The position numbers were made by a program, and so were the translations under genes. Below, piece by piece: positions 1-64,000 of a DNA stretch of 64,000 nt. The stretch comes from Prevotella sp. (GTDB taxonomy: Bacteria; Bacteroidota; Bacteroidia; Bacteroidales; Dysgonomonadaceae), in contig JAITVV010000043.1 of assembly GCA_031285625.1 (NCBI GenBank), positions 62,001 through 126,000 of the forward strand, given 5' to 3'. Numbering within the stretch: the stretch's first letter is position 1; each line of letters starts with the position of its first letter. The notes under the pieces are model-generated. The model was not told where the DNA came from. It ran no database searches and saw only the letters and a program-made list of their open reading frames with translations.

Positions 1-659
1 GCTATGCCAGCCTTACACATTGTTTCTATCAGCTTGGGCTGTCCACCGGTAACACCTGATGCCTGATTTGGCTTTTGCAAACAATGAGTAGCATCCAAGA
101 CTACCGGAAAACCAAATTCTTTCATTTCAGGTATTCCCCGAAAGTCAACCACAAGATCGGAATACCCGAATGATGTACCTCTGTCTGTTATAATAACATT
201 ATTATTTCCTGAATCTACTACTTTCTGCGCGGCAAATTGCATTCCATTCGGCGCAAGAAACTGTCCTTTTTTGATATTTACGATCTTTCCAGTTTTAGCA
301 GCAGCAATTAACAGATCCGTCTGACGACATAAAAATGCAGGAATTTGTAATACATCGACATATTCGGCTGCCATAAGGGCATCATGAGTTTCGTGTATGT
401 CCGTCACTGTAGGGATACCAAATGTTTCGCCTACTTTACGAAGTATTTTCAATGCTTTTTCATCACCTATCCCTGTAAAGGAATCGACTCGTGAGCGATT
501 TGCTTTCTTGTATGAACCCTTAAAAACATAAGGAATATTTAATCTATCGGTGATAGTCTTAACTTTTTCGGCAATACGAAGTGCCATCTCTTCCCCCTCT
601 ATAACACAAGGTCCCGCAAGCAAGAAGAAATTATCATTTTTCAAGTCTGTTATATTCAT
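1..659 (-). CDS. kdsA: 3-deoxy-D-manno-octulosonate 8-phosphate synthase (partial)
   Basis: Cytoplasmic enzyme that condenses arabinose 5-phosphate with phosphoenolpyruvate to Kdo-8-phosphate for lipopolysaccharide inner core synthesis. The 5' end of the gene is here (ATG at 657-659 on the minus strand); the 3' end lies outside the window. About 219 residues are visible of a usual 260-280. Family motifs seen in order are AGPCVIE, FKGSYKKANRSR, VTDIHE, QIPAFLCRQTDLL, NIKKGQF and DATHCLQ. Cys18 in AGPC is the position that is Cys in the metal-dependent class and Asn in the E. coli enzyme, so I infer the metal-dependent class. A -7 element lies at 689-696, giving a leader of about 25 nt. Confidence 0.95.
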   Translation of the reverse strand, partial: MNITDLKNDNFFLLAGPCVIEGEEMALRIAEKVKTITDRLNIPYVFKGSYKKANRSRVDSFTGIGDEKALKILRKVGETFGIPTVTDIHETHDALMAAEYVDVLQIPAFLCRQTDLLIAAAKTGKIVNIKKGQFLAPNGMQFAAQKVVDSGNNNVIITDRGTSFGYSDLVVDFRGIPEMKEFGFPVVLDATHCLQKPNQASGVTGGQPKLIETMCKAGI

Positions 660-688
660 TTCAATTATATATTTTACTTACTATTCTT

Positions 689-696
689 CAAAGATA
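689..696 (-). promoter_or_regulatory. predicted -7 element of kdsA
   Basis: On the minus strand this reads TATCTTTG, a full match to the Bacteroidota TAnnTTTG box. It lies 30 bases upstream of the kdsA ATG. No clear TTTG -33 element is seen at the usual 19-21 base spacing. Confidence 0.5.
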
Positions 697-737
697 CAAA
701 TATTGAGCCATAGTGAGATGAACAGAATAATATTTAC

Positions 738-777
738 AATAAAAAAACCGACTAAATTAGCCGGCTTTTTTATTGTA
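738..777 (-). terminator. intrinsic terminator after the GH27-like gene
   Basis: A GC-rich stem (GCCGGCTA pairing with TAGTCGGT, two G-U pairs, loop ATT) is flanked by A and T runs that extend the pairing. On the minus strand it follows the stop codon of the glycosidase gene by about 10 bases and separates it from kdsA. The flanking A/T runs would let it work in both directions. Confidence 0.8.
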
Positions 778-786
778 AGGTTTCTC

Positions 787-3318
787 TTAATTAATCGTAA
801 TATCTTTAAATACAGCATTACATAATTTGTTTCCGTTATGAGACGTGACAGCCATACCGGCATATACCTTATCGGACATAAATATTATTTGAGAAGAACC
901 GATTTGTGTCCATTGGGAATTATCTGTTGAGTAATAGGCAGTAAATAAACTACCCGACTTCTTAATTCGTACCCACACATTATTATTCTGAACCGAAGCC
1001 ACTGTAGCTGAAGTGCCCCATCCGTCTATACTTCTTCTCTGAAATGTAACCTTCGATGATGGAGTAATTGCTACCATTACATTTTTAGAATTTACATTTA
1101 GACCCGAACGAATCATAAGACCTGCTTTTGCCCAATCATTTGTATTATCCAAGCCTACGACCTTAGCTGTAATTGTCATATTTCCGGACAACTGCTGATA
1201 GGTAAAATTAAACTGATCGCTCGAACCTTCAATATCTGTTCCGGAACCAGCTATTTGATACTGCTTTAGTTCCGTATTAAACGAAGAAGTTCCAGCTATA
1301 TTAACACTTCCTACATCCAGTTTTTTCCAAGGAGCAAGCGTTGACTTGAATTTCTTAACAGTAACATCACTAAATACAGCTTTTGTTGCCTGATTTACAT
1401 CATGGGATGTAACAGCCATTCCTATATAAAATTTATCAGATATATCTACCGTCTGATCAAGACCTATTTGTATCCAGTTTTTATTATCGGTAGAGTAAAA
1501 AGCACTAAAACTATCATTCTCCTTACGAACCTTGAGCCAAACCGGAGCTTTTATATTATTTGCCAATTTAGCTGATGTGCCTCCACCATTAGTTGTTCTA
1601 TACTGAAATGAAACTCCATTTGATGGTGTCATAGCAACCATAGCATTACTTGAGTTATTTACTAAAGAAGAACGGATCATAAGTCCTGCCTTAGTCCATG
1701 CATTAATTGCGTCCACACTATTTATTTTTGCAGAGAACTCTACATCGCCTTCCAGCTCCTGATATACATAACGGAATTCATCTTTTGTGCCCTCAATATC
1801 GGCACCTGCAGCTTCGATACTGAACTGAGATGTTGTTGCATCATAACTGGATTTACTATCAACAAGGAGTTTACCTATATCGCTTCTCATCCATGGCTCC
1901 GGCCAGATATTAGCAGGATTTTCAGATGCTTTAACGCGTATCACAACAGAAGCATGAGGTCTCAAAGCAATATTAAACGATTTCATATCACCTAATTCTT
2001 CATGCGTCCACAAATCTCTCACCGAACCATATCCTGTTATACCTAAAGATGAGAAATCGATACTTCTATTTTGTGTTTCATTTTCACGATTAAATAATCC
2101 GATAACCCAATCTCCGTTACTCATCTGACCTTTCCATATTTGGCTATCTTTAGATTTAGGATCATTAGATAATGGCTTACCTACAAACCCGTCTTCATTA
2201 AGAGCCAGCATTTCGCGATTCTGATATAACCAAAGATTTTTTCCTATAGTAGATTTGCGGTCAGTGATAGAAACCGGGCCACCAGCCATTAAGTGCATTG
2301 AAATGACACTTCGCTTCTCGTCAATATCATTATCATTGCTATCGTATGTGTTAATACGAATAAAATCACCATCTAGTATTACTTTTCCTCGCCCTGATAT
2401 TTTGGAAAAATATGCAAAACCATCCATAGGGTTCCGATATTGTGACCATCCACTATGCTTTATACCCCGGTCCATTTCACTGAATCTATACCAGCCTCCA
2501 ACACCACAGTCTTCATTTATACGGATCATGTCACCATATTTAGCTTCCAATTCGCCATCATTTGTCAGATTTGGCATAACCAAACTCAAGAATATGCCGT
2601 GTTTATCACATTCCTCACGCATCCAGCGAAGAGCTGTTTCATAATGTGCACGCGGGCGATTTGTAATACCTACAATCTCGCCTTTATCAATTCCTGTCTC
2701 ATACCAGCTAAGAAAATCGACCCGAAGATACTTTGTCCCCATCTGCGCAAAATGATCAATATATCCTTTTACATACTCCTCAGCACCGGGACGATCTACC
2801 TGTGCCCATGTAAAGTTCCTAGAATTTTCCTCTAAGTTAACAATATTGGACAGAGGAATATTGGTTCCCTTAATTACCACGCCGGAATCAGCAGCGGCCA
2901 TATTAACCCATAATGGATTAAAGTACATACCAAGTTCCATATCCTTATCTTTCAGGTAATTGCTCCACCATTCATAATCGTGCTCCCAATCCCTGGAATA
3001 TCCTGTCCTATAACCATACTCATTGTATTGATCCAAATCGCCCCAGCCATCAATAGCGACCATTTTGTATCCATAATCCCGTAGATTCTCAGCAACCCAA
3101 TCAATGTTTTCCTTCCATTCATCCTCAGGGATATGACTATCCCTGACAAAACATGCCTCATATACACTCCAGTATAGAGGTGCTTTGCGATTAGCTCGCG
3201 TTACACTCTTCAAAGTGGCTAATTCTCCTTTTTCAACATTCTCTTGTAATAAGATATCCTCCGAACAGGACATGAATAGACATAATAATACCAATAGTAG
3301 ACTTTTTAATTTTGTCAT
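787..3318 (-). CDS. GH27-like glycosidase lipoprotein with duplicated C-terminal lectin-fold module
   Basis: Exported lipoprotein (lipobox ending at Cys18) of 843 residues. The N-terminal half (about residues 45-470) reads as a GH27-type (beta/alpha)8 barrel: it has YWSVYEACF, the strand motif KMVAIDGWGD and YLRVDFLSW, where Asp201 sits at the nucleophile position of the family. The second catalytic Asp cannot be assigned confidently. A beta-sandwich is expected after the barrel. Residues about 471-660 and 661-843 are two copies of one module, each with AGADIEG/GSGTDIEG, KAGLMIRS and YSTDN(K/S)xWxQIG; this resembles DUF1349 concanavalin-like domains. GH27 covers alpha-galactosidase, alpha-N-acetylgalactosaminidase and isomaltodextranase, so the substrate is open. 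The gene stands alone, not in a Sus locus, and has its own terminator. Confidence 0.75.
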   Translation of the reverse strand: MTKLKSLLLVLLCLFMSCSEDILLQENVEKGELATLKSVTRANRKAPLYWSVYEACFVRDSHIPEDEWKENIDWVAENLRDYGYKMVAIDGWGDLDQYNEYGYRTGYSRDWEHDYEWWSNYLKDKDMELGMYFNPLWVNMAAADSGVVIKGTNIPLSNIVNLEENSRNFTWAQVDRPGAEEYVKGYIDHFAQMGTKYLRVDFLSWYETGIDKGEIVGITNRPRAHYETALRWMREECDKHGIFLSLVMPNLTNDGELEAKYGDMIRINEDCGVGGWYRFSEMDRGIKHSGWSQYRNPMDGFAYFSKISGRGKVILDGDFIRINTYDSNDNDIDEKRSVISMHLMAGGPVSITDRKSTIGKNLWLYQNREMLALNEDGFVGKPLSNDPKSKDSQIWKGQMSNGDWVIGLFNRENETQNRSIDFSSLGITGYGSVRDLWTHEELGDMKSFNIALRPHASVVIRVKASENPANIWPEPWMRSDIGKLLVDSKSSYDATTSQFSIEAAGADIEGTKDEFRYVYQELEGDVEFSAKINSVDAINAWTKAGLMIRSSLVNNSSNAMVAMTPSNGVSFQYRTTNGGGTSAKLANNIKAPVWLKVRKENDSFSAFYSTDNKNWIQIGLDQTVDISDKFYIGMAVTSHDVNQATKAVFSDVTVKKFKSTLAPWKKLDVGSVNIAGTSSFNTELKQYQIAGSGTDIEGSSDQFNFTYQQLSGNMTITAKVVGLDNTNDWAKAGLMIRSGLNVNSKNVMVAITPSSKVTFQRRSIDGWGTSATVASVQNNNVWVRIKKSGSLFTAYYSTDNSQWTQIGSSQIIFMSDKVYAGMAVTSHNGNKLCNAVFKDITIN

Positions 3319-3508
3319 GTTGTCTTTAATTTTGTTTGTGAAGTAATGACAAAGAAAAGAAAATTAACTTAATTAACCAAAATAATGTGAAAAAGTTATC
3401 AGTTTGTAAGCTCAACCCAACTACTGAAAATAAAAATCAGGGATAAAAATATATCTGTTTCGAATCAAATTCTTATATTTATTGTTATATAAGAAAAACA
3501 GAAAAACT

Positions 3509-4840
3509 ATGGCAAGAACCAAAAAGAAGAACTTTGTATTAGATACAAACGTAATACTACACGATTTCAGATGTTTAGATAATTTTGAAGAGAATGATAT
3601 ATATATTCCCATTGTGGTGCTGGAAGAACTGGATAAGTTCAAAAAAGGGAATGATCAGATAAATTACAATGCACGCGAATTCCTCAGACAACTGGATGCA
3701 ATAACAGATGACAATCTTTTCACCAAAGGTACAGCCCTGGGCAGTGGTATGGGTAATCTATTTATAGAAACCAGTATAAAGTCTCAAGACAGAATCACAG
3801 AAATATTCCCTGAACGCATACCCGACCATCGCATATTATCCGCTGTACTCGATATCTCAGAGCGGAACAGTAAGTCAAAGACTATATTGGTAACAAAAGA
3901 TATCAACCTGCGGATGAAAGCTCGTGCAATAGGGCTTTTAGCTGAAGATTATATCAACGATAAAGTTGCCGATGTCTTTATGTTTGAGAGACAGCATGCA
4001 ACATTCAGAGATATTGACTCAGCATTGATAGATAATCTGTATGCCAATGTAGAGGGCGTTGATCTGGATGAATTTAACCTTGACTCTCCTGTTAGTGCTA
4101 ATGAATGCTTTGTAATGAAGAATGGAAAAAAGAGTGTCTTAGCCAGATATAATCCTTTTACACGAAAAATAAAAAAAATAGATAAGCAGGTTTGTTATGG
4201 TATACAACCCCGGAATGCGGAACAGACATTTGCTATCGAAATATTAATGAACCCGGAGATAAAGCTTGTAGCACTCACAGGTAAGGCCGGTACAGGAAAA
4301 ACGTTATTAGCTTTGGCTTCCGCATTAAAGCAAAGTGAGAATTTCGAACAAATTTTATTGGCTCGTCCCATTGTCTCACTAAGTAATAAAGAGCTGGGCT
4401 TCTTACCTGGCGATGAAAAGCAAAAAATAGCTCCCTATATGCAACCCCTGTTCGACAACCTTTCTGTAATAAAAAATCATATTCCTTATGGGGGAACCGA
4501 ATATAAGAATATCGAAGAAATGCAGACCAGTAAAAAACTGGAAATAGAAGCTCTTGCATATATACGTGGACGAAGTTTATCAGAGATGATCTGTATAATC
4601 GACGAAGCGCAGAACCTGACTCCCCATGAAATAAAAACAATTATTACACGCGCCGGGGAAGGGACCAAGATGATCTTTACAGGTGACTTGCAACAGATAG
4701 ATTCACCCTATCTGGATGCTCAATCGAACGGATTAGCTTATATGATAGACAAGATGACCGGGCAGGACTTATTTGCTCATGTAAATTTAGTGAAAGGGGA
4801 ACGAAGCAAATTATCGGAAATAGCAAGTACATTATTATAA
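3509..4840 (+). CDS. PIN domain-PhoH family ATPase
   Basis: Cytoplasmic protein of 443 residues joining an N-terminal PIN nuclease-fold domain (about residues 8-150, VLDTNVILHD and VVLEELDKFK with the acidic residues expected of PIN) to a C-terminal PhoH-type P-loop domain (about 230-443). Walker A is GKAGTGKT at about 258-265 and Walker B is CIIDEAQN at about 362-369; TGDLQQID is the sensor-like motif. PIN-PhoH proteins are linked to RNA unwinding and cleavage, but the cellular role in this group is unknown. A TTG at 3482 would add nine residues. I prefer the ATG at 3509, where the protein begins MARTKKK just before the PIN strand. The first base is 190 bases from the divergent glycosidase start. 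Confidence 0.9.
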   Translation: MARTKKKNFVLDTNVILHDFRCLDNFEENDIYIPIVVLEELDKFKKGNDQINYNAREFLRQLDAITDDNLFTKGTALGSGMGNLFIETSIKSQDRITEIFPERIPDHRILSAVLDISERNSKSKTILVTKDINLRMKARAIGLLAEDYINDKVADVFMFERQHATFRDIDSALIDNLYANVEGVDLDEFNLDSPVSANECFVMKNGKKSVLARYNPFTRKIKKIDKQVCYGIQPRNAEQTFAIEILMNPEIKLVALTGKAGTGKTLLALASALKQSENFEQILLARPIVSLSNKELGFLPGDEKQKIAPYMQPLFDNLSVIKNHIPYGGTEYKNIEEMQTSKKLEIEALAYIRGRSLSEMICIIDEAQNLTPHEIKTIITRAGEGTKMIFTGDLQQIDSPYLDAQSNGLAYMIDKMTGQDLFAHVNLVKGERSKLSEIASTLL

Positions 4841-4929
4841 TATAAGAGGTTCGAAGTTCAATTTATTTTATTTATTAATTAAGTTTGAGGAGAATAATTT
4901 ATTAATTTTATTTTTCAAAGAAACTAATA

Positions 4930-6036
4930 ATGAATAAACGATATTTGAAGTACTATACTTTCGTTGCGGTTATATGTATGTTTTTGCAATCTGTTTTTGC
5001 GCAAAATACATCTGAAGATAATACCAAATGGAGAAAAGGAATTATTACCGACGAATTTATATATGAATCCTCCAGCTTCCCCTCTGTTCATGCTGCTACT
5101 ATTGTAGAGACTCCGTCAGGACTTATTTCTGCATTTTTTGGAGGGAAATATGAAGGGCATCCCGAGGTCAGTATTTACGTTTCACGTCACACACCTAGAG
5201 GATGGACGTCTCCCGTGATAGTTGCAGATGGAATTGTAAATGATACCCTACGAAAAGCTTGTTATAATCCGGTATTATTTCAATATCCCGATGGCGAACT
5301 TATTTTATTTTATAAAATTGGAAAGAATGTTCAGGACTGGACAGGTCATCTGATTCGCTCTTTCGATGATGGACAGACATGGACAAAACCGGAAGCCTTG
5401 CCTATGGGATTTCTTGGGCCCATAAAAAATAAGCCGGAGCTGATTGGTAATAAGTTGATATGCGCATCCAGTACCGAAAATGATGGTTGGCAGGTACATA
5501 TGGAATTTACCGAAGACAGGGGTAAGACATGGAGAAAAACATCTCCAATAAACAGTAAACCATGGAACATAATCCAACCGAGCATACTAAAGTGGAATGA
5601 TGCCACATTACAGATTGTCTGCCGCTCACAAAATGAACATATTATATCTGCATTCTCAAAAGATGAAGGGAAAACATGGAGCGACCCCGTAGCACTCTAC
5701 TTACCCAACAACAACTCGGGAACAGATGCTGTAACACTCAGGGATGGCCGTCAATTAATAGTTTATAACCATGTAGCAGCTACCGAAAGCGCCTATAAAG
5801 ATAAAGCCCGCACTCCACTCAATGTATCTCTATCCAATGATGGCATCACTTGGAAAGCAAGCCTTGTGCTTGAAGACTCTCCTATAAAAGAATATTCATA
5901 CCCCTCTGTAATACAGGGTAAAGACGGCATGATACATATAGTATATACATGGCGCAGAGAAAGAGTGAAATACATAAAAATCGACCCGTCTTTACTAATT
6001 ACTGAAGAAATAAAGGATGGGCAGTGGCCGGATTAA
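4930..6036 (+). CDS. secreted BNR/Asp-box beta-propeller protein (predicted sialidase-like, COG4692 type)
   Basis: The 368-residue protein has a signal peptide (cleavage likely after VFAQ, about residue 25) and should be periplasmic or secreted. Four Asp-boxes of the S-x-D-x-G-x-T-W type are visible near residues 144 (SFDDGQTW), 193 (TEDRGKTW), 243 (SKDEGKTW) and 303 (SNDGITW), which marks a six-bladed propeller. The family is often annotated as predicted neuraminidase. However, the FRIP/YRIP arginine motif of true GH33 sialidases is missing: the corresponding stretch reads FPSVHAATIVETPSG. Sialidase activity is therefore doubtful, and activity on another sugar acid or a lyase-like role is possible. 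The cupin gene follows after 36 bases, probably in the same transcript. Confidence 0.75.
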   Translation: MNKRYLKYYTFVAVICMFLQSVFAQNTSEDNTKWRKGIITDEFIYESSSFPSVHAATIVETPSGLISAFFGGKYEGHPEVSIYVSRHTPRGWTSPVIVADGIVNDTLRKACYNPVLFQYPDGELILFYKIGKNVQDWTGHLIRSFDDGQTWTKPEALPMGFLGPIKNKPELIGNKLICASSTENDGWQVHMEFTEDRGKTWRKTSPINSKPWNIIQPSILKWNDATLQIVCRSQNEHIISAFSKDEGKTWSDPVALYLPNNNSGTDAVTLRDGRQLIVYNHVAATESAYKDKARTPLNVSLSNDGITWKASLVLEDSPIKEYSYPSVIQGKDGMIHIVYTWRRERVKYIKIDPSLLITEEIKDGQWPD

Positions 6037-6072
6037 TAAACCAATTTAATAAACACTCAAAAAAGATCAATT

Positions 6073-6531
6073 ATGAAGCAAATAGAAAAAATATCAGAAA
6101 ATAACAACTACACTGCAGCAAACATAGGAAATCTGAGTAAATTGATGGATTATTCTATGATCCACCCTAAAAATAAAAAGGAAGTCTTTGGTAAAGTCTT
6201 TCTGAAAGATGCAACCGGAGCCACAGGTACAGAAATATCATTTCAGGAACTTCCTCCGCAAACCGATTTATCCTATTTCCATATTCACAATGAAAATGAA
6301 GAAACTTATATCGTGCTAAAAGGGTCTGGAGATTTTCAGGTAGATGAAGACTGCTTTCCTATAACCGAAGGTAGTGTAATACGGGTTGCCCCACAGGGTA
6401 AACGCTCTTTACGAAATTCTTCGGATCAACCGATGGTTTATATGGTGATACAATCTAAGAAGGATTCATTAAATCAATATTCATCCGAAGATGGAGAAAG
6501 AGTCGAATACAAAGCTAAATGGGATAAGTAA
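6073..6531 (+). CDS. single-domain cupin protein
   Basis: A 152-residue cytoplasmic protein without a signal peptide. The central part (about residues 55-125) has the two cupin motifs: the HIHNENEETYIVLKGSGDFQVD segment supplies the His and Glu metal ligands of motif 1, and GSVIRVAPQGKRSLRN takes the place of motif 2 with Lys-Arg where a His is common. That may weaken metal binding. Its position directly after the Asp-box protein suggests a sugar-processing role such as isomerisation, but nothing in the sequence fixes the substrate. Confidence 0.8.
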   Translation: MKQIEKISENNNYTAANIGNLSKLMDYSMIHPKNKKEVFGKVFLKDATGATGTEISFQELPPQTDLSYFHIHNENEETYIVLKGSGDFQVDEDCFPITEGSVIRVAPQGKRSLRNSSDQPMVYMVIQSKKDSLNQYSSEDGERVEYKAKWDK

Positions 6532-6609
6532 AAAATACATACAGAAACCTATCCAGAATAGAATAAATAATACATTTACATTTTTTCTAAATAAAAAAAT
6601 GATAAAATG

Positions 6610-6639
6610 TTTGCAATATTCAAAAAAGTATTACTTTTG
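6610..6639 (+). promoter_or_regulatory. promoter of the aromatic amino acid operon
   Basis: TTTG at 6610-6613, an 18-base spacer and TACTTTTG at 6632-6639 match the Bacteroidota -33/-7 consensus (TTTG and TAnnTTTG). Transcription should start near 6645, about 25 bases before the leader peptide ATG at 6669. Confidence 0.7.
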
Positions 6640-6668
6640 TATCCATATTCAAAACGAAGAATATTAGA

Positions 6669-6725
6669 ATGAAGAACTTTTCTTATACATACTTTTTCTT
6701 TTTTTACTTTTACTTTAAAAGGTAA
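6669..6725 (+). CDS. pheL: Phe/Tyr-rich leader peptide of the aromatic operon
   Basis: An 18-codon reading frame encodes MKNFSYTYFFFFYFYFKR and stops at 6723-6725. Seven residues are Phe and four are Tyr, with a run of nine codons (8-16) made only of Phe and Tyr. It lies between a good promoter and a terminator hairpin upstream of prephenate dehydratase. This is the layout of leader peptides that sense charged tRNA by ribosome stalling, as known for pheA and pheST in enteric bacteria. The symbol is used by analogy with that system. The sequence TTAGAATG gives only a weak ribosome binding site, which is usual in this phylum. Confidence 0.85.
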   Translation: MKNFSYTYFFFFYFYFKR

Positions 6726-6810
6726 GACAGGATTTTGTATGAGAAAATTGGAATAAAATAAACAATATAAATATATAGAATCCTGTCAGGTATGACAGGA
6801 TTTTTTTTTG
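6726..6810 (+). promoter_or_regulatory. transcription attenuator (antiterminator/terminator switch)
   Basis: Three segments can pair in two exclusive ways. Segment A (GACAGGATT, 6726-6734) begins directly after the leader stop codon. Segment B (AATCCTGTCA, 6779-6788) can pair with A over 9 bases, or with segment C (TGACAGGATT, 6793-6802) over 10 bases with a GGTA loop. B-C is followed by a run of T to 6809 and is a perfect intrinsic terminator. A ribosome finishing the leader would cover A and allow B-C; a ribosome stalled at Phe/Tyr codons would leave A free to pair with B and allow readthrough into pheA. Confidence 0.85.
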
Positions 6811-6834
6811 ATAATAAGTGAAAATAAGTTTAAT

Positions 6835-7677
6835 ATGAAAAGAGTTGCTATACAAGGGGGATTAGGCGCGTATCATGGGATAGCCGCAGAAAATTATTTC
6901 GGAGAAGAAGTAGAGATTGTTCCGTGCATTACTTTTCGCGACATTTTTACTACTATCAAAAAAGAACCGAATACCATCGGTATCATGGCTATAGAGAACA
7001 CAATAGCAGGCAGCCTTTTGGGTAACTATGAGCTGCTCAAAGAGAACAAATTACCGATTGCAGGAGAATACAAACAACGTATCTCACACTGTCTGGCCGC
7101 ACTACCGGGAAAAACTATCCACGATATCAAAGAAGTAGAGTCGCATCCGATTGCACTAATGCAGTGCACTCAGTTTTTAGATACACTTCCCGAAGTGAAA
7201 ATCATTGAGCATGAAGACACGGCTCTTGCTGCAAAAGATGTGGCTGAAAAGAATCTTTCGAACACAGCCGCCATATGTAGTACAAGAGCTGCCGAGATAT
7301 ACGGACTGAATATACTAGCGAGGGGAATTGAGACAAATAAGCACAATTTTACTCGCTTTCTTATTTTTGGTAATCCATGGGTAGTAGATGAGTTGCAAAA
7401 AGATGAAGTTTTAAATAAATCTTCTATCGTATTCACAACACCACATAGCGAGGGTAGTCTCTCTAAGGTGTTATCTGTATTTTCTTTCTATGGCATCAAC
7501 CTCACTAAGATACAATCACTCCCGATAATCGGTCGTGAATGGGAATATCAGTTTTATGTAGACCTTACATTTTCTGATCTGACCCGCTACAAGCAATCGC
7601 TACAGGCCATTCGTCCACTTACCAATGACCTGAAACTACTGGGAGAATATCCTGATGGCAAACAAAGCGAACTCTAA
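6835..7677 (+). CDS. pheA: prephenate dehydratase
   Basis: Converts prephenate to phenylpyruvate in phenylalanine synthesis; cytoplasmic, 280 residues. The periplasmic-binding-like catalytic domain (about 1-180) begins KRVAIQGG and carries IMAIENTIAGSL and the conserved NFTRFLIFG with the catalytic Thr-Arg-Phe. An ACT domain (about 195-275) follows. The two ACT motifs that bind Phe in classical enzymes, GALV and ESRP, read GSLS and QSLP here, so feedback by Phe may differ. There is no fused chorismate mutase; that activity is supplied by the downstream aroF-type fusion. A TTG at 6808 lies in the terminator T-run and is rejected as start; ATG 6835 follows the attenuator by 25 bases. Confidence 0.95.
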   Translation: MKRVAIQGGLGAYHGIAAENYFGEEVEIVPCITFRDIFTTIKKEPNTIGIMAIENTIAGSLLGNYELLKENKLPIAGEYKQRISHCLAALPGKTIHDIKEVESHPIALMQCTQFLDTLPEVKIIEHEDTALAAKDVAEKNLSNTAAICSTRAAEIYGLNILARGIETNKHNFTRFLIFGNPWVVDELQKDEVLNKSSIVFTTPHSEGSLSKVLSVFSFYGINLTKIQSLPIIGREWEYQFYVDLTFSDLTRYKQSLQAIRPLTNDLKLLGEYPDGKQSEL

Positions 7678-7735
7678 AACAGTTATCAGTTAACAATAAA
7701 TAAATAAATGATTAATTTTCAAATCTTGAAATTTT

Positions 7736-8896
7736 ATGAATATAGTACCCGCTGACCGCCTGAATATAGTAAGCGAATATTACTTCTCAAAAAAACTCAG
7801 GGAAGTTGCTGAAATGAATGCAGCAGGAAAGAATGTTATTAGTCTTGGAGTTGGAAGTCCCGACCTCCCACCCTCTGAAGAAACGACCAAAGCTTTTTGT
7901 GAATCTGTTGTAAAAAGTAACGTACACGGATATCAGCCGCATGTAGGTATACCCGAACTACGCAAAGCCTTTGCCGATTGGTATAAAAGGACATATAATG
8001 TTGTATTAGATCCTGCAAAAGAGATACAACCATTGATCGGTTCAAAAGAAGGGATTCTACATATTTCCCTTGCTTTTCTAAATCCGGGCGATAGCGTATT
8101 AGTGCCCAATCCGGGTTATCCGACTTATAGTTCTGTCAGCAAACTTGTAGGAGCCAATATACAGACTTACGACCTAGATGAAAATAATAACTGGCAACCC
8201 GATTTCGATGCATTGGAAAAGATGGATCTGTCTAATGTGAAGCTTATGTGGATTAACTATCCGAATATGCCAACAGGAGCGAATGCTACAATAGAATTAT
8301 TTGAAAAAATAGTTGCATTCGGTAAAAAACATAATATTGTGATAGCTCATGACAACCCGTACAGTCTTATTCTGAATGAGAATCCACTTAGCATTCTCCA
8401 GGTGGAAGGAGCCAAAGATATCTGTATCGAATTAAATTCGATGAGCAAATCACACAATATGCCGGGATGGCGTATCGGGATGGTAGCATCGAATGCACAA
8501 TTTATACAATGGATACTAAAAGTGCTCAGCAATATAGAAAGTGGAATACTAAAACCAATGCAGCTAGCTGCTGTAGCCGCACTAAACAACTCGCAAGAAT
8601 GGCATAAAGAAAACAACATCAGATTATATGCCAACCGCCGCCGGTTTGCAGAAGAAATAATGAGTGAATTAGGCTGTACTTTCGACAAAAATCAATCCGG
8701 AATGTTCCTTTGGGGTAGGATACCCGATAAATATAAAGGTAGCGAAGAGCTGGCTGATAAAATATTATATGATGCAAAAGTATTCCTTACTCCGGGTTTC
8801 ATTTTTGGAGGCAAAGGGGAAAGGTATATACGTATTTCCTTATGTTGCAGTGAAGAGATGTTGAGAGATGCATTGGAAAGAATTAAGAAAATGTAA
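7736..8896 (+). CDS. PLP-dependent class I aminotransferase (aromatic pathway)
   Basis: Fold-type I aminotransferase of 386 residues. Lys238 in SMSKSHNMPGWRIG is the PLP Schiff-base lysine. NYPNMPTG is the N-P-x-G region that contacts the cofactor and substrate, DNPYS holds the pyridine-nitrogen Asp and the Tyr that contacts the PLP oxygen, and RISLCCSEE near the C-terminus carries the carboxylate-binding Arg. Placed between pheA and DAHP synthase, it is best explained as the step from phenylpyruvate (and hydroxyphenylpyruvate) to Phe/Tyr, or prephenate to arogenate. Sequence alone does not exclude aspartate or LL-diaminopimelate aminotransferase. The gap from pheA is 58 bases, without a terminator. 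Confidence 0.85.
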   Translation: MNIVPADRLNIVSEYYFSKKLREVAEMNAAGKNVISLGVGSPDLPPSEETTKAFCESVVKSNVHGYQPHVGIPELRKAFADWYKRTYNVVLDPAKEIQPLIGSKEGILHISLAFLNPGDSVLVPNPGYPTYSSVSKLVGANIQTYDLDENNNWQPDFDALEKMDLSNVKLMWINYPNMPTGANATIELFEKIVAFGKKHNIVIAHDNPYSLILNENPLSILQVEGAKDICIELNSMSKSHNMPGWRIGMVASNAQFIQWILKVLSNIESGILKPMQLAAVAALNNSQEWHKENNIRLYANRRRFAEEIMSELGCTFDKNQSGMFLWGRIPDKYKGSEELADKILYDAKVFLTPGFIFGGKGERYIRISLCCSEEMLRDALERIKKM

Positions 8897-8958
8897 ATTA
8901 TCTATTATAGGGTAATAAGTTATAAGTAAAAAGGTAACAGATAAAAACAGAGGAAAAG

Positions 8959-8985
8959 TTGTCACTTTTGTCACCTTTGTCACTT
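8959..8985 (+). repeat. three 9-base tandem units containing TGTCAC
   Basis: Three adjacent units read GTTGTCACT, TTTGTCACC and TTTGTCACT, just upstream of the GNAT gene. A related stretch with the same GTCACTTTTGT core lies on the minus strand at about 36435-36453. Function unknown; a dispersed intergenic repeat or a protein site are both possible. Confidence 0.5.
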
Positions 8986-9000
8986 TTTAGTAAAATATAG

Positions 9001-9564
9001 ATGAAGTTTAAGCCAAGACATATTAAACTAAAGAACAACAAAACCGTTGAAATAAGGGAAGCTGTTATTGATGATGCACAAGGGCTTATAGATGCCGCTA
9101 AAAAGTATTTGAGAGACAGTGACTACCTGCTATCTTATGAGGAAGAATTCACCAATAGCCTTGAAGAGGAAGTCTCTTGGATAGGATCAATGGCTAATGA
9201 CAATAGCCTGTTGTTAGTCGCTGTCTATGAAGGTGAGATTTTATCCACATTCAGCCTGCACAGCAGACAACTGAAAAAGATAAAACATACTGCAGAAATA
9301 GCTATCGCTATATTAAAAGAATGGCAAGGTCTAGGTTTAGGATTTGCATTGTTCAATTCAGCTATTACATGGTGCAAGGAAAATACTTCACTCGAAATCT
9401 TATATCTTGACGTTTTTGCCGAAAATACAAATGCATATCATCTTTATAAGAAAATAGGATTTACAGAAGATGGCAGAAGAAAAAATTATTACAAGACCAA
9501 ATCAGATAAATATATAGACAATATAATGATGTCACTAAATATAAATCAAATAAACATTAAATAA
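9001..9564 (+). CDS. GNAT family N-acetyltransferase
   Basis: A 187-residue GCN5-related acyltransferase. The core (about residues 15-175) shows the beta4 strand TAEIAIAILKEWQGLGLGFALF, where the Q-G-L-G-L-G stretch matches the acetyl-CoA pyrophosphate loop (R/Q-x-x-G-x-G/A), followed by LDVFAENTNAYHLYKKIGF, the typical C-terminal motif of Rim-like acetyltransferases. The substrate cannot be predicted. It is inserted in the aromatic operon, 104 bases after the aminotransferase and only two bases before the DAHP synthase gene, so translation is likely coupled to the latter. It may act on an amino acid or amine, or be a passenger. Confidence 0.85.
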   Translation: MKFKPRHIKLKNNKTVEIREAVIDDAQGLIDAAKKYLRDSDYLLSYEEEFTNSLEEEVSWIGSMANDNSLLLVAVYEGEILSTFSLHSRQLKKIKHTAEIAIAILKEWQGLGLGFALFNSAITWCKENTSLEILYLDVFAENTNAYHLYKKIGFTEDGRRKNYYKTKSDKYIDNIMMSLNINQINIK

Positions 9565-9566
9565 AT

Positions 9567-10628
9567 ATGAAACTAGAATCTATTTTACTTCCCGGGGTTG
9601 ACCCGAAACGTCCCTTAGTGATAGCCGGCCCTTGTAGCGCCGAAACAGAAGAACAAGTGATGAACACTGCCAGACAACTGGCTGCCGATGGCATTAAAAT
9701 CCTTCGTGCCGGAATATGGAAACCCCGGACAAAGCCAGGTGGTTTCGAAGGTGTTGGTAGCGAGGGACTTGCATGGCTCAAAAAAGTGAAACAAGAAACA
9801 GGTATGTATGTATCTACCGAGGTTGCCACTCAGAAGCATGTTTACGAAGCACTTAAATATGGTATCGATATGCTCTGGATAGGCGCACGCACCACAGCAA
9901 ACCCTTTTGCCGTACAGGAAATCGCAGAAGCTTTGCAAGGTGTTGACATCCCTGTATTGGTTAAGAACCCTGTCAATCCCGATCTTGAACTTTGGATCGG
10001 AGCGCTTGAACGACTTAGCAATGTGGGACTTACTAAAATAGGTGCTATACACCGCGGATTCAGTTCATATGATAAAAAGATATACAGGAACCTGCCCCAG
10101 TGGCATATACCAATCGAATTGCAGCGCCGTTTCCCGGACCTGCCGATTATCTGTGACCCAAGCCATATCGGGGGAAAACGTGACCTCATACAACCTTTGT
10201 CTCAACAAGCAATGGACCTGAACTATGATGGACTGATTATAGAAACACATTGCGACCCTGAGAACGCCTGGAGTGACGCGGCACAGCAGGTAACACCTGT
10301 CAGACTGAAAGAAATACTGGCTTCATTAATTATCAGAGACGGAAAGCAATCCACTGAAGACCTTTCTGACCTTCGCCGACAGATTGACGAACTTGACGAT
10401 CAATTACTCGAACTCTTAGCCAAACGTATGCGTATTTCCTGTGAAATAGGTACTTTCAAGAAAGAACACAATATGACTGTAGTTCAGACTGACCGTTATG
10501 ACGAGATACTCAACAAACGTATAGCACAGGCTGAAGGGATGAAAATGAATCCGGATTTCATGCGTATTATACTTGAAGCAATCCACGAAGAATCTGTAAG
10601 ACAACAGGTAATTATATTGAACAAATAG
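9567..10628 (+). CDS. aroF: 3-deoxy-7-phosphoheptulonate synthase-chorismate mutase fusion
   Basis: Bifunctional cytoplasmic protein of 353 residues. The N-terminal part (about 1-260) is a type I-beta DAHP synthase, which joins erythrose 4-phosphate and phosphoenolpyruvate: IAGPCSAET, GIWKPRTKPGGFEG, WIGARTTANPFAVQE, KNPVNPDLELWIGA and CDPSHIGGKRD are all present. The C-terminal part (about 265-353) is an AroQ-type chorismate mutase with DLRRQIDELDDQLLELLAKRM and a final HEESVRQQ helix. The fusion is usual in Bacteroidota and lets the mutase act as sensor or partner of the synthase. It supplies both the first step of the shikimate route and prephenate for the upstream pheA. It is the last gene of the operon and is followed by a terminator. 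Confidence 0.95.
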   Translation: MKLESILLPGVDPKRPLVIAGPCSAETEEQVMNTARQLAADGIKILRAGIWKPRTKPGGFEGVGSEGLAWLKKVKQETGMYVSTEVATQKHVYEALKYGIDMLWIGARTTANPFAVQEIAEALQGVDIPVLVKNPVNPDLELWIGALERLSNVGLTKIGAIHRGFSSYDKKIYRNLPQWHIPIELQRRFPDLPIICDPSHIGGKRDLIQPLSQQAMDLNYDGLIIETHCDPENAWSDAAQQVTPVRLKEILASLIIRDGKQSTEDLSDLRRQIDELDDQLLELLAKRMRISCEIGTFKKEHNMTVVQTDRYDEILNKRIAQAEGMKMNPDFMRIILEAIHEESVRQQVIILNK

Positions 10629-10645
10629 TAATATATAATATCATT

Positions 10646-10685
10646 AAGGACTAAAGGATATTCAATTCTTTTAGTCCTTTTTTAT
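10646..10685 (+). terminator. terminator of the aromatic operon
   Basis: Stem AAGGACTAAA with TTTAGTCCTT (10 pairs), followed by a T-rich tract. It lies 18 bases after the aroF-type stop codon. Confidence 0.85.
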
Positions 10686-10717
10686 TCACTATATAATACT
10701 CGTTCTATAAAATTAGT

Positions 10718-10725
10718 TAACTTTG
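10718..10725 (+). promoter_or_regulatory. predicted -7 element of the metal efflux operon
   Basis: TAACTTTG is a full match to TAnnTTTG and ends only four bases before the ATG at 10730. The predicted transcription start falls on or next to the start codon, implying a leaderless or nearly leaderless mRNA. Confidence 0.5.
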
Positions 10726-10729
10726 CAAA

Positions 10730-11179
10730 ATGAGACTGAAACAGATAATCACTTTAACACTATTGATCTTTGCTAATATATTTCTATTAGCACACTCTGT
10801 TTTACCTCATTCGCACCATGACGGGGTTGTCTGTTTTTCACTCGAAGAATTAACACACCAACATCATTGTTCTGACCATCATGATGATGTAGGATGCTGT
10901 TGCGAACATGGTAAAAATGGCCATCATCATTCTAACACCGAAGATTGTGATTTAAAGGATATCGTACTCCGACAACAGGACAATACACATGAAGATATAT
11001 TGCCTTGTCCCAACTGCCTTTTATTAGCGTATACACTGTATTCGCTAAACGAATTCTATATAGAAGCTCCACAATTTGGAGAGCGCCTCCGACAAAAACC
11101 TTATTTAGAAAACTATATCCCTCCCTTCGTAGGCTCTGTAAAAAGTCTGCGTGCTCCTCCTGTATCTTATTTCAGTTAA
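10730..11179 (+). CDS. small His/Cys-rich exported protein at the head of a metal efflux operon
   Basis: A 149-residue protein with an N-terminal hydrophobic segment (about residues 5-22) that is a signal peptide or anchor. Residues about 27-85 are very rich in His, with clusters SHHD, THQHHCSDHHDD, CCCEHG and HHHS, and a CPNC pair follows near residue 97. These are plausible soft or borderline metal ligands. Proteins of this kind recur upstream of CusB/CzcB-like genes in Bacteroidota. Here the adaptor gene follows after 110 bases. A role as periplasmic metal sponge, chaperone or sensor is inferred from composition and position; I recognise no enzymatic domain. Confidence 0.75.
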   Translation: MRLKQIITLTLLIFANIFLLAHSVLPHSHHDGVVCFSLEELTHQHHCSDHHDDVGCCCEHGKNGHHHSNTEDCDLKDIVLRQQDNTHEDILPCPNCLLLAYTLYSLNEFYIEAPQFGERLRQKPYLENYIPPFVGSVKSLRAPPVSYFS

Positions 11180-11193
11180 ATATAAGCCATCAC

Positions 11194-11258
11194 TTTTAGT
11201 TGATAGCCGTTAGTCGTGAAAACGAAAGAAGCTAATAATTAACGGTCAATAGCTAAAA
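11194..11258 (+). repeat. imperfect inverted repeat between the His-rich gene and the adaptor gene
   Basis: A 19-base arm at 11194-11212 and its partner at 11240-11258 pair at 14 of 19 positions, and further G-U pairs are possible. There is no T-run, so this is not a convincing terminator; it could be an RNA processing hairpin. Confidence 0.4.
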
Positions 11259-11289
11259 GCTAACTTGTAACTATTTAAGGAATAAGATA

Positions 11290-12570
11290 ATGAAACAATA
11301 TATAATTTATATCGCTTGTCTGTTGGCGATACTATGGGGATGCAACTCTAAACAAAAAACAGACGATCATACTGGGCATAATCACACTGAAGAATCTAAT
11401 GCCGGACACGACCACTCAAAAGATGGGCATACTCATGCCGATGGCGAAGAATGTAGTCATAATCATGAACATGAAGCAGAGCATAACCATGCACCCGGTG
11501 AAACATGTGACCATGACCATTCGACTGAGAATGTATCAGCAGAACATGGCGATGAAATAATGTTCAACCCCGAGCAGGCTAAATCAGCAGGTTTGGAAAC
11601 GGTAACAGTTCAACCCTCTACATTTTATCAGGTAATAAAAACCAGCGGTCAGATATTATCTGCTCAGGGTGATGAGGTAACTATTTCGGCTACATCGAGT
11701 GGCATTGTATCTTTCAACAAGCCATCATTAAATGAAGGCTTAGCGGTAAAAGGCGGTGAATCTCTTTTAAGCATTTCTTCCCGGAATATTGTAGATGGTG
11801 ACCCTGCTGTTAGGGCTAAATCAACTTATGATATTGCCCAACGTGAATTTCAGCGTGCCGAATCATTAATAGGCGATAAGCTTATTGCTGAAAAGGAATA
11901 CAACGAGATTAAGCTGAATTATGAAAATGCTAAGGTCGCTTATCAGGCGATAGCACAACGTTCAACAGCCAGAGGTGTGGGTATATCAACGCCGATTACC
12001 GGATTCATTAAAACAAAGCTGGTAAATGAAGGGCAATATGTAGAAGTAGGCCAAGCTCTTATGACGGTTACCCAAAACCGGAAGTTACAGCTTCGGGCAG
12101 ATGTTTCAGAACGTTATTATAAAGATTTGGGGAATATCACTTCTGCAAATTTCAAAACTCCTTATGATAAAACAGTTTATACCCTTGCCAACCTCAATGG
12201 CAGACTTGTTTCTTATGGTAAATCGTCCAGTAACCAGGAATATTACATTCCGGTCAATTTTGAATTTGACAATATAGGGCAGGTTATATCGGGTTCGTAT
12301 GTCGAAATCTATCTGTTGGGGCAGTCACGTAATAATGTAATATCTATTCCGGTATCGTCTCTTGTGGAAGAACAGGGGCTTTATTTTGTCTATCTGCAGG
12401 TTCACGAAGATGCTTATAAAAAGCAGGAGGTAACTCCTGGCACGAGTGACGGCAGTAACATAGAGATTCTTTCCGGTCTGAAAAAGGGAGATAAGGTTGT
12501 AAGTAAAGGCACTTACCACGTTAAGCTTGCTTCGGCTTCGGCATCTATTCCCCATGCTCATGAACATTAA
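11290..12570 (+). CDS. RND efflux periplasmic adaptor lipoprotein (CusB/CzcB type)
   Basis: Membrane fusion protein of 426 residues linking the inner membrane pump to the outer membrane channel. It has a lipobox with Cys18 (LWGC). Residues about 25-85 form a His/Asp/Glu-rich arm with repeated HDH, HNH and TCDHDH motifs that likely bind metal and pass it to the pump. Barrel-sandwich and alpha-hairpin parts follow (about 110-250, with AKSTYDIAQREFQRAESL), then beta-barrel and membrane-proximal domains (NNVISIPVSSLVEEQGLYFVYL). The substrate (Cu/Ag or Zn/Co/Cd) is not decided by the sequence; the His-rich arm is seen in both groups. Confidence 0.9.
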   Translation: MKQYIIYIACLLAILWGCNSKQKTDDHTGHNHTEESNAGHDHSKDGHTHADGEECSHNHEHEAEHNHAPGETCDHDHSTENVSAEHGDEIMFNPEQAKSAGLETVTVQPSTFYQVIKTSGQILSAQGDEVTISATSSGIVSFNKPSLNEGLAVKGGESLLSISSRNIVDGDPAVRAKSTYDIAQREFQRAESLIGDKLIAEKEYNEIKLNYENAKVAYQAIAQRSTARGVGISTPITGFIKTKLVNEGQYVEVGQALMTVTQNRKLQLRADVSERYYKDLGNITSANFKTPYDKTVYTLANLNGRLVSYGKSSSNQEYYIPVNFEFDNIGQVISGSYVEIYLLGQSRNNVISIPVSSLVEEQGLYFVYLQVHEDAYKKQEVTPGTSDGSNIEILSGLKKGDKVVSKGTYHVKLASASASIPHAHEH

Positions 12571-12577
12571 GTTAATG

Positions 12578-12706
12578 TGCCAATATGCCAATTCGAAAAT
12601 TTGCCAATTGGAGCGAAGGCACAAAATTATAATTCACACTCGTTTACTTGTTTACCCGTCAACTTATATCAGACTTGTAACTTGTAACTCGTCAACTTGT
12701 AACTAA
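12578..12706 (+). repeat. short repeat clusters between the adaptor and pump genes
   Basis: TGCCAAT occurs at 12578, 12586 and 12602, and ACTTGTA at 12673, 12680 and 12695. The 12-base string AACTTGTAACTA also lies upstream of the adaptor gene (11262-11273). These look like remnants of small intergenic repeats; no gene is seen in this 139-base gap. Confidence 0.5.
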
Positions 12707-12709
12707 CTT

Positions 12710-15700
12710 ATGCTAAATAAAATAATACAATTTTCGCTAAACAATCGTCTGGTTGTTCTTATCGGGGCTGTGCTTCTTCTTATTGGAGGACTGTATACAG
12801 CCAGAAATATGGAGATAGATGTATTCCCCGACCTGAATGCGCCTACCGTTGTTATCATGACAGAGGCAAACGGCATGGCGCCGGAAGAAGTAGAACGCCT
12901 TGTATCTTTCCCTATCGAAACGGCTGTAAATGGTGCGACTGATGTGCGCCGTGTGCGTTCGTCTTCTACTACAGGTTTTTCTGTTGTATGGGTTGAATTC
13001 GATTGGGGAACAGATATTTATAAGGCTCGCCAGATAGTAACTGAGAAACTGGCTACACTAGGTGATGCCCTTCCCGGAAATATAGGGCAACCTACCTTAG
13101 GACCACAATCTTCTATCTTGGGAGAGATAATGATTATCGGTCTGACCTCTGATTCTACTTCACTGTTAGACTTGCGTACAATTGCAGACTGGACTATTCG
13201 CCCACGATTACTTTCTACTGGTGGAGTGGCACAAGTTACAGTTATTGGTGGTGATATCAAGGAGTATCAGATATTACTTGACCCGGGGAGAATGAAACAT
13301 TATGGGGTCTCTCTTGATGAGGTATTACAGGTAACCCGCAATATGAATCAGAATGCTTCAGGCGGTATCTTATATGAATATGGAAATGAATATATTGTAA
13401 GAGGTGTCTTGCAAAGTACGGATGTAAATGAAATAGGCAAGGCTGTTATCAAGAAGGCCGGAGAAAGCCCTATCTTAGTGAGTGATGTCGCTGATATTAA
13501 GATAGGAGCTAAAACGCCGGTATTGGGCGTTGCTTCGGAAAGGACTAAGCCTGCCGTTTTACTTACTGTAACCAAGCAACCGAATACCAATACAATTGAA
13601 CTGACCGATAAGTTGGATACATCTATTGCCGATTTACAGAAAAGCCTTCCCTCTGATGTGAAGGTTACTACTGATATTTTCCGTCAGGAACGCTTTATCA
13701 ACAACTCCATTAATAATGTACAGAAGTCGTTGTACGAGGGGGCTATTTTTGTAGTTATTATCCTGTTCCTCTTCCTGATGAATGGGCGTACTACATTTAT
13801 ATCCTTGATGGCTCTGCCTCTATCTTTGCTGACTTCTATCCTTGCGCTCAAACTGATGGGACTAACCATCAATACAATGAGTCTGGGAGGAATGGCGATT
13901 GCAATAGGTTCACTGGTAGATGATGCCATTATCGATGTAGAGAATGTATTTAAACATTTAAGGGAAAACAGGCAAAAGCCTAAAGAAGAACAAAAAAGTG
14001 TACTTACTGTCGTATTTGAAGCTTCTAAAGAAGTGCGGATGCCAATACTGAACTCAACTCTGATTATCGTTACCAGCTTCATCCCTTTATTTTTCCTGAG
14101 TGGAATGGAGGGGCGTATGCTTGTTCCGCTGGGTATTGCTTTCATTGTGGCATTGTTTGCCTCTACAGTGGTGGCATTGACCGTAACTCCTGTCCTTTGT
14201 AGTTATCTCTTAGGTAAGAATAAGAAAGACAAGGAAGAAAAAGAGCCAGTCTTTGTTGTAAAACTAAAAACCGTATATGAGAAAAGCTTGCATTGGGCAT
14301 TGGAAAAGCAAAAGATTGTTCTGGGAATAACAGGGTTGCTTTTACTTTCAGCTATTATAATCTTCTTCACTTTTGGGCGTAACTTCCTGCCTCCTTTCAA
14401 TGAGGGCTCTTTTACGATTACGATAAATACATTGCCGGGAATATCTCTTGAGGAATCAGATAAAGTGGGGTCTATGGCCGAAAAAGCAATACTTAGCGTA
14501 CCTGAAATACAGACTGTAGGACGGAAAACCGGACGGGCCGAACTCGATGAACACTCTTTTGGAGTAAATACCTCGGAAATAGAGGCTCCGTTTATGTTAA
14601 AAGACCGTTCTCAGGAGGATATGCTAACCGAACTTAGGGAAAAACTGAATGCTATACCCGGTATAAGCGTTGAAATAGGTCAGCCTATATCGCACCGTAT
14701 AGACCATATGCTTTCAGGTACTAAGGCCAATATTGCCATTAAGTTATTCGGGCCGGATTTGAACAAACTGTATTCTTTAGGAAATGATATCAAATCGAAG
14801 ATAGAAAGTGTGGAAGGCGTTGCCGACCTGAATGTGGAACAACAAGTGGAACGCCCACAGTTAAAGATTGTTCCCAAACGGGAATTACTGGCTAAATATG
14901 GAATTACCTTACCTGAGTTTTCAGAATTTGTAACGACCATGCTTTCCGGAGAAGTTGTTTCTCAGGTGTATGATGCCGGGAAAAGCTTCGATCTGACATT
15001 GAAAGTGGACGATAATTATAAAGACCAAGCCGAAAAAATCAGGAATCTGATGATAGATGCTAATGGCCTGAAGATTCCTTTTGCCTATGTGGCGGATATC
15101 ACCTCTTCTACAGGCCCGAATACAGTGAACAGGGAAAATGCCCAACGTAAAATTGTAGTATCGGCAAATGTTGCCGGAAGGGATTTGCGCAGCGTAGTAA
15201 ATGATATTCAGAAAAGTGTAGATGAGAATATTCAATTACCGGAAGGATATCATATTGAATATGGAGGCCAGTTTGAGAGTGAACAAGCTGCATCACGTAC
15301 AATTATGATAGCTTCTGTCTTCGCTATTCTGATTATATTCCTGTTATTATTCAATCAGTTCAGGAATATAACACAGTCAGCCGTTATCCTTCTGAATCTG
15401 CCTCTGGCACTGATTGGTGGGGTATATGCTATACTATTTACCTCCGGTGAAATCAGTATTCCTGCCGTTATCGGGTTTATTGCCCTGTTTGGTATTGCCA
15501 CACGCAACGGTATCCTGTTGATGGCTCACTATAATGACTTGGGACATAGGGGGTATTCTGTGAATAAGAGTATTTTGCAAGGGTCTTTAGACCGGTTGAA
15601 TCCGATATTGATGACTGCCTTGTCTTCAGGCTTGGCGCTGATTCCATTGGCTGTTCAGGGAGGTCTTCCCGGAAATGAGATTCAAAGCCCGATGGCGAAG

Positions 15701-15814
15701 GTTATTCTGGGTGGATTACTCACTTCTACATTACTAAATATGTATATTGTACCCATTATATACAGAATGTTGAAGAAAAGGGAACCTGCTGTAAAAGAAG
15801 AGATTGTTAAATAA
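12710..15814 (+). CDS. heavy-metal RND efflux pump (CusA/CzcA family)
   Basis: Proton-driven inner membrane pump of 1034 residues with the usual 12-helix, two-porter-domain layout: first helix at about residues 12-30, large periplasmic loops at about 40-330 and 560-860. The TM4 stretch AIAIGSLVDDAIIDVENV has Asp404/Asp405 and Glu411 in place for proton relay. The first Asp of the CzcA pattern (I-D-F-G) is Ala-Ile-Gly here, as in the monovalent-cation CusA branch, so copper/silver is slightly favoured. The methionine triad of CusA could not be mapped with certainty. The gene follows the adaptor and is followed after 14 bases by the channel gene. Confidence 0.92.
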   Translation: MLNKIIQFSLNNRLVVLIGAVLLLIGGLYTARNMEIDVFPDLNAPTVVIMTEANGMAPEEVERLVSFPIETAVNGATDVRRVRSSSTTGFSVVWVEFDWGTDIYKARQIVTEKLATLGDALPGNIGQPTLGPQSSILGEIMIIGLTSDSTSLLDLRTIADWTIRPRLLSTGGVAQVTVIGGDIKEYQILLDPGRMKHYGVSLDEVLQVTRNMNQNASGGILYEYGNEYIVRGVLQSTDVNEIGKAVIKKAGESPILVSDVADIKIGAKTPVLGVASERTKPAVLLTVTKQPNTNTIELTDKLDTSIADLQKSLPSDVKVTTDIFRQERFINNSINNVQKSLYEGAIFVVIILFLFLMNGRTTFISLMALPLSLLTSILALKLMGLTINTMSLGGMAIAIGSLVDDAIIDVENVFKHLRENRQKPKEEQKSVLTVVFEASKEVRMPILNSTLIIVTSFIPLFFLSGMEGRMLVPLGIAFIVALFASTVVALTVTPVLCSYLLGKNKKDKEEKEPVFVVKLKTVYEKSLHWALEKQKIVLGITGLLLLSAIIIFFTFGRNFLPPFNEGSFTITINTLPGISLEESDKVGSMAEKAILSVPEIQTVGRKTGRAELDEHSFGVNTSEIEAPFMLKDRSQEDMLTELREKLNAIPGISVEIGQPISHRIDHMLSGTKANIAIKLFGPDLNKLYSLGNDIKSKIESVEGVADLNVEQQVERPQLKIVPKRELLAKYGITLPEFSEFVTTMLSGEVVSQVYDAGKSFDLTLKVDDNYKDQAEKIRNLMIDANGLKIPFAYVADITSSTGPNTVNRENAQRKIVVSANVAGRDLRSVVNDIQKSVDENIQLPEGYHIEYGGQFESEQAASRTIMIASVFAILIIFLLLFNQFRNITQSAVILLNLPLALIGGVYAILFTSGEISIPAVIGFIALFGIATRNGILLMAHYNDLGHRGYSVNKSILQGSLDRLNPILMTALSSGLALIPLAVQGGLPGNEIQSPMAKVILGGLLTSTLLNMYIVPIIYRMLKKREPAVKEEIVK

Positions 15815-15828
15815 ATAAGCTATAGTTT

Positions 15829-17004
15829 ATGAAACGAATAATATATATTCTCTTATTTCTACTTGCGATAAATGTACAGGCGCAAGACTCATTTAATAAT
15901 GTGATTAGAGAAATTGAGGCTAATAATACAACCCTGAAAGCCTACAGGGAAAAAGCCAATGCCGATAAGATAGGCAACAAAACAGGTATTAATATGGCCA
16001 ATCCCGAAGTAGAATTCGGTTACCTATGGGGAAGCCCCTCTGCTATAGGTCATAAGATAGACCTGAATGTAACCCAGTCATTTGATTTCCCTACAGCCTA
16101 TCGTTATAAGAATCAGTTAGCTGATGGAAAGAATGTACAGGTAGATATGATTTATAATCAGCAATGTATGGAAATTCTGCAGGAAGCCAGACTGTTGTAC
16201 GTTCAATTGGTGTATCAGGCAAGCATGCATAAAGAGTTATCTCAGAGGCTGATGCAGGCAAGAGAATTATCAGATGCTTATCAGAAGAGTTTCGACCAGG
16301 GAAATATAGATATCCTGGAGCGGAACAAAACTAAGCTGAACCTGCTGAGTGCAGAGAAAGCTTTACAGATAAACGAAGTAGATATGAACCTGTCAAAATC
16401 TGAACTGCAACGCCTGAACGGAGGTCTGGAATTGACCTCTATAGCAGACAGTTATCCCGCTTTTGTGTTCCCTCTAAACTTTATTGAGTGGTTTGAAAGG
16501 ATAAAAGATAATAATCCCGCGCTTCAGGTAACTGAACAGGAGATTGCACTCAGTAGGAAGCAGGAACAACTGACACGTGCCCTCAACCTTCCCAAAATAA
16601 CTGCCGGATATACCAGTGAAAGGACTTCCGGCGAGACTTTTCAGGGAGTTTCGGTAGGGGTATCTATTCCTCTGTGGGAAGGGAAGAACACCGTGAAGCA
16701 TCAGAAAGCACAAACTGTTGCTTTGCAGATGCAACATGATGACTCGAAGCTGCAGTTTAGGAATTCTCTTAAAAATCAGTATGATAAAGCGAAGAAACTA
16801 TCCTTGTTATTGAGAGAGTATCAGGAAGCCTTAAGTGTTACAAGCAATCAGGAATTATTGAAAAAAGCATTGGATAAGGGTCAATTGTCTCTTATTAATT
16901 ATCTGTTGGAACTATCCGTATATTATGAAACAATGGATAAATATCTGGAAACAGAAAGAGACTACCAGTTGGCTGTAGCAGAATTACAGCGATGGGAAAG
17001 ATAG
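15829..17004 (+). CDS. TolC-family outer membrane channel of the metal efflux system
   Basis: A 391-residue protein with a signal peptide (cleavage after about residue 19, NVQAQ). Long amphipathic helices such as RLMQARELSDAYQKSF and the repeated two-half arrangement (about 20-200 and 205-390) are typical of OEP/TolC proteins, and GVSVGVSIPLWEGKN is the conserved beta-strand entry of the second half. It is shorter than E. coli CusC (about 460), as usual for CzcC-like channels of Bacteroidota. It completes the tripartite efflux set with the two genes before it. Confidence 0.88.
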   Translation: MKRIIYILLFLLAINVQAQDSFNNVIREIEANNTTLKAYREKANADKIGNKTGINMANPEVEFGYLWGSPSAIGHKIDLNVTQSFDFPTAYRYKNQLADGKNVQVDMIYNQQCMEILQEARLLYVQLVYQASMHKELSQRLMQARELSDAYQKSFDQGNIDILERNKTKLNLLSAEKALQINEVDMNLSKSELQRLNGGLELTSIADSYPAFVFPLNFIEWFERIKDNNPALQVTEQEIALSRKQEQLTRALNLPKITAGYTSERTSGETFQGVSVGVSIPLWEGKNTVKHQKAQTVALQMQHDDSKLQFRNSLKNQYDKAKKLSLLLREYQEALSVTSNQELLKKALDKGQLSLINYLLELSVYYETMDKYLETERDYQLAVAELQRWER

Positions 17005-17012
17005 TGAATGTA

Positions 17013-17045
17013 GAAAGGATGTCTGACAAGACATCCTTTCGCTTT
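17013..17045. terminator. bidirectional terminator between convergent genes
   Basis: A perfect 12-pair stem (GAAAGGATGTCT with AGACATCCTTTC, loop GACA) followed by GCTTTT. It lies between the stop codons of the channel gene (+) and the TPR-like gene (-). Confidence 0.85.
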
Positions 17046-17047
17046 TA

Positions 17048-17851
17048 TTAATTCAGTTCTTTATAAAAATCACTGTTCTTCATTTTTTCAGCTAACTTTT
17101 GAGGAGATGTGGAACCCATAACAAAAGGAAAAAATATGGCTTCATGCCCTCTGAATATTATAACATAAGTACCGTCTTTCCCCTTCTTGATAGTTTTTAG
17201 TGCCTTATCAATATCAGTTTTCAACTTTTTCTTATCAGCTTTGTCTTTTTCTAAATATTCCGAAAGCCTGTCTCCGTGGCTGTAATTCTGACTCTCTACA
17301 ATTAGGGCTATCAAATATGCATATGACTGATCTTTCTTACCTGCCTTATAATATGTATTTGCTATATCAAATATGCAACGTTCTATATCTTTAGTCAATG
17401 TCGTTCCACTGGAAGCTACAATTAGCCTGTAGTCAAAAACCGATTTCTTGTAATATTCAACTGCCTGATCATATTCGCCTGCAGATAAATAATAATCTGC
17501 TAATGCATGAGCTGCTATGTGTTTTATGTTCCACACATCATCATGTCTTCTTAAATTTGAAAATTTTTTCTCCAGAAAATCTTCAGTAATATCCAATGTT
17601 AGAAAAAACTTGAAATCGTCCACATAATTACCAATATTATATCTGGTTATTTTCTCATCCAGATTTTCAATATGCTTTTTTAATTCATTATTTGATATAT
17701 AAGGCTCATACGCGACCAATTTTTTTAAGGCTGGACGTAGTTCGTCTGTACGGGCATCGTGGTACAGTGGGTATTTTTCACGATCAGCCTCTGTTTGTGC
17801 ATACAATAACTGTATTGAAAGTAAAGCAATAATAAAACATAAATTTCTCAT
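17048..17851 (-). CDS. secreted TPR-like protein of unknown function
   Basis: A 267-residue protein with a clear signal peptide (cleavage after LLYAQ, about residue 19). The middle region (about residues 105-195) has two helix pairs of tetratricopeptide type: AAHALADYYLSAGEYDQAVEYYKKSV and ANTYYKAGKKDQSYAYLIALIV. The C-terminal part (about 225-267) contains DGTYVIIFRGHEAIFFPF and a lysine-rich tail. I do not recognise the family. It is 26 bases downstream of the ROK kinase and on the same strand, so the two may be cotranscribed, but its link to sugar metabolism is unproven. Confidence 0.7.
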   Translation of the reverse strand: MRNLCFIIALLSIQLLYAQTEADREKYPLYHDARTDELRPALKKLVAYEPYISNNELKKHIENLDEKITRYNIGNYVDDFKFFLTLDITEDFLEKKFSNLRRHDDVWNIKHIAAHALADYYLSAGEYDQAVEYYKKSVFDYRLIVASSGTTLTKDIERCIFDIANTYYKAGKKDQSYAYLIALIVESQNYSHGDRLSEYLEKDKADKKKLKTDIDKALKTIKKGKDGTYVIIFRGHEAIFFPFVMGSTSPQKLAEKMKNSDFYKELN

Positions 17852-17877
17852 AATAAAGTTTTGTGTTTGAGTTATTT

Positions 17878-18705
17878 TTAATTTAAGATAGAGGCTCCAA
17901 GAATAGCTACATCTTCTACTTTAGATGTGTAAATTTTTAGTTTCTTTACTGTTTCAGGATAAGGAAAATCATCCAAGCTCTCCATCATTGCAGAACCAAA
18001 GTACTCGTAAGCATTAGCTATACTGCCACCTATGATTATTACTCTTGGATCATAGGCAAATAAAATTACTTTCATCAGATCTCCCACATGATGGCCAAAT
18101 TGGTTCCAAAGAATAACAGCTTCAACATCCTCGTTTTCCTGGGCTTTTTCAAAGGCTTCTTTTCCTGTTAAGCCATGTACCCGGGTAAAATACGAACTGC
18201 TACAATATGATTCATAATCATATTCAAGATATGGGATACAGCCAATCTCCCCTGCTCCGGTATTTCCGCCATTATAGAGTTTTCCATCAATAATAATTCC
18301 AGAACCGACTCCTGTTCCCAATGCTACTGCAACAAGATCTTTTTGTCCTGCTCCTTCTCCAAAATGGTATTCTCCCAGAGCAAAACAGTTGCAATCATTG
18401 TTTACAAAAACAGGAATATTAAATTCTTTCTCCAAAATATCTTTCAGATGAACTTCTTTCCATGATGGTATATTCATTACATTATAAACAATTCCTTTTT
18501 CGGCATCAACAACTGAAGGTACTCCGACACCAATACTTTTTACTTCAGGAGTCATTATCTGATGCAGCATTTCCTTCAACTGATTGGTAACAACTTCTGC
18601 TGATTGATCTGCTTTACAGCGTTCGGCTATTTTTTTTATAATGGTGCCATTATTCACCACACCCATTCTTACATTAGTACCACCCAAGTCGATTCCAATT
18701 CTCAT
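17878..18705 (-). CDS. ROK family sugar kinase (glucokinase-like)
   Basis: Cytoplasmic ROK protein of 275 residues without an N-terminal HTH, so a kinase rather than a repressor. It has the ATP-binding phosphate loop IGIDLGGTNVRMG at the N-terminus, NNDCNCFALGE with the catalytic Asp, and GTGVGSGIIIDGKLYNG. The canonical ROK zinc motif CGxxGCxE is replaced by GEIGCIPYLEYDYESYCSSS (about residues 148-167), so zinc ligation must differ or be lost. It diverges from the sensor gene of the first PUL; glucose released from beta-1,2-glucan would be a sensible substrate, which is inference. Confidence 0.85.
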   Translation of the reverse strand: MRIGIDLGGTNVRMGVVNNGTIIKKIAERCKADQSAEVVTNQLKEMLHQIMTPEVKSIGVGVPSVVDAEKGIVYNVMNIPSWKEVHLKDILEKEFNIPVFVNNDCNCFALGEYHFGEGAGQKDLVAVALGTGVGSGIIIDGKLYNGGNTGAGEIGCIPYLEYDYESYCSSSYFTRVHGLTGKEAFEKAQENEDVEAVILWNQFGHHVGDLMKVILFAYDPRVIIIGGSIANAYEYFGSAMMESLDDFPYPETVKKLKIYTSKVEDVAILGASILN

Positions 18706-18735
18706 AATTATCAGATTTAATTTTATTATTGATTA

Positions 18736-18766
18736 CAAATATAATCCGTGTAAATCTAATCGCAAA
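18736..18766 (-). promoter_or_regulatory. promoter of the ROK kinase gene
   Basis: On the minus strand TTTG (18763-18766), a 19-base spacer and TATATTTG (18736-18743) give a complete Bacteroidota promoter, about 30 bases upstream of the kinase ATG. A small inverted repeat AATCG-N5-CGATT (18758-18772) overlaps the -33 box. Confidence 0.7.
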
Positions 18767-18822
18767 ACGATTTTTAGTATTATCTTACACAATCTCAGAA
18801 AACAAAATTCGCAAAAATATGT

Positions 18823-18830
18823 TATTTTTG
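18823..18830 (+). promoter_or_regulatory. predicted -7 element of the PUL sensor gene
   Basis: TATTTTTG matches TAnnTTTG, 40 bases upstream of the sensor ATG. No TTTG -33 element is seen at normal spacing. Confidence 0.4.
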
Positions 18831-18870
18831 AGAAGTTTAATCGATATGACTATCATAAGTAGCAAGCTAA

Positions 18871-21699
18871 ATGAATAATTTAACCAGGTATACCTTCTTT
18901 CTATTATTTATCTCCTTACCTATTATATCAGTTTTTTCCAATAAGCCTCATGTTATCAATCTCCAAAAAGCAAGATATAAAGCTGATAATAAAAACTGGT
19001 CGATAGACCAGGATGAACGAGGGGTTATGTATTTTGGAAATGACATCGGATTGCTAGAATTTGATGGTATAGAGTGGAAATTAAACCGTATACCAAACTC
19101 TCTAACTGCCAGATCTGTGGCTGTGCAATCACATAATACGATCTTTACAGGTAGCTACGAAGAATTTGGCAGATGGGATCGGGATATTTCCGGAAAATTA
19201 ATTTATACATCATTAAGCGATCAATTAGATAAAGCCCTTTTCAAAAATGATGATTTCTGGAAAATATGGATTGCCGAAGATTGTGTTTATTTTCAGTCTT
19301 TTTCGTCAATATACATATATGATTTCGAAACAGTAAAACCTTTGCGTGCCGAAAAAGAGTTCCTCTTCTTATCTAAGGTCAGAGATGAGTTTTTGGTACA
19401 GCAAATGCTAGGACCTATTTATAGATTAAAAGGCTCAACTTTAACAAAAATCGAAGGAAGTGAAATTTTTCGTAATACTGACGTTCGTGTAATATTACCC
19501 TATTCCACAGATAAATATTTGATAGGCACATCAACAAATGGAATCTATATCTATGATGGAATATCATTCAACGAATGGAATCCTCAATTATCAGCTACAT
19601 TAAATTCGGCTGAGTTAAACTGTGGAATCAGAGCCAGTGACGGAACATATTTTTTGGGGACAATATTAAATGGCATTTATCAAGTTGACCAAAATGGTCA
19701 TATTAAAGATAACATATCTACTGAAAGCACTTTACAAAACAATACAATACTTTCACTTTACGAGGATGATCTTGGAAATATATGGGCAGCTTTGGACAAA
19801 GGAATTTCTTACATTCAATATATAGAAAATATAAGCTGCTATACAGATCAAAGAGGGAATACCGGAGCAGTGTACGGAGCTGCTCTTTGGAAAGATAAAT
19901 TATTCATAGGAACCAATCAAGGTGTTTTTAGCATAACTAAAGAAGACCTCAATAAACCTTATGCCCTATCAAGAATGAAACTGGTAAATGGTACACAAGG
20001 GCAGGTTTGGGCTCTCAAAGTTATTGGAGAAAAGTTATATTGTTGCCATAATAAAGGGTTGAAAGAGATACAGGCTAATGGGGCATCTGTAGATGTGTAC
20101 AACATAGGCACAGGTGTATATAATATATCCGAAGCTATTTACAAAGACAGGAGCCTGCTATTCTTGTCAACTTATCAATCCCTAAAGATCATAGATAGAG
20201 AAACAAAGAAAGTATTTGATCCGCGTCAGATATCCGAACCAATAATAAATGCTGACGTAGATCATCTGGGAAATATATGGTTAGAACATTTCAACAGAGG
20301 GATATATCGTTGTAAACTTGAAGATAACCTGTCAGGCTTTCAGACATTTTCATACTATGGGGGTAGTAATAAAGATAATCTGCCATATAAACTGAAGATG
20401 TTTAAAGTAGGCGGACGCATTGTGCTGTTGGGAAATAATAAATTCTTTACGTATGATGATATAGCCAATAAAATAATACCTAATACGCTATTAGACGAAT
20501 GTTTTAGGAATATTAAAAATCTAAAACAAGTAATCCATATTCAAAACAATATATTTTGGGCGCTTACCGATGCTTCGGTTTATAAATTTTCTTATGACGG
20601 ATACGAAGCAAACATTCTTGAGAGTTATAATTTAGGGATGAATCTATCATTAGTAAACACCTACGAGAACATATCAATATTAAATGATTCGACCAGCCTT
20701 ATTTGCCTTGATAATGGCTTCTTACTTTATCAGAAAGAGAAAAGCACTTCTAATAACTATCAGCACAAACTGCCGCTCCCCTACCTTGCATCATTGGAAA
20801 CGATGAGTACAAGTGGAGACGTCGAATATAAAGGTATATCTCAGGCTGCTCAGATACCATACGATTCCAATACTATATCATTTAGTTTTTCTGCAGAAAA
20901 CGCATTTGCTTCAAATTTCTCTTTTCAATATATGCTACAAAATGTAGATAATAACTGGTCGGCACCCGCAAAGATAAATGAAGTAACATATGCTCGTTTA
21001 CCTGAAGGTAAATATGTATTTATGATCCGCTCCGTTGATAATTTAGGAAATTACTCAGAAATCGTATCATATGAATTTGAGATATTGTCGCCATGGTATC
21101 AAACTATTGGGGCTTATATAGTATATATACTTATTTTTATAGCCATCATGTATGGAGTATGGTTACTAATACTTAGACGTTACCGTAATCTCCACCTACA
21201 AAAGATCAGACATCGTGAAACAAAACGTTTGAGAGCATTGACGGGTGAGCTTCAACAAGAAGTGGAACAGAAAAGTGCAGAACTACTCACTCAAACATCA
21301 TTCATTATACAAAAGAATGAATTGATCTTAAAAGTAAAAGATATTATTGATGAATTTTACTCCCGGAATAAGAGCAGTGCCCTAATACCACTATATCAAA
21401 AGATAAACGCACTTCTCAACAACAACCTTAATACTGAAGATGACTGGAAAACATTTTTATTAAAATTTGAAGAAAAACATACAGGGTTCTTTAAAAAAAT
21501 GAAAGCATTATATCCTCAGTTAACCAACAATGACCTCCGGCTATGTGCTTGCTTAAAATTAAATTTAGAAACGAAAGAGATAGCTTCGCTCATGAATTTA
21601 TCAATAAGAGCTGTTGAAAACAGTCGATATAGATTAAGAAAAAAGTTAAATTTACTACCTTCCCAAAATCTGAATGAGTTTTTTCTTGATATCGATTAA
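18871..21699 (+). CDS. membrane-spanning ligand sensor with LuxR-type HTH (PUL regulator)
   Basis: A 942-residue one-component regulator. After a signal/anchor sequence, residues about 25-660 carry repeated beta-propeller blades of the two-component-regulator-propeller type (WSIDQDERGVMYFGN, NTILSLYEDDLGNIWAALDKGISY). A Y_Y_Y domain (about 670-740) follows, then one transmembrane helix (about 747-770), a coiled-coil stretch (about 775-800) and a C-terminal LuxR-type HTH (about 890-935: TNNDLRLCACLKL, KEIASLMNLS, RAVENSRYRLRKKL). There is no histidine kinase or receiver domain, so periplasmic ligand binding is passed straight to DNA binding, as in SusR-like regulators. It precedes SusC/SusD and should switch on the first PUL. 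Confidence 0.88.
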   Translation: MNNLTRYTFFLLFISLPIISVFSNKPHVINLQKARYKADNKNWSIDQDERGVMYFGNDIGLLEFDGIEWKLNRIPNSLTARSVAVQSHNTIFTGSYEEFGRWDRDISGKLIYTSLSDQLDKALFKNDDFWKIWIAEDCVYFQSFSSIYIYDFETVKPLRAEKEFLFLSKVRDEFLVQQMLGPIYRLKGSTLTKIEGSEIFRNTDVRVILPYSTDKYLIGTSTNGIYIYDGISFNEWNPQLSATLNSAELNCGIRASDGTYFLGTILNGIYQVDQNGHIKDNISTESTLQNNTILSLYEDDLGNIWAALDKGISYIQYIENISCYTDQRGNTGAVYGAALWKDKLFIGTNQGVFSITKEDLNKPYALSRMKLVNGTQGQVWALKVIGEKLYCCHNKGLKEIQANGASVDVYNIGTGVYNISEAIYKDRSLLFLSTYQSLKIIDRETKKVFDPRQISEPIINADVDHLGNIWLEHFNRGIYRCKLEDNLSGFQTFSYYGGSNKDNLPYKLKMFKVGGRIVLLGNNKFFTYDDIANKIIPNTLLDECFRNIKNLKQVIHIQNNIFWALTDASVYKFSYDGYEANILESYNLGMNLSLVNTYENISILNDSTSLICLDNGFLLYQKEKSTSNNYQHKLPLPYLASLETMSTSGDVEYKGISQAAQIPYDSNTISFSFSAENAFASNFSFQYMLQNVDNNWSAPAKINEVTYARLPEGKYVFMIRSVDNLGNYSEIVSYEFEILSPWYQTIGAYIVYILIFIAIMYGVWLLILRRYRNLHLQKIRHRETKRLRALTGELQQEVEQKSAELLTQTSFIIQKNELILKVKDIIDEFYSRNKSSALIPLYQKINALLNNNLNTEDDWKTFLLKFEEKHTGFFKKMKALYPQLTNNDLRLCACLKLNLETKEIASLMNLSIRAVENSRYRLRKKLNLLPSQNLNEFFLDID

Positions 21700-21782
21700 C
21701 AAATATAAAACTTTATAAAACTGCATATTACATTAATTTAAGTGGTAAAAGTGAGGTGCGAGTATTGTTAAAAAACGGATGT

Positions 21783-21838
21783 AAGTGTTTACGATGTATT
21801 AACTTTTAAAAACACTTTATCTGCAATATCTACATTTG
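21783..21838 (+). promoter_or_regulatory. candidate operator and -7 element upstream of the first susC
   Basis: TACATTTG at 21831-21838 matches the -7 consensus but has no TTTG -33 partner, as expected for an activator-dependent promoter. An 8-base inverted repeat, AAGTGTTT (21783-21790) and AAACACTT (21810-21817), lies just upstream and covers the -33 region; it could bind the adjacent LuxR-type regulator. The remaining 160 bases up to the SusC ATG would be an untranslated leader in which I see no further structure. Confidence 0.45.
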
Positions 21839-21999
21839 ACAAAAATCTAATATCATACGCACAGAAAACGCCACGATTGTCAAAACCATCAGTTTATTGA
21901 AAAATACTTAAAATCCCTTTTTATAACAATCAGCCTTTTTCCTGTCGTTCATAGTAGATTTTTACTCGCAAAATGTGTGTTTAAATAAAAAGTAAGACT

Positions 22000-24900
22000 A
22001 TGAAAATTAAACCTAGAAATTCAAAGAATTCAATTTCTCTTTTCCGAAAGTATCTTGTGTTCTTCGCATGCTTCCTAGTATTGGGGACTGCAAGTGCTTA
22101 TGGACAGAGCAAGACAATTACCGGAACAGTCACAGACCAAGCCAATGAGCCTTTAATAGGCGTTAGTGTACGCATTCAGGGTACAACTACAGGTACCATT
22201 ACGGATATAGATGGTAGCTATTCCATCTCTGCTAATCCAAAAGATGTTTTGGAATTTTCATTTATTGGTATGAAAGCCCAGTTAATTACTGTAGGTTCAC
22301 AAAACTCAATAAATATTGTACTGGAAGATGATGCTACAATGTTGACAGAAACTGTGGTTATCGGTTATGGTACAGCTAAGAAACGTGACTTAACCGGATC
22401 TATAGCCAGTATCAAAGCCGACGATATAGCCAATCGCCCATCTGCCAATCCATTAGCTTCATTACAAGGAAAAGTAGCTGGTGTACAGGTAGTAAATACA
22501 GGTATTGCCGGTCAGGATCCTGAAATCCGTATTCGCGGTACGAACTCTATTAATGGATACAAACCATTATATGTTGTTGATGGACTATTTAATGATAATA
22601 TTAATTTCCTGAACTCTGCTGATATTGAATCAATGGAGATTTTAAAAGACCCGTCTTCTCTCGCAATCTTTGGTGTACGTGGAGCAAATGGTGTTATTAT
22701 CGTAACAACTAAGAAAGCAAAAGAAGGCCAGACTTTAGTTAATATCAACACATCATTCGGATTCAAATCCGTTGTTGATAAAATTAAGATGGCCAACGCA
22801 TCTCAATTTAAAGAACTTTATTCAGAACAATTGGAAAATCAGGGAGCAGCAGCTTTCGATTATACCAACTGGAATGCAGATACCAACTGGCAGGATGAGA
22901 TATTCCAAAGCGGTTTCATCACAAATAATAATATCAGTATTACATCTTCTACCGAAAAGAACAAATTCTACATGGGTGTAGGTTATACATCTGAGGAAGG
23001 TAATATCAAACATGAGGAATATAGTAAGATTACGATCAACTTGAGTAGCGATTATAGTATCACAAAAGACCTGAAAGTAGGTTTCCAGTTTAATGGAGCC
23101 CGTGCTACTCCTATCAATACTGAACAAGGACTGTATACTAATGGGTTGAAAAACGCACTATATGCTGCTCCTATTGCAACTCCATATAATGCACAGGAAG
23201 GATTATATAATACACTCCCTAGCTTCCAAAAAAATGAAGTATCAAATCCAATGAGTTTTGTTGAATTACAAAAAAACACAAATAAAGTGATTGATTACAG
23301 AGCTTCTGGTAATATCTATGGGGATTTAACTTTCTTCAAGAATTTCAACTTCCGTGTAATGTACTCACTGGATTACAGATCATATGACAGCAGATTATAC
23401 ACTCCTAAAAGAACTCTGTATGACGTAGACACACAACAATCTGTAGTAATGGGAGATGGTAAAACAGCAGTAGAACAACAAAAACAAAATGAAACGAAGG
23501 TTCAGGCTGACTACTTATTGACTTATACAAACAGCTTTAACAACCACAATATTACAGCAACTGCAGGTTTTACTACATATTACAACAGCTTATCCAGCGT
23601 TACAGCAAAACGTGGCGAAGGAAATGGTCTTCCTATAGCAAATGATCCGGACAAATGGTTTGTGAGCATCGGAGACCCGGATGCATCTACAACAGGTAGT
23701 ACTCAATGGGAACGTTCTACAGTATCATTCCTATTCAGAGCATTATACAACTATAAAAACAAATACCTTTTTAATGGTTCATTCCGTCGCGATGGATCAT
23801 CAGCATTCTTCTATACAGGAAATGAATGGCAAAATTTCTATTCTGTTGGAGCAGGTTGGGTAATGACAGAAGAAGACTTCATGAAAAATGTCACTTTCCT
23901 TGATTATTTGAAACTGAAAGGATCATGGGGAACTTTAGGTAATCAGAATATGAGTAGAGTATATCCTGCAGAACCAATTCTTACAAATACAACCTCTGCT
24001 GTATTTGGAGACAATATTATCCCGGGATATTCAAAACAATATCTTCCTAATGCAAACCTAAGATGGGAAAAAGTAGAAGCATGGGAGGCCGGTCTCGAAA
24101 CTTATTTCTTAAGAAACAGATTAAACTTTGAAGGAGTTTATTACAAGAAAAATACGAAAGACCTATTGGCAGAAGTACCAGGTATAACCGGAACTACTCC
24201 TGGATTGGGTAATCTTGGTGAAATAGAAAACAAAGGAGTTGAACTTTCCTTATCATGGAATGACAAAATCGGATCTGATTGGAGATACGGAGTAAGTGCA
24301 AACTTAACTACAATCAAAAATAAAGTAATATCACTGGTTCAGGATGGATATACAATTACAGATGGTACATCCGGTCTTCCAATGATGTCTTATACTCAGG
24401 CTGGTTACCCTATCGGATATTTCTACGGATACAAAGTTGATGGTATTTACCAATCAGATAACGATATTGCTAATTCTCCTGTAAACAAACTAACTACAGT
24501 ACAACCTGGAGATCTTAAATTTAAAGATGTAAATGGTGACGGAGAAATCACAACTGCAGATAGAACACAAATTGGTAATCCGACTCCGGATTTCACATAT
24601 GGAGTTTCGGTGAATGTTGGATACAAGAATTTCGATCTGTCTGTTGATATGATGGGTGTTCAAGGAAACGAAATATATCGTACATGGAATATTTATGAAT
24701 GGTCTCAGTTCAACTATCTTGAAAGCAGAATGGACAGATGGCATGGTGAAGGTACTTCGAATACCGAACCGATATTAAACAGAAAAAGAGCAATCAATGG
24801 AAAAGATTATCCATCAGAATATTTTGTAGAAGATGGTAGCTTCTTCCGTATCAGAAACATACAATTAGGATATACTTTTGGTGCAGACATGTTGAAAAAA

Positions 24901-25071
24901 CTAAGAATGAAATCCCTAAGAGTATATGTAAATGCTCAGAATCCTAAAACATGGAAAAACAATACAGGTTATACACCGGAAATCGGAGGATCTGCCACAG
25001 CATTTGGCATCGATTCTAATCCATATCCTATGCCTGCAGTTTATACATTTGGTTTAAATCTTACATTTTAA
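22000..25071 (+). CDS. SusC-like TonB-dependent transporter (first PUL)
   Basis: Outer membrane oligosaccharide importer of 1023 residues. A long signal sequence ends near residue 36. A carboxypeptidase-D-regulatory-like domain (about 38-115, with GTVTDQANEPLIGVSVRIQGT and GTITDIDGSYSI) is followed by the plug (ETVVIGYGTAKKRDLTGSI to GVRGANGVIIVTTK, about 118-235) and a 22-strand barrel ending in the aromatic C-terminus LNLTF. Size and domain order are normal for SusC. It works with the SusD-like lid encoded 13 bases downstream. The substrate is inferred from neighbours as beta-1,2-gluco-oligosaccharides. Confidence 0.95.
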   Translation: MKIKPRNSKNSISLFRKYLVFFACFLVLGTASAYGQSKTITGTVTDQANEPLIGVSVRIQGTTTGTITDIDGSYSISANPKDVLEFSFIGMKAQLITVGSQNSINIVLEDDATMLTETVVIGYGTAKKRDLTGSIASIKADDIANRPSANPLASLQGKVAGVQVVNTGIAGQDPEIRIRGTNSINGYKPLYVVDGLFNDNINFLNSADIESMEILKDPSSLAIFGVRGANGVIIVTTKKAKEGQTLVNINTSFGFKSVVDKIKMANASQFKELYSEQLENQGAAAFDYTNWNADTNWQDEIFQSGFITNNNISITSSTEKNKFYMGVGYTSEEGNIKHEEYSKITINLSSDYSITKDLKVGFQFNGARATPINTEQGLYTNGLKNALYAAPIATPYNAQEGLYNTLPSFQKNEVSNPMSFVELQKNTNKVIDYRASGNIYGDLTFFKNFNFRVMYSLDYRSYDSRLYTPKRTLYDVDTQQSVVMGDGKTAVEQQKQNETKVQADYLLTYTNSFNNHNITATAGFTTYYNSLSSVTAKRGEGNGLPIANDPDKWFVSIGDPDASTTGSTQWERSTVSFLFRALYNYKNKYLFNGSFRRDGSSAFFYTGNEWQNFYSVGAGWVMTEEDFMKNVTFLDYLKLKGSWGTLGNQNMSRVYPAEPILTNTTSAVFGDNIIPGYSKQYLPNANLRWEKVEAWEAGLETYFLRNRLNFEGVYYKKNTKDLLAEVPGITGTTPGLGNLGEIENKGVELSLSWNDKIGSDWRYGVSANLTTIKNKVISLVQDGYTITDGTSGLPMMSYTQAGYPIGYFYGYKVDGIYQSDNDIANSPVNKLTTVQPGDLKFKDVNGDGEITTADRTQIGNPTPDFTYGVSVNVGYKNFDLSVDMMGVQGNEIYRTWNIYEWSQFNYLESRMDRWHGEGTSNTEPILNRKRAINGKDYPSEYFVEDGSFFRIRNIQLGYTFGADMLKKLRMKSLRVYVNAQNPKTWKNNTGYTPEIGGSATAFGIDSNPYPMPAVYTFGLNLTF

Positions 25072-25084
25072 AGAATAAATTATT

Positions 25085-26605
25085 ATGAAACGAATTTTTA
25101 ATAAATATATATATGCTGCAATAATTGCTATTTTAGCAATATCAGTTGTCGGATGTAGCGATTTCTTGGACAAGAGTCCTCAGGGAAGTTTTACTGAGGA
25201 TGATGATACCAGCGGAGGTCTGGAAGCAAAAGTATTTGGTGTCTATTCAAAGATGAGAAGTTATAACATAACAGCCGGAATACCTGCTTTTGCAGTACAT
25301 ATGTTCCGTTCCGAAGACTCGGAGAAAGGAAGTACAGAAAATGACGGACCCGATAATGCTGCTTTCTGGGACAACTTCGAATATACTCCTTCAAATGGTA
25401 TATTAGGCACATACTGGAACCACAATTATTCAATTATACATGATTGTAATAATGTTATCGATACACTTCAAAAGATAAATAATAAAGACTTTGCTAGCCT
25501 GGAAGCAGAAGCTAAATTCTTTAGAGCATATTGCTATTTTAACTTAGTAAGAGCATGGGGCGATGTTCCTAAAATTGATTTCCCTATCAAAGATGCTTCT
25601 GAAGCAAATATACCAAAGAATACTGCTGCTGAGATCTATACACTGATTGATACTGACCTTACTTTTGCAGAAGCTAATCTGCCTCAATCTTGGGAAACAA
25701 AGTACGTAGGTCGTTTAACCTGGGGTGCTGCCAGATCTTTACATGCAAGAACATATATGATGCGTAACGACTGGGGGAATATGCTTGCTGCTTCTAAAGA
25801 AGTTATCAATTCAGGCATATATAATCTGAATACAGCAGTAGATCAGGTATTTACAGATGCAGGAGAAAACTGTGGAGAATCAATCTTTGAGCTACAATGT
25901 ACATCTACTGCAGCTAAACCGGGAAGCACAGATATCGGTAGTCAATTCTGTCAGGTACAAGGCGTCAGAGGTGCAGGTCAATGGAACCTCGGCTGGGGAT
26001 GGCACATGGCTACAAAAGAAGTAGCTAAAGCTTTTGAAGATGGTGACCCTCGAAAAGATGCAAGTCTGCTTTATTTTAGAAAACCGGGAGAAGAAATTAC
26101 ACCTGAAAACACAAATAAACCTTACGGAGAATCTCCTGTATCTGAAGCAATGGGTGCATACTTTAATAAGAAAGCATATACTAACCCCGCTATGAGAGCA
26201 AAATATTCAAGAGAAGGTTTCTGGGTAAATATTCGTATTATCCGCTATCCGGATGTTATTCTGATGGGTGCTGAAGCAGCTAACGAATTGGGAAATACTA
26301 CAGATGCATTAAAATATCTGGAAATGGTAAGAGCTCATGCAAGAGGAGCAAGCACCAGCATATTACCGGAAGTAACTACAACAGACCAAGTAGAATTGAG
26401 AAAAGCAATTCAACGTGAAAGAAGAGCGGAATTAGCTCTTGAACCGGATCGTTTCTATGATCTTGTACGTTGGGGTACAGCTAAAGAAGTATTACATGCT
26501 GTCGGTAAAACGAATTACCAGGATAAACATGCTCTTCTACCGGTTCCTCAGTCTGAAATAGATAAATCAAACGGTGTTTTGAAACAAAACCCGAATTATC
26601 AATAA
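25085..26605 (+). CDS. SusD-like glycan-binding lipoprotein (first PUL)
   Basis: A 506-residue surface lipoprotein with lipobox Cys24 (SVVGC). It has the helical TPR core of SusD (AKFFRAYCYFNLVRAWGDVP at about 140-160; WGAARSLHARTYM) and the family C-terminal motif RRAELALEPDRFYDLVRWG. It forms the lid of the SusC channel and captures oligosaccharide at the cell surface. It is followed by a perfect 12-pair hairpin before the GH3 gene. Confidence 0.95.
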   Translation: MKRIFNKYIYAAIIAILAISVVGCSDFLDKSPQGSFTEDDDTSGGLEAKVFGVYSKMRSYNITAGIPAFAVHMFRSEDSEKGSTENDGPDNAAFWDNFEYTPSNGILGTYWNHNYSIIHDCNNVIDTLQKINNKDFASLEAEAKFFRAYCYFNLVRAWGDVPKIDFPIKDASEANIPKNTAAEIYTLIDTDLTFAEANLPQSWETKYVGRLTWGAARSLHARTYMMRNDWGNMLAASKEVINSGIYNLNTAVDQVFTDAGENCGESIFELQCTSTAAKPGSTDIGSQFCQVQGVRGAGQWNLGWGWHMATKEVAKAFEDGDPRKDASLLYFRKPGEEITPENTNKPYGESPVSEAMGAYFNKKAYTNPAMRAKYSREGFWVNIRIIRYPDVILMGAEAANELGNTTDALKYLEMVRAHARGASTSILPEVTTTDQVELRKAIQRERRAELALEPDRFYDLVRWGTAKEVLHAVGKTNYQDKHALLPVPQSEIDKSNGVLKQNPNYQ

Positions 26606-26632
26606 GATTGTTTTTTGTTATCACATTATTAG

Positions 26633-26662
26633 TAGTAAGGGCTAGTTGTATAGCCCTTACTA
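26633..26662 (+). terminator. hairpin after susD of the first PUL
   Basis: TAGTAAGGGCTA pairs with TAGCCCTTACTA (12 pairs, loop GTTGTA), followed by ATTTAAGG, which is a weak T tract. It may be a partial terminator or RNA-stabilising hairpin that separates the susCD message from the glycosidase genes. Confidence 0.6.
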
Positions 26663-26710
26663 ATTTAAGGTAAAAGATTAGTTTAGGTATCACAGAAATA
26701 AAAGGTAAAA

Positions 26711-29008
26711 ATGAAAGTAAGGCAATTATTAATGGTCTTTCTGGCTTCTTTTGCGATTATTGGCAATGTATATGGTCAGAGTAAAGACCCGAAAATGGAC
26801 AAATTCATCAATGATTTGATGAATAAGATGACACTGGAAGAGAAAATCGGACAGCTTAATCTGCCTAGTTCAGGAGACATAACAACAGGACAGGCTAAAA
26901 GCAGCAATATTGCTGAGAAAATAAAGAAAGGACAAGTCGGAGGACTATTCAATATAAAAGGAGTAGAAAAGATTAAAGAAGTTCAACGTGTTGCTGTAGA
27001 AGAAAGTCGTCTAAAGATTCCATTGATCTTCGGTATGGATGTTATCCATGGATATGAAACAGTATTTCCTATTCCATTAGGATTGGCTGCAACATGGGAT
27101 ATGGCTGCAGTTGAGCAATCTGCACGTATTGCAGCAGTAGAAGCCAGTGCTGATGGTATCTGCTGGACATTTAGTCCGATGGTAGATATCTCCAGAGATC
27201 CTCGCTGGGGACGTTTCTCTGAAGGGAACGGAGAAGACCCTTTTCTTGGAGGAAAGATAGCTAAGGCAATGGTTCGTGGATATCAGGGTGTAGGTGATAA
27301 AATGTATGCTTCAAACTCTAACATTATGGCTTGTGTAAAACATTATGCCCTATATGGAGCAGGAGAAGCCGGACGCGACTATAATACTGTGGATATGAGC
27401 CGCATCCGTATGTTTAACGAATATATGTATCCATATCAGGCTGCAGTGGAAGCAGGAATTGGTAGCGTAATGGCTTCTTTTAATGAAGTAGACGGAGTAC
27501 CTGCAACTGCTAACAAATGGCTGATGACTGATGTTCTACGTAAACAATGGGGCTTCAATGGATTTGTTGTTACCGATTACACTGGTATCAGCGAAATGAT
27601 TGATCATGGTATAGGTGATCTACAAACAGTATCTGCCCGTGCATTAAAAGCAGGAATAGATATGGATATGGTAAGTGAAGGCCTTTCAACAGTCGGAAAA
27701 TCTTTACAAGAAGGAAAAGTAACACAGGCTGAAATAGATCAGGCATGTCGCCGTATTCTGGAAGCAAAATATAAACTGGGATTATTTACCGATCCATATA
27801 AATATTGCGATATCAATCGTGCAAAAACAGAAATCTTTACAAAAGAGCATCGCGATGTAGCTCGTAAGATAGCTTCTGAAAGTTTTGTATTATTAAAAAA
27901 TGCCAATAATACCCTGCCTCTTAAAAAAGGAGGAACTATTGCTGTAGTTGGCCCGTTGGCTAATACGCGTTCCAATATGCCGGGTACATGGAGTGTTGCT
28001 GTAGATCTAACAAAACCTGCAACTGTAGTGGAAGGAATCCAGGCTGTAGCAGGAAATAATGCAAAGATTGTATACGCAAAAGGTAGTCACCTGATAAGCA
28101 ATGCCAAATATGAAGAAAATGCAACCATGTTTGGACGCACTTTACATAGAGATCAGGAAAAACGTAGCGATGAAGAAATGCTGAGAGAAGCATTAGAAGT
28201 TTCTAAAAATGCAGATGTAATAGTTGCTGCACTTGGCGAATCATCAGAGATGAGCGGTGAAGCCAGTAGCCGTACAGAAATCGGTATACCTGATGTACAA
28301 CAAGAATTACTAAGAGAACTCCTAAAAACAGGAAAGCCTGTTGTGTTAGTATTATTCACTGGTCGTCCATTAACCTTAACATGGGAAAATCAGAATGTTC
28401 CTGCTATATTGAATGTTTGGTTTGGAGGTACAGAAGCCGCTCATGCTATAGGAGATGTATTATTTGGAGATGTGAATCCTAGTGGAAAACTAGTTGCTAC
28501 ATTTCCGCAGAATGTCGGACAAATTCCTTTATTCTATAACCATAAAAATACAGGTCGTCCATTAGGAGAAGGTAAGTGGTTTGAGAAATTTCGCAGTAAC
28601 TATCTGGATGTAAGTAATGATCCTCTCTATCCTTTTGGATATGGGCTAAGTTATACTACATTCAATTATAGTGATGTAAAATTAAGTTCAACTACAATAA
28701 ACAGTACAGGAGAATTAACTGCTACAGTAACCGTAACCAATACTGGCAAATACGATGGATATGAAGTTGTTCAGCTCTATATACGCGATCTTGTAGGTAG
28801 TGTAACGCGCCCTGTAAAAGAGCTAAAAGGTTTTGAAAAAATATTTATTAAAGCAGGTGAATCAAAGAATATTAGTTTTAAGATTACACCGGAATTGTTG
28901 AGATTCTACAATTACGACCTTGATTATGTTTATGAGAAAGGTGATTTTGATGTAATGATTGGAGGGAATAGTCATGATGTTAAATCAGCTCGATTCACAT
29001 TAAACTAA
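26711..29008 (+). CDS. GH3 beta-glucosidase (BglX-like), candidate sophorose-active enzyme
   Basis: A 765-residue periplasmic enzyme with a signal peptide (cleavage after NVYGQ, about residue 23). The (beta/alpha)8 domain carries the nucleophile Asp289 in VVTDYTG, and substrate-binding motifs FGMDVIHGYETVFPIP, DPRWGRFSEGNGEDP and ACVKHYALYGA. The second domain has LGESSEMSGEASSR near the acid/base Glu, and a fibronectin III-like domain closes the protein (about 655-765). The layout is that of BglX. GH3 enzymes from comparable Bacteroides loci act on beta-1,2-linked sophoro-oligosaccharides; here that specificity is inferred from the GH144 neighbour. Confidence 0.9.
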   Translation: MKVRQLLMVFLASFAIIGNVYGQSKDPKMDKFINDLMNKMTLEEKIGQLNLPSSGDITTGQAKSSNIAEKIKKGQVGGLFNIKGVEKIKEVQRVAVEESRLKIPLIFGMDVIHGYETVFPIPLGLAATWDMAAVEQSARIAAVEASADGICWTFSPMVDISRDPRWGRFSEGNGEDPFLGGKIAKAMVRGYQGVGDKMYASNSNIMACVKHYALYGAGEAGRDYNTVDMSRIRMFNEYMYPYQAAVEAGIGSVMASFNEVDGVPATANKWLMTDVLRKQWGFNGFVVTDYTGISEMIDHGIGDLQTVSARALKAGIDMDMVSEGLSTVGKSLQEGKVTQAEIDQACRRILEAKYKLGLFTDPYKYCDINRAKTEIFTKEHRDVARKIASESFVLLKNANNTLPLKKGGTIAVVGPLANTRSNMPGTWSVAVDLTKPATVVEGIQAVAGNNAKIVYAKGSHLISNAKYEENATMFGRTLHRDQEKRSDEEMLREALEVSKNADVIVAALGESSEMSGEASSRTEIGIPDVQQELLRELLKTGKPVVLVLFTGRPLTLTWENQNVPAILNVWFGGTEAAHAIGDVLFGDVNPSGKLVATFPQNVGQIPLFYNHKNTGRPLGEGKWFEKFRSNYLDVSNDPLYPFGYGLSYTTFNYSDVKLSSTTINSTGELTATVTVTNTGKYDGYEVVQLYIRDLVGSVTRPVKELKGFEKIFIKAGESKNISFKITPELLRFYNYDLDYVYEKGDFDVMIGGNSHDVKSARFTLN

Positions 29009-29025
29009 ATGCTTTAAAAAACTGG

Positions 29026-29058
29026 AAAAGAGACTATCGATAGTCATAGTCTCTTTTT
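29026..29058 (+). terminator. hairpin between GH3 and GH144
   Basis: AAAAGAGACTA pairs with TAGTCTCTTTT, followed by further T. This is a good intrinsic terminator in form, yet the GH144 ATG is only 17 bases further on, so partial readthrough is likely. Confidence 0.75.
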
Positions 29059-29074
29059 ACTAAAAAGAAAGGAT

Positions 29075-30436
29075 ATGGGAAAAATACAGGTCTCTCTTAT
29101 TTTTATAATATTGTTATTTTGCACAATTAGCTGTAACAATAAAGTCAGCAATTCTACTAAAGAACCAGCTAATGAAGAGTTGGTTATTACAGATGAAGCC
29201 CTACTTGATAGTGTACAACGCAGGACATTCAACTATTTTTGGGAAGGTGCTGAACCTGTGAGCGGAATGGCACGTGAACGGTATCATGTAGATGGAGACT
29301 ACGGACAACATGATAAGAACACAGTTACATCCGGAGGAAGCGGATTTGGCATTATGGCTATTATTGCCGGAATAGACAGGGGCTATGTGACGCGTGAACA
29401 AGGTCTGGAGAGACTGACTAAAATAGTTAGTTTCCTCGAAAAAGCAGATTCTTTTCACGGCGTTTTCCCGCACTGGTGGAATGGAGAAACCGGAAAAGTA
29501 GTAGGCTTTAGTGATAGAGACAACGGAGGTGACCTTGTGGAAACTTCATTCCTATTGCAAGGATTACTAGCAGTGCATCAATACTACATAAGTGGCTCAG
29601 CTGCAGAAAAAGCACTTGCATCCCGTATAGATAAAATATGGCGTAATGTAGACTGGAACTGGCACCGTAACGGACAAAACGTTCTATACTGGCACTGGAG
29701 CCCGAATCACTCATGGGAAATGAATTTCCCTATTCGCGGATACAATGAGTGTCTTATCACATATATTCTGGCTGCATGTTCCCCAACACATGGGGTTCCG
29801 GCGGAGGTCTATCACGAAGGTTGGGGCGAAAATGGAAAAATCATCGCACCACATGAGTTAGAAGGCTATAACTTAAATATGCGCTATCAAAGCAACACTG
29901 GTATCGGTCCCCTATTCTGGGCGCATTATTCATTTCTGGGGCTAAATCCAACCGGATTGAAAGATAAATATGCCAATTATTATCAGGAAATGAAAAACTA
30001 TACCCTGATAAATAGAGACTATTGCATACGCAATCCAAAAGGATTTAAAGGATACGGTGAAAATTGCTGGGGACTGACAGCAAGCTATTCAGTCAATGGA
30101 TATGCAGCTCACGAACCATCTGAACATGGTGACATGGGAGTAATTTCACCTACAGCCGCACTGTCATCTATTGTATATACACCTGAAGAATCAATCAAAG
30201 TAATGCGGAACTTATATCGTATGGGAGATAAAGTATGGGGGCAATATGGTTTCTACGATGCATTTAGTGAAACGGACAATTGGTACCCACAACGTTACCT
30301 AGCCATTGATCAAGGGCCAATAGCTGTCATGATAGAGAATTACCGTTCTCAATTACTTTGGAAACTCTTCATGAGCCATCCGGATGTTCAGAAAGGATTG
30401 AAAAAACTCGGTTTTACATCTCCCTCATTAAATTAA
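29075..30436 (+). CDS. GH144 family endo-beta-1,2-glucanase lipoprotein
   Basis: A 453-residue lipoprotein (Cys20, CTISC). After the lipidation site the whole chain matches the GH144 (alpha/alpha)6 barrel: TFNYFWEGAEPVSGMARER, VTSGGSGFGIMAI, GVFPHWWNGETGKV, DNGGDLVETSFLLQGLL, WEMNFPIRGYNECLITYIL, GPLFWAHYSFLGLNP, ENCWGLTASYSVNGYAAHEPSEHGD and the C-terminal WYPQRYLAIDQGPIAVMIENYR. The founding member of the family is an endo-beta-1,2-glucanase from Chitinophaga that releases sophoro-oligosaccharides. The catalytic carboxylates are not assigned here. It follows a GH3 and SusCD, which fits a complete beta-1,2-glucan system. Confidence 0.88.
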   Translation: MGKIQVSLIFIILLFCTISCNNKVSNSTKEPANEELVITDEALLDSVQRRTFNYFWEGAEPVSGMARERYHVDGDYGQHDKNTVTSGGSGFGIMAIIAGIDRGYVTREQGLERLTKIVSFLEKADSFHGVFPHWWNGETGKVVGFSDRDNGGDLVETSFLLQGLLAVHQYYISGSAAEKALASRIDKIWRNVDWNWHRNGQNVLYWHWSPNHSWEMNFPIRGYNECLITYILAACSPTHGVPAEVYHEGWGENGKIIAPHELEGYNLNMRYQSNTGIGPLFWAHYSFLGLNPTGLKDKYANYYQEMKNYTLINRDYCIRNPKGFKGYGENCWGLTASYSVNGYAAHEPSEHGDMGVISPTAALSSIVYTPEESIKVMRNLYRMGDKVWGQYGFYDAFSETDNWYPQRYLAIDQGPIAVMIENYRSQLLWKLFMSHPDVQKGLKKLGFTSPSLN

Positions 30437-30445
30437 ATACTTTCG

Positions 30446-30484
30446 TAGTCTAAAGGTTATGTCTATAACCTTTAGACTATTTTT
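30446..30484 (+). terminator. terminator after GH144
   Basis: A perfect 15-pair stem, TAGTCTAAAGGTTAT with ATAACCTTTAGACTA, loop GTCT, followed by TTTTTC. It starts nine bases after the GH144 stop codon. Confidence 0.9.
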
Positions 30485-30609
30485 CAATTATGCCATGATA
30501 TCCTCCAAGCAAGACACCTCATCATTCTACCACATATATAAAGCATCGAATCACCATAAACCGGAGTATTATAATTATCTTTAGAACTGCAATCTCAAAA
30601 GTAATAATT

Positions 30610-31374
30610 ATGAAAAAAAGTATTTTCACACTTATCTTCCTCATCTTCTCCTTATTTAGCTATGCTCAGTTCAAGAATGCGTCATTTATGATAAATGGGT
30701 ATACTTTACCATATCAAATCATGTATCCGGAGAACTATGATGAAACAAAAGCATATCCTTTAGTTGTATTCCTTCACGGGGCAGGAGAACGGGGCAATGA
30801 CAATCAAAAACAGCTAACACATGGAAAGCAATTCCTTATTGATAATTTCCACCTTGCACATCCATCTATAGTAATAGCACCACAATGCCCTACTGATAGC
30901 TATTGGGCAAACGTAATGCGTCATCAGATAGATAATAAAATGACTTTAACTTTTGGTGTTTCAGATAGCCCCACTCAACCGATGAATACCCTCATGGCAC
31001 TCATTCAATATTGGCTTTCTTCAGAAAAGATAGATACAGGAAAAGTATATGTAGGAGGACTATCAATGGGAGGTATGGGCACTTTAGAACTACTGTGGCG
31101 AATGCCCCGGACATTTACAGCAGCTTTTCCGATATGTGGAGGAGCTGACTTAAGCAAGCTTTCATTATATGCAAAGAATACTGCTGTATGGATTTTCCAT
31201 GGTAGTGATGATTCTGTTGTTCCTGCACAAAATTCGAGAGACATATATAAAAACCTGAAAGAATTGGGATGTGATACAGAATATACAGAATACGAAGGAG
31301 TTAATCACAACAGTTGGGACAATGCATTTCAAGAAAAAGATTTAGCTACGTGGCTATTCACACATACTAAATAG
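30610..31374 (+). CDS. secreted alpha/beta-hydrolase (CE1/feruloyl esterase-like)
   Basis: A 254-residue protein with a signal peptide (cleavage after FSYAQ, about residue 20). The alpha/beta-hydrolase fold is shown by FLHGAGERG (oxyanion region), GGLSMGGMG with the nucleophile Ser in G-x-S-x-G, HGSDDSVVP with the acidic residue and GVNHNSWDNAF with the catalytic His. This arrangement is common in esterases of the CE1/PHB depolymerase type that remove acyl groups from plant or bacterial polysaccharides. It lies downstream of the GH144 terminator and may have its own promoter. A role in deacylating substituted glucan is possible but unproven. Confidence 0.8.
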   Translation: MKKSIFTLIFLIFSLFSYAQFKNASFMINGYTLPYQIMYPENYDETKAYPLVVFLHGAGERGNDNQKQLTHGKQFLIDNFHLAHPSIVIAPQCPTDSYWANVMRHQIDNKMTLTFGVSDSPTQPMNTLMALIQYWLSSEKIDTGKVYVGGLSMGGMGTLELLWRMPRTFTAAFPICGGADLSKLSLYAKNTAVWIFHGSDDSVVPAQNSRDIYKNLKELGCDTEYTEYEGVNHNSWDNAFQEKDLATWLFTHTK

Positions 31375-31427
31375 AGATTGGATTGGTTATCACAGTTAAT
31401 AGGTAGATTAAGGTTAAATTAGCTCAA

Positions 31428-31475
31428 AGAAAAGACCGCACAATGACAATGTCAGAGTGTGGTCTCTTTATTTAA
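31428..31475. terminator. terminator between the esterase gene and tyrA
   Basis: AGACCGCAC pairs with GTGTGGTCT (one G-U pair), flanked by A-rich and T-rich sequence. It lies between convergent stop codons and can serve both genes. Confidence 0.75.
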
Positions 31476-31486
31476 ATCTTTATCGG

Positions 31487-32269
31487 TTATCCTTTTTCAG
31501 CAATATTACCTCTTACTTTAGTCAAAAATTTAAGCATCCCGGCACTATCTTTTTTCTCAATGATCTCTAAAAGATGTTTCAATTCAGCACGAATCCCTTC
31601 TACCTGAGCCGGAGTATATGGGTTGAAAAGAATTTCAGTCAAAAGAAAATCATCTTCAGACAGAAGCCCTTTTGCAATATTCATATGACGCTTAAATGTT
31701 GTACCGGGCGCATCCTGGTGTTTCATTACAGAAGCAAAGACAAGTGTAGATGCAAATGGTATGGACAGGGAATAAGCAATGGTTTCGTCATGCTCCTCAA
31801 ATGTGTATTCAAATACATTCAATTTGAGACTGCTGTATAAATCTTTAAAGAATATCTTCCCCCAATGATTTGACTCTGATATCACAATCGCACTCTGAGT
31901 ACTTAAGTCAGTCAAGTTAGCAAATGTAGGGCCAAACATCGGATGTGTAGAAGCAAAGGGCCGTCCGGTCTTCTGATAAAATTCTCTCAATCCGGTTTTT
32001 ACAGAGGCAATATCGGATAATATACATGCCTCATCCAGATAAGGGAGGACCATTTCAAAAGCCTGAATTGTATATTTCACAGTTGCAGCATTAATAACGA
32101 TTTCCGGATTAAATTCCTTTATCTCTTCCGGATTACTCATCCTCACCACATTATAGACAAACCGAAGACGTTTTGGATCTATATCGAAAACAGCAACTTC
32201 ATGATCGAAGCTCAATACATCTGTAAAAAAGGAACCCATCTTTCCGGCTCCAAGTATCAATATTTTCAT
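31487..32269 (-). CDS. tyrA: prephenate dehydrogenase
   Basis: A 260-residue cytoplasmic enzyme that oxidises prephenate to 4-hydroxyphenylpyruvate in tyrosine synthesis. The Rossmann NAD-binding motif LILGAGKMGSFF begins right at the start. STHPMFGP is the family active-site stretch with the catalytic His, and a helical dimerisation domain follows (about 150-260). An ATG 84 bases further upstream would add residues without family character; I chose the ATG at 32267-32269, directly before the Rossmann fold. It is separated from the aromatic operon by about 21 kb and has its own -7 element. Confidence 0.9.
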   Translation of the reverse strand: MKILILGAGKMGSFFTDVLSFDHEVAVFDIDPKRLRFVYNVVRMSNPEEIKEFNPEIVINAATVKYTIQAFEMVLPYLDEACILSDIASVKTGLREFYQKTGRPFASTHPMFGPTFANLTDLSTQSAIVISESNHWGKIFFKDLYSSLKLNVFEYTFEEHDETIAYSLSIPFASTLVFASVMKHQDAPGTTFKRHMNIAKGLLSEDDFLLTEILFNPYTPAQVEGIRAELKHLLEIIEKKDSAGMLKFLTKVRGNIAEKG

Positions 32270-32289
32270 CTCTGTATTTTTAATTCGTG

Positions 32290-32297
32290 CAAAGATA
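32290..32297 (-). promoter_or_regulatory. predicted -7 element of tyrA
   Basis: Minus-strand TATCTTTG, a full TAnnTTTG match, about 20 bases upstream of the chosen tyrA ATG. This supports the shorter start. No leader-peptide arrangement is seen. Confidence 0.5.
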
Positions 32298-32342
32298 CAA
32301 GATTGAAGGGAATCTTGGTCTATTTTTTCCTTATATAAAGAA

Positions 32343-32370
32343 AAAGCCGGCAAATAAATTTGCCGGCTCT
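32343..32370 (-). terminator. terminator of the EF-G paralogue gene
   Basis: On the minus strand AGCCGGCAAA pairs with TTTGCCGGCT around TTTA, followed by TTTTC. It begins about 20 bases after the stop codon. Confidence 0.88.
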
Positions 32371-32389
32371 ATAAATATTCCAGATAATA

Positions 32390-34549
32390 TTAATCTTCGT
32401 CTTTCTGACTAGCTTCGTATTCTTTCAATAGCTTGTCCTGAACGTCGGAAGGGACAAGTTCATAACTTGCAAACTTCATCGTAAACGACGCACGACCTCC
32501 GGTTAACGAACTAAGTGAAATAGAATAGTTTGACATTTCTTTCAATGGTACTTTAGCATTTAATATCTCTATACCTTTATCACTTTCCATACCCATAATC
32601 ATGGCGCGACGATTTTGAAGATCACCCATTACATCACCCATCCTATCTGACGGAACGGATACAACTACATCATACACAGGCTCAAGAATCTTAGGACCTG
32701 CATTCTTAAATGCCTCGCTGAACGCATTACGTCCTGCCAGCATAAATGAGATTTCATTAGAATCTACCGGGTGCATCTTACCATCATAAACTACTACGCG
32801 TACATCACGGGCATATGAGCCGGTTAAAGGCCCTTGCTCGAGACGCGACATAATACCTTTGAGGATTGCAGGCAGGAAGCGGGCATCGATCGATCCACCG
32901 ACGATACTACTTACAAAAACCAGTTTACCTCCCCAATCTAAATCATAGACCTGAGTATCACGTGCCTGCACTTTAAACTCCTGTCCATTAAACTTATATG
33001 TTTCAGGCATTGGCATACCTTCAGTATAAGGCTCTACAACCAGATGTACTTCACCGAACTGTCCGGCACCACCCGATTGTTTCTTATGGCGATAATCGGC
33101 ACGTGCAGCTTTAGTGATCGTTTCACGATAAGGAATTTTCGGTTCTGAGAAGACAATCGAAATTTTATCGTTGTTTTCTATCCTCCATTTCAACGTTTTA
33201 AGATGGAACTCACCTTGTCCCGATACTATAAGTTGTTTCAATTCCTTCGAATTCTCAATAACCCATGTCGGATCTTCCTCACGCATACGCTGCAATACTT
33301 CATTCATTTTTTCAGTATCTTTCTCATTTTCAGCCTTAATTGCGCGACGGTATTTAGGATCAGGATATTTTATAAAATTGAACTTATTATCAACTCCCTT
33401 TGCATTCAATGTATTACCAGTACGAACATCTTTTAGTTTCACAGCTGCCCCGATATCTCCGGCAACAAGTTCTTCCACCTTTGTCCGTTGCTGCCCTGCC
33501 GGACAGAATATTTGTCCCATTCGTTCTTTAGAGCCCCTGTCTGCATTCAGTAAATCATCACCTTCATGTACTTTACCACTCATCACCTTGAAGTAAGAAA
33601 CTTCACCGACGTGCGGTTCCACTGTGGTTTTAAAGAAAAAGAGACTGGTTGGAGCATCCGATTCCGGTTTTATTTCCACCCCATTAGTATTTATTGGAGC
33701 TGGTAAATCGCGAACATAAGGAACTACATTACCAAGGAACTCCATTGTACGGCGTACACACATATCTTTTTCAGCAGACACACAGAATATTGGATACAGG
33801 TCTCTGTGAACCAATCCCCAACGGATACCCATACGCATCTCGTCTTCTGTAAGAGTTCCCTGATCAAAGAATTTCTCCATCAAAGATTCTTCATTTTCTG
33901 CAGCTGCCTCTACTAATTTCTGTTTTAGTTCTTTTGCTTTTTCCCTTTCTTCATCAGGGATATCAAGCACCTCAGGAGCTCCGCCTTCCGGCTTCCACCT
34001 GAGCATTTTATATTTTAAAATATCAATAACAGCATTAAAGCCTTCCCCACAGTTGATGGGATATTGTATCAAAACTGCTTTTTCACCATATTCGGCTTTC
34101 AGTTGTGATACTACATTGTCAAAATCAGCTTTTGGATGATCCAGCTGATTAACAATAAATATAACAGGTTTCTGTAATTTATGAGTATATCTTAATTGAT
34201 TAATAGTACCCACTTCCATACCATACTGGGCATTGAGTACCATGAGTGCAGTATCTGTCACATTAAGTGATGTAACTACGTTTCCTACAAAGTCATCTGA
34301 TCCCGGACAATCGATAAAATTCAGTTTGCGATTCATCCATTCCACAGAGAAAATGCTGGAAAAAACAGAATAACCGTATTCTTTTTCCACAGGGAAATAG
34401 TCCGAGACTGTATTTCCGTCTTTCACACTTCCTCTGCGTTTTATGACGCCAGCTTCATAGAGCATGGCCTCGGCGAGAGTGGTTTTGCCCGCTCCCGAAC
34501 TACCAAGAATAGCTATATTCTTGATTTCTTGAGTTTGGTAAGTTTTCAT
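32390..34549 (-). CDS. fusA2: elongation factor G paralogue with altered GTPase motifs (EF-G2)
   Basis: A 719-residue translation factor with all EF-G domains in order (G domain to about 285, II, III, IV with KQSGGAGQFGEVHLVVEP near residue 480, V). The P-loop GSSGAGKTT (16-24) is kept. Switch I reads EYGYSV (57-62) in place of ERGITI. The DxPGH motif is DCPGS (80-84), so the catalytic His is Ser, and NKxD is NQLD (134-137). These changes predict poor or absent GTP hydrolysis. A Bacteroides EF-G paralogue without GTPase activity that supports translation under carbon starvation is known; this gene is very probably its orthologue. It is monocistronic, with its own promoter and terminator. Confidence 0.88.
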   Translation of the reverse strand: MKTYQTQEIKNIAILGSSGAGKTTLAEAMLYEAGVIKRRGSVKDGNTVSDYFPVEKEYGYSVFSSIFSVEWMNRKLNFIDCPGSDDFVGNVVTSLNVTDTALMVLNAQYGMEVGTINQLRYTHKLQKPVIFIVNQLDHPKADFDNVVSQLKAEYGEKAVLIQYPINCGEGFNAVIDILKYKMLRWKPEGGAPEVLDIPDEEREKAKELKQKLVEAAAENEESLMEKFFDQGTLTEDEMRMGIRWGLVHRDLYPIFCVSAEKDMCVRRTMEFLGNVVPYVRDLPAPINTNGVEIKPESDAPTSLFFFKTTVEPHVGEVSYFKVMSGKVHEGDDLLNADRGSKERMGQIFCPAGQQRTKVEELVAGDIGAAVKLKDVRTGNTLNAKGVDNKFNFIKYPDPKYRRAIKAENEKDTEKMNEVLQRMREEDPTWVIENSKELKQLIVSGQGEFHLKTLKWRIENNDKISIVFSEPKIPYRETITKAARADYRHKKQSGGAGQFGEVHLVVEPYTEGMPMPETYKFNGQEFKVQARDTQVYDLDWGGKLVFVSSIVGGSIDARFLPAILKGIMSRLEQGPLTGSYARDVRVVVYDGKMHPVDSNEISFMLAGRNAFSEAFKNAGPKILEPVYDVVVSVPSDRMGDVMGDLQNRRAMIMGMESDKGIEILNAKVPLKEMSNYSISLSSLTGGRASFTMKFASYELVPSDVQDKLLKEYEASQKDED

Positions 34550-34599
34550 GGCCTAAATGTTTTTACAGGTTAATAATAATTTAGCTTTTTACCAAAATA

Positions 34600-34657
34600 C
34601 TCCAAATTTTGGAGCACTGTTTTCAAAATTAGTGAAATGTTCTGATGATATAGCAAA
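34600..34657 (-). promoter_or_regulatory. promoter and start-site palindrome of the EF-G paralogue gene
   Basis: Minus-strand TAATTTTG (34624-34631) is a full -7 match; a TTTG at 34654-34657 lies 22 bases upstream, slightly too far for a standard -33. A perfect palindrome CTCCAAA-N-TTTGGAG (34600-34614) sits at about +4 to +18 of the transcript and could be a 5' hairpin or a protein site. The rest of the gap to 34732 shows nothing more that I can support. Confidence 0.5.
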
Positions 34658-34732
34658 AAAATACATGTTATTTAGTTATAAAAAATTAACATGAAAGAAA
34701 AATATTCAGAATATCTAAATCCGCCCGTTCAC

Positions 34733-34778
34733 AATAATAAGAAACTACAGATATCAATATCTGTAGTTTCTTATTATT
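34733..34778 (-). terminator. terminator of the minus-strand xyloglucan operon
   Basis: A perfect 22-base inverted repeat (arms 34733-34754 and 34757-34778, central CA) ends in T-rich sequence on the minus strand. It follows the GH43 stop codon by about 20 bases and is the strongest hairpin in the window. Confidence 0.92.
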
Positions 34779-34797
34779 TGAGGTAGAATATGTTCTA

Positions 34798-36384
34798 TTA
34801 TTTCGCACTATAGTCGAACCAGTCATAATATGCCTTGGCATTACTTGACTTACCATTCGATGAAGCATATAGTCCAATCATTACCCCGGTGAATCCTCCG
34901 GCAACCTCAGTGCTAAGATAGCGGGTATCCAGCTTACCCAACTCACTATATTGATTGCTATCAGCCTCTGAGCAATAAAAAGAGTAATTAGTAGGATTAC
35001 CTTCAATTTTCAGCTTCACCTTATTTCCTTTTATTTGTTTCTCCCCGGCAATATATGAGAGTGAGCCTACATGCACTCTCAGCTGAGCAATATATTGTCC
35101 ATTAACTTTTTTTATTATAAAATCGTAATGATGAGTATTATTCTGAATCAATGTCATTCCGGCTTCCTCATTTTCGGCAGAAGAGTCGAATTGCAAAAGG
35201 GTCTCCGCAATGAAATCATGCTCAGTCTGTCTACGGCAAACAAAAGACACAGATTCTGTTTCATTTAACGTATATGGTGACGTGCTTATTCTCAACCAAC
35301 CTTTCTTATCTGTCAGTGAATAGTTCTCCCTTATCGGATTACGTAAATATTGCCATTCAAAACCAAGCTTATCCCCATCGAAATTTGTACGGATATCTGC
35401 TTTCGGGAAAGGATGTAAAGGAAGAGTAGGTACATTCATATTCAGAGCTACAGTACCGTCTCCGTTTACCTGTGGCCAACCGCCTTTGGGCCAGTCTACA
35501 GGAGCAAGGAAAGTCTCACGACCAAGCACATGATAATAAGCCCACTGATGTGTAACCCTGAATCCAAGAAATACCATCCACCATGAACCATCCTTAGCCT
35601 GTACCAGATCAGCATGTCCAACACCTTGTATCTGGTTTGCCTGCCCTCTGCGGTTAGCATGTGTCAATATCGGATTTAGCGGGCACGATTCATAAGGGCC
35701 ATTTATATTTTTACTGCGCCCGATTGTGGCACTATGCATATATTCAGTACCGCCTTCGCCCAACAGTAAATAATAATACCCGTCTTTCTTATAAATATGA
35801 GGAGCCTCAGGGAAGCGTCCACCGATACCGCCCCATACCAGCTGCTCAGGCCCAATAACCTTCCCTGTTTTTAAGTCCACTTCTGTTACACGGATACCTT
35901 CATTACCCTGTGTCACAAAGTATGTTTTACCATCTTCATCCCAGAAGATATCAGGATCTATGCTATCTATAGCGACCCAGATAGGTTCGCTCCACGGCCC
36001 GGCAGGATCAGTTGCCGTACAAAAGAAATTACCACCTCCGGACACATTTGTACATATAACATAAAATAACCCATCATGAAAACGTAAAGATGGGGCAAAC
36101 AAACCTCCCGAAGCAGGAGATTTATGCAAAGGGAGCTGTGAATCGCGTGTAAGGCAATGCCCTATTTGTTCCCAGTTAACAAGGTCTTTACTATGGTAGA
36201 TGGGCAAACCCGGAAAATATTCGAAAGACGATGTTACCAAATAAAAGTCATCTCCTACCCGGCAAATACTAGGATCGGGATTGAAGCCCGGAATTATAGG
36301 ATTCTTATACCCCGTTTGTGCAAATAACTGGATGGAGAATACTGTAAGGCAAACAATTGTTACTATTTTAAGGATGTTTCTCAT
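34798..36384 (-). CDS. GH43 glycosidase (alpha-L-arabinofuranosidase or beta-xylosidase type)
   Basis: A 528-residue periplasmic enzyme with a signal peptide (cleavage after LFAQ, about residue 23). The five-bladed propeller (about 25-320) has the catalytic triad of the family: Asp37 in NPDPS as base, Asp143 in IDPDIF, and Glu193 in RFPEAPH as acid. A C-terminal beta-sandwich (about 335-528) of the GH43 C2 kind follows. In known xyloglucan loci GH43 enzymes trim arabinofuranose from side chains, which fits this context, but beta-xylosidase activity is equally compatible with the motifs. It is the last gene of the minus-strand operon. Confidence 0.88.
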   Translation of the reverse strand: MRNILKIVTIVCLTVFSIQLFAQTGYKNPIIPGFNPDPSICRVGDDFYLVTSSFEYFPGLPIYHSKDLVNWEQIGHCLTRDSQLPLHKSPASGGLFAPSLRFHDGLFYVICTNVSGGGNFFCTATDPAGPWSEPIWVAIDSIDPDIFWDEDGKTYFVTQGNEGIRVTEVDLKTGKVIGPEQLVWGGIGGRFPEAPHIYKKDGYYYLLLGEGGTEYMHSATIGRSKNINGPYESCPLNPILTHANRRGQANQIQGVGHADLVQAKDGSWWMVFLGFRVTHQWAYYHVLGRETFLAPVDWPKGGWPQVNGDGTVALNMNVPTLPLHPFPKADIRTNFDGDKLGFEWQYLRNPIRENYSLTDKKGWLRISTSPYTLNETESVSFVCRRQTEHDFIAETLLQFDSSAENEEAGMTLIQNNTHHYDFIIKKVNGQYIAQLRVHVGSLSYIAGEKQIKGNKVKLKIEGNPTNYSFYCSEADSNQYSELGKLDTRYLSTEVAGGFTGVMIGLYASSNGKSSNAKAYYDWFDYSAK

Positions 36385-36427
36385 GATTGTTACTTTTTGG
36401 ATATACTTATTATCAGCTATTTATACA

Positions 36428-36479
36428 GAAAAAGTAACAAAAGTGACACTTTTTACAACAGTTTATCTGTTACTTTTTC
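36428..36479 (-). repeat. nested inverted repeats between GH3 and GH43
   Basis: Outer arms of 12 bases pair perfectly (36428-36439 GAAAAAGTAACA with 36468-36479). Inside lies a 15-base palindrome, AAAAGTG-A-CACTTTT (36439-36453). The minus-strand reading carries a GTCACTTTTGT core shared with the 8959-8985 repeat. It may be an intercistronic terminator-like hairpin or a protein-binding site. Confidence 0.6.
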
Positions 36480-36515
36480 CGTATGGTAAAGTTTATAGCT
36501 TATATATAGATAATT

Positions 36516-38717
36516 CTATTTTACATTTACTGTTACCGAACTTTTTATATCGGCAGAAGATGCAGCACAATGTAGAGTGAATTTGTCCGATTCCACTTTC
36601 CAGTCGTGTGCCTTGTCATCAAAGAAGGCAAGGTCTTTTACAGGTACAGATAATTCCACATTCCGGGTTTCCCCTGCTTTCAGGAAAACCTTCTTAAATG
36701 CTTTCAATTCCTTAGCAGGACGTTCCAATGACGGCTTCGCTTGTGATGCGTATATCTGTACAGATTCAGCACCATCCTTGCCTCCTTTATTCGTTAGTGT
36801 AAAGGATATTTTTATCACATCGTCCTTTCCATATTCCTTTTTGTCTGCTGATGCTTTTCCATATTCGAAAGTAGTATATGATAACCCATAGCCAAATGGA
36901 AACAGGGCAGGTATTTTCTTTGTATCGTGCCAACGGTAACCAACTAATATATCCTCCTTATATATTTGTTTTATACTATCACCAGGATAAGAAATTGTAC
37001 CGAACGACATAGCTCCGTTATCTTCCAGTTTTTTAGGAATACTGTATGGTAATTTTCCGGATGGGTTTACATCTCCGGCTATTACATTGGCAGTAGCATT
37101 GCCAGCTTCGGAACCAAGATACCAGGATTGCATAAGAGCTGGTACTTTATCAAGCCAGGGCATTGATACTGCATTACCACTCACAATGACAATTCCCATA
37201 TTTTTATTTACTTTCAATAGCTCATCTATCAGTTCATTCTGACCAAACGGCAGATCATAAGAAGTACGGTCACCACCTTCGCAATCCTGCTGATAGTTCT
37301 TGTTAAGGCCTCCAAAGAATAAAACGACATCTGCATCCTTAACTAAAGCCAGAGCTTCACGTTTCAGTGAATCGGCATTATAAGGCGATGGTACAAAATT
37401 ATCATATACAGTAGGGCCTGAGCCATACCCCATTGTATAGAATACTTTTTCAGCACCGTATTTAGATTTTAATCCTTCCAGAGGTGATACTTCTTTTTTT
37501 ACTTTAAGTTCGGAAGAACCTCCTCCCACAGTGAGAGAACGTGTTGCATTTTCTCCTATTACAACAATTTTATTATAACGACCTTTAGCTATCGGGAAAA
37601 AGTTGTCTGTATTCTTCATCAATACAATGCCCTGTTCTGCCACTTCACGGCTTACAGCGGCATGCTCTGGTGTAGCAAAGCTGCCAAACGGGCGATTCCT
37701 ATCCATATTTGTTCTGAAATTCAGACGCAATACTCTGCGAACCTTATCATCAAGAGTTGACATTGGCAGTTCCCCACTTTTCAGCATTCTCAGATAGGGT
37801 TGTGCCAGATAGTAGTTATCATAAGCAAAGCTTTCACCCCATGTGAGACCATTTGTCCATGTTCCCATTTCCACATCGAGACCATATAGAGCAGCTTCGC
37901 GGGTATCATGCGCACTACCCCAGTCCGTAACCACAATACCATCATACTTCCATTCTCCCTTCAGTATATGATTGATAAGTCTTTCGTGATGACTACAATA
38001 CTGTCCTCTGTATTTATTATATGATCCCATTATGGCCCATACACCACCTTCTTCCACACCCGCTTTGAATGCAGGTAAATAAATTTCATATAAGGCTCTG
38101 TCACTAACTTCAACATCGATATGTCCTCTCCATAACTCCTGATTATTCAAAGCAAAATGTTTCATTGTAGCGGCTACTCCATTTTGCTGTACTCCTTTTA
38201 TAAAAGGTACAACCATTTTCGAAGCCAGGTAAGGATCTTCACCCATATATTCGAAGTTACGTCCGTTCATAGGGGTACGATATATATTAACACCGGGACC
38301 AAGAATCACATCTTTCTTTCTGAAACGTGATTCTTCCCCAAGCGCATTCCCATATTTAAGAGACAATTCGGGATTAAATGTTGCAGCCAGGCATGTTAAT
38401 GCAGGAAAAGCAGTACACGAATCGTTCGTCCATCCGGCATGATTCCATGTATCCCAGTCTATTTCCATACGTACACCATGCGGCCCGTCACTCATCCATA
38501 TTTCGGGAATACCTAAGCGTGGGACTCCGGGTGTACTGAATTTAGACTGAGCATGTATCATTGCTATCTTCTCTTCCAGTGTCATTCGTGACAGAGCATC
38601 TTCTATCCTAGTTTCCACAGGCTTACTATCATCCAGATAAACCGGAACTTGTTTGGATTGTCCATTAGCCTGTAATAAAAACAGACTGAATAATCCATAG
38701 AAAAATAATTTCTTCAT
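36516..38717 (-). CDS. GH3 glycosidase, probable beta-glucosidase (xyloglucan PUL)
   Basis: A 733-residue periplasmic enzyme with a signal peptide (cleavage after LQANG, about residue 19). Substrate-pocket motifs are MSDGPHGVRME and MNGRNFEYMGEDPYL; the nucleophile is Asp265 in VVTDWGSAHD. The second domain has FFGGLNKNYQQDCEGGDRTSYDLP, where the general acid region lies, and a fibronectin III-like domain ends the protein (about 625-733). In xyloglucan degradation it would remove glucose from the non-reducing end once the xylose has been taken off. It lies 23 bases downstream of the GH95 gene. Confidence 0.9.
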   Translation of the reverse strand: MKKLFFYGLFSLFLLQANGQSKQVPVYLDDSKPVETRIEDALSRMTLEEKIAMIHAQSKFSTPGVPRLGIPEIWMSDGPHGVRMEIDWDTWNHAGWTNDSCTAFPALTCLAATFNPELSLKYGNALGEESRFRKKDVILGPGVNIYRTPMNGRNFEYMGEDPYLASKMVVPFIKGVQQNGVAATMKHFALNNQELWRGHIDVEVSDRALYEIYLPAFKAGVEEGGVWAIMGSYNKYRGQYCSHHERLINHILKGEWKYDGIVVTDWGSAHDTREAALYGLDVEMGTWTNGLTWGESFAYDNYYLAQPYLRMLKSGELPMSTLDDKVRRVLRLNFRTNMDRNRPFGSFATPEHAAVSREVAEQGIVLMKNTDNFFPIAKGRYNKIVVIGENATRSLTVGGGSSELKVKKEVSPLEGLKSKYGAEKVFYTMGYGSGPTVYDNFVPSPYNADSLKREALALVKDADVVLFFGGLNKNYQQDCEGGDRTSYDLPFGQNELIDELLKVNKNMGIVIVSGNAVSMPWLDKVPALMQSWYLGSEAGNATANVIAGDVNPSGKLPYSIPKKLEDNGAMSFGTISYPGDSIKQIYKEDILVGYRWHDTKKIPALFPFGYGLSYTTFEYGKASADKKEYGKDDVIKISFTLTNKGGKDGAESVQIYASQAKPSLERPAKELKAFKKVFLKAGETRNVELSVPVKDLAFFDDKAHDWKVESDKFTLHCAASSADIKSSVTVNVK

Positions 38718-38740
38718 TTTTTCGCGTAATTGTTTAGTTT

Positions 38741-41098
38741 CTATTTTATATTGATTTTTACTTTGTCTTTTTTATTAAGGGATAAATGTAGCTTATCGCC
38801 ATGTATGCTATAATTTTTAGTTCCTGATATTTCCGGTGTGCCAACAGGAAGTTTAAGAATAAATTCATTTCCGGTGTGCGCCGTAATATCTATATGCTGC
38901 ACTTTCCCATTTTTCCAGTCGAAAGAAACTTCTGCACCTCCTCTGACTTTAAATCCTTTTACATTGCCATCTTTCCATCCATCAGGAATTGACGGGAGTA
39001 GTTCAATATATCCTTCATGGCTTTGCAGAAGCATTTCGCCAATTCCCGCTGATCCTCCGAAATTACCATCTATCTGCATTGGCGGATGTGCACTGAACAA
39101 GTTCGGATAAGTTCCCCAACTATTTTCGGCAGGTTTTAGCAAGTCTCCAATCAGTTTATAAGCTTTGTTTCCATCTTTCAGTCTTGCCCAAAAGTTGATT
39201 TTCCATGCCATAGACCAACCTGTAGACTGATCACCACGTCTGTTTAGACTAACTTTTGCAGCTTCCATCAATTCGGGTGTTTTCTCATATGTTAGTTCGT
39301 AGCCGGGATGCAGGCCATATAGTTGCGATACATGGCGATGATGGATTTCATTTTCTTCATAATCTTCGAGCCATTCCATTACCTGTCCGTATTTACCTAT
39401 ACTTGTCGGAGCCAGACGCTCTTTTTTCACTAAAAGGGTTTTAACCCATTCTTTATCAAGATCCAATATATCCGATGCCTGCGAGATATTTGTAAACAAT
39501 TCACGAATTATCTGATTATCCATAGTCGATCCTGCACATATACTTACCACATCACCGGATGGGGTTATATAAGCATTCTCGGGAGAAGTGGTAGGAGCTG
39601 TAACCAGATAACCATTGTTGGGATCTTCGATCAGCATATCTTCAAAGAATAGAGCCGCACCCTTCATCGTAGGATATACCGACCGGAGATATTCTTTATC
39701 CTGAGTATACAGGTAATGCTCCCACAGATGCTGGCACATCCATGCTCCAGCCGTATTAGTTGCACCCCATGAAGGATGCTCCCCCGGAGATGTAAATCCC
39801 CAGACATTCCCTAAAATATGGGTTACCCATCCTCGGCTGTCATAATAGATCCGGGCTGTTTTTCCTCCGGGCTCTGCCAGTGATTTTACATATTCGATTG
39901 TTGGCAAATGTAATTCCGATAAATTGAACATTTCGGCGCCCCACAGATTCATCTGTAAGTTAATATTCAAATGATAATCTCCATTCCACGGTGTATGTAT
40001 TTGTGGAGCCCATAGTCCTTGTAAATTAGGAGGTAATCCACCCGGGCGGGTTGAAGATATGAGCAGATAGCGTCCATATTGCATATATAGCGCTGCAAGG
40101 TCATAGTCTGTTTTATCATTTACAAAGGCTTCTAACCGTTTACTTATAGGTAATCCGGAATTTTTATTTTTACCTAAAGTAAGATCCACACGATTAAATA
40201 GCTTCTGATACTCAGCAATATGCGCTTTCCTTAGATTATCATAATTATCTCCGGCTTTATTTAATAGATCTGATACTAGTCTTTCATGATCTATCCCATT
40301 ATAATTTGTTGCCATCGATACAAATAATGTAACCTCATTTGCATTTTTTATACCAATCTCTTTATCTGTTGCTGATAATGCTCCTCCTTTGTTTACAACC
40401 TTCACCATTCCCAGATATTTCATTCCGGTATGATCTTTTCCGGCTTCTAGCTGACCGAAAATATATAAGCTATTACCACTGGCATAAGTTTTAAAGTTCT
40501 CATCACGTTGAAGTGAGATACGCAGGTTTAAAGCTTTCGACTGATTTGCTGTATATTTAATTACTCCTATATCGTCAGAAAAGGATGTAAAATATTCCCG
40601 TTTATAATCTATATTATTTTTAGTATACGAAACAGTAGACAATGCATTATTCATGTCTAATGTCCTTTTATATTTCATTGGTTGGGAGTTATCCGGATAT
40701 ATGAAATCGACATAAAGATTTGCGAAATTCTGAAATTTTCCATAATCGGGGCCACTACTGCCCTCCCCTTTACAAGTAAAGGTTTTATACATCAATTCCT
40801 GTGCTTCTTTATTCTTTTTCTCAAACAACAGCTGTCTTATTTCACCCAGGTATTTATGTGCATCGGGATTATCTGCATCCTGCTCGTTACCTGACCACAG
40901 CGATAACTCATTAAGGACAATCCTTTCACGGTCAACACCACCCCAGGGCATCATTCCTATACGCCCATTTCCTAAAGGAACGGATTCTTCCCATATAGAA
41001 GCAGGTTGATCAAAATAATATTGCCATTGATTTTGAGCAGATAAACTACTGAATATTGCAAGAAACAGTACACAAAAAATTAATTTACAGAATTTCAT
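38741..41098 (-). CDS. GH95 alpha-L-fucosidase (or alpha-L-galactosidase)
   Basis: A 785-residue secreted enzyme with a signal peptide (cleavage after LSAQ, about residue 22). The N-terminal beta-sandwich has the family opening WEESVPLGNGRIGMMPWGG and LNELSLWSG. The (alpha/alpha)6 barrel has RPGGLPPNLQGLWAPQIHTPWNGDYHLNINLQMN, where the catalytic Asn/Asp lie, and TTSPENAYITPSG with a conserved Glu; QIDGNFGGSAGIGEML closes it. GH95 inverting enzymes remove alpha-1,2-linked L-fucose, which caps the galactose of dicot xyloglucan. This predicts that the locus handles fucosylated xyloglucan. Alpha-L-galactose is the alternative substrate in the family. Confidence 0.92.
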   Translation of the reverse strand: MKFCKLIFCVLFLAIFSSLSAQNQWQYYFDQPASIWEESVPLGNGRIGMMPWGGVDRERIVLNELSLWSGNEQDADNPDAHKYLGEIRQLLFEKKNKEAQELMYKTFTCKGEGSSGPDYGKFQNFANLYVDFIYPDNSQPMKYKRTLDMNNALSTVSYTKNNIDYKREYFTSFSDDIGVIKYTANQSKALNLRISLQRDENFKTYASGNSLYIFGQLEAGKDHTGMKYLGMVKVVNKGGALSATDKEIGIKNANEVTLFVSMATNYNGIDHERLVSDLLNKAGDNYDNLRKAHIAEYQKLFNRVDLTLGKNKNSGLPISKRLEAFVNDKTDYDLAALYMQYGRYLLISSTRPGGLPPNLQGLWAPQIHTPWNGDYHLNINLQMNLWGAEMFNLSELHLPTIEYVKSLAEPGGKTARIYYDSRGWVTHILGNVWGFTSPGEHPSWGATNTAGAWMCQHLWEHYLYTQDKEYLRSVYPTMKGAALFFEDMLIEDPNNGYLVTAPTTSPENAYITPSGDVVSICAGSTMDNQIIRELFTNISQASDILDLDKEWVKTLLVKKERLAPTSIGKYGQVMEWLEDYEENEIHHRHVSQLYGLHPGYELTYEKTPELMEAAKVSLNRRGDQSTGWSMAWKINFWARLKDGNKAYKLIGDLLKPAENSWGTYPNLFSAHPPMQIDGNFGGSAGIGEMLLQSHEGYIELLPSIPDGWKDGNVKGFKVRGGAEVSFDWKNGKVQHIDITAHTGNEFILKLPVGTPEISGTKNYSIHGDKLHLSLNKKDKVKINIK

Positions 41099-41165
41099 GA
41101 GTTATTAGTTTATTTAAGTGATTAACTTGATTACTCGAAGATAAGCAATTAATCATTTTTGTATT

Positions 41166-43343
41166 TTATTTCACCTCTATCATTTTTGTTTGCCTGATAT
41201 CCTCTGAAGATGAACCGATCATTAAGTTTACAATACCCGGTTCCAAAACATATTCATCGCGGCTATTACTCCAATAAGTCAATTCATCTGCATTCAAAAC
41301 AAAATCGAAGGTCTCACTGTCTTCACTTCTTATCATCTTTCGTTGAAATCCTTTAAGCTGTTTCACTGGTCTTATCACTCCTGATTTAGGATATGAAACA
41401 TAGAGCTGCGCTACTTCTTCTCCATTGATACCTCCGGTATTTGTTATATCTACAGATATCCTGATGTCTTTTCCTTTGGACAGTGTTGAAGAGGATAACG
41501 ATATATCCGAATAGGAAAAATCAGTATAACTTAATCCATACCCAAAAGGATAAAGCGGTTCTTCTTTTGCATACATATATGTTCTACCGTTACGGATATC
41601 ATAGTCCATCATTGGGGGTAAGTCTGCGATAGACTTTACCCATGTCTGATTTGTTCTTCCGGCAGGATTGTAATCTCCAAAGATCACATCTGCAAGTCCA
41701 TTACCTAATTCCTGGCTATTATTTGTTATATGTAAAATAGCAGGCACATTCTCTTGCGACCAATTGATCGCAAACGGAAAGCTACTCACCAATACCATCA
41801 CTGTATTAGCATTCGCTTTATGTACAATTTTTACCAAGTCCTCCTGTTCGAGAGATAATGCTTTACGGTCAACAGCTTCCCTTCCATCACTCGGAACCGG
41901 AGAGTATTTCCATTTGGGATCGGTGCCATATACATGATTGCCAACACAGACGATGGCTACATCTGCTTTTTGTGCTGCCAGATATGCCTTATCCACTTCA
42001 TTTGATGGTTCATAGATCACTTCTACATCTTTGCCAACGGCATTCTTTATACCTTCAAGTATAGAAACTGTATATGGGGGAGTTCCGCTATACCAGTCAA
42101 GCAATACTTCATCTGCACGTGGGCCAATAACCGCAATTGATCCTATATTCTTACTCAATGGCAAAAGATTCCGGTCATTTTTTAATAAAACAGTAGACTT
42201 CGCTGTTACTAATCGGACAAAGTCCTGTATGTCTTTATTTCTCCATGGTGCTATTGTATCTCTCACTCCAATATTAGCGTATGGTAGTTTTGTTTGATCA
42301 GCATCCAGAAGCCCCAGTTTCAGTGCTATATAAAAATTTCCTCTGATGGCATTATCAATATCGGCTTCAGTAAGTAATCCTTTTTCGAGTGCTTCATATA
42401 CATATGGACGATAATTATCCAAAAATTGTCCTACGCCGGCTTTTATGATAGCTGCACTACCTTCGGTATGTGTCGGAAATGTCTTGTGAGCTTTTATCAA
42501 AAGATCTAATGCTCCCCCATCAGTGCATATGATACCTTTCATATTCCATTCTTTACGTATTTTCTCCAAAACTGGGTGGATAGTCATAGCTGTTCCATTC
42601 CAACCATTGTATGCTGCCATAAATGCCTGAGAACCTCCTTTCTCTATCCCTTTATGAAATGGATACGCATAATATTCATGAAATAATTGATTATCAAAAT
42701 TGGAGGAAGTTGAATCTCTCCCATCCTCATTGCTATTAGCCAGAAAGTGCTTCATTAAAGATGCCGATTTCCAGTACCGGGGATTATCCCCCTGGAGCCC
42801 TTTTACAAAAGCCACAGTCATCTCCGATACCAGAAACGGATCTTCCCCGAAGCTTTCTTCGGTACGTCCCCAACGAGGGTCACGTGCCAAGTCAGCATTC
42901 GGGGCTCTCATAACCAAACCGCCCTTTGTGTATTTATCGTTCTGAGTGTAGAACCTTATTTCGGTAGCTTCTATGTCTGCTACCTTTTTTATTAATTCGG
43001 TATCCCATGTTTCTCCTAAGCCATAGGCCTGAGGGAAAGTTGTTGTCGGATATGTATCGGGGACACGTTGATAGTTTACCATTTTGAAACCACCCCAGTT
43101 ACCCGGCCCGCCAAGAGCCATTCCATGTAATCCTTCCGAATGTCCGGTGCTGCGTATACCTAAACGGGGCACGCCCAGATTCGTAGACAGAGCATTCACT
43201 TTTTCATCAATTGTCATTAGAGACAATAAATTATCAAGACGTTTTTCTTCGCTCAATGATGTATTATGAAAAGGGTAAATGTATTGAGCCGATAAAGTAT
43301 TTGCAAACAAAATACAGATAATGACAGCTAACGTTTTTTTCAT
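41166..43343 (-). CDS. GH3 glycosidase, beta-xylosidase/beta-glucosidase type (xyloglucan PUL)
   Basis: A 725-residue periplasmic enzyme with a signal peptide (cleavage after TLSAQ, about residue 19). It has STGHSEGLHGMALGGPG, NADLARDPRWGRTEESFGEDPFL and MKHFLANSNEDGRDS, with nucleophile Asp275 in CTDGGALD. The C-terminal half carries the fibronectin III-like domain (about 615-725). The EGLHG and CTDGGA forms differ from the other two GH3 enzymes of the window and are more typical of xylosidase-like or broad-specificity GH3 members, so the exact sugar is uncertain. It is the first enzyme gene after the sensor, 95 bases downstream, with its own -7 element. Confidence 0.88.
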   Translation of the reverse strand: MKKTLAVIICILFANTLSAQYIYPFHNTSLSEEKRLDNLLSLMTIDEKVNALSTNLGVPRLGIRSTGHSEGLHGMALGGPGNWGGFKMVNYQRVPDTYPTTTFPQAYGLGETWDTELIKKVADIEATEIRFYTQNDKYTKGGLVMRAPNADLARDPRWGRTEESFGEDPFLVSEMTVAFVKGLQGDNPRYWKSASLMKHFLANSNEDGRDSTSSNFDNQLFHEYYAYPFHKGIEKGGSQAFMAAYNGWNGTAMTIHPVLEKIRKEWNMKGIICTDGGALDLLIKAHKTFPTHTEGSAAIIKAGVGQFLDNYRPYVYEALEKGLLTEADIDNAIRGNFYIALKLGLLDADQTKLPYANIGVRDTIAPWRNKDIQDFVRLVTAKSTVLLKNDRNLLPLSKNIGSIAVIGPRADEVLLDWYSGTPPYTVSILEGIKNAVGKDVEVIYEPSNEVDKAYLAAQKADVAIVCVGNHVYGTDPKWKYSPVPSDGREAVDRKALSLEQEDLVKIVHKANANTVMVLVSSFPFAINWSQENVPAILHITNNSQELGNGLADVIFGDYNPAGRTNQTWVKSIADLPPMMDYDIRNGRTYMYAKEEPLYPFGYGLSYTDFSYSDISLSSSTLSKGKDIRISVDITNTGGINGEEVAQLYVSYPKSGVIRPVKQLKGFQRKMIRSEDSETFDFVLNADELTYWSNSRDEYVLEPGIVNLMIGSSSEDIRQTKMIEVK

Positions 43344-43368
43344 GGAATAGATTTTTAACCTTGTGATA

Positions 43369-43376
43369 CAAAAATA
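43369..43376 (-). promoter_or_regulatory. predicted -7 element of the GH3-GH95-GH3-GH43 operon
   Basis: Minus-strand TATTTTTG, a full -7 match 26 bases upstream of the GH3 ATG. No normally spaced -33 element is present, as expected for a promoter that needs the hybrid sensor as activator. Confidence 0.45.
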
Positions 43377-43438
43377 TTATATCTTTGGTTCAAACCCTAT
43401 TCCTGATGTTTCCTAAAGGGGGGCAATATGTTATCAGA

Positions 43439-46400
43439 TCATTTTGATACGTTCTTTTTATACTCATTAGGTGTTACACCAAACTCTTCCTTAAAATATT
43501 TACGAAAATATTTAGGATCATTGAATCCTACCTGAAATGCAACCTCATTTACAAACATCTGACTTTTCTCCAACAGATCTGCTGCACGTTTCAAACGAAT
43601 GAAACGAATAAATTCGGAAGGTGTCTTATCCGTCAATGCCAATATTTTCTTATAGAAATAAACCCGGCTCATCCCCATCTCTTTACAAAGATCTTCAACA
43701 AGGAACTCAGGATTGCCCATATTCTCCTCAACTATTAATATTGCTTTTTGAACAAATTTTTCATCCATTGAGGTTATTTCTATCTCACTTGGCGAAATAT
43801 CAATCTTTTTCTTAAAATTATGATGTATTCTCTTTTGCTTTTCTATTATTTTAGCAATTTTCAACTTCAACATATCAATATTAAAAGGCTTAGATATGTA
43901 ATCATCTGCACCGGCTTCTATTCCCGAGTATTTATTTTCTTCAGAAGATTTAGCTGTAAGCAATATAATAGGAATGTGCGATGTCCGAATATCTCCTTTT
44001 ATCTGGCGACAGAACTCATAGCCATCCATTTTAGGCATCATAACGTCACAGAGTATAATATCAGGCAGTTGATCGAGGACTATGCTATATCCTTCTTCCC
44101 CATCATTAGCTGTTACAACACGGTAATCTTCAATAAACAGGCTTGTTATAAACTCACAAAAATCTTCGTTATCATCAACTATCAGCAACAACGGGAGGTT
44201 TGCACGCTGAGCCGATTTCATATCGGGTTTCTGTATCAGATGTATTTCATCTGTAATGGAATCTCCTGAATGTATAATATCCTGACTACTTAATTCCTTA
44301 TATGTTGAATTTTGTATTGGCAAAAGAACAGTAAAAACGGAACCCTTACCAACAACACTCTCTACCAATATTTCACCACCATGCAGTTTGACATATTCAC
44401 TGGCTAAATGTAAACCGACGCCCGTTCCCGACTGGGTATTCTTTCCAGTCTTTTCTATTCTGAAAAAACGCTCAAATATTTTTTCCAGATATTCCTTATC
44501 CATACCAATGCCGGTATCTGTTACCTTCAGGCATAATTGCCTGTTTGGTGACTCTCCATTCTGCAGCAATTCCGAGATACCAAGACTCACATCTATTTGC
44601 CCATCCTCAGTATACTTAAATGCATTTGATATTAGATTGGAAATCACTTTATTCATCTTTTCCTTGTCAAACTCCATCTGCAACTCCTGCAAGTATGTTG
44701 TAAACGTAAGCCTGATAGACTTTTCGGCTGCTAGAGGAGAGAATGACAGACAAATATCTTTTGTAAACTCAATAATATTGCCACGCGAAATATTAAGAGC
44801 CATTTTATTCAGGTCAAATTTTCTGAAATCAAGAATTTCATTCACCATATTCAGTAAGTTCTTGGCATTCTTATGCATGATATTCATTGTAGCCTTTTGT
44901 TCTTCTGAAGCAGGTGATTTCATCAGTTTTTCTAATGGCGTAAGTATAAGAGTCAACGGAGTTTTGAATTCATGGCTTATATTCGTAAAGAACTTGAATT
45001 TAAGTTCATCCACTTCATGAATTTTGTTCGCTTCCAATATTCTCTGAGCTTGCTCATATTCTTCTCTTTGTTTATTAAGCTTATACTTGATAAATAACCT
45101 TATCAAAGCAGCTGCTATAATTACATAAATAATATATGCCCACCATGAAAACCAAAATGGAGGCTGCACTACTATTTTCAGCATAATAGGATCACTTGTC
45201 CATACATTATCATCATTACTGGCATAGACAATTAACTTATATGTCCCGGCATTAAGATTGGAATATGAAGCTGCACCGATTCCATTATTGATCTCTGTCC
45301 ACTTATTATCCAATCCTTCCAGCATATATTTATATCTGCTTTTTTCTGGATGAATAAAATTAAGCGCAGAAAACTTTATTGTAAAATTCGTTTCTCCATA
45401 GTGCAATGTTATTTCGTCAATATCAGTAATCGACTTTTCTATTATAACTCTTCCATTGTATTCAATATTTGGTTCTATAACCTGATTTGTTATTAACAGA
45501 TCGGTAAAACGTGGAACAGGAGGATTTTGATTAAAGACTATCTCTTTGGGATTGAATGAAATATATCCACCTATACCTCCGATGTAGATTATACCATCCT
45601 TATCTTTATAAATTGCATTTTGATTAAAAACTGAGCCGGGGAGACCATCATTAACATCAAAAACAGCTATAGAATATTCCAAATTATGATTGATATACTT
45701 ACAATCGATAAAAGCAAGACCATTACGTGTTCCTGCCCAAATATTCCTATCGTTATCTTCTATAAGAGAGACTACTTCATCGCTCGGCAAGCCATTAGCT
45801 GTGGTTATGTAGATAAATCTCTCTGTAGAAGGATTGTAAACGTTGATCCCTTTTTCTGTCGCTACCCAAAGAAGCCCCCTCGAATCTGTCATCAAGTAAT
45901 TGGAAGATTCTGTAGTCAGTGAGTCCGCCAGCACTTGTTCGGTGAAATAAGGTCGTATTTCTTTCTTATTGTTATCCAGATAATATATGCCTATATCAGT
46001 ACCGAAATATATGTTTTTCAAAGAATCGGTAAAGGTTGATACAACATAATTTGTCCTCAAGTTACTGTTGTTTGTATTATTATGTGTAAATGTATTCCTT
46101 TCACGGTTCAGTTGGTCTATTCCCCCTCCCAAAGTTGCTATCCATAAATTATTATCTTTATCCTCTGCAAGCCCGTAAACACTCTTGCTGGAAAGCGAGT
46201 TGGGATTATTCTCATCTATCTGATACCTTTTAAAGCTTTTGCCGTCATATGAATTTAATCCACCAAAGAATGTTCCTATCCACAGAGTCTGGCTACTATC
46301 TTCTTCTATGGCCGTTATGATATCAGCTGATATACTGGATTGATCTTTGGGATCGTTGTGAAACCGCTGCACATCTCCTGTTTCAGGATTATATTTTATC

Positions 46401-47554
46401 AAGCCTTGCCCATTTGTGCCTATCCATAGGTTATCCTTATTATCCTTATATAGTCTGTTACAGTCAAATATCTCTGCATTCCGCTTGAAAATATAAAATA
46501 GTGGAGACTTTTTAAATTTAAATAAGTTAGGGTGATAATAAGACACGCCGTTTTTATATGTGCCCAGCCATATGGTTCCGTTCTCTTCGCAATAAATACT
46601 GATGGCAGAATTCTGAGCTATGGAAGCATTATTATATATATCATTTTTTAAGATCGTGATATTCTTATTTTTTTTATTAAATATATTTATTCCTCCATGG
46701 TCTGTTCCTATCCATATAAGTCCGGTATTATCTTGTCCCACACACCTTACAAAACTGCTGGACAAAGTTATCTCCTTATCTGCATCGAATAATGTCCATT
46801 GTCCTTTCAGAATATTAAAATAGGCTATTCCCCTGTCTGCAATACCAGGGTAGACCCATACATCATTATCTGAATCTATGAAAAGCGACTTTATTATAGT
46901 CGAATTATGGTTGTTCTCTTTAAAGAAGGTATTACGAATGTCTATTTTGTCATTTTGCGTATTGAGCCGCTCCAACATACCATCTCTGTACAGAATCCAT
47001 ATATAATCATCTTTAACCTTAATATCAGATATTTCCGATAAATGCAGGTCACTTATATCCTCTGATTGTTTGTATAAGGCAGATTTATGTGTAGTAACAT
47101 CATATTTATATATTCCTTTTCCTGAATAAGTAATGTAAATATTCTTCTTTTTGTCTATTTCTATTATACCTGGGGTAGATGGTAGACCTATGACATTCAG
47201 CACAGAATCTATATTATTTATAAAAGTTTCGGATTTCCAGTCATAAATCATATAGGCACTAGAACGTAGCCAAAGGTTCCCGTTGATATCTTCCTGTATT
47301 TTTGTAAACTTATCAAAAGAAGGACTTTTTCCATCCTTTTTGACATGTTTATATGTTTTGAAATTGATTCCATCATATCTATTCAACCCCATATTGGTAC
47401 CAAGCCATAAAAATCCCCGGCTATCCTTGAATATACATTCTACCTGATTATTTGACAGCCCATCGGTATTGTCCAAATGAGAAAATTCAAATTGTTGAGC
47501 ATTCAAATTATGTATAAATGATAATAATAAAATTATGGGAAACAGTTTTTTCAT
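43439..47554 (-). CDS. hybrid two-component system sensor-regulator (HTCS) of the xyloglucan PUL
   Basis: A 1371-residue inner membrane protein that senses glycan fragments in the periplasm and acts on DNA in the cytoplasm. A signal sequence (about 1-19) is followed by a double propeller (to about 735), a Y_Y_Y domain and a transmembrane helix (about 818-838). The kinase has His861 in SHEFKTPL and the ATPase boxes ISNAFKYTEDG, DTGIGMD and GTGVGLHLASEYV. A receiver domain with Asp1170 in CDVMMPKMDG and a C-terminal AraC-type HTH (about 1265-1371) complete it. The architecture equals that of regulators in known xyloglucan and xylan loci. It is divergent from GH31-susCD, and the GH3 operon lies directly downstream. 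Confidence 0.95.
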   Translation of the reverse strand: MKKLFPIILLLSFIHNLNAQQFEFSHLDNTDGLSNNQVECIFKDSRGFLWLGTNMGLNRYDGINFKTYKHVKKDGKSPSFDKFTKIQEDINGNLWLRSSAYMIYDWKSETFINNIDSVLNVIGLPSTPGIIEIDKKKNIYITYSGKGIYKYDVTTHKSALYKQSEDISDLHLSEISDIKVKDDYIWILYRDGMLERLNTQNDKIDIRNTFFKENNHNSTIIKSLFIDSDNDVWVYPGIADRGIAYFNILKGQWTLFDADKEITLSSSFVRCVGQDNTGLIWIGTDHGGINIFNKKNKNITILKNDIYNNASIAQNSAISIYCEENGTIWLGTYKNGVSYYHPNLFKFKKSPLFYIFKRNAEIFDCNRLYKDNKDNLWIGTNGQGLIKYNPETGDVQRFHNDPKDQSSISADIITAIEEDSSQTLWIGTFFGGLNSYDGKSFKRYQIDENNPNSLSSKSVYGLAEDKDNNLWIATLGGGIDQLNRERNTFTHNNTNNSNLRTNYVVSTFTDSLKNIYFGTDIGIYYLDNNKKEIRPYFTEQVLADSLTTESSNYLMTDSRGLLWVATEKGINVYNPSTERFIYITTANGLPSDEVVSLIEDNDRNIWAGTRNGLAFIDCKYINHNLEYSIAVFDVNDGLPGSVFNQNAIYKDKDGIIYIGGIGGYISFNPKEIVFNQNPPVPRFTDLLITNQVIEPNIEYNGRVIIEKSITDIDEITLHYGETNFTIKFSALNFIHPEKSRYKYMLEGLDNKWTEINNGIGAASYSNLNAGTYKLIVYASNDDNVWTSDPIMLKIVVQPPFWFSWWAYIIYVIIAAALIRLFIKYKLNKQREEYEQAQRILEANKIHEVDELKFKFFTNISHEFKTPLTLILTPLEKLMKSPASEEQKATMNIMHKNAKNLLNMVNEILDFRKFDLNKMALNISRGNIIEFTKDICLSFSPLAAEKSIRLTFTTYLQELQMEFDKEKMNKVISNLISNAFKYTEDGQIDVSLGISELLQNGESPNRQLCLKVTDTGIGMDKEYLEKIFERFFRIEKTGKNTQSGTGVGLHLASEYVKLHGGEILVESVVGKGSVFTVLLPIQNSTYKELSSQDIIHSGDSITDEIHLIQKPDMKSAQRANLPLLLIVDDNEDFCEFITSLFIEDYRVVTANDGEEGYSIVLDQLPDIILCDVMMPKMDGYEFCRQIKGDIRTSHIPIILLTAKSSEENKYSGIEAGADDYISKPFNIDMLKLKIAKIIEKQKRIHHNFKKKIDISPSEIEITSMDEKFVQKAILIVEENMGNPEFLVEDLCKEMGMSRVYFYKKILALTDKTPSEFIRFIRLKRAADLLEKSQMFVNEVAFQVGFNDPKYFRKYFKEEFGVTPNEYKKNVSK

Positions 47555-47582
47555 AGATAGCAGATTCTGTATTCAGTCTATA

Positions 47583-47621
47583 CAAATTTAAATAAATAAA
47601 GTGATTAACAGACCTCTGTTA
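47583..47621 (-). promoter_or_regulatory. predicted HTCS promoter with a 7-2-7 inverted repeat
   Basis: Minus-strand TAAATTTG (47583-47590) is a full -7 match about 28 bases upstream of the sensor ATG. In place of a -33 box lies the perfect inverted repeat TAACAGA-CC-TCTGTTA (47606-47621), a candidate binding site. Confidence 0.45.
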
Positions 47622-47645
47622 GCATTTTAATACCTAAATGGAAAC

Positions 47646-47727
47646 ATTTAACCCCCTGTTTAAAATCTTTAACACTCGTATTAAAAACATATAAGAAAGC
47701 CTTTCGATACAACCTTCGGTAATTTTG
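47646..47727 (+). promoter_or_regulatory. candidate HTCS-dependent promoter of GH31-susC
   Basis: TAATTTTG (47720-47727) matches the -7 box, 28 bases upstream of the GH31 ATG, with no -33 TTTG. Upstream, TTTAAC is repeated directly at 47647-47652 and 47668-47673, 21 bases apart (two helical turns), the kind of arrangement AraC-type regulators bind. An inverted repeat TAAATG-N4-CATTTA lies at 47635-47650. Confidence 0.45.
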
Positions 47728-47755
47728 TCTCAATGAAACTTAAACCATAATTACC

Positions 47756-50590
47756 ATGAAAAAAAATCAACTGTTTTTGGTCGGTTTACTATCAATGTCT
47801 ATGTTCATTGGTTGTAAAAGCGGGCCCTTTCAGAAGACAAATGATGGGATAATAGTGACTCTGAAGTCAGATGATACCCATTCTACAAAAAATGTAAGAT
47901 TACAAGTCGTAAATGATGATATCATCCGTGTATCGGCCACTCCTAACGGAAAGTTCTCTGATAAAAAAAGCCTTGTCACAGTATATGGGAAAGGACAAAC
48001 CTCTGGCTGGGATGCCACAGAAGAAAATGGAAATGTAGTATTAAAAACAGCAACAACGATTGCTACCATATCACTTACTACAGGAGAGATCTCTTTTTCC
48101 GATATCAATGGAAATGTTGTTCTTGCTGAAAATAAAGGTGGTGGTAAAATCTTTTCTGACATCGAGGTAGAAGGAATGAAAGCATATACTTTGCAGCAAG
48201 TATTTGAATCTCCTGCTGATGAAGCATTTTACGGATTAGGCCAGCACCAAGCTGATGAATTCAACTATAAGGGTAAAAACGAAGTACTTTTCCAATATAA
48301 TACAAAAGTGTCTGTACCGTTTGTACTTTCCAGCAAAAATTACGGGATACTTTGGGATAATTACTCGCTAACCAAATTTGGAGATTCACGTGATTATCTG
48401 GATCTGGATCAGTTCAAGTTATACGACAAGACAGGGAAAGAAGGCGGATTAACAGCTACCTATATGGTGAATGCAGATCCAAACAATGTTTTTGTAGAAA
48501 GGACTGAATCGCAGATTGATTATGAAAACCTGGAAACCGTAAAGAAATTTCCTGCCGATTTTCCATTCTATAATTCCCGTATTACATGGGAAGGAGATGT
48601 TGAGGCTAAAGAAACCGGAAAATATCACTTTATCCTCTACTATGCAGGATATACAACTATATATATGGATGGTCAGGTAATTGTACCTGAAAGATGGCGT
48701 ACCGCTTGGAATCCAAACAGCTACAAATTCACTGTGGATATGAAAGCCGGAGAAAAACGTAAAATTAAACTGGACTGGAAACCGGATGGAGGTATCTCAT
48801 ATATAGGATTAAAGGCTCTAAGCCCTAAAGCACCGGAAGAGCAAAATAAACTAGCCCTATGGTCTGAAATGGGTGATGAGATCGACTACTACTTCATCAG
48901 GGGAAATAATGCCGATGATGTAATCAAAGGCTACAGAACCATAACAGGTAAATCACAGATCATGCCTAAATGGGCAATGGGATACTGGCAAAGCCGCGAA
49001 CGTTATAAAACTTCTGACGAATTACTTACTGCCATAGCTGAATACCGTAAAAGAAACATTCCACTAGATAACATAGTATTAGACTGGTCTTACTGGCCTC
49101 AAGATGCATGGGGTAGCCATGATTTCGATCCGGCACGTTTTGCTGATCCGAAAGGCATGATAGACAGTGTACATGCTATGGATGCACGTATTATGATTTC
49201 TGTATGGCCTAAGTTCTATTACACAACGGATAACTATAAAGCTTTTGATGAAAAAGGATGGATGTTTAACCGTGCTGTGAAAGACAGTATCCGTGACTGG
49301 ATTGGTTCGGGTTACATCGCCGGCTTCTATGATGCATACAGCGAAGGTGCGCGCAAGATGTTCTGGAACCAGATGAATGATAAGTTATATTCTAAAGGGA
49401 TCGACGCTTGGTGGATGGACGCTTCAGAACCGGATATTCTATCAAATGCAAGTATCCAGTACCGCAAAGAGCTGATGACACCAACAGCACTAGGACCATC
49501 TGTGGAATATTTTAATGCATATGCCCTGGTTAATGCAATGGCTATCTATGACGGACAGCGCTCCGTTAATCCTAACGAACGTGTTTTCTTACTTACTCGT
49601 TCCGGATTTGCAGGTACACAACGTTATTCTACTGCTACATGGAGTGGTGATATAGGTACACGCTGGGAAGATATGAAAGCGCAAATATCTGCAGGATTAA
49701 ACTTCGCTATGTCGGGTATTCCTTACTGGACAATGGATATAGGTGGCTTCTGTGTCGAAAAACGTTATGAACAGGCTAAAGAAGGTTCTGAAGACCTCAA
49801 AGAATGGAGAGAGCTGAATGCCCGTTGGTTCCAGTTTGGAGCATTTTGTCCACTATTCCGCAGCCACGGACAATTTCCATATCGCGAAATATATAATATA
49901 GCACCGGAGGGGCATCCTGCTTATAATAGTATGGTATATTATAATAAGCTACGCTATCAGATGATGCCATATATCTATTCACTGGCAGGTATGACATGGT
50001 TCAATGATTATACTATTATGCGTGCTCTGGTAATGGACTTCGGTAATGATGCCGTTACTCATAATATAAGTGATCAGTATATGTTTGGCCCCAATCTGAT
50101 GGCCTGTCCCGTATACACATACAAAGCGACATCCAGAGATGTATACTTCCCTGCTAATACAAATTGGTATGATTTTGAAACACAGGAATACATAACCGGA
50201 GGTAAAACAGAGAAGGTAGCTGCACCTTATGAGCGTATGCCTCTATATGTACAGGAAGGTTCCATTCTGCCAATGGGTAAAGATATCCAGACAACGAAGG
50301 AAATTCAGTCTGATCTTAATGTAAAAATCTATACTGGTAAAAATGGAGAATTTAATCTGTATGAAGACGAAGGCGTCAATTACAACTATGAGAAGGGTGC
50401 ATATTCTACAATCAAATTTAACTATGATGAGTCTTCAAAAACATTGACAATTGATGACATAAAAGGAGAATATACAGGAATGCCTAAAGACAGGACATTC
50501 AATATTGAATGGATTGCAAAAGGTAAGAAAAACACAGTTTCAGAAGTGAAATATGAAGGAAAGAAAGTTACTGTAAAGATGGCTGAATAA
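47756..50590 (+). CDS. GH31 alpha-xylosidase with PA14 insert
   Basis: A 944-residue lipoprotein (Cys20, MFIGC) with no acidic export signal after the Cys, so probably periplasmic-facing. An N-terminal beta-sandwich is interrupted by a PA14-like insert (about residues 265-355, RITWEGDVEAKETGKYHFILYYAG and TIYMDGQVIVPE). The barrel has the nucleophile Asp555 in WWMDASEPD and the acid/base Asp632 in TWSGDIGTRW. PA14-bearing GH31 enzymes from xyloglucan loci of Bacteroides and Cellvibrio remove the alpha-1,6-xylose at the non-reducing end of xyloglucan oligosaccharides. This is the marker enzyme that supports the substrate call for the PUL. The gene starts the plus-strand operon. Confidence 0.9.
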   Translation: MKKNQLFLVGLLSMSMFIGCKSGPFQKTNDGIIVTLKSDDTHSTKNVRLQVVNDDIIRVSATPNGKFSDKKSLVTVYGKGQTSGWDATEENGNVVLKTATTIATISLTTGEISFSDINGNVVLAENKGGGKIFSDIEVEGMKAYTLQQVFESPADEAFYGLGQHQADEFNYKGKNEVLFQYNTKVSVPFVLSSKNYGILWDNYSLTKFGDSRDYLDLDQFKLYDKTGKEGGLTATYMVNADPNNVFVERTESQIDYENLETVKKFPADFPFYNSRITWEGDVEAKETGKYHFILYYAGYTTIYMDGQVIVPERWRTAWNPNSYKFTVDMKAGEKRKIKLDWKPDGGISYIGLKALSPKAPEEQNKLALWSEMGDEIDYYFIRGNNADDVIKGYRTITGKSQIMPKWAMGYWQSRERYKTSDELLTAIAEYRKRNIPLDNIVLDWSYWPQDAWGSHDFDPARFADPKGMIDSVHAMDARIMISVWPKFYYTTDNYKAFDEKGWMFNRAVKDSIRDWIGSGYIAGFYDAYSEGARKMFWNQMNDKLYSKGIDAWWMDASEPDILSNASIQYRKELMTPTALGPSVEYFNAYALVNAMAIYDGQRSVNPNERVFLLTRSGFAGTQRYSTATWSGDIGTRWEDMKAQISAGLNFAMSGIPYWTMDIGGFCVEKRYEQAKEGSEDLKEWRELNARWFQFGAFCPLFRSHGQFPYREIYNIAPEGHPAYNSMVYYNKLRYQMMPYIYSLAGMTWFNDYTIMRALVMDFGNDAVTHNISDQYMFGPNLMACPVYTYKATSRDVYFPANTNWYDFETQEYITGGKTEKVAAPYERMPLYVQEGSILPMGKDIQTTKEIQSDLNVKIYTGKNGEFNLYEDEGVNYNYEKGAYSTIKFNYDESSKTLTIDDIKGEYTGMPKDRTFNIEWIAKGKKNTVSEVKYEGKKVTVKMAE

Positions 50591-50602
50591 TATTCAGCCA
50601 TC
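50578..50602 (+). repeat. 12-1-12 palindrome across the GH31 stop codon
   Basis: GATGGCTGAATA and TATTCAGCCATC flank a single base, and the TAA stop codon (50588-50590) lies at the centre. The RNA could form a hairpin of about 11 pairs between the GH31 and susC messages; there is no T-run. Confidence 0.6.
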
Positions 50603-50649
50603 AGACCAAATAAATCACTTTTATTCACACTAATACTACAAAAAAAACC

Positions 50650-53600
50650 ATGAACGAAAAAATGAAAACATTATTTCAGCAGACAAATCGTGTCTGTTTG
50701 CGGAGGGTCTTTCTGATGCTAATAGTCAGTTTACTCTCGATAGCCGGGCTGTATGCCCAGTCTATGCGGGAAATATCCGGAACGGTTTCTTCAGTTGGTG
50801 AACCCCTTATTGGCGCATCTGTCGTTGAGAAAGGAACGACGAACGGAACTCTGACCGATATTGATGGTAAGTTTACTTTAAACGTAAAAGAAAATGCAAC
50901 AATAGAAATTTCTTATATCGGATTTACATCTAAAACCATGCCTGTTGGACAACAAACTGTATTCAATATCGAACTGGAGGAAGAAGCCAATATCCTGAAT
51001 GAGGTTGTTGCCATTGGATATGGGGTGCAAAAGAAAAAACTGAATACAGGAGCGACTGTACAGGTAAAAGGAGACGACTTGGCCAAGTTGAACACAACCA
51101 ACCCGCTCCAGGCTCTTCAGGGACAAAGTCCGGGTGTACAGATATCATCCACATCGGGTCAACCGGGTGCAGATATGAAAGTAACGGTACGCGGCCTTGG
51201 AACTGTTGGTAAATCAGGTCCACTTTATATTATTGATGGTATCGAAGGTGATATCAGCGTATTAAATGCTGCCGATATTCAGTCTATCGATGTATTGAAA
51301 GATGCTGCTTCAGCTGCTATATATGGAGCACAGGCCGCCAATGGCGTAATCCTGGTTACTACCAAACAAGGTTCGAAAGGCAAGGGACAGGTTTCTTTTG
51401 ATGCTTATTATGGCATACAAAATGTCGCCCGTAAGACTAAAATGCTGAATGCAACGGAATATATGGCAATGATGAACGAACAGGCATTAAACTCGGGTTC
51501 GGCCATGATTGATTTCGGATCGATGGAAGGCCTTGCCGATACAAACTGGATCAACCAGATGTTCAAGGATGATGCCAAGACTGAGAATTATTCATTAAAT
51601 GTAAATGGCGGTTCAGAAACATCTGTATATGCTTTATCATTGAATTATACCTCTCAGGAAGGTATAGTAGGAGGTAAAGATGTTTCTAACTATGAACGTT
51701 ATGGCTTCCGCATCAATACAGAACATAAGTTATATAATAATGTATTGAAAGTCGGCCAGCATCTGAATTTCAACTATATTAAGAATAGAGGCATAAATGT
51801 AGGTAACCAGTACAACAATACTTTACGCGGAGCCTTTGCTACATCTCCCCTGTCTCCGGTATATAGTGACAATAACATATATGATAGTCCTTACAACGAC
51901 ACCAGCAACTTCGCATACTACAATGGAGATGGCAACCCTTATGGCTCTATGATGACTAATTCCAATAATGAAAATGATTCTCAGAAGTTAATGGCAGATA
52001 TATATGCAGAACTGGAGCCAATAAAGAATCTGAAAGTGAGATCTGTTTTCGGTATCAACTATTATGCTTCTGAATATCGCGATTATACCCCATTCTACCA
52101 GTTCTCTGTATATTCTTACAACAAAGACCATACTACTACCTCTCAAAATATGAGTAAAGGTCATACACTGACATGGATCAATACTGCCAGCTACGACTTT
52201 AATATCAATGAAGATCACGCATTTAATGCAATTCTGGGTATGGAAGTAGCGCGCTATCAGGGAACATACCTGAATGCATCAAACTGGAATTTATTATCCC
52301 AGTTCAATGATTTTTCTCACGCATACCTTGATAATACAACCGGACAGGCTCATCTTGATGATGATGGGAATGTAGTAGAAACCAGAAATGTTGGGGGAGG
52401 CCCCGAACATAAAACCCGTCGTCTGTCCTATTTCGGACGTATTGGTTACAATTACAAAGAAAAATATATGTTTAATGCAACTCTCCGCGCAGATGGATCT
52501 TCTAAATTTGCCACAGGTCACAGATGGGGATATTTTCCTTCATTTTCAGCCGGTTGGGTAATAACCAATGAAGATTTTATGCAAAGTATTGTAGAAAACA
52601 GAGTACTTGATTTCCTAAAATTACGTGTAAGTTGGGGACAGGTAGGTAATCAGGATATTTCAAATGATCAGTACTTGGCACCTATCAATACCTCTACAGG
52701 TTATACAAGTGACGATCCGGCTGCATATTATAATTTTGGAACGAACAAGACTAATATTGCAGGTGCATACCCTAGCCGTTTGTCTAACGAAAATGTAAAA
52801 TGGGAAACATCTGAGCAATTTAATGCCGGGATTGATGCATACTTTTTAAAGAACAGACTGGGACTTAACACTGATTTCTATATAAAAACGACTAAAGACT
52901 GGCTAGTTGAAGCACCTATCTTAGCTACAGCAGGAGCAGGAGCTCCATTTATCAATGGAGGAGACGTTAAAAATACCGGATTTGAATTAGCTCTAACCTG
53001 GAGAGACAATATCGGGCAATTCAACTATAATGTTGGCGTAAATGGAGCTTATAATAAAAATAAAGTAGGTAATATTCCAACAGAAGATGGTATTATCCAT
53101 GGTCTCACAGGCATGCTTTATGATAATTCGGAAGAATTTTACCGGGCAGAGAATGGACATACTATCGGTTACTTCTGGGGGTACAAAACTGCAGGTCTCT
53201 TCCAGAACGAACAGGACATAGCAGATTGGAAAGCCGCCGGTAATGGTATCTTACAAGCTAATGTACAACCGGGTGATGTAAAATATGTTGATACCAATGG
53301 AGATGGAGTTATCGATTCAAAAGATAAAGTCGACTTAGGTAGTGGTATGCCGGATTTATCTTTCGGCTTCAATATCGGATTTGACTATAAAGGTTTTGAC
53401 TTTTCACTGAATGCAAACGGAGTATTAGGTAATAAGATTGTACAATCTTATCGTAATCATACAAATAAACAAGCCAATTATACAACTGCAATTCTTGATC
53501 GCTGGACAGGTGAAGGTACATCTAACCGTATTCCTCGTGTAACAGAAACAAATGTAAACTGGCAATTTTCAGACCTTTATTTGCAGGATGGCGATTTCTT

Positions 53601-53829
53601 ACGTATCAGTAATATTACTGTAGGATATGATTTTGCGAAGCTTATCAACTGGAAATATATTAGCCAATGCCGTTTTTATGCATCTGTACAGAATGCTTTC
53701 ACATTTACGAAATACGACGGAATGGATCCCGAAATAGGTTATGGTGTGGAAGACTGGGTGTCTGGTATTGATTTAGGTTACTATCCTCGTCCTAGAACAT
53801 TCCTGTTTGGTGTAAACCTTAAATTTTAA
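50650..53829 (+). CDS. SusC-like TonB-dependent transporter (xyloglucan PUL)
   Basis: Outer membrane importer of 1059 residues. The signal sequence ends near residue 38 (GLYAQ). A carboxypeptidase-regulatory-like domain (about 42-115, GTVSSVGEPLIGASVVEKGT, NGTLTDIDGKFTL) precedes the plug (NEVVAIGYGVQKKKLNTGATVQVKG to AAIYGAQAANGVILVTTKQG, about 118-245) and the barrel, ending with GVNLKF. Length and motifs are normal. It brings xyloglucan oligosaccharides cut at the cell surface into the periplasm together with the SusD-like protein encoded 19 bases downstream. Confidence 0.95.
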   Translation: MNEKMKTLFQQTNRVCLRRVFLMLIVSLLSIAGLYAQSMREISGTVSSVGEPLIGASVVEKGTTNGTLTDIDGKFTLNVKENATIEISYIGFTSKTMPVGQQTVFNIELEEEANILNEVVAIGYGVQKKKLNTGATVQVKGDDLAKLNTTNPLQALQGQSPGVQISSTSGQPGADMKVTVRGLGTVGKSGPLYIIDGIEGDISVLNAADIQSIDVLKDAASAAIYGAQAANGVILVTTKQGSKGKGQVSFDAYYGIQNVARKTKMLNATEYMAMMNEQALNSGSAMIDFGSMEGLADTNWINQMFKDDAKTENYSLNVNGGSETSVYALSLNYTSQEGIVGGKDVSNYERYGFRINTEHKLYNNVLKVGQHLNFNYIKNRGINVGNQYNNTLRGAFATSPLSPVYSDNNIYDSPYNDTSNFAYYNGDGNPYGSMMTNSNNENDSQKLMADIYAELEPIKNLKVRSVFGINYYASEYRDYTPFYQFSVYSYNKDHTTTSQNMSKGHTLTWINTASYDFNINEDHAFNAILGMEVARYQGTYLNASNWNLLSQFNDFSHAYLDNTTGQAHLDDDGNVVETRNVGGGPEHKTRRLSYFGRIGYNYKEKYMFNATLRADGSSKFATGHRWGYFPSFSAGWVITNEDFMQSIVENRVLDFLKLRVSWGQVGNQDISNDQYLAPINTSTGYTSDDPAAYYNFGTNKTNIAGAYPSRLSNENVKWETSEQFNAGIDAYFLKNRLGLNTDFYIKTTKDWLVEAPILATAGAGAPFINGGDVKNTGFELALTWRDNIGQFNYNVGVNGAYNKNKVGNIPTEDGIIHGLTGMLYDNSEEFYRAENGHTIGYFWGYKTAGLFQNEQDIADWKAAGNGILQANVQPGDVKYVDTNGDGVIDSKDKVDLGSGMPDLSFGFNIGFDYKGFDFSLNANGVLGNKIVQSYRNHTNKQANYTTAILDRWTGEGTSNRIPRVTETNVNWQFSDLYLQDGDFLRISNITVGYDFAKLINWKYISQCRFYASVQNAFTFTKYDGMDPEIGYGVEDWVSGIDLGYYPRPRTFLFGVNLKF

Positions 53830-53848
53830 TCATTAATAAGAATAAACT

Positions 53849-55471
53849 ATGAATAAGTTTAAATTCAATATATTAGTAGCAATTACTGTGTGTATGGGAT
53901 TATTATCCTGCTCCGACAGTTTCCTGGATACTGAATCCCAGACAAACTTGAATGATGGTAGTTTTTACCAGACTATAGCTGATATGGAAATGGCCCTTGT
54001 AGGGTGTTACGATGGTTATCAACGTACAGTATCCGATGGAGGGCTTGCATTCTATATTACATCCGAAATACTTTCTGACAATTGTTTTGGAGGCACAGGT
54101 AATACCGATAACCGCGATTATCAGGCACTCGACCGTTTTGATATTTCACAGTCATCGTCCTCTAATGACCTATATAACGTAACGTGGACCAGCTATTATG
54201 CAGGTATCTTCCGTTGCAATAAATTATTGCAAAAAATGGGAGAACCTGAAAACTGGGGTGATGATGCGGCCACCGTTAACAGGGTTGCCGGCGAAGCCCG
54301 TTATTTGCGTGCCTTAATGTATTTCGATCTTGTACGTTTATTCGAACGTGTGCCTTTATTAACAGAGCCTACAACTGACAATATTCCTCAAGCAGAATCT
54401 GCAGAAACATATAAACTGATAGTGGAAGACCTGAAATTTGCAGCATCTAATATTCCTGCAAATGCTTATCCTAAAGCAGATGCAGAAAATAACGACGGAC
54501 GTGTAACCAGCTATGCAGCAAAGGCTCTACTAGCCCGCGTTTATCTGTTCTATACAGGTTATTATGGTAACGATGATCTTGGAGTGACTAAAGCTGAAGT
54601 ATTACAAGGCCTGGAAGATGTTATCAGCAGTGGCGAATTCGGTTTATTGACAACATATAAAGAAATGTGGCCGGCAGCAAGTTATATACCGGATGCAGAA
54701 AAAAATACACTAGATAAATCCGGATATGCGGGTGCAGGAAATATTGAAACAATATTTGCCCAGAAGTTTAATAATACGTCTGACTATAATGGGATGGTAG
54801 ATGGAAACCGCTGGCTGGTAATGATGGGTATGCGTAATACCAACTGGTCTCCTTACGGAAAAGGATGGGGTGCGTGTACGGTAAATCCGAGACTGGTATC
54901 AGCTTTTGCAAATGGAGATCAGCGTAAAACGGCATCAATCATTGATATAGAAGGCGAAGGTATAAAAGATGCTTTTGACATAAAAGACCAACGAGAATAT
55001 ACAGGTTATACTGTGAAGAAATATACTCCTACTGTTTTTCCCGATGGCACTTCCGATACAGGTGGTTCTAATGACTTCCAGATATCACAGGATCAGGACT
55101 ATATCATAATACGTTATGCAGATGTATTACTTATGGCTGCTGAGTTAGGCTCGGGCAATGCCCAGAGTTATTACAACCAGGTGCGTACCCGTGCAGGCCT
55201 TACAGCAAGAACAGTATCTCAGGCTAATATAATGGAAGAGCGTCGCTTTGAATTTGCTTTCGAGGGTATCCGTTACTGGGATTTGCTGCGTCAGGGGCTT
55301 GATGTTGCAGCTTCTACAATTGCTCAGACTCAAAGTGTATTGAGTGGAAATGCAAGCGATCAGGTGGTGATTTCTTCTGATAATATTAAGAAAACAAGAG
55401 GATTTATGCAGATACCTAATACTCAGATTACACGGTCTAAAGATGTTCTTACCCAGAATGCAGGTTGGTAA
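53849..55471 (+). CDS. SusD-like glycan-binding lipoprotein (xyloglucan PUL)
   Basis: A 540-residue surface lipoprotein with lipobox Cys21 (LLSC) followed by Ser-Asp, and the opening SDSFLDTESQTNL typical of SusD proteins. Helical TPR segments include GEARYLRALMYFDLVRLFERVPL and YAAKALLARVYLFY; the C-terminal motif is MEERRFEFAFEGIRYWDLLRQG. It should cap the SusC channel and present xyloglucan oligosaccharides. It lies 20 bases upstream of the glycan-binding protein gene. Confidence 0.95.
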   Translation: MNKFKFNILVAITVCMGLLSCSDSFLDTESQTNLNDGSFYQTIADMEMALVGCYDGYQRTVSDGGLAFYITSEILSDNCFGGTGNTDNRDYQALDRFDISQSSSSNDLYNVTWTSYYAGIFRCNKLLQKMGEPENWGDDAATVNRVAGEARYLRALMYFDLVRLFERVPLLTEPTTDNIPQAESAETYKLIVEDLKFAASNIPANAYPKADAENNDGRVTSYAAKALLARVYLFYTGYYGNDDLGVTKAEVLQGLEDVISSGEFGLLTTYKEMWPAASYIPDAEKNTLDKSGYAGAGNIETIFAQKFNNTSDYNGMVDGNRWLVMMGMRNTNWSPYGKGWGACTVNPRLVSAFANGDQRKTASIIDIEGEGIKDAFDIKDQREYTGYTVKKYTPTVFPDGTSDTGGSNDFQISQDQDYIIIRYADVLLMAAELGSGNAQSYYNQVRTRAGLTARTVSQANIMEERRFEFAFEGIRYWDLLRQGLDVAASTIAQTQSVLSGNASDQVVISSDNIKKTRGFMQIPNTQITRSKDVLTQNAGW

Positions 55472-55491
55472 TAAACTTAAAACTAATAATT

Positions 55492-57360
55492 ATGAACAAA
55501 CTATTTAATATATGCACATTATTTGCCCTCTTTGCAATAATGTTTGTTTCCTGTTCTCCTGATGATTTTGGATTAGGAAAAAAGGATGTAAAACCTGAAG
55601 ATTTGGTTGAAGGTATAGCCTTCAAAATCGAACATGATGCTACAAATCCCAATATAGTGTATCTTACTAGTCTGATGGGCGCAGAATATACCCCTCTTTG
55701 GGATCATCCGCAAGGCCGTAGCCAAAAACAGCAGGTGACACTAAAAATGCCTTTCGAAGGGACTTACTCCGTTACATTCGGAGTTGAAACGCGTGGAGGT
55801 ATCGTATATGGTGAACCTGTAACTTTTACAATAGATGGTTTCTATGCCGAATTTGTAAACGATGAGGTATGGACTATGGTATCGGGAGGTGTAGGTAAAT
55901 CTAAGACCTGGTATCTGGATTTGGATAAAGAGGGTGTAAGCCGCAAATTCCTTAGTCCGGCATATTTCTTCACTAGTACATATAACTGGGATGCACTTCA
56001 CACAACTTCAGGCGAAAATTATATCGATGCCGATGTATGGGATTTCACAAAGGCTATAAGTCCCTTAGCAGGAGAAGATGGTACAGCCTTATGGTACTGG
56101 TTAGCTGATTGGCCGGGAAACAGCTGGATAACTGATGCTGCAGATTTTGGAACAATGACATTCGACCTTATTGGTGGCGCTAATATTACCGTTGATCAGG
56201 CAGCTTATGGCCTGGGTTCATATACAGGCACTTATATGTTAAGTACGGAAGAACATACAATTGCTTTCACAGATGCCTATCCACTGAATTTCTCAAGCAG
56301 AAATAGCGAAGTACTTGCAGCTACCGAATTCCGTATCCTGTATCTTACCGAAGATGCTATGCAGATAATGATTGTTCCTTCAGGCACATGTCTCAACTAT
56401 ATATCTGAAAATTATAAAAACAATTGGGTTCCTGGTGAAGTAGAGGAAGAACCTCCATATAATGGAAATGGAAACGATGATCTGACTACAACATCATCGA
56501 AAAAATGGAAGTTATCATTGGAAACTCCATACAATTGGACAAATCTAAGCGGAGAGTTTCTTAATAACTGGTCTTCCCCTGCAGATTATGCTGCATATGA
56601 TGAAAACCTGATAAAGAATATAGGTATGACGATGGCCAAAACCGGAACATCTGCGGGCGATTATGTCTTTACTGATGGTGGTGGTAATGAAATTAGCGGA
56701 ACATATACAGTAGATAGCAAGAACAATATTATATTCGATAAGGATATTAGTTTTACTGTTTCCGGTGGAATATCACTAGCAACCACTTCTGAAAAATCAT
56801 TGCGTATTATTCGTTCTACAAGCGATGCTTTTGGTAATATCTCTGACATTTGGTTAGGGAAACGTGATGCATCAAAAGAGGAATATTTGGTATATCATTT
56901 CAAATTGTCTTCTTCATCCAGCGGAGGCGAAGAACCTGGAGGTACAGAATTATCTTTTGATGGTTCGAAAGTAGTATTCGGTGATATAGAAGGTAATGGG
57001 AAACTACGAATAGAAGTATATAATGCTTATGGTGCTACAGCAGGAAATCCGCCATTAGGCCCAGGAGATATTGTATTCAATAATCAATTGGAAATAACCT
57101 TTACACTTGGTGGCATTACATTCAATGCCGGTGCACCTGCAAGCTATGACGCTTCTATCTACTTTGCCAATGTAGATTGGAATCCTAGTGGCAACGGGCC
57201 AGCGGTTCCGGTTACCGGTAATGGTACATATACCGTAACTTTCTCGGGGACTTCGACTACAGATGCAAATGTAGTAGTTGTAGATATAACAGACTTAGCT
57301 AAAAATATAGCAGATATGAGTGCTTTGACCGCTACAATAGATAAGGTTGTAGTTAAATAA
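55492..57360 (+). CDS. candidate surface glycan-binding lipoprotein (SGBP)
   Basis: A 622-residue lipoprotein with Cys21 (MFVSC) followed by SPDDFG, which resembles the acidic export signal of surface lipoproteins in this phylum. No catalytic motif is seen. A PKD-like region (about 30-125) is followed by two related modules that begin SKTWYLDLDKEG (about 130) and SKKWKLSLETPYNW (about 350), and a C-terminal beta-rich module (about 490-622) after a Ser/Gly/Glu linker. Tryptophan-rich stretches such as WYWLADWPGNSW could form sugar-binding platforms. Position after susCD and before the endoglucanase is that of SGBP-B genes. A long GTG start (55465) overlapping susD is rejected for the ATG before the signal peptide. 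Confidence 0.75.
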   Translation: MNKLFNICTLFALFAIMFVSCSPDDFGLGKKDVKPEDLVEGIAFKIEHDATNPNIVYLTSLMGAEYTPLWDHPQGRSQKQQVTLKMPFEGTYSVTFGVETRGGIVYGEPVTFTIDGFYAEFVNDEVWTMVSGGVGKSKTWYLDLDKEGVSRKFLSPAYFFTSTYNWDALHTTSGENYIDADVWDFTKAISPLAGEDGTALWYWLADWPGNSWITDAADFGTMTFDLIGGANITVDQAAYGLGSYTGTYMLSTEEHTIAFTDAYPLNFSSRNSEVLAATEFRILYLTEDAMQIMIVPSGTCLNYISENYKNNWVPGEVEEEPPYNGNGNDDLTTTSSKKWKLSLETPYNWTNLSGEFLNNWSSPADYAAYDENLIKNIGMTMAKTGTSAGDYVFTDGGGNEISGTYTVDSKNNIIFDKDISFTVSGGISLATTSEKSLRIIRSTSDAFGNISDIWLGKRDASKEEYLVYHFKLSSSSSGGEEPGGTELSFDGSKVVFGDIEGNGKLRIEVYNAYGATAGNPPLGPGDIVFNNQLEITFTLGGITFNAGAPASYDASIYFANVDWNPSGNGPAVPVTGNGTYTVTFSGTSTTDANVVVVDITDLAKNIADMSALTATIDKVVVK

Positions 57361-57367
57361 CAAATAC

Positions 57368-57407
57368 TATTGGGGCAATATTATTGTATTGTCTCAATAC
57401 TGTTTTT
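57368..57407 (+). terminator. terminator-like hairpin before the GH5 gene
   Basis: A 13-pair stem with two G-U pairs (arms 57368-57380 and 57387-57399) is followed by CTGTTTTTA. It begins just after the SGBP stop codon and ends about 20 bases before the GH5 ATG. Confidence 0.7.
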
Positions 57408-57422
57408 ATAAGAAGAATCTAT

Positions 57423-59126
57423 ATGAAAAAACATATTTATTTACTATTACTTGGTTTGTGTTTAATGATAACGGGGTATTCTTGCTCCAGTGACGATGAT
57501 AAGCCTGAGCCGGAACTGATTGTTTCGACAGAGAGCATATCATTCACCAAGGAAGGGGGCGACAAGGATATACACATAAAGACAAACCAAAAATGGAGTA
57601 TATCCAGTTCGGAGTCTTGGTGTACGGTAAACCCTGCATCGGGTGAAGGTACGGGAACAATAAAGATAACTCTATCTGCAACAGCAAATACAACAAATGA
57701 TCCGCGAACATCTGTTTTAACGGTTTTCGCAGGAGGAATTACAAAAGAGGTGAATATTACACAGCAATTAACAGACCTGCTGGTTGTAAAAAAGGCAGAA
57801 TATGAAGTAAAGGCAGCAGGCGAAAATATAACTGTTGAGTTACAGACAACCGGAACCCACGAAATAACAATAGACGGGGATTGGATAACTAAATCAGGAA
57901 CAAAAGCTGTTACCGATCTGTCCGAGGTGTTTGTTATAGCTCCTAACAAAAATATTTTTAGCCGCAAAGGAACGATTACATATAAGATTGGTGATTTGTC
58001 CGAAACTGTTACTATCAGCCAGGCCGCTACAAGTTTGAATATTGTTGCCGACAAAACCGGTATGGCCAATGATGCTTCTGCTTTAGCTATAAAGATGGGA
58101 TTAGGCTGGAATCTGGGAAATACACTGGAAGCAACAGATGGTATTACAGCAGGAGAAACCTCATGGGGAAATCCAAAAGCATCACAGACTTTGATAGATG
58201 CCGTAAAAGCTGCCGGTTTTAATACGATACGTATACCTTGTGCCTGGAATGCTTATATCGAGGATGAATCTACTTATAAGATTAAGGACTCATGGCTCGT
58301 GCGGGTAGCCGAAGTTGTTGATTACTGTGTAAATAACGATATGTATGCAATAATTAATATACATTGGGACGGCGGTTGGCTCGAAGAAAATCCGACATAT
58401 GACAAACAAGTCGAAGTAAATAAAAAACAGAAAGCCCTTTGGGAACAGATAGCAGTTTACTTCCGTGATTATGATGAGCATCTTCTTTTTGCCGGTACAA
58501 ATGAAGTACACGCAGATTATAACACACCTTCGACTGAAAACATTGAAGTACAACAATCCTATAATCAAACCTTTGTAAATGCAGTTCGCTCTACCGGAGG
58601 GAAAAACACATGGAGGAACCTTATCGTACAATCATATAATACAAATATTGATTATGCTGTAGATTATATGAAAATGCCATCAGACCCTACTGCTAACCGG
58701 ATAATGGCGGAAGTACATTTTTATGATCCGTACGAATTTTGTTTACAAGAGGCTAATACTGTCTTCTTATGGGGAAAAGATTTCACCGGAGCAGGAACAG
58801 CCTCATGGGGACAGGAAGACTGGGTTGACAAACAGTTCGGACGCATGAAGGCTAACTTTGCAGACAGAGGTATACCTGTAGTTTTAGGAGAGTATTCACC
58901 TACATTGAGAATGTCGCTGAATGCTACTGATTATGCGAATCATGTAAAATCCCGTAACTATTATTTAAATTATGTAACAAAAGCTGCTGTACAAAACGGA
59001 ATGATCCCTGTTTACTGGGATAATGGCCCAACAGGAGACATGGCGTCGGGTCTGTTTAACCGTTTAACAGGAGAACAAGTACACACAGATGCAATTAAAT
59101 CTATTATAGACGGTGGTAAAAAGTAA
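57423..59126 (+). CDS. surface GH5 endo-xyloglucanase lipoprotein with BACON domain
   Basis: A 567-residue lipoprotein with Cys21 (GYSC) followed by SSDDDKPE, a strong acidic surface-export signal. A BACON domain (about 30-115, STESISFTKEGGDK, WSISSSESWCTVNPASG, VNITQQ) and a second BACON-like module (about 116-205) act as spacers. The GH5 barrel (about 225-560) opens with MGLGWNLGNTLEA and has the acid/base Glu361 in GTNEVHAD and the nucleophile Glu490 in LGEYSPT. The pattern fits subfamily GH5_4, which includes the vanguard endo-xyloglucanases of Bacteroides. It should cut the polymer at the cell surface. I chose the ATG at 57423 because the longer frame begins inside the preceding hairpin. 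Confidence 0.9.
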   Translation: MKKHIYLLLLGLCLMITGYSCSSDDDKPEPELIVSTESISFTKEGGDKDIHIKTNQKWSISSSESWCTVNPASGEGTGTIKITLSATANTTNDPRTSVLTVFAGGITKEVNITQQLTDLLVVKKAEYEVKAAGENITVELQTTGTHEITIDGDWITKSGTKAVTDLSEVFVIAPNKNIFSRKGTITYKIGDLSETVTISQAATSLNIVADKTGMANDASALAIKMGLGWNLGNTLEATDGITAGETSWGNPKASQTLIDAVKAAGFNTIRIPCAWNAYIEDESTYKIKDSWLVRVAEVVDYCVNNDMYAIINIHWDGGWLEENPTYDKQVEVNKKQKALWEQIAVYFRDYDEHLLFAGTNEVHADYNTPSTENIEVQQSYNQTFVNAVRSTGGKNTWRNLIVQSYNTNIDYAVDYMKMPSDPTANRIMAEVHFYDPYEFCLQEANTVFLWGKDFTGAGTASWGQEDWVDKQFGRMKANFADRGIPVVLGEYSPTLRMSLNATDYANHVKSRNYYLNYVTKAAVQNGMIPVYWDNGPTGDMASGLFNRLTGEQVHTDAIKSIIDGGKK

Positions 59127-59173
59127 AGGTTGGCTTTACTTGGTTTTTATTGGTATTAAGGTTGAAAAAGATG

Positions 59174-59204
59174 AAGGCCGGTCGTGATTTTCCGGCCTTT
59201 ATTA
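59174..59204 (+). terminator. terminator-like hairpin between GH5 and GH2
   Basis: AAGGCCGG (59174-59181) pairs with CCGGCCTT (59192-59199), followed by TATTACC. The T tract is short, so termination is probably partial. Confidence 0.7.
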
Positions 59205-59231
59205 CCTAAATTAGCTTATAACTATTTCGAT

Positions 59232-61730
59232 ATGAAAAGATATTATCTATTTCTTCTTATATGTACAGTTTTATTCTCTTGCTCTACTCAGAATAAGGTA
59301 AGAGACACTACAGATTTCACTGAAAACTGGAAATTCTATTTAGGAGACGATTCTGTTGCATATACTCCTGCTTATGACGATGCCGGATGGCGAACCCTTG
59401 ATCTTCCACATGATTGGAGTATCGAAGCGGATTTTTCTGTAGATAACCCCGCTACGCCCGGTGGCGGAGCATTACCAGGAGGTATAGGATGGTACAGAAA
59501 AGAATTTACAGTAGATAAGTCAAACGAAAACAAGAGTATCTATATCGATTTTGATGGTATATATTGGAATAGCAAGGTCTGGATAAATGGTCATCTTCTG
59601 GGAGAACGCCCGAATGGTTATATTTCATTCCGGTATGAACTTACTCCATATATAAAAGTTGGGGAAAAGAATGTCATTGCAGTACGTGTAGACAATTCCC
59701 AGCAACCCAATTCCCGTTGGTATACCGGATCCGGAATCTATCGTAATGTATGGTTAACGACAGTAAATCCGCTGCATGTTGATCATTGGGGAACTTATGT
59801 AACGACACCGGAGGTAACTAAAGAAAATGCGACAATCAATATAAAAACAAGTGTAAGAAATTCATCAGAGTCAGCTCAGAGATTCGAACTATATTCTATA
59901 TTGTTAGATAAAGACGGTAAGGAAATAGCCAAGACAAATAATTCTAATGATGCTGGTGCAAACGAAGTTATGGATATGGAACAGAATCTGACTTTGTCAG
60001 ATCCTACTCTATGGTCTGTCGAAAATCCATATCTATATAAGATTATAACCCGTATAGAACAGAATGGAAAAGTTGTAGATGAATACGAAACACCACTTGG
60101 TATTCGTTATTTTTCATTCGATCCGGATAAAGGTTTTTTCCTTAATGGAGAATCTGTAAAGATAAAAGGTGTATGTCATCACCATGATTTAGGATGCCTG
60201 GGTTCTGCTGTGAATGTACATGCAATAGAACGCCAATTAGAAATATTGAAGGAGATGGGCTGCAACGGCATACGTACTGCTCATAATCCACCTGCACCAG
60301 AACTATTAGACCTATGCGACAAAATGGGATTCATAGTAATGGACGAGGCCTTCGACATGTGGCGTAAGAAAAAGTCACCATACGATTATTCACAATATTT
60401 CCCTGAATGGCATGAACGTGACCTTACTGACCTGATTATGCGTGATCGCAACCACCCTTCCATATTTATGTGGAGTGTAGGAAATGAGGTCTTAGAGCAA
60501 TGGTCTCATATTGATGCCGATACAATGAACCTGCAACAAGCCAATATGATACTTAACTTTGCTAATACACTCAATAAAAAAGATATTGATTCAAAAGATT
60601 TGCATGTAAGTTCATTATTGACTATAAAACTGGTCGATATCGTAAAAAAACTTGACCCCACACGTCCTGTAACAATTGGAAATAATGAAACTGAACCATC
60701 AAATCATATTTTCCGTTCGGAAGCAGTAGATATCATTGGGTTTAATTACCATGAAAATAATTGGGTTAACTTCCACGAAAAATTTCCAAATCAGAAACTG
60801 ATTATAACAGAGTCTACCTCTGCACTGATGTCAAGAGGGTATTATGAGATGCCATCGGATAGTATGAATATCTGGCCTGAAAGATGGGATAAACCGTTCG
60901 ACAGACCAATACATCATTGTTCTTCATATGATAATTGTCACGTACCTTGGGGCAGTACTCACGAAGACACATGGAAGCTTGTAAAAAATTATGATCATAT
61001 CTCAGGTATGTACCTCTGGACAGGTTTTGACTACTTGGGCGAACCAACGCCTTTTTGGTGGCCATCCCGTAGTTCATATTTCGGTGCAATCGATCTGGCA
61101 GGTTTTCCTAAGGATATATATTACATGTATCAGAGTGAGTGGACAGATAAAGATGTATTGCATATCTTCCCTCACTGGAACTGGCAAGAAGGACAAATCA
61201 TTGATATATGGGCATACTATAACAATGCTGATGAAGTAGAACTATTCCTTAATGATAAATCTCTTGGTAAAAAAACGAAGGAAAAAAATATTTACCATGT
61301 TTTCTGGAGGGTTCCTTATCAAAAAGGTACATTAAAAGCCATCTCATATAAAAATGGCAAAGAGATACTTACCAAAGAAATAAAAACAACTGGAGATCCG
61401 GTTTCGATCAGACTCATAGCCGACAGACAAACAATAGCAGCCGATGGAAAAGACTTGTCTTTTGTTACAGTAGAAGTTATGGATGCAGATGGGAACCCGG
61501 TTCCGGTAGCAGATAATCTGATAAGCTTCTCTATTGATGGAAACGGGGTAATTGCAGGTACAGACAATGGAGACCCAACAGATTCCAACTCTTTGAAAAA
61601 GCCATCAAGAAAACTATTTAGCGGGAAAGCGCTCGCAATTGTACAATCAAATAAGAAATCCGGTAAGATTATCCTGAAAGCAAAATCGGAGGGATTAAAA
61701 GAAGCTACAATAGAAATTACCACAAAATAA
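59232..61730 (+). CDS. GH2 beta-galactosidase lipoprotein
   Basis: An 832-residue lipoprotein (Cys17, LFSC). It has the GH2 order: sugar-binding jelly roll (about 25-200, DLPHDWSIEADF, GGIGWYRKEF, WINGHLLGERPNGY), immunoglobulin-like domain (about 205-310) and barrel (about 315-610). The acid/base is Glu419 in WSVGNEV and the nucleophile Glu527 in ITESTSA. Two further beta domains follow, ending about residue 832 with an invasin-like strand pattern (ADGKDLSFVTVEVMDADGNPVP). It should remove galactose from xyloglucan side chains before GH31 acts. The start used is the ATG before the signal peptide; the longer frame starts inside a hairpin. Confidence 0.9.
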   Translation: MKRYYLFLLICTVLFSCSTQNKVRDTTDFTENWKFYLGDDSVAYTPAYDDAGWRTLDLPHDWSIEADFSVDNPATPGGGALPGGIGWYRKEFTVDKSNENKSIYIDFDGIYWNSKVWINGHLLGERPNGYISFRYELTPYIKVGEKNVIAVRVDNSQQPNSRWYTGSGIYRNVWLTTVNPLHVDHWGTYVTTPEVTKENATINIKTSVRNSSESAQRFELYSILLDKDGKEIAKTNNSNDAGANEVMDMEQNLTLSDPTLWSVENPYLYKIITRIEQNGKVVDEYETPLGIRYFSFDPDKGFFLNGESVKIKGVCHHHDLGCLGSAVNVHAIERQLEILKEMGCNGIRTAHNPPAPELLDLCDKMGFIVMDEAFDMWRKKKSPYDYSQYFPEWHERDLTDLIMRDRNHPSIFMWSVGNEVLEQWSHIDADTMNLQQANMILNFANTLNKKDIDSKDLHVSSLLTIKLVDIVKKLDPTRPVTIGNNETEPSNHIFRSEAVDIIGFNYHENNWVNFHEKFPNQKLIITESTSALMSRGYYEMPSDSMNIWPERWDKPFDRPIHHCSSYDNCHVPWGSTHEDTWKLVKNYDHISGMYLWTGFDYLGEPTPFWWPSRSSYFGAIDLAGFPKDIYYMYQSEWTDKDVLHIFPHWNWQEGQIIDIWAYYNNADEVELFLNDKSLGKKTKEKNIYHVFWRVPYQKGTLKAISYKNGKEILTKEIKTTGDPVSIRLIADRQTIAADGKDLSFVTVEVMDADGNPVPVADNLISFSIDGNGVIAGTDNGDPTDSNSLKKPSRKLFSGKALAIVQSNKKSGKIILKAKSEGLKEATIEITTK

Positions 61731-61758
61731 TTTTCTTTTCATTAAAATATCTTATTGT

Positions 61759-61800
61759 AAAAATTAACATGTAAATCGAATGGTTTATGTGTTAATTTTT
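61759..61800 (+). terminator. terminator after GH2
   Basis: AAAAATTAACA pairs with TGTTAATTTTT, giving a long A/T hairpin followed by more T. It begins 28 bases after the GH2 stop codon and separates the PUL from the xylose genes. Confidence 0.7.
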
Positions 61801-61892
61801 ACTTTTTCAAACCCTTTTCCAGAAAGGGTTTCTTAATGTATAATATACAATATCAGCATACATCTTATTGTATTTAACACTATATGTAATAT

Positions 61893-61984
61893 ATTGTAAT
61901 ACAATTATTTAACTAAAAATAATCATCTATATATTATTATTTATCAAATCGAAATAATATATTTGTACTTAATACAATAAGTAC
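61893..61984 (+). promoter_or_regulatory. promoter and candidate operators of the xylose genes
   Basis: TATATTTG (61958-61965) matches the -7 box. A perfect 7-6-7 inverted repeat GTACTTA-N6-TAAGTAC (61965-61984) overlaps its last base and covers the expected start site, a good repressor position. A second palindrome ATTGTA-A-TACAAT lies at 61893-61905. The regulator gene starts at 61999, so self-repression is likely. Confidence 0.55.
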
Positions 61985-61998
61985 CATAACTAATTACC

Positions 61999-62715
61999 AT
62001 GAGAACAAACTTCATACATACTTATGTCTCTGTCGACTGCGTTGTCTTTGGTTTCGATGATGATCAACTCAACATCCTGTTAGTACAACGAGATGTTGAT
62101 AAAAAAGGTGCTAAAGACTTAAAACTTCCGGGTAGTCTTATATATAACGAGGAGGACGTGGATGATGCTGCAAACAGGGTGTTATTTGAGCTCACTGGAA
62201 TAAAAAGAATGACCCTGAAGCAATTCCGTTGTTTTGCCTCGCCCAACAGGGCCAATAATCCTGATGATATGAAATGGTTGGATATGGCCTATCAGCCAAA
62301 TATTAACAGACTGATAACAGTAGCCTATCTATCACTTTGTAAGGTGGACAGAAAGCTAAATAACGTTTCAAAATATAAACAAACAGAATGGTGCCCTATC
62401 GACCGGTTGCCACAAATGCCTTTCGACCACAATCAGATTGTAAAAGAATCGTTAACAGAAATTCGTACATGGATAGAACATAATCCTGCCATTGTATTCG
62501 AACTTCTCCCTCAGAAATTTACAATCAGCCAGTTACATAAGTTATATGAGGCTATTTATAATAAAAAAATAGATATACGTAATTTCCATAAGAAGGTGGC
62601 TGCAATGTCTTATGTACTGCCCCTCAATGAAAAACAAAAAGATGTTTCACACAGGGCAGCACGTTATTTCAAGTTTGACAAAAAATCGTATAATAAATTG
62701 AAAACAAGTATATAA
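61999..62715 (+). CDS. Nudix-family transcriptional regulator (XylR/AraR/NrtR type)
   Basis: A 238-residue cytoplasmic protein. The N-terminal Nudix-like domain (about 8-150) begins HTYVSVDCVVFGFDDDQLNILLVQRD and shows KDLKLPGSLIYNEEDVDDAANRVLFELTGI; the catalytic Nudix box (GX5EX7REUXEEXGU) is degenerate, so it is a sensor and not a hydrolase. A C-terminal winged helix (about 165-238) has PQKFTISQLHKLYEAIYNKKIDIRNFHKKV. Nudix-type repressors control arabinose and xylose use in Bacteroidota. Placement 57 bases ahead of xylulokinase argues for xylose; the effector is not proven. Confidence 0.85.
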   Translation: MRTNFIHTYVSVDCVVFGFDDDQLNILLVQRDVDKKGAKDLKLPGSLIYNEEDVDDAANRVLFELTGIKRMTLKQFRCFASPNRANNPDDMKWLDMAYQPNINRLITVAYLSLCKVDRKLNNVSKYKQTEWCPIDRLPQMPFDHNQIVKESLTEIRTWIEHNPAIVFELLPQKFTISQLHKLYEAIYNKKIDIRNFHKKVAAMSYVLPLNEKQKDVSHRAARYFKFDKKSYNKLKTSI

Positions 62716-62771
62716 AAAGGGTATGAGTTAAAACTCTAGACTTTTCTACTTAAAATTTAAAACTATATATT

Positions 62772-64000
62772 ATGTATTTATTAGGGTATGACATAGGTAG
62801 TTCTTCGGTAAAAGCATGTCTCGTAAATGCCGATACAGGTAAAATAGTAGCTTCTGATTTCTTTCCGAAGGAAGAAATGAAAATTACTGCTGTAAAATCG
62901 GGCTGGGCTGAACAAGATCCTGCCGACTGGTGGACTAACCTCAAACTGGCTCATCAATCTGTTATGCAAAAAGCCGGAGCTAAAGGAGAAGACATACAAG
63001 CTATCGGCATTACCTGGCAAATGCATGGACTAGTACTCGTAGACAAAAATAAAAATGTATTGCGTCCCTCTATCATCTGGTGTGACAGTCGTGCCGTTCC
63101 ATATGGAGAAAAAGCTTTCAAGGCGATAGGCGAAGAAAAATGCCTTAGCCATCTGCTAAACTCTCCCGGAAATTTTACAGCATCTAAGTTAGCCTGGGTA
63201 AAAGAGAATGAGCCGCATATCTATGAAAAAATAGATAAACTGATGCTTCCTGGTGATTATATCGGAATGAAACTGACAAACGATATTGTTGTCACCATCG
63301 AAGGTATGTCGGAAGGTATATTCTGGGACTTTAAGACAAATTCATTATCTGAAGATGTTTTGAATTACTATGGCATACCCAAAAGCTTTTTTCCTGAAAT
63401 CAAACCTATCTTTGGTGTACAAGGATATGTTTCTTCTGAAGCAGCAAAAGAATTGGGATTAAAAGACGGAACTCCTGTATCATACCGTGCGGGCGACCAG
63501 CCTAACAATGCATTATCCCTGAATGTATTCGAACCGGGAGAAATAGCCTCAACAGCAGGCACTTCGGGTGTCGTATATGGCGTACTCGATCAGCTGAATT
63601 ATGATAAACTCTCACGAGTAAATACATTTGCGCATGTGAACTATACAACGGAACTTACAAGGCTAGGCGTATTGCTTTGCATCAATGGCACCGGGATTCT
63701 CAACTCATGGTTGAAGCGTAATCTGGCTGTGGAAGGACTATCGTATAGTGATATGAACAATCTGGCAGCACAATCCCCTATCGGATCAAAAGGTATCAGT
63801 ATCATTCCATTCGGAAACGGAGCAGAAAGGGTACTGGAGAATAAAGATGTAAATTGTTCGATACATGGCATTAACTTCAATATACACGACAAGAGTGATA
63901 TTCTGCGCGCAGCTCAGGAAGGTATCGTATTTTCTTACGAATACGGCATGGAAATAATGCGGGAGATGGGTATGAATATTTCGACAGTAAAAGCAGGATA
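62772..64000 (+). CDS. xylB: xylulokinase (partial, runs off the window)
   Basis: FGGY-family kinase that phosphorylates D-xylulose, feeding xylose into the pentose phosphate route. The first 409 codons are present and open to the end. It begins YLLGYDIGSSSVKACLVN, the FGGY phosphate-binding loop with the conserved Asp, and shows ITWQMHGLVLVD and IIWCDSRAV with the xylulokinase active-site Met-His-Gly and Asp; a GTSGVVYG ATP motif lies near residue 265. Usual length is about 490-500, so roughly 80-90 residues are missing. Xylose freed by the GH31 enzyme is the natural source of its substrate. Confidence 0.92.
   Translation, partial: MYLLGYDIGSSSVKACLVNADTGKIVASDFFPKEEMKITAVKSGWAEQDPADWWTNLKLAHQSVMQKAGAKGEDIQAIGITWQMHGLVLVDKNKNVLRPSIIWCDSRAVPYGEKAFKAIGEEKCLSHLLNSPGNFTASKLAWVKENEPHIYEKIDKLMLPGDYIGMKLTNDIVVTIEGMSEGIFWDFKTNSLSEDVLNYYGIPKSFFPEIKPIFGVQGYVSSEAAKELGLKDGTPVSYRAGDQPNNALSLNVFEPGEIASTAGTSGVVYGVLDQLNYDKLSRVNTFAHVNYTTELTRLGVLLCINGTGILNSWLKRNLAVEGLSYSDMNNLAAQSPIGSKGISIIPFGNGAERVLENKDVNCSIHGINFNIHDKSDILRAAQEGIVFSYEYGMEIMREMGMNISTVKAG

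Follow-up and report, generated by a model that had tools for sequence, protein, structure and literature searches.

The leader region of the pheA operon in the stretch of DNA analysed here (the window, 64,000 nucleotides) is very probably, on sequence grounds, a ribosome-mediated transcription attenuator that would sense charged tRNA-Phe and tRNA-Tyr. An earlier note made from the sequence alone had proposed such an attenuator, and the proposal is supported by conserved phenylalanine and tyrosine codons, covarying RNA segments (A, B and C), a conserved promoter and a predicted switch point, both in the window and for the majority of relatives. The region combines a short orf rich in codons of the pathway, an intrinsic terminator, a covarying antiterminator and the predicted geometry of stalled and stopped ribosomes. 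The window belongs to a 4.84 Mb draft assembly of 96 contigs (genome G000). The closest named relative of its PheA protein among the matches listed is that of Dysgonomonas sp. 521 (95% identical), and the host is, judged by its sequence, a Dysgonomonas, of the order Bacteroidales.

Each of the named features (promoter, leader, A, B and C) was found by direct reading where the earlier note had placed it. What that inventory overlooked is a fourth element, a pairing of the leader coding region (segment 1) with A and the bases that follow it, which appears in the full-length fold (Table 1). The two parts of the promoter, TTTG and TAnnTTTG, correspond to the Bacteroidota sigma-ABfr promoter consensus (PMC7366714), and transcription would begin at about 6642-6646. 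The predicted leader peptide reads M K N F S Y T Y F F F F Y F Y F K R; seven of its codons specify phenylalanine (six TTT, one TTC) and four specify tyrosine (one TAT, three TAC). The terminator hairpin (6777-6804) consists of 12 pairs, one of them G-U, around a GGTA loop, and is followed by nine T. The 17 bases AGGTAAGACAGGATTTT at 6720-6736 are repeated at 6788-6804 with one change, so that B is able to pair either with the A side or with C. The folds computed for A to B (6726-6792, -21.9 kcal/mol, z -6.8) and for the whole leader (6655-6812, -38.0 kcal/mol, z -5.2) were each equalled by none of 200 shuffles. RNAalifold applied to 30 sequences of the family gave a similar hairpin, in which CATAC of the leader pairs with GTATG after A, and also paired UUUACUUU, within the Phe/Tyr codons, with the surroundings of the stop codon; in some relatives segment 1 pairs in another register. 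The segment 1 hairpin is presumably the counterpart of the 1:2 protector hairpin in classical attenuators. Rfam 15, applied at gathering score, gave no matches in the 64,000 bases of the window.

Table 1. Features of the pheA leader and operon in the window, with the separate tyrA gene
Feature	Coordinates	Strand	Details
Promoter	6610..6639	+	TTTG (6610-6613), 18 nt, TAnnTTTG = TACTTTTG (6632-6639); read directly
Leader peptide orf	6669..6725	+	MKNFSYTYFFFFYFYFKR; 18 codons, ATG 6669, stop TAA 6723-6725
Segment 1	6678..6689	+	Region of leader codons 4-7; pairs with 6736-6747 (protector hairpin)
Segment A	6726..6740	+	5′ arm of antiterminator; its first base is the base after the stop codon
Partner of segment 1	6736..6747	+	Bases overlapping and 3′ of A
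Segment B	6773..6788	+	6773-6787 with A (antiterminator) or 6777-6788 with C (terminator)
Segment C and T run	6793..6809	+	C 6793-6804, nine T 6801-6809; intrinsic terminator
pheA	6835..7677	+	Prephenate dehydratase, first controlled gene; PF00800, E 1.1e-54
Aminotransferase, class I/II	7736..8896	+	PF00155, E 2.1e-67
GNAT acetyltransferase	9001..9564	+	PF00583, E 1.8e-16
DAHP synthase-chorismate mutase fusion	9567..10628	+	Last operon gene; PF00793 and PF01817
Terminator-like hairpin	10646..10679	+	Operon end
tyrA	31490-32269	-	Outside the operon; PF02153, 34.1 bits

According to the proposed mechanism, transcription would start near 6643 and a ribosome would begin the leader peptide behind RNA polymerase. 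When phenylalanine and tyrosine are both plentiful, the ribosome would reach the stop codon and cover A, B would pair with C, and transcription would end near 6809. When the supply of charged tRNA-Phe or tRNA-Tyr runs low, the ribosome would stall at about codons 8-15, covering segment 1 and leaving A free; A:B would form before C is made, the terminator would be blocked, and the genes for PheA, the aminotransferase, the GNAT acetyltransferase and the DAHP synthase-chorismate mutase would be transcribed. If the leader were left untranslated, segment 1 would pair with A and the following bases, and the terminator would form.

The operon contains pheA, the aminotransferase and the GNAT gene as first described; its last gene, described then as a DAHP synthase, proved to encode a fusion of that enzyme with chorismate mutase. 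A tyrA gene lies no more than 5.2 kb downstream, after the DAHP synthase gene, in 47 of 81 loci (80 among the matches listed and the window's own), which makes a joint phenylalanine and tyrosine signal sensible. The tyrA gene of the window is 21 kb away from the operon, behind an EF-G-like gene (EF-G recognised by eye), so that the tyrosine codons there are explained only through shared steps; a close relative (L031) retains tyrA inside the operon. The GNAT gene is within the operon in eight of the 81 loci (again 80 among the matches listed plus the window's own), and the relatives of its product with solved structures are general GNATs, including phosphinothricin acetyltransferase. Another genome of the genus Dysgonomonas (G058) has a second, separate Phe/Tyr leader, MNNLSFTYGFYYFYPKDKSRVNL (C250:17673-17803, locus L242), directly before a GNAT gene whose product is 42% identical to the GNAT of the window operon, an arrangement that would tie the acetyltransferase to shortage of aromatic amino acids.

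Relatives were scanned with a detector of an orf rich in Phe, Tyr or Trp codons, an A:B helix of at least seven pairs and a terminator (B:C). A first version required the stop codon to be near A and caught 87 of 110, missing Parabacteroides and some Dysgonomonas because their stop codon lies past A, and the detector was therefore widened. The adjacency of stop codon and A that had been taken as integral to the device thus holds in the window and is not universal; where the stop codon lies past A the ribosome would traverse A, and the model can still hold. The widened detector found 131 of 138 (a set with duplicates), and dinucleotide shuffles of regions upstream of pheA were positive in 0 of 327 (narrower first version), two of 685 and one of 600 cases. 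The scan of the window was positive at 6669, where 10 of 12 codons are aromatic. A weak call at 44312 on the + strand, MYWQKNSKNGTLTNNTLYQYFTTMQFDIFTG, with five aromatic codons in 12, is probably due to chance.

A search with an alignment of 14 PheA proteins yielded at least 80 named loci, which among the matches listed belong to Dysgonomonas, Paludibacter, Proteiniphilum, Parabacteroides and other genera. The detector placed the device upstream of pheA in 79 of the 80 named loci among the matches listed, the one that was missed having only 61 nt upstream, and made eight off-target calls in 1.52 Mb (both strands). At one locus (L050) a mismatch interrupts the homologous A, and the helix chosen by the detector sits in the leader. 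In an alignment of 86 Bacteroidales sequences, 85 have TAnnTTTG within the 78 nt that precede the leader, compared with 68 of 1720 windows placed at random in the same loci, and 75 of those 85 also have a TTG-like element further upstream. It had been suggested that leader peptides and covarying segments be compared in relatives, and that relatives without both the Phe/Tyr codons and the alternative pairing would count against an attenuator; the opposite was found, both being conserved in these loci (79 of 80 among the matches listed) and in the 86-sequence alignment.

Among 119 sampled genomes of Bacteroidales, 49 have a PheA match, and 47 remain when G000 and G006 are left out. The device is present in 43 of the 47 by detector plus inspection, comprising 37 genomes positive by detector (22 of 28 and 15 of 19), five with leaders seen by eye (L117, L122, L132, L218 and L223, the last having a hairpin without a U run) and one (G066) found with an RNA model. 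No leader was seen among the 47 for L114, L115 (4.3 kb extra upstream searched), L225 (where the PheA start is unaligned) and L226. Contig C88 of G066 (locus L245) carries two tandem Phe/Tyr leaders before a PheA fragment, and the other pheA-like gene of G066 (L137) has no leader. Tandem Phe/Tyr attenuators, the second copy recognised by eye, are also present upstream of pheA in G249 (L178), in an order that differs from that of G066.

A sample of 198 genomes of the phylum included 44 with PheA that belong to the class Bacteroidia outside Bacteroidales, and 41 of these have the device by detector plus inspection. The detector accounts for 31 (30 of 40 fetched, and G315), and relaxed folding revealed seven more genomes with a leader, a terminator and an A:B duplex that is bulged or less stable (-9 to -21 kcal/mol). 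Three others (G371, G288 and G253; loci L204, L205 and L206) had been candidates for absence of the leader, which was rejected when it was found to head a rearranged operon with pheA 3.6-3.7 kb downstream. It precedes a DAHP-synthase-like frame and then shikimate-pathway-like frames (recognised by eye), so the leader goes with the head of the operon, not with pheA. No leader was seen in G189, G272 and G367 of the 44, the PheA proteins of which are divergent (28-33% identical). Outside the class, the 20 genomes fetched gave two leaders by detector (L182, L184), two by relaxed folding (L180, L181) and none in the other 16. The four have PheA scores (E 2e-60 to 3e-71) that resemble those found in the class, which suggests that the PheA gene and its leader moved together. 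G270 has a similar PheA score (1.4e-60) and no leader within the upstream stretch searched.

Codon columns were compared in 79 of 81 loci (80 among the matches listed and the window's own) that were found by PheA homology together with a nucleotide anchor, which two loci lack. The last codons of the block specify Phe, Tyr and Phe in 79, 76 and 74 of these 79 loci (among the matches listed plus own), respectively; the fourth codon from its end specifies Tyr in 35, Phe in 23, Trp in 11 and other residues in 10, and the fifth Phe in 65 and Tyr in 12. Leucine occupies only two of the 711 codons at positions -1 to -9 of the same loci. In a set of 134 leaders, Phe, Tyr, Leu and Ile account for 31.2, 19.6, 1.4 and 1.6% of residues, compared with 21.1, 6.6, 17.6 and 7.5% in dinucleotide shuffles, the aromatic excess being due in part to selection because the leaders were chosen for aromatic codons.

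These patterns bear on the possibility that the leader is a U-rich RNA element in which a poly-U/UUUUAC site binds a protein that chooses between A:B and B:C, the reading frame being incidental. Such an element would fit the very high U content of the leader, the presence of TTTTACTTTTACTTT among its most conserved stretches, and the preference for TAC at codon -2 (71 of 79 loci, among the matches listed plus own) when nine genes of the window use TAT more often than TAC (105 versus 25), although TAC may instead reflect pairing with GGUAAG around the stop codon. However, codons for Leu and Ile are likewise rich in U but fall approximately 12- and 5-fold below shuffles, and their avoidance is not expected of a U-rich binding site. 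The columns interchange Phe, Tyr and Trp, and across the class an aromatic-rich frame persists even as A, B and C vary in sequence. The genome of the window also has His, Leu/Ile/Val and Trp leaders before matching genes. A protein-binding element is therefore considered very unlikely.

The pairing of segments was assessed in the alignment of 86 Bacteroidales sequences. For B:C, 96.3% of cells are paired, and six of 12 pairs have changed on both sides, in 82 cells (no more than 10 in slid controls). For A:B, 87.0% of cells are paired, and seven of 14 pairs have changed on both sides, in 71 cells (no more than 21 in slid controls). The nine-pair helix of segment 1 (CATAC/GTATG) is 81.1% paired, with five pairs changed on both sides in 50 cells (no more than 15 in slid controls), including one pair that goes from A-U to G-C in 26 sequences and another that goes from U-A to C-G in 20. 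The numbers of changed pairs and of pair types do not exceed shuffles for A:B (reached by 88 and 110 of 500) or for segment 1 (reached by 258 and 120 of 500), so that the support for these two helices comes from the cells, the score and the slid controls. The longest helix of segment 1 is only weakly above shuffles (mean 9.3 versus 8.1); clearer are the column counts given above and its duplex energy, which in Bacteroidales averages -10.9 for native and -7.4 for shuffled sequences, 64 of 102 loci being better than 90% of their own shuffles. In distant relatives the letters of A, B and C have been replaced together: A/B/C are CAGGAT/ATCCTG/CAGGAT in Dysgonomonas, and CGGGACT/AGTCCCG/CGGGACT or GAGGCTTT/AAAGCCTC/GAGGCTTT in other members of the class. 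Native A:B helices of 51 detected loci (L116 and up) average 8.7 pairs, at least seven having been demanded by the detector itself, versus 6.0 when A and B are taken from different loci.

The switch was modelled by masking the RNA under a ribosome whose 3′ edge was set at 9, 12 or 14 nt beyond the A-site codon's first base. In the window, the predicted probability of A:B is 0.95-1.00 over the three assumed footprints when codons 8-15 are in the A site, and that of B:C is 0.89-0.95 when the ribosome is on the stop codon. Stalls at codons 3-5 favour the terminator (probability of A:B 0.26-0.37), so that Phe4 is predicted to matter little at equilibrium. The outcome at codons 6, 7 and 16 depends on the footprint, the probability of A:B at codon 16 being 0.99, 0.37 and 0.15. 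The switch point is thus predicted to lie near the end of the Phe/Tyr run. In the model without a ribosome (RNA from 6650), segment 1 is paired and the terminator reaches 92% in the full-length RNA; the pairing probability of segment 1 is 0.92 once C has been made and 0.00 just before, when A:B is favoured. For untranslated RNA to terminate, segment 1 would therefore have to take effect first or prevail in the end.

When the full-length RNAs of relatives were folded at equilibrium, 49 of 134 loci switched, compared with one of 402 controls; so few do because the antiterminator, being long-range, usually loses to the short terminator, and the model accordingly requires A:B to form first. By a criterion applied before C is made, that B be sequestered more by stalling on Phe, Tyr or Trp codons than at the stop codon by a difference of at least 0.3, 127 of the 134 loci switch, versus 66 of 402 controls in which A and the spacer were shuffled. 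The 134 loci had been preselected by a detector that demands an A:B helix and aromatic codons, so their switch, codon and helix-length results are not independent of selection, and in seven of them the helix chosen by the detector falls inside the U-rich leader itself. Attenuators are thought to work kinetically, and in most relatives the device, as modelled, would be kinetic.

The equilibrium results might be read to mean that the hairpins are a constitutive weak terminator which, with an upstream orf, fixes basal transcription with no response to amino acids: the terminator wins in most relatives even with A free, and 85 of 134 loci miss the equilibrium criterion. Against this, B covaries with A as well as with C, the codons match the pathway, and the predicted switch point is near the end of the Phe/Tyr run. 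A constitutive terminator is accordingly rated somewhat below even the protein-binding element. There is very little likelihood that the leader peptide acts in trans with attenuation secondary, as trans action has been reported for peTrpL of Sinorhizobium (PMC7298713), given that conservation is mainly of the aromatic run and other positions vary. Finally, the idea that AT-rich DNA happens to yield Phe-rich orfs and hairpins has in its favour a low rate of random detection (eight in 1.52 Mb, up to two of 685 shuffles) and is refuted by conservation, both of the device at 79 of 80 named loci among the matches listed and of the promoter element, which 85 of 86 aligned relatives have.

Three other pathways (histidine, branched-chain amino acids and tryptophan) were examined for sister leaders of the Phe/Tyr attenuator in the genome of the window. 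Upstream of hisG (PF01634; G000:C18, L200) is a His leader, MSNKLHHHHFTLLPLGE, with an A:B helix of 11 pairs and a terminator, for which Rfam gave no match up to E 1. Upstream of ilvD (PF00920; G000:C81, L202) is a branched-chain leader, MTNCFLHILNLVILLVGQSK, with an A:B helix of 12 pairs and a terminator. A Trp leader, MNFLLTNTFWWWHSQLEKS (G000:C30:106300-107250, L203), lies before a trpB-like frame (recognised by eye), which is followed by trpE. It matches RF01692 with 51.3 bits (gathering score 49) and so serves as a positive control: the genome of the window carries a catalogued leader-peptide attenuator. The RNA model R1 of the Phe/Tyr leader found one copy in G000. In another genome, a His-rich leader, MNFQLHTIRHHHYLLLR (G070:C29:8351-8488, L243; by eye), is situated before a hisG-like frame and has a weak match to R1 (E 8.8e-4).

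It is tentatively proposed, as a possibility that is still rather doubtful, that Bacteroidia run their principal amino-acid pathways (Phe/Tyr, His, branched-chain and Trp) on ribosome-mediated attenuators derived from a common ancestor, with the joint Phe-Tyr sensor heading the aromatic operon wherever that is located; spread across the class was examined for the Phe/Tyr leader, and the other three were each observed in a single genome, with a His leader in one more. If the proposal is true, transcription and translation would be tightly coupled throughout the class, and the GNAT acetyltransferase would be tied to aromatic amino-acid shortage. For attenuation to work, the translating ribosome must follow RNA polymerase closely. 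Transcription and translation are reported to be uncoupled in Bacillus subtilis (PMC7819879), and for Bacteroidia a family of leaders spread over the class predicts that they are coupled. The switch at the aromatic operon, conserved and readable from its codons, could be tested with simple reporters, and would supply a new Rfam family together with small genes that conventional annotation probably overlooks. Bacteroidota is a major phylum of the human gut, and to our knowledge little is known of amino-acid regulation in it.

The leaders of pheA and pheST in Proteobacteria likewise consist of a Phe-rich peptide, mutually exclusive hairpins and an intrinsic terminator, and a Phe leader precedes a prephenate dehydratase gene there as well. 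The device described here differs in its mixture of Phe and Tyr codons (and Trp in some relatives), in an operon that includes DAHP synthase and often tyrA, in a segment A that can begin at the stop codon, in its Bacteroidota-type promoter and in the lack of an Rfam match. T-box riboswitches also control termination according to amino-acid supply, which they sense through tRNA. In contrast, the specificity of the pheA leader lies in a translatable orf, and the Rfam scan of the window gave no T-box match.

A 2010 survey states that before its own case in Firmicutes, leader-peptide systems were known only in Proteobacteria and Actinobacteria (PMC2965389). A 2013 survey of Rfam motifs names gamma-proteobacteria as the possible origin of amino-acid attenuators, and reports Rfam at that time to be without a Phe attenuator (PMC3766115). 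In Bacteroidota, leader-peptide-like small orfs receive general mention for B. thetaiotaomicron (PMC7366714), and a 2021 paper on Flavobacterium psychrophilum describes structured 5′ elements upstream of pheA and hisG, conserved in Flavobacteriaceae, with clues of leader-peptide attenuation ahead of amino-acid operons (PMC9723704). The gene is the same as that studied here; the available sections of that paper do not give the peptide, codons or structure for pheA. In view of this pheA element and RF01692, the phylum already had known cases of leader-peptide attenuation, and the device is less novel than the earlier note suggested. What stands is that the Phe/Tyr peptide, its pairing and its spread have no description among the matches listed in the literature searched, and that no Phe attenuation in the phylum beyond PMC9723704 is among the matches listed in that literature, which is without subscription papers. 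The new points are the breadth across the class and the joint reading of phenylalanine and tyrosine, for which the codons, covariation and spread are documented here. The nearest catalogued system is Bacteroid-trp (RF01692, listed in PMC2864571), the covariance model of which gave no match to the pheA leader (L001) up to E 1. It is found in the same phylum and the same genome and is a device of the same kind, a leader with a terminator, but has Trp codons before trp genes where the pheA leader has codons for phenylalanine and tyrosine.
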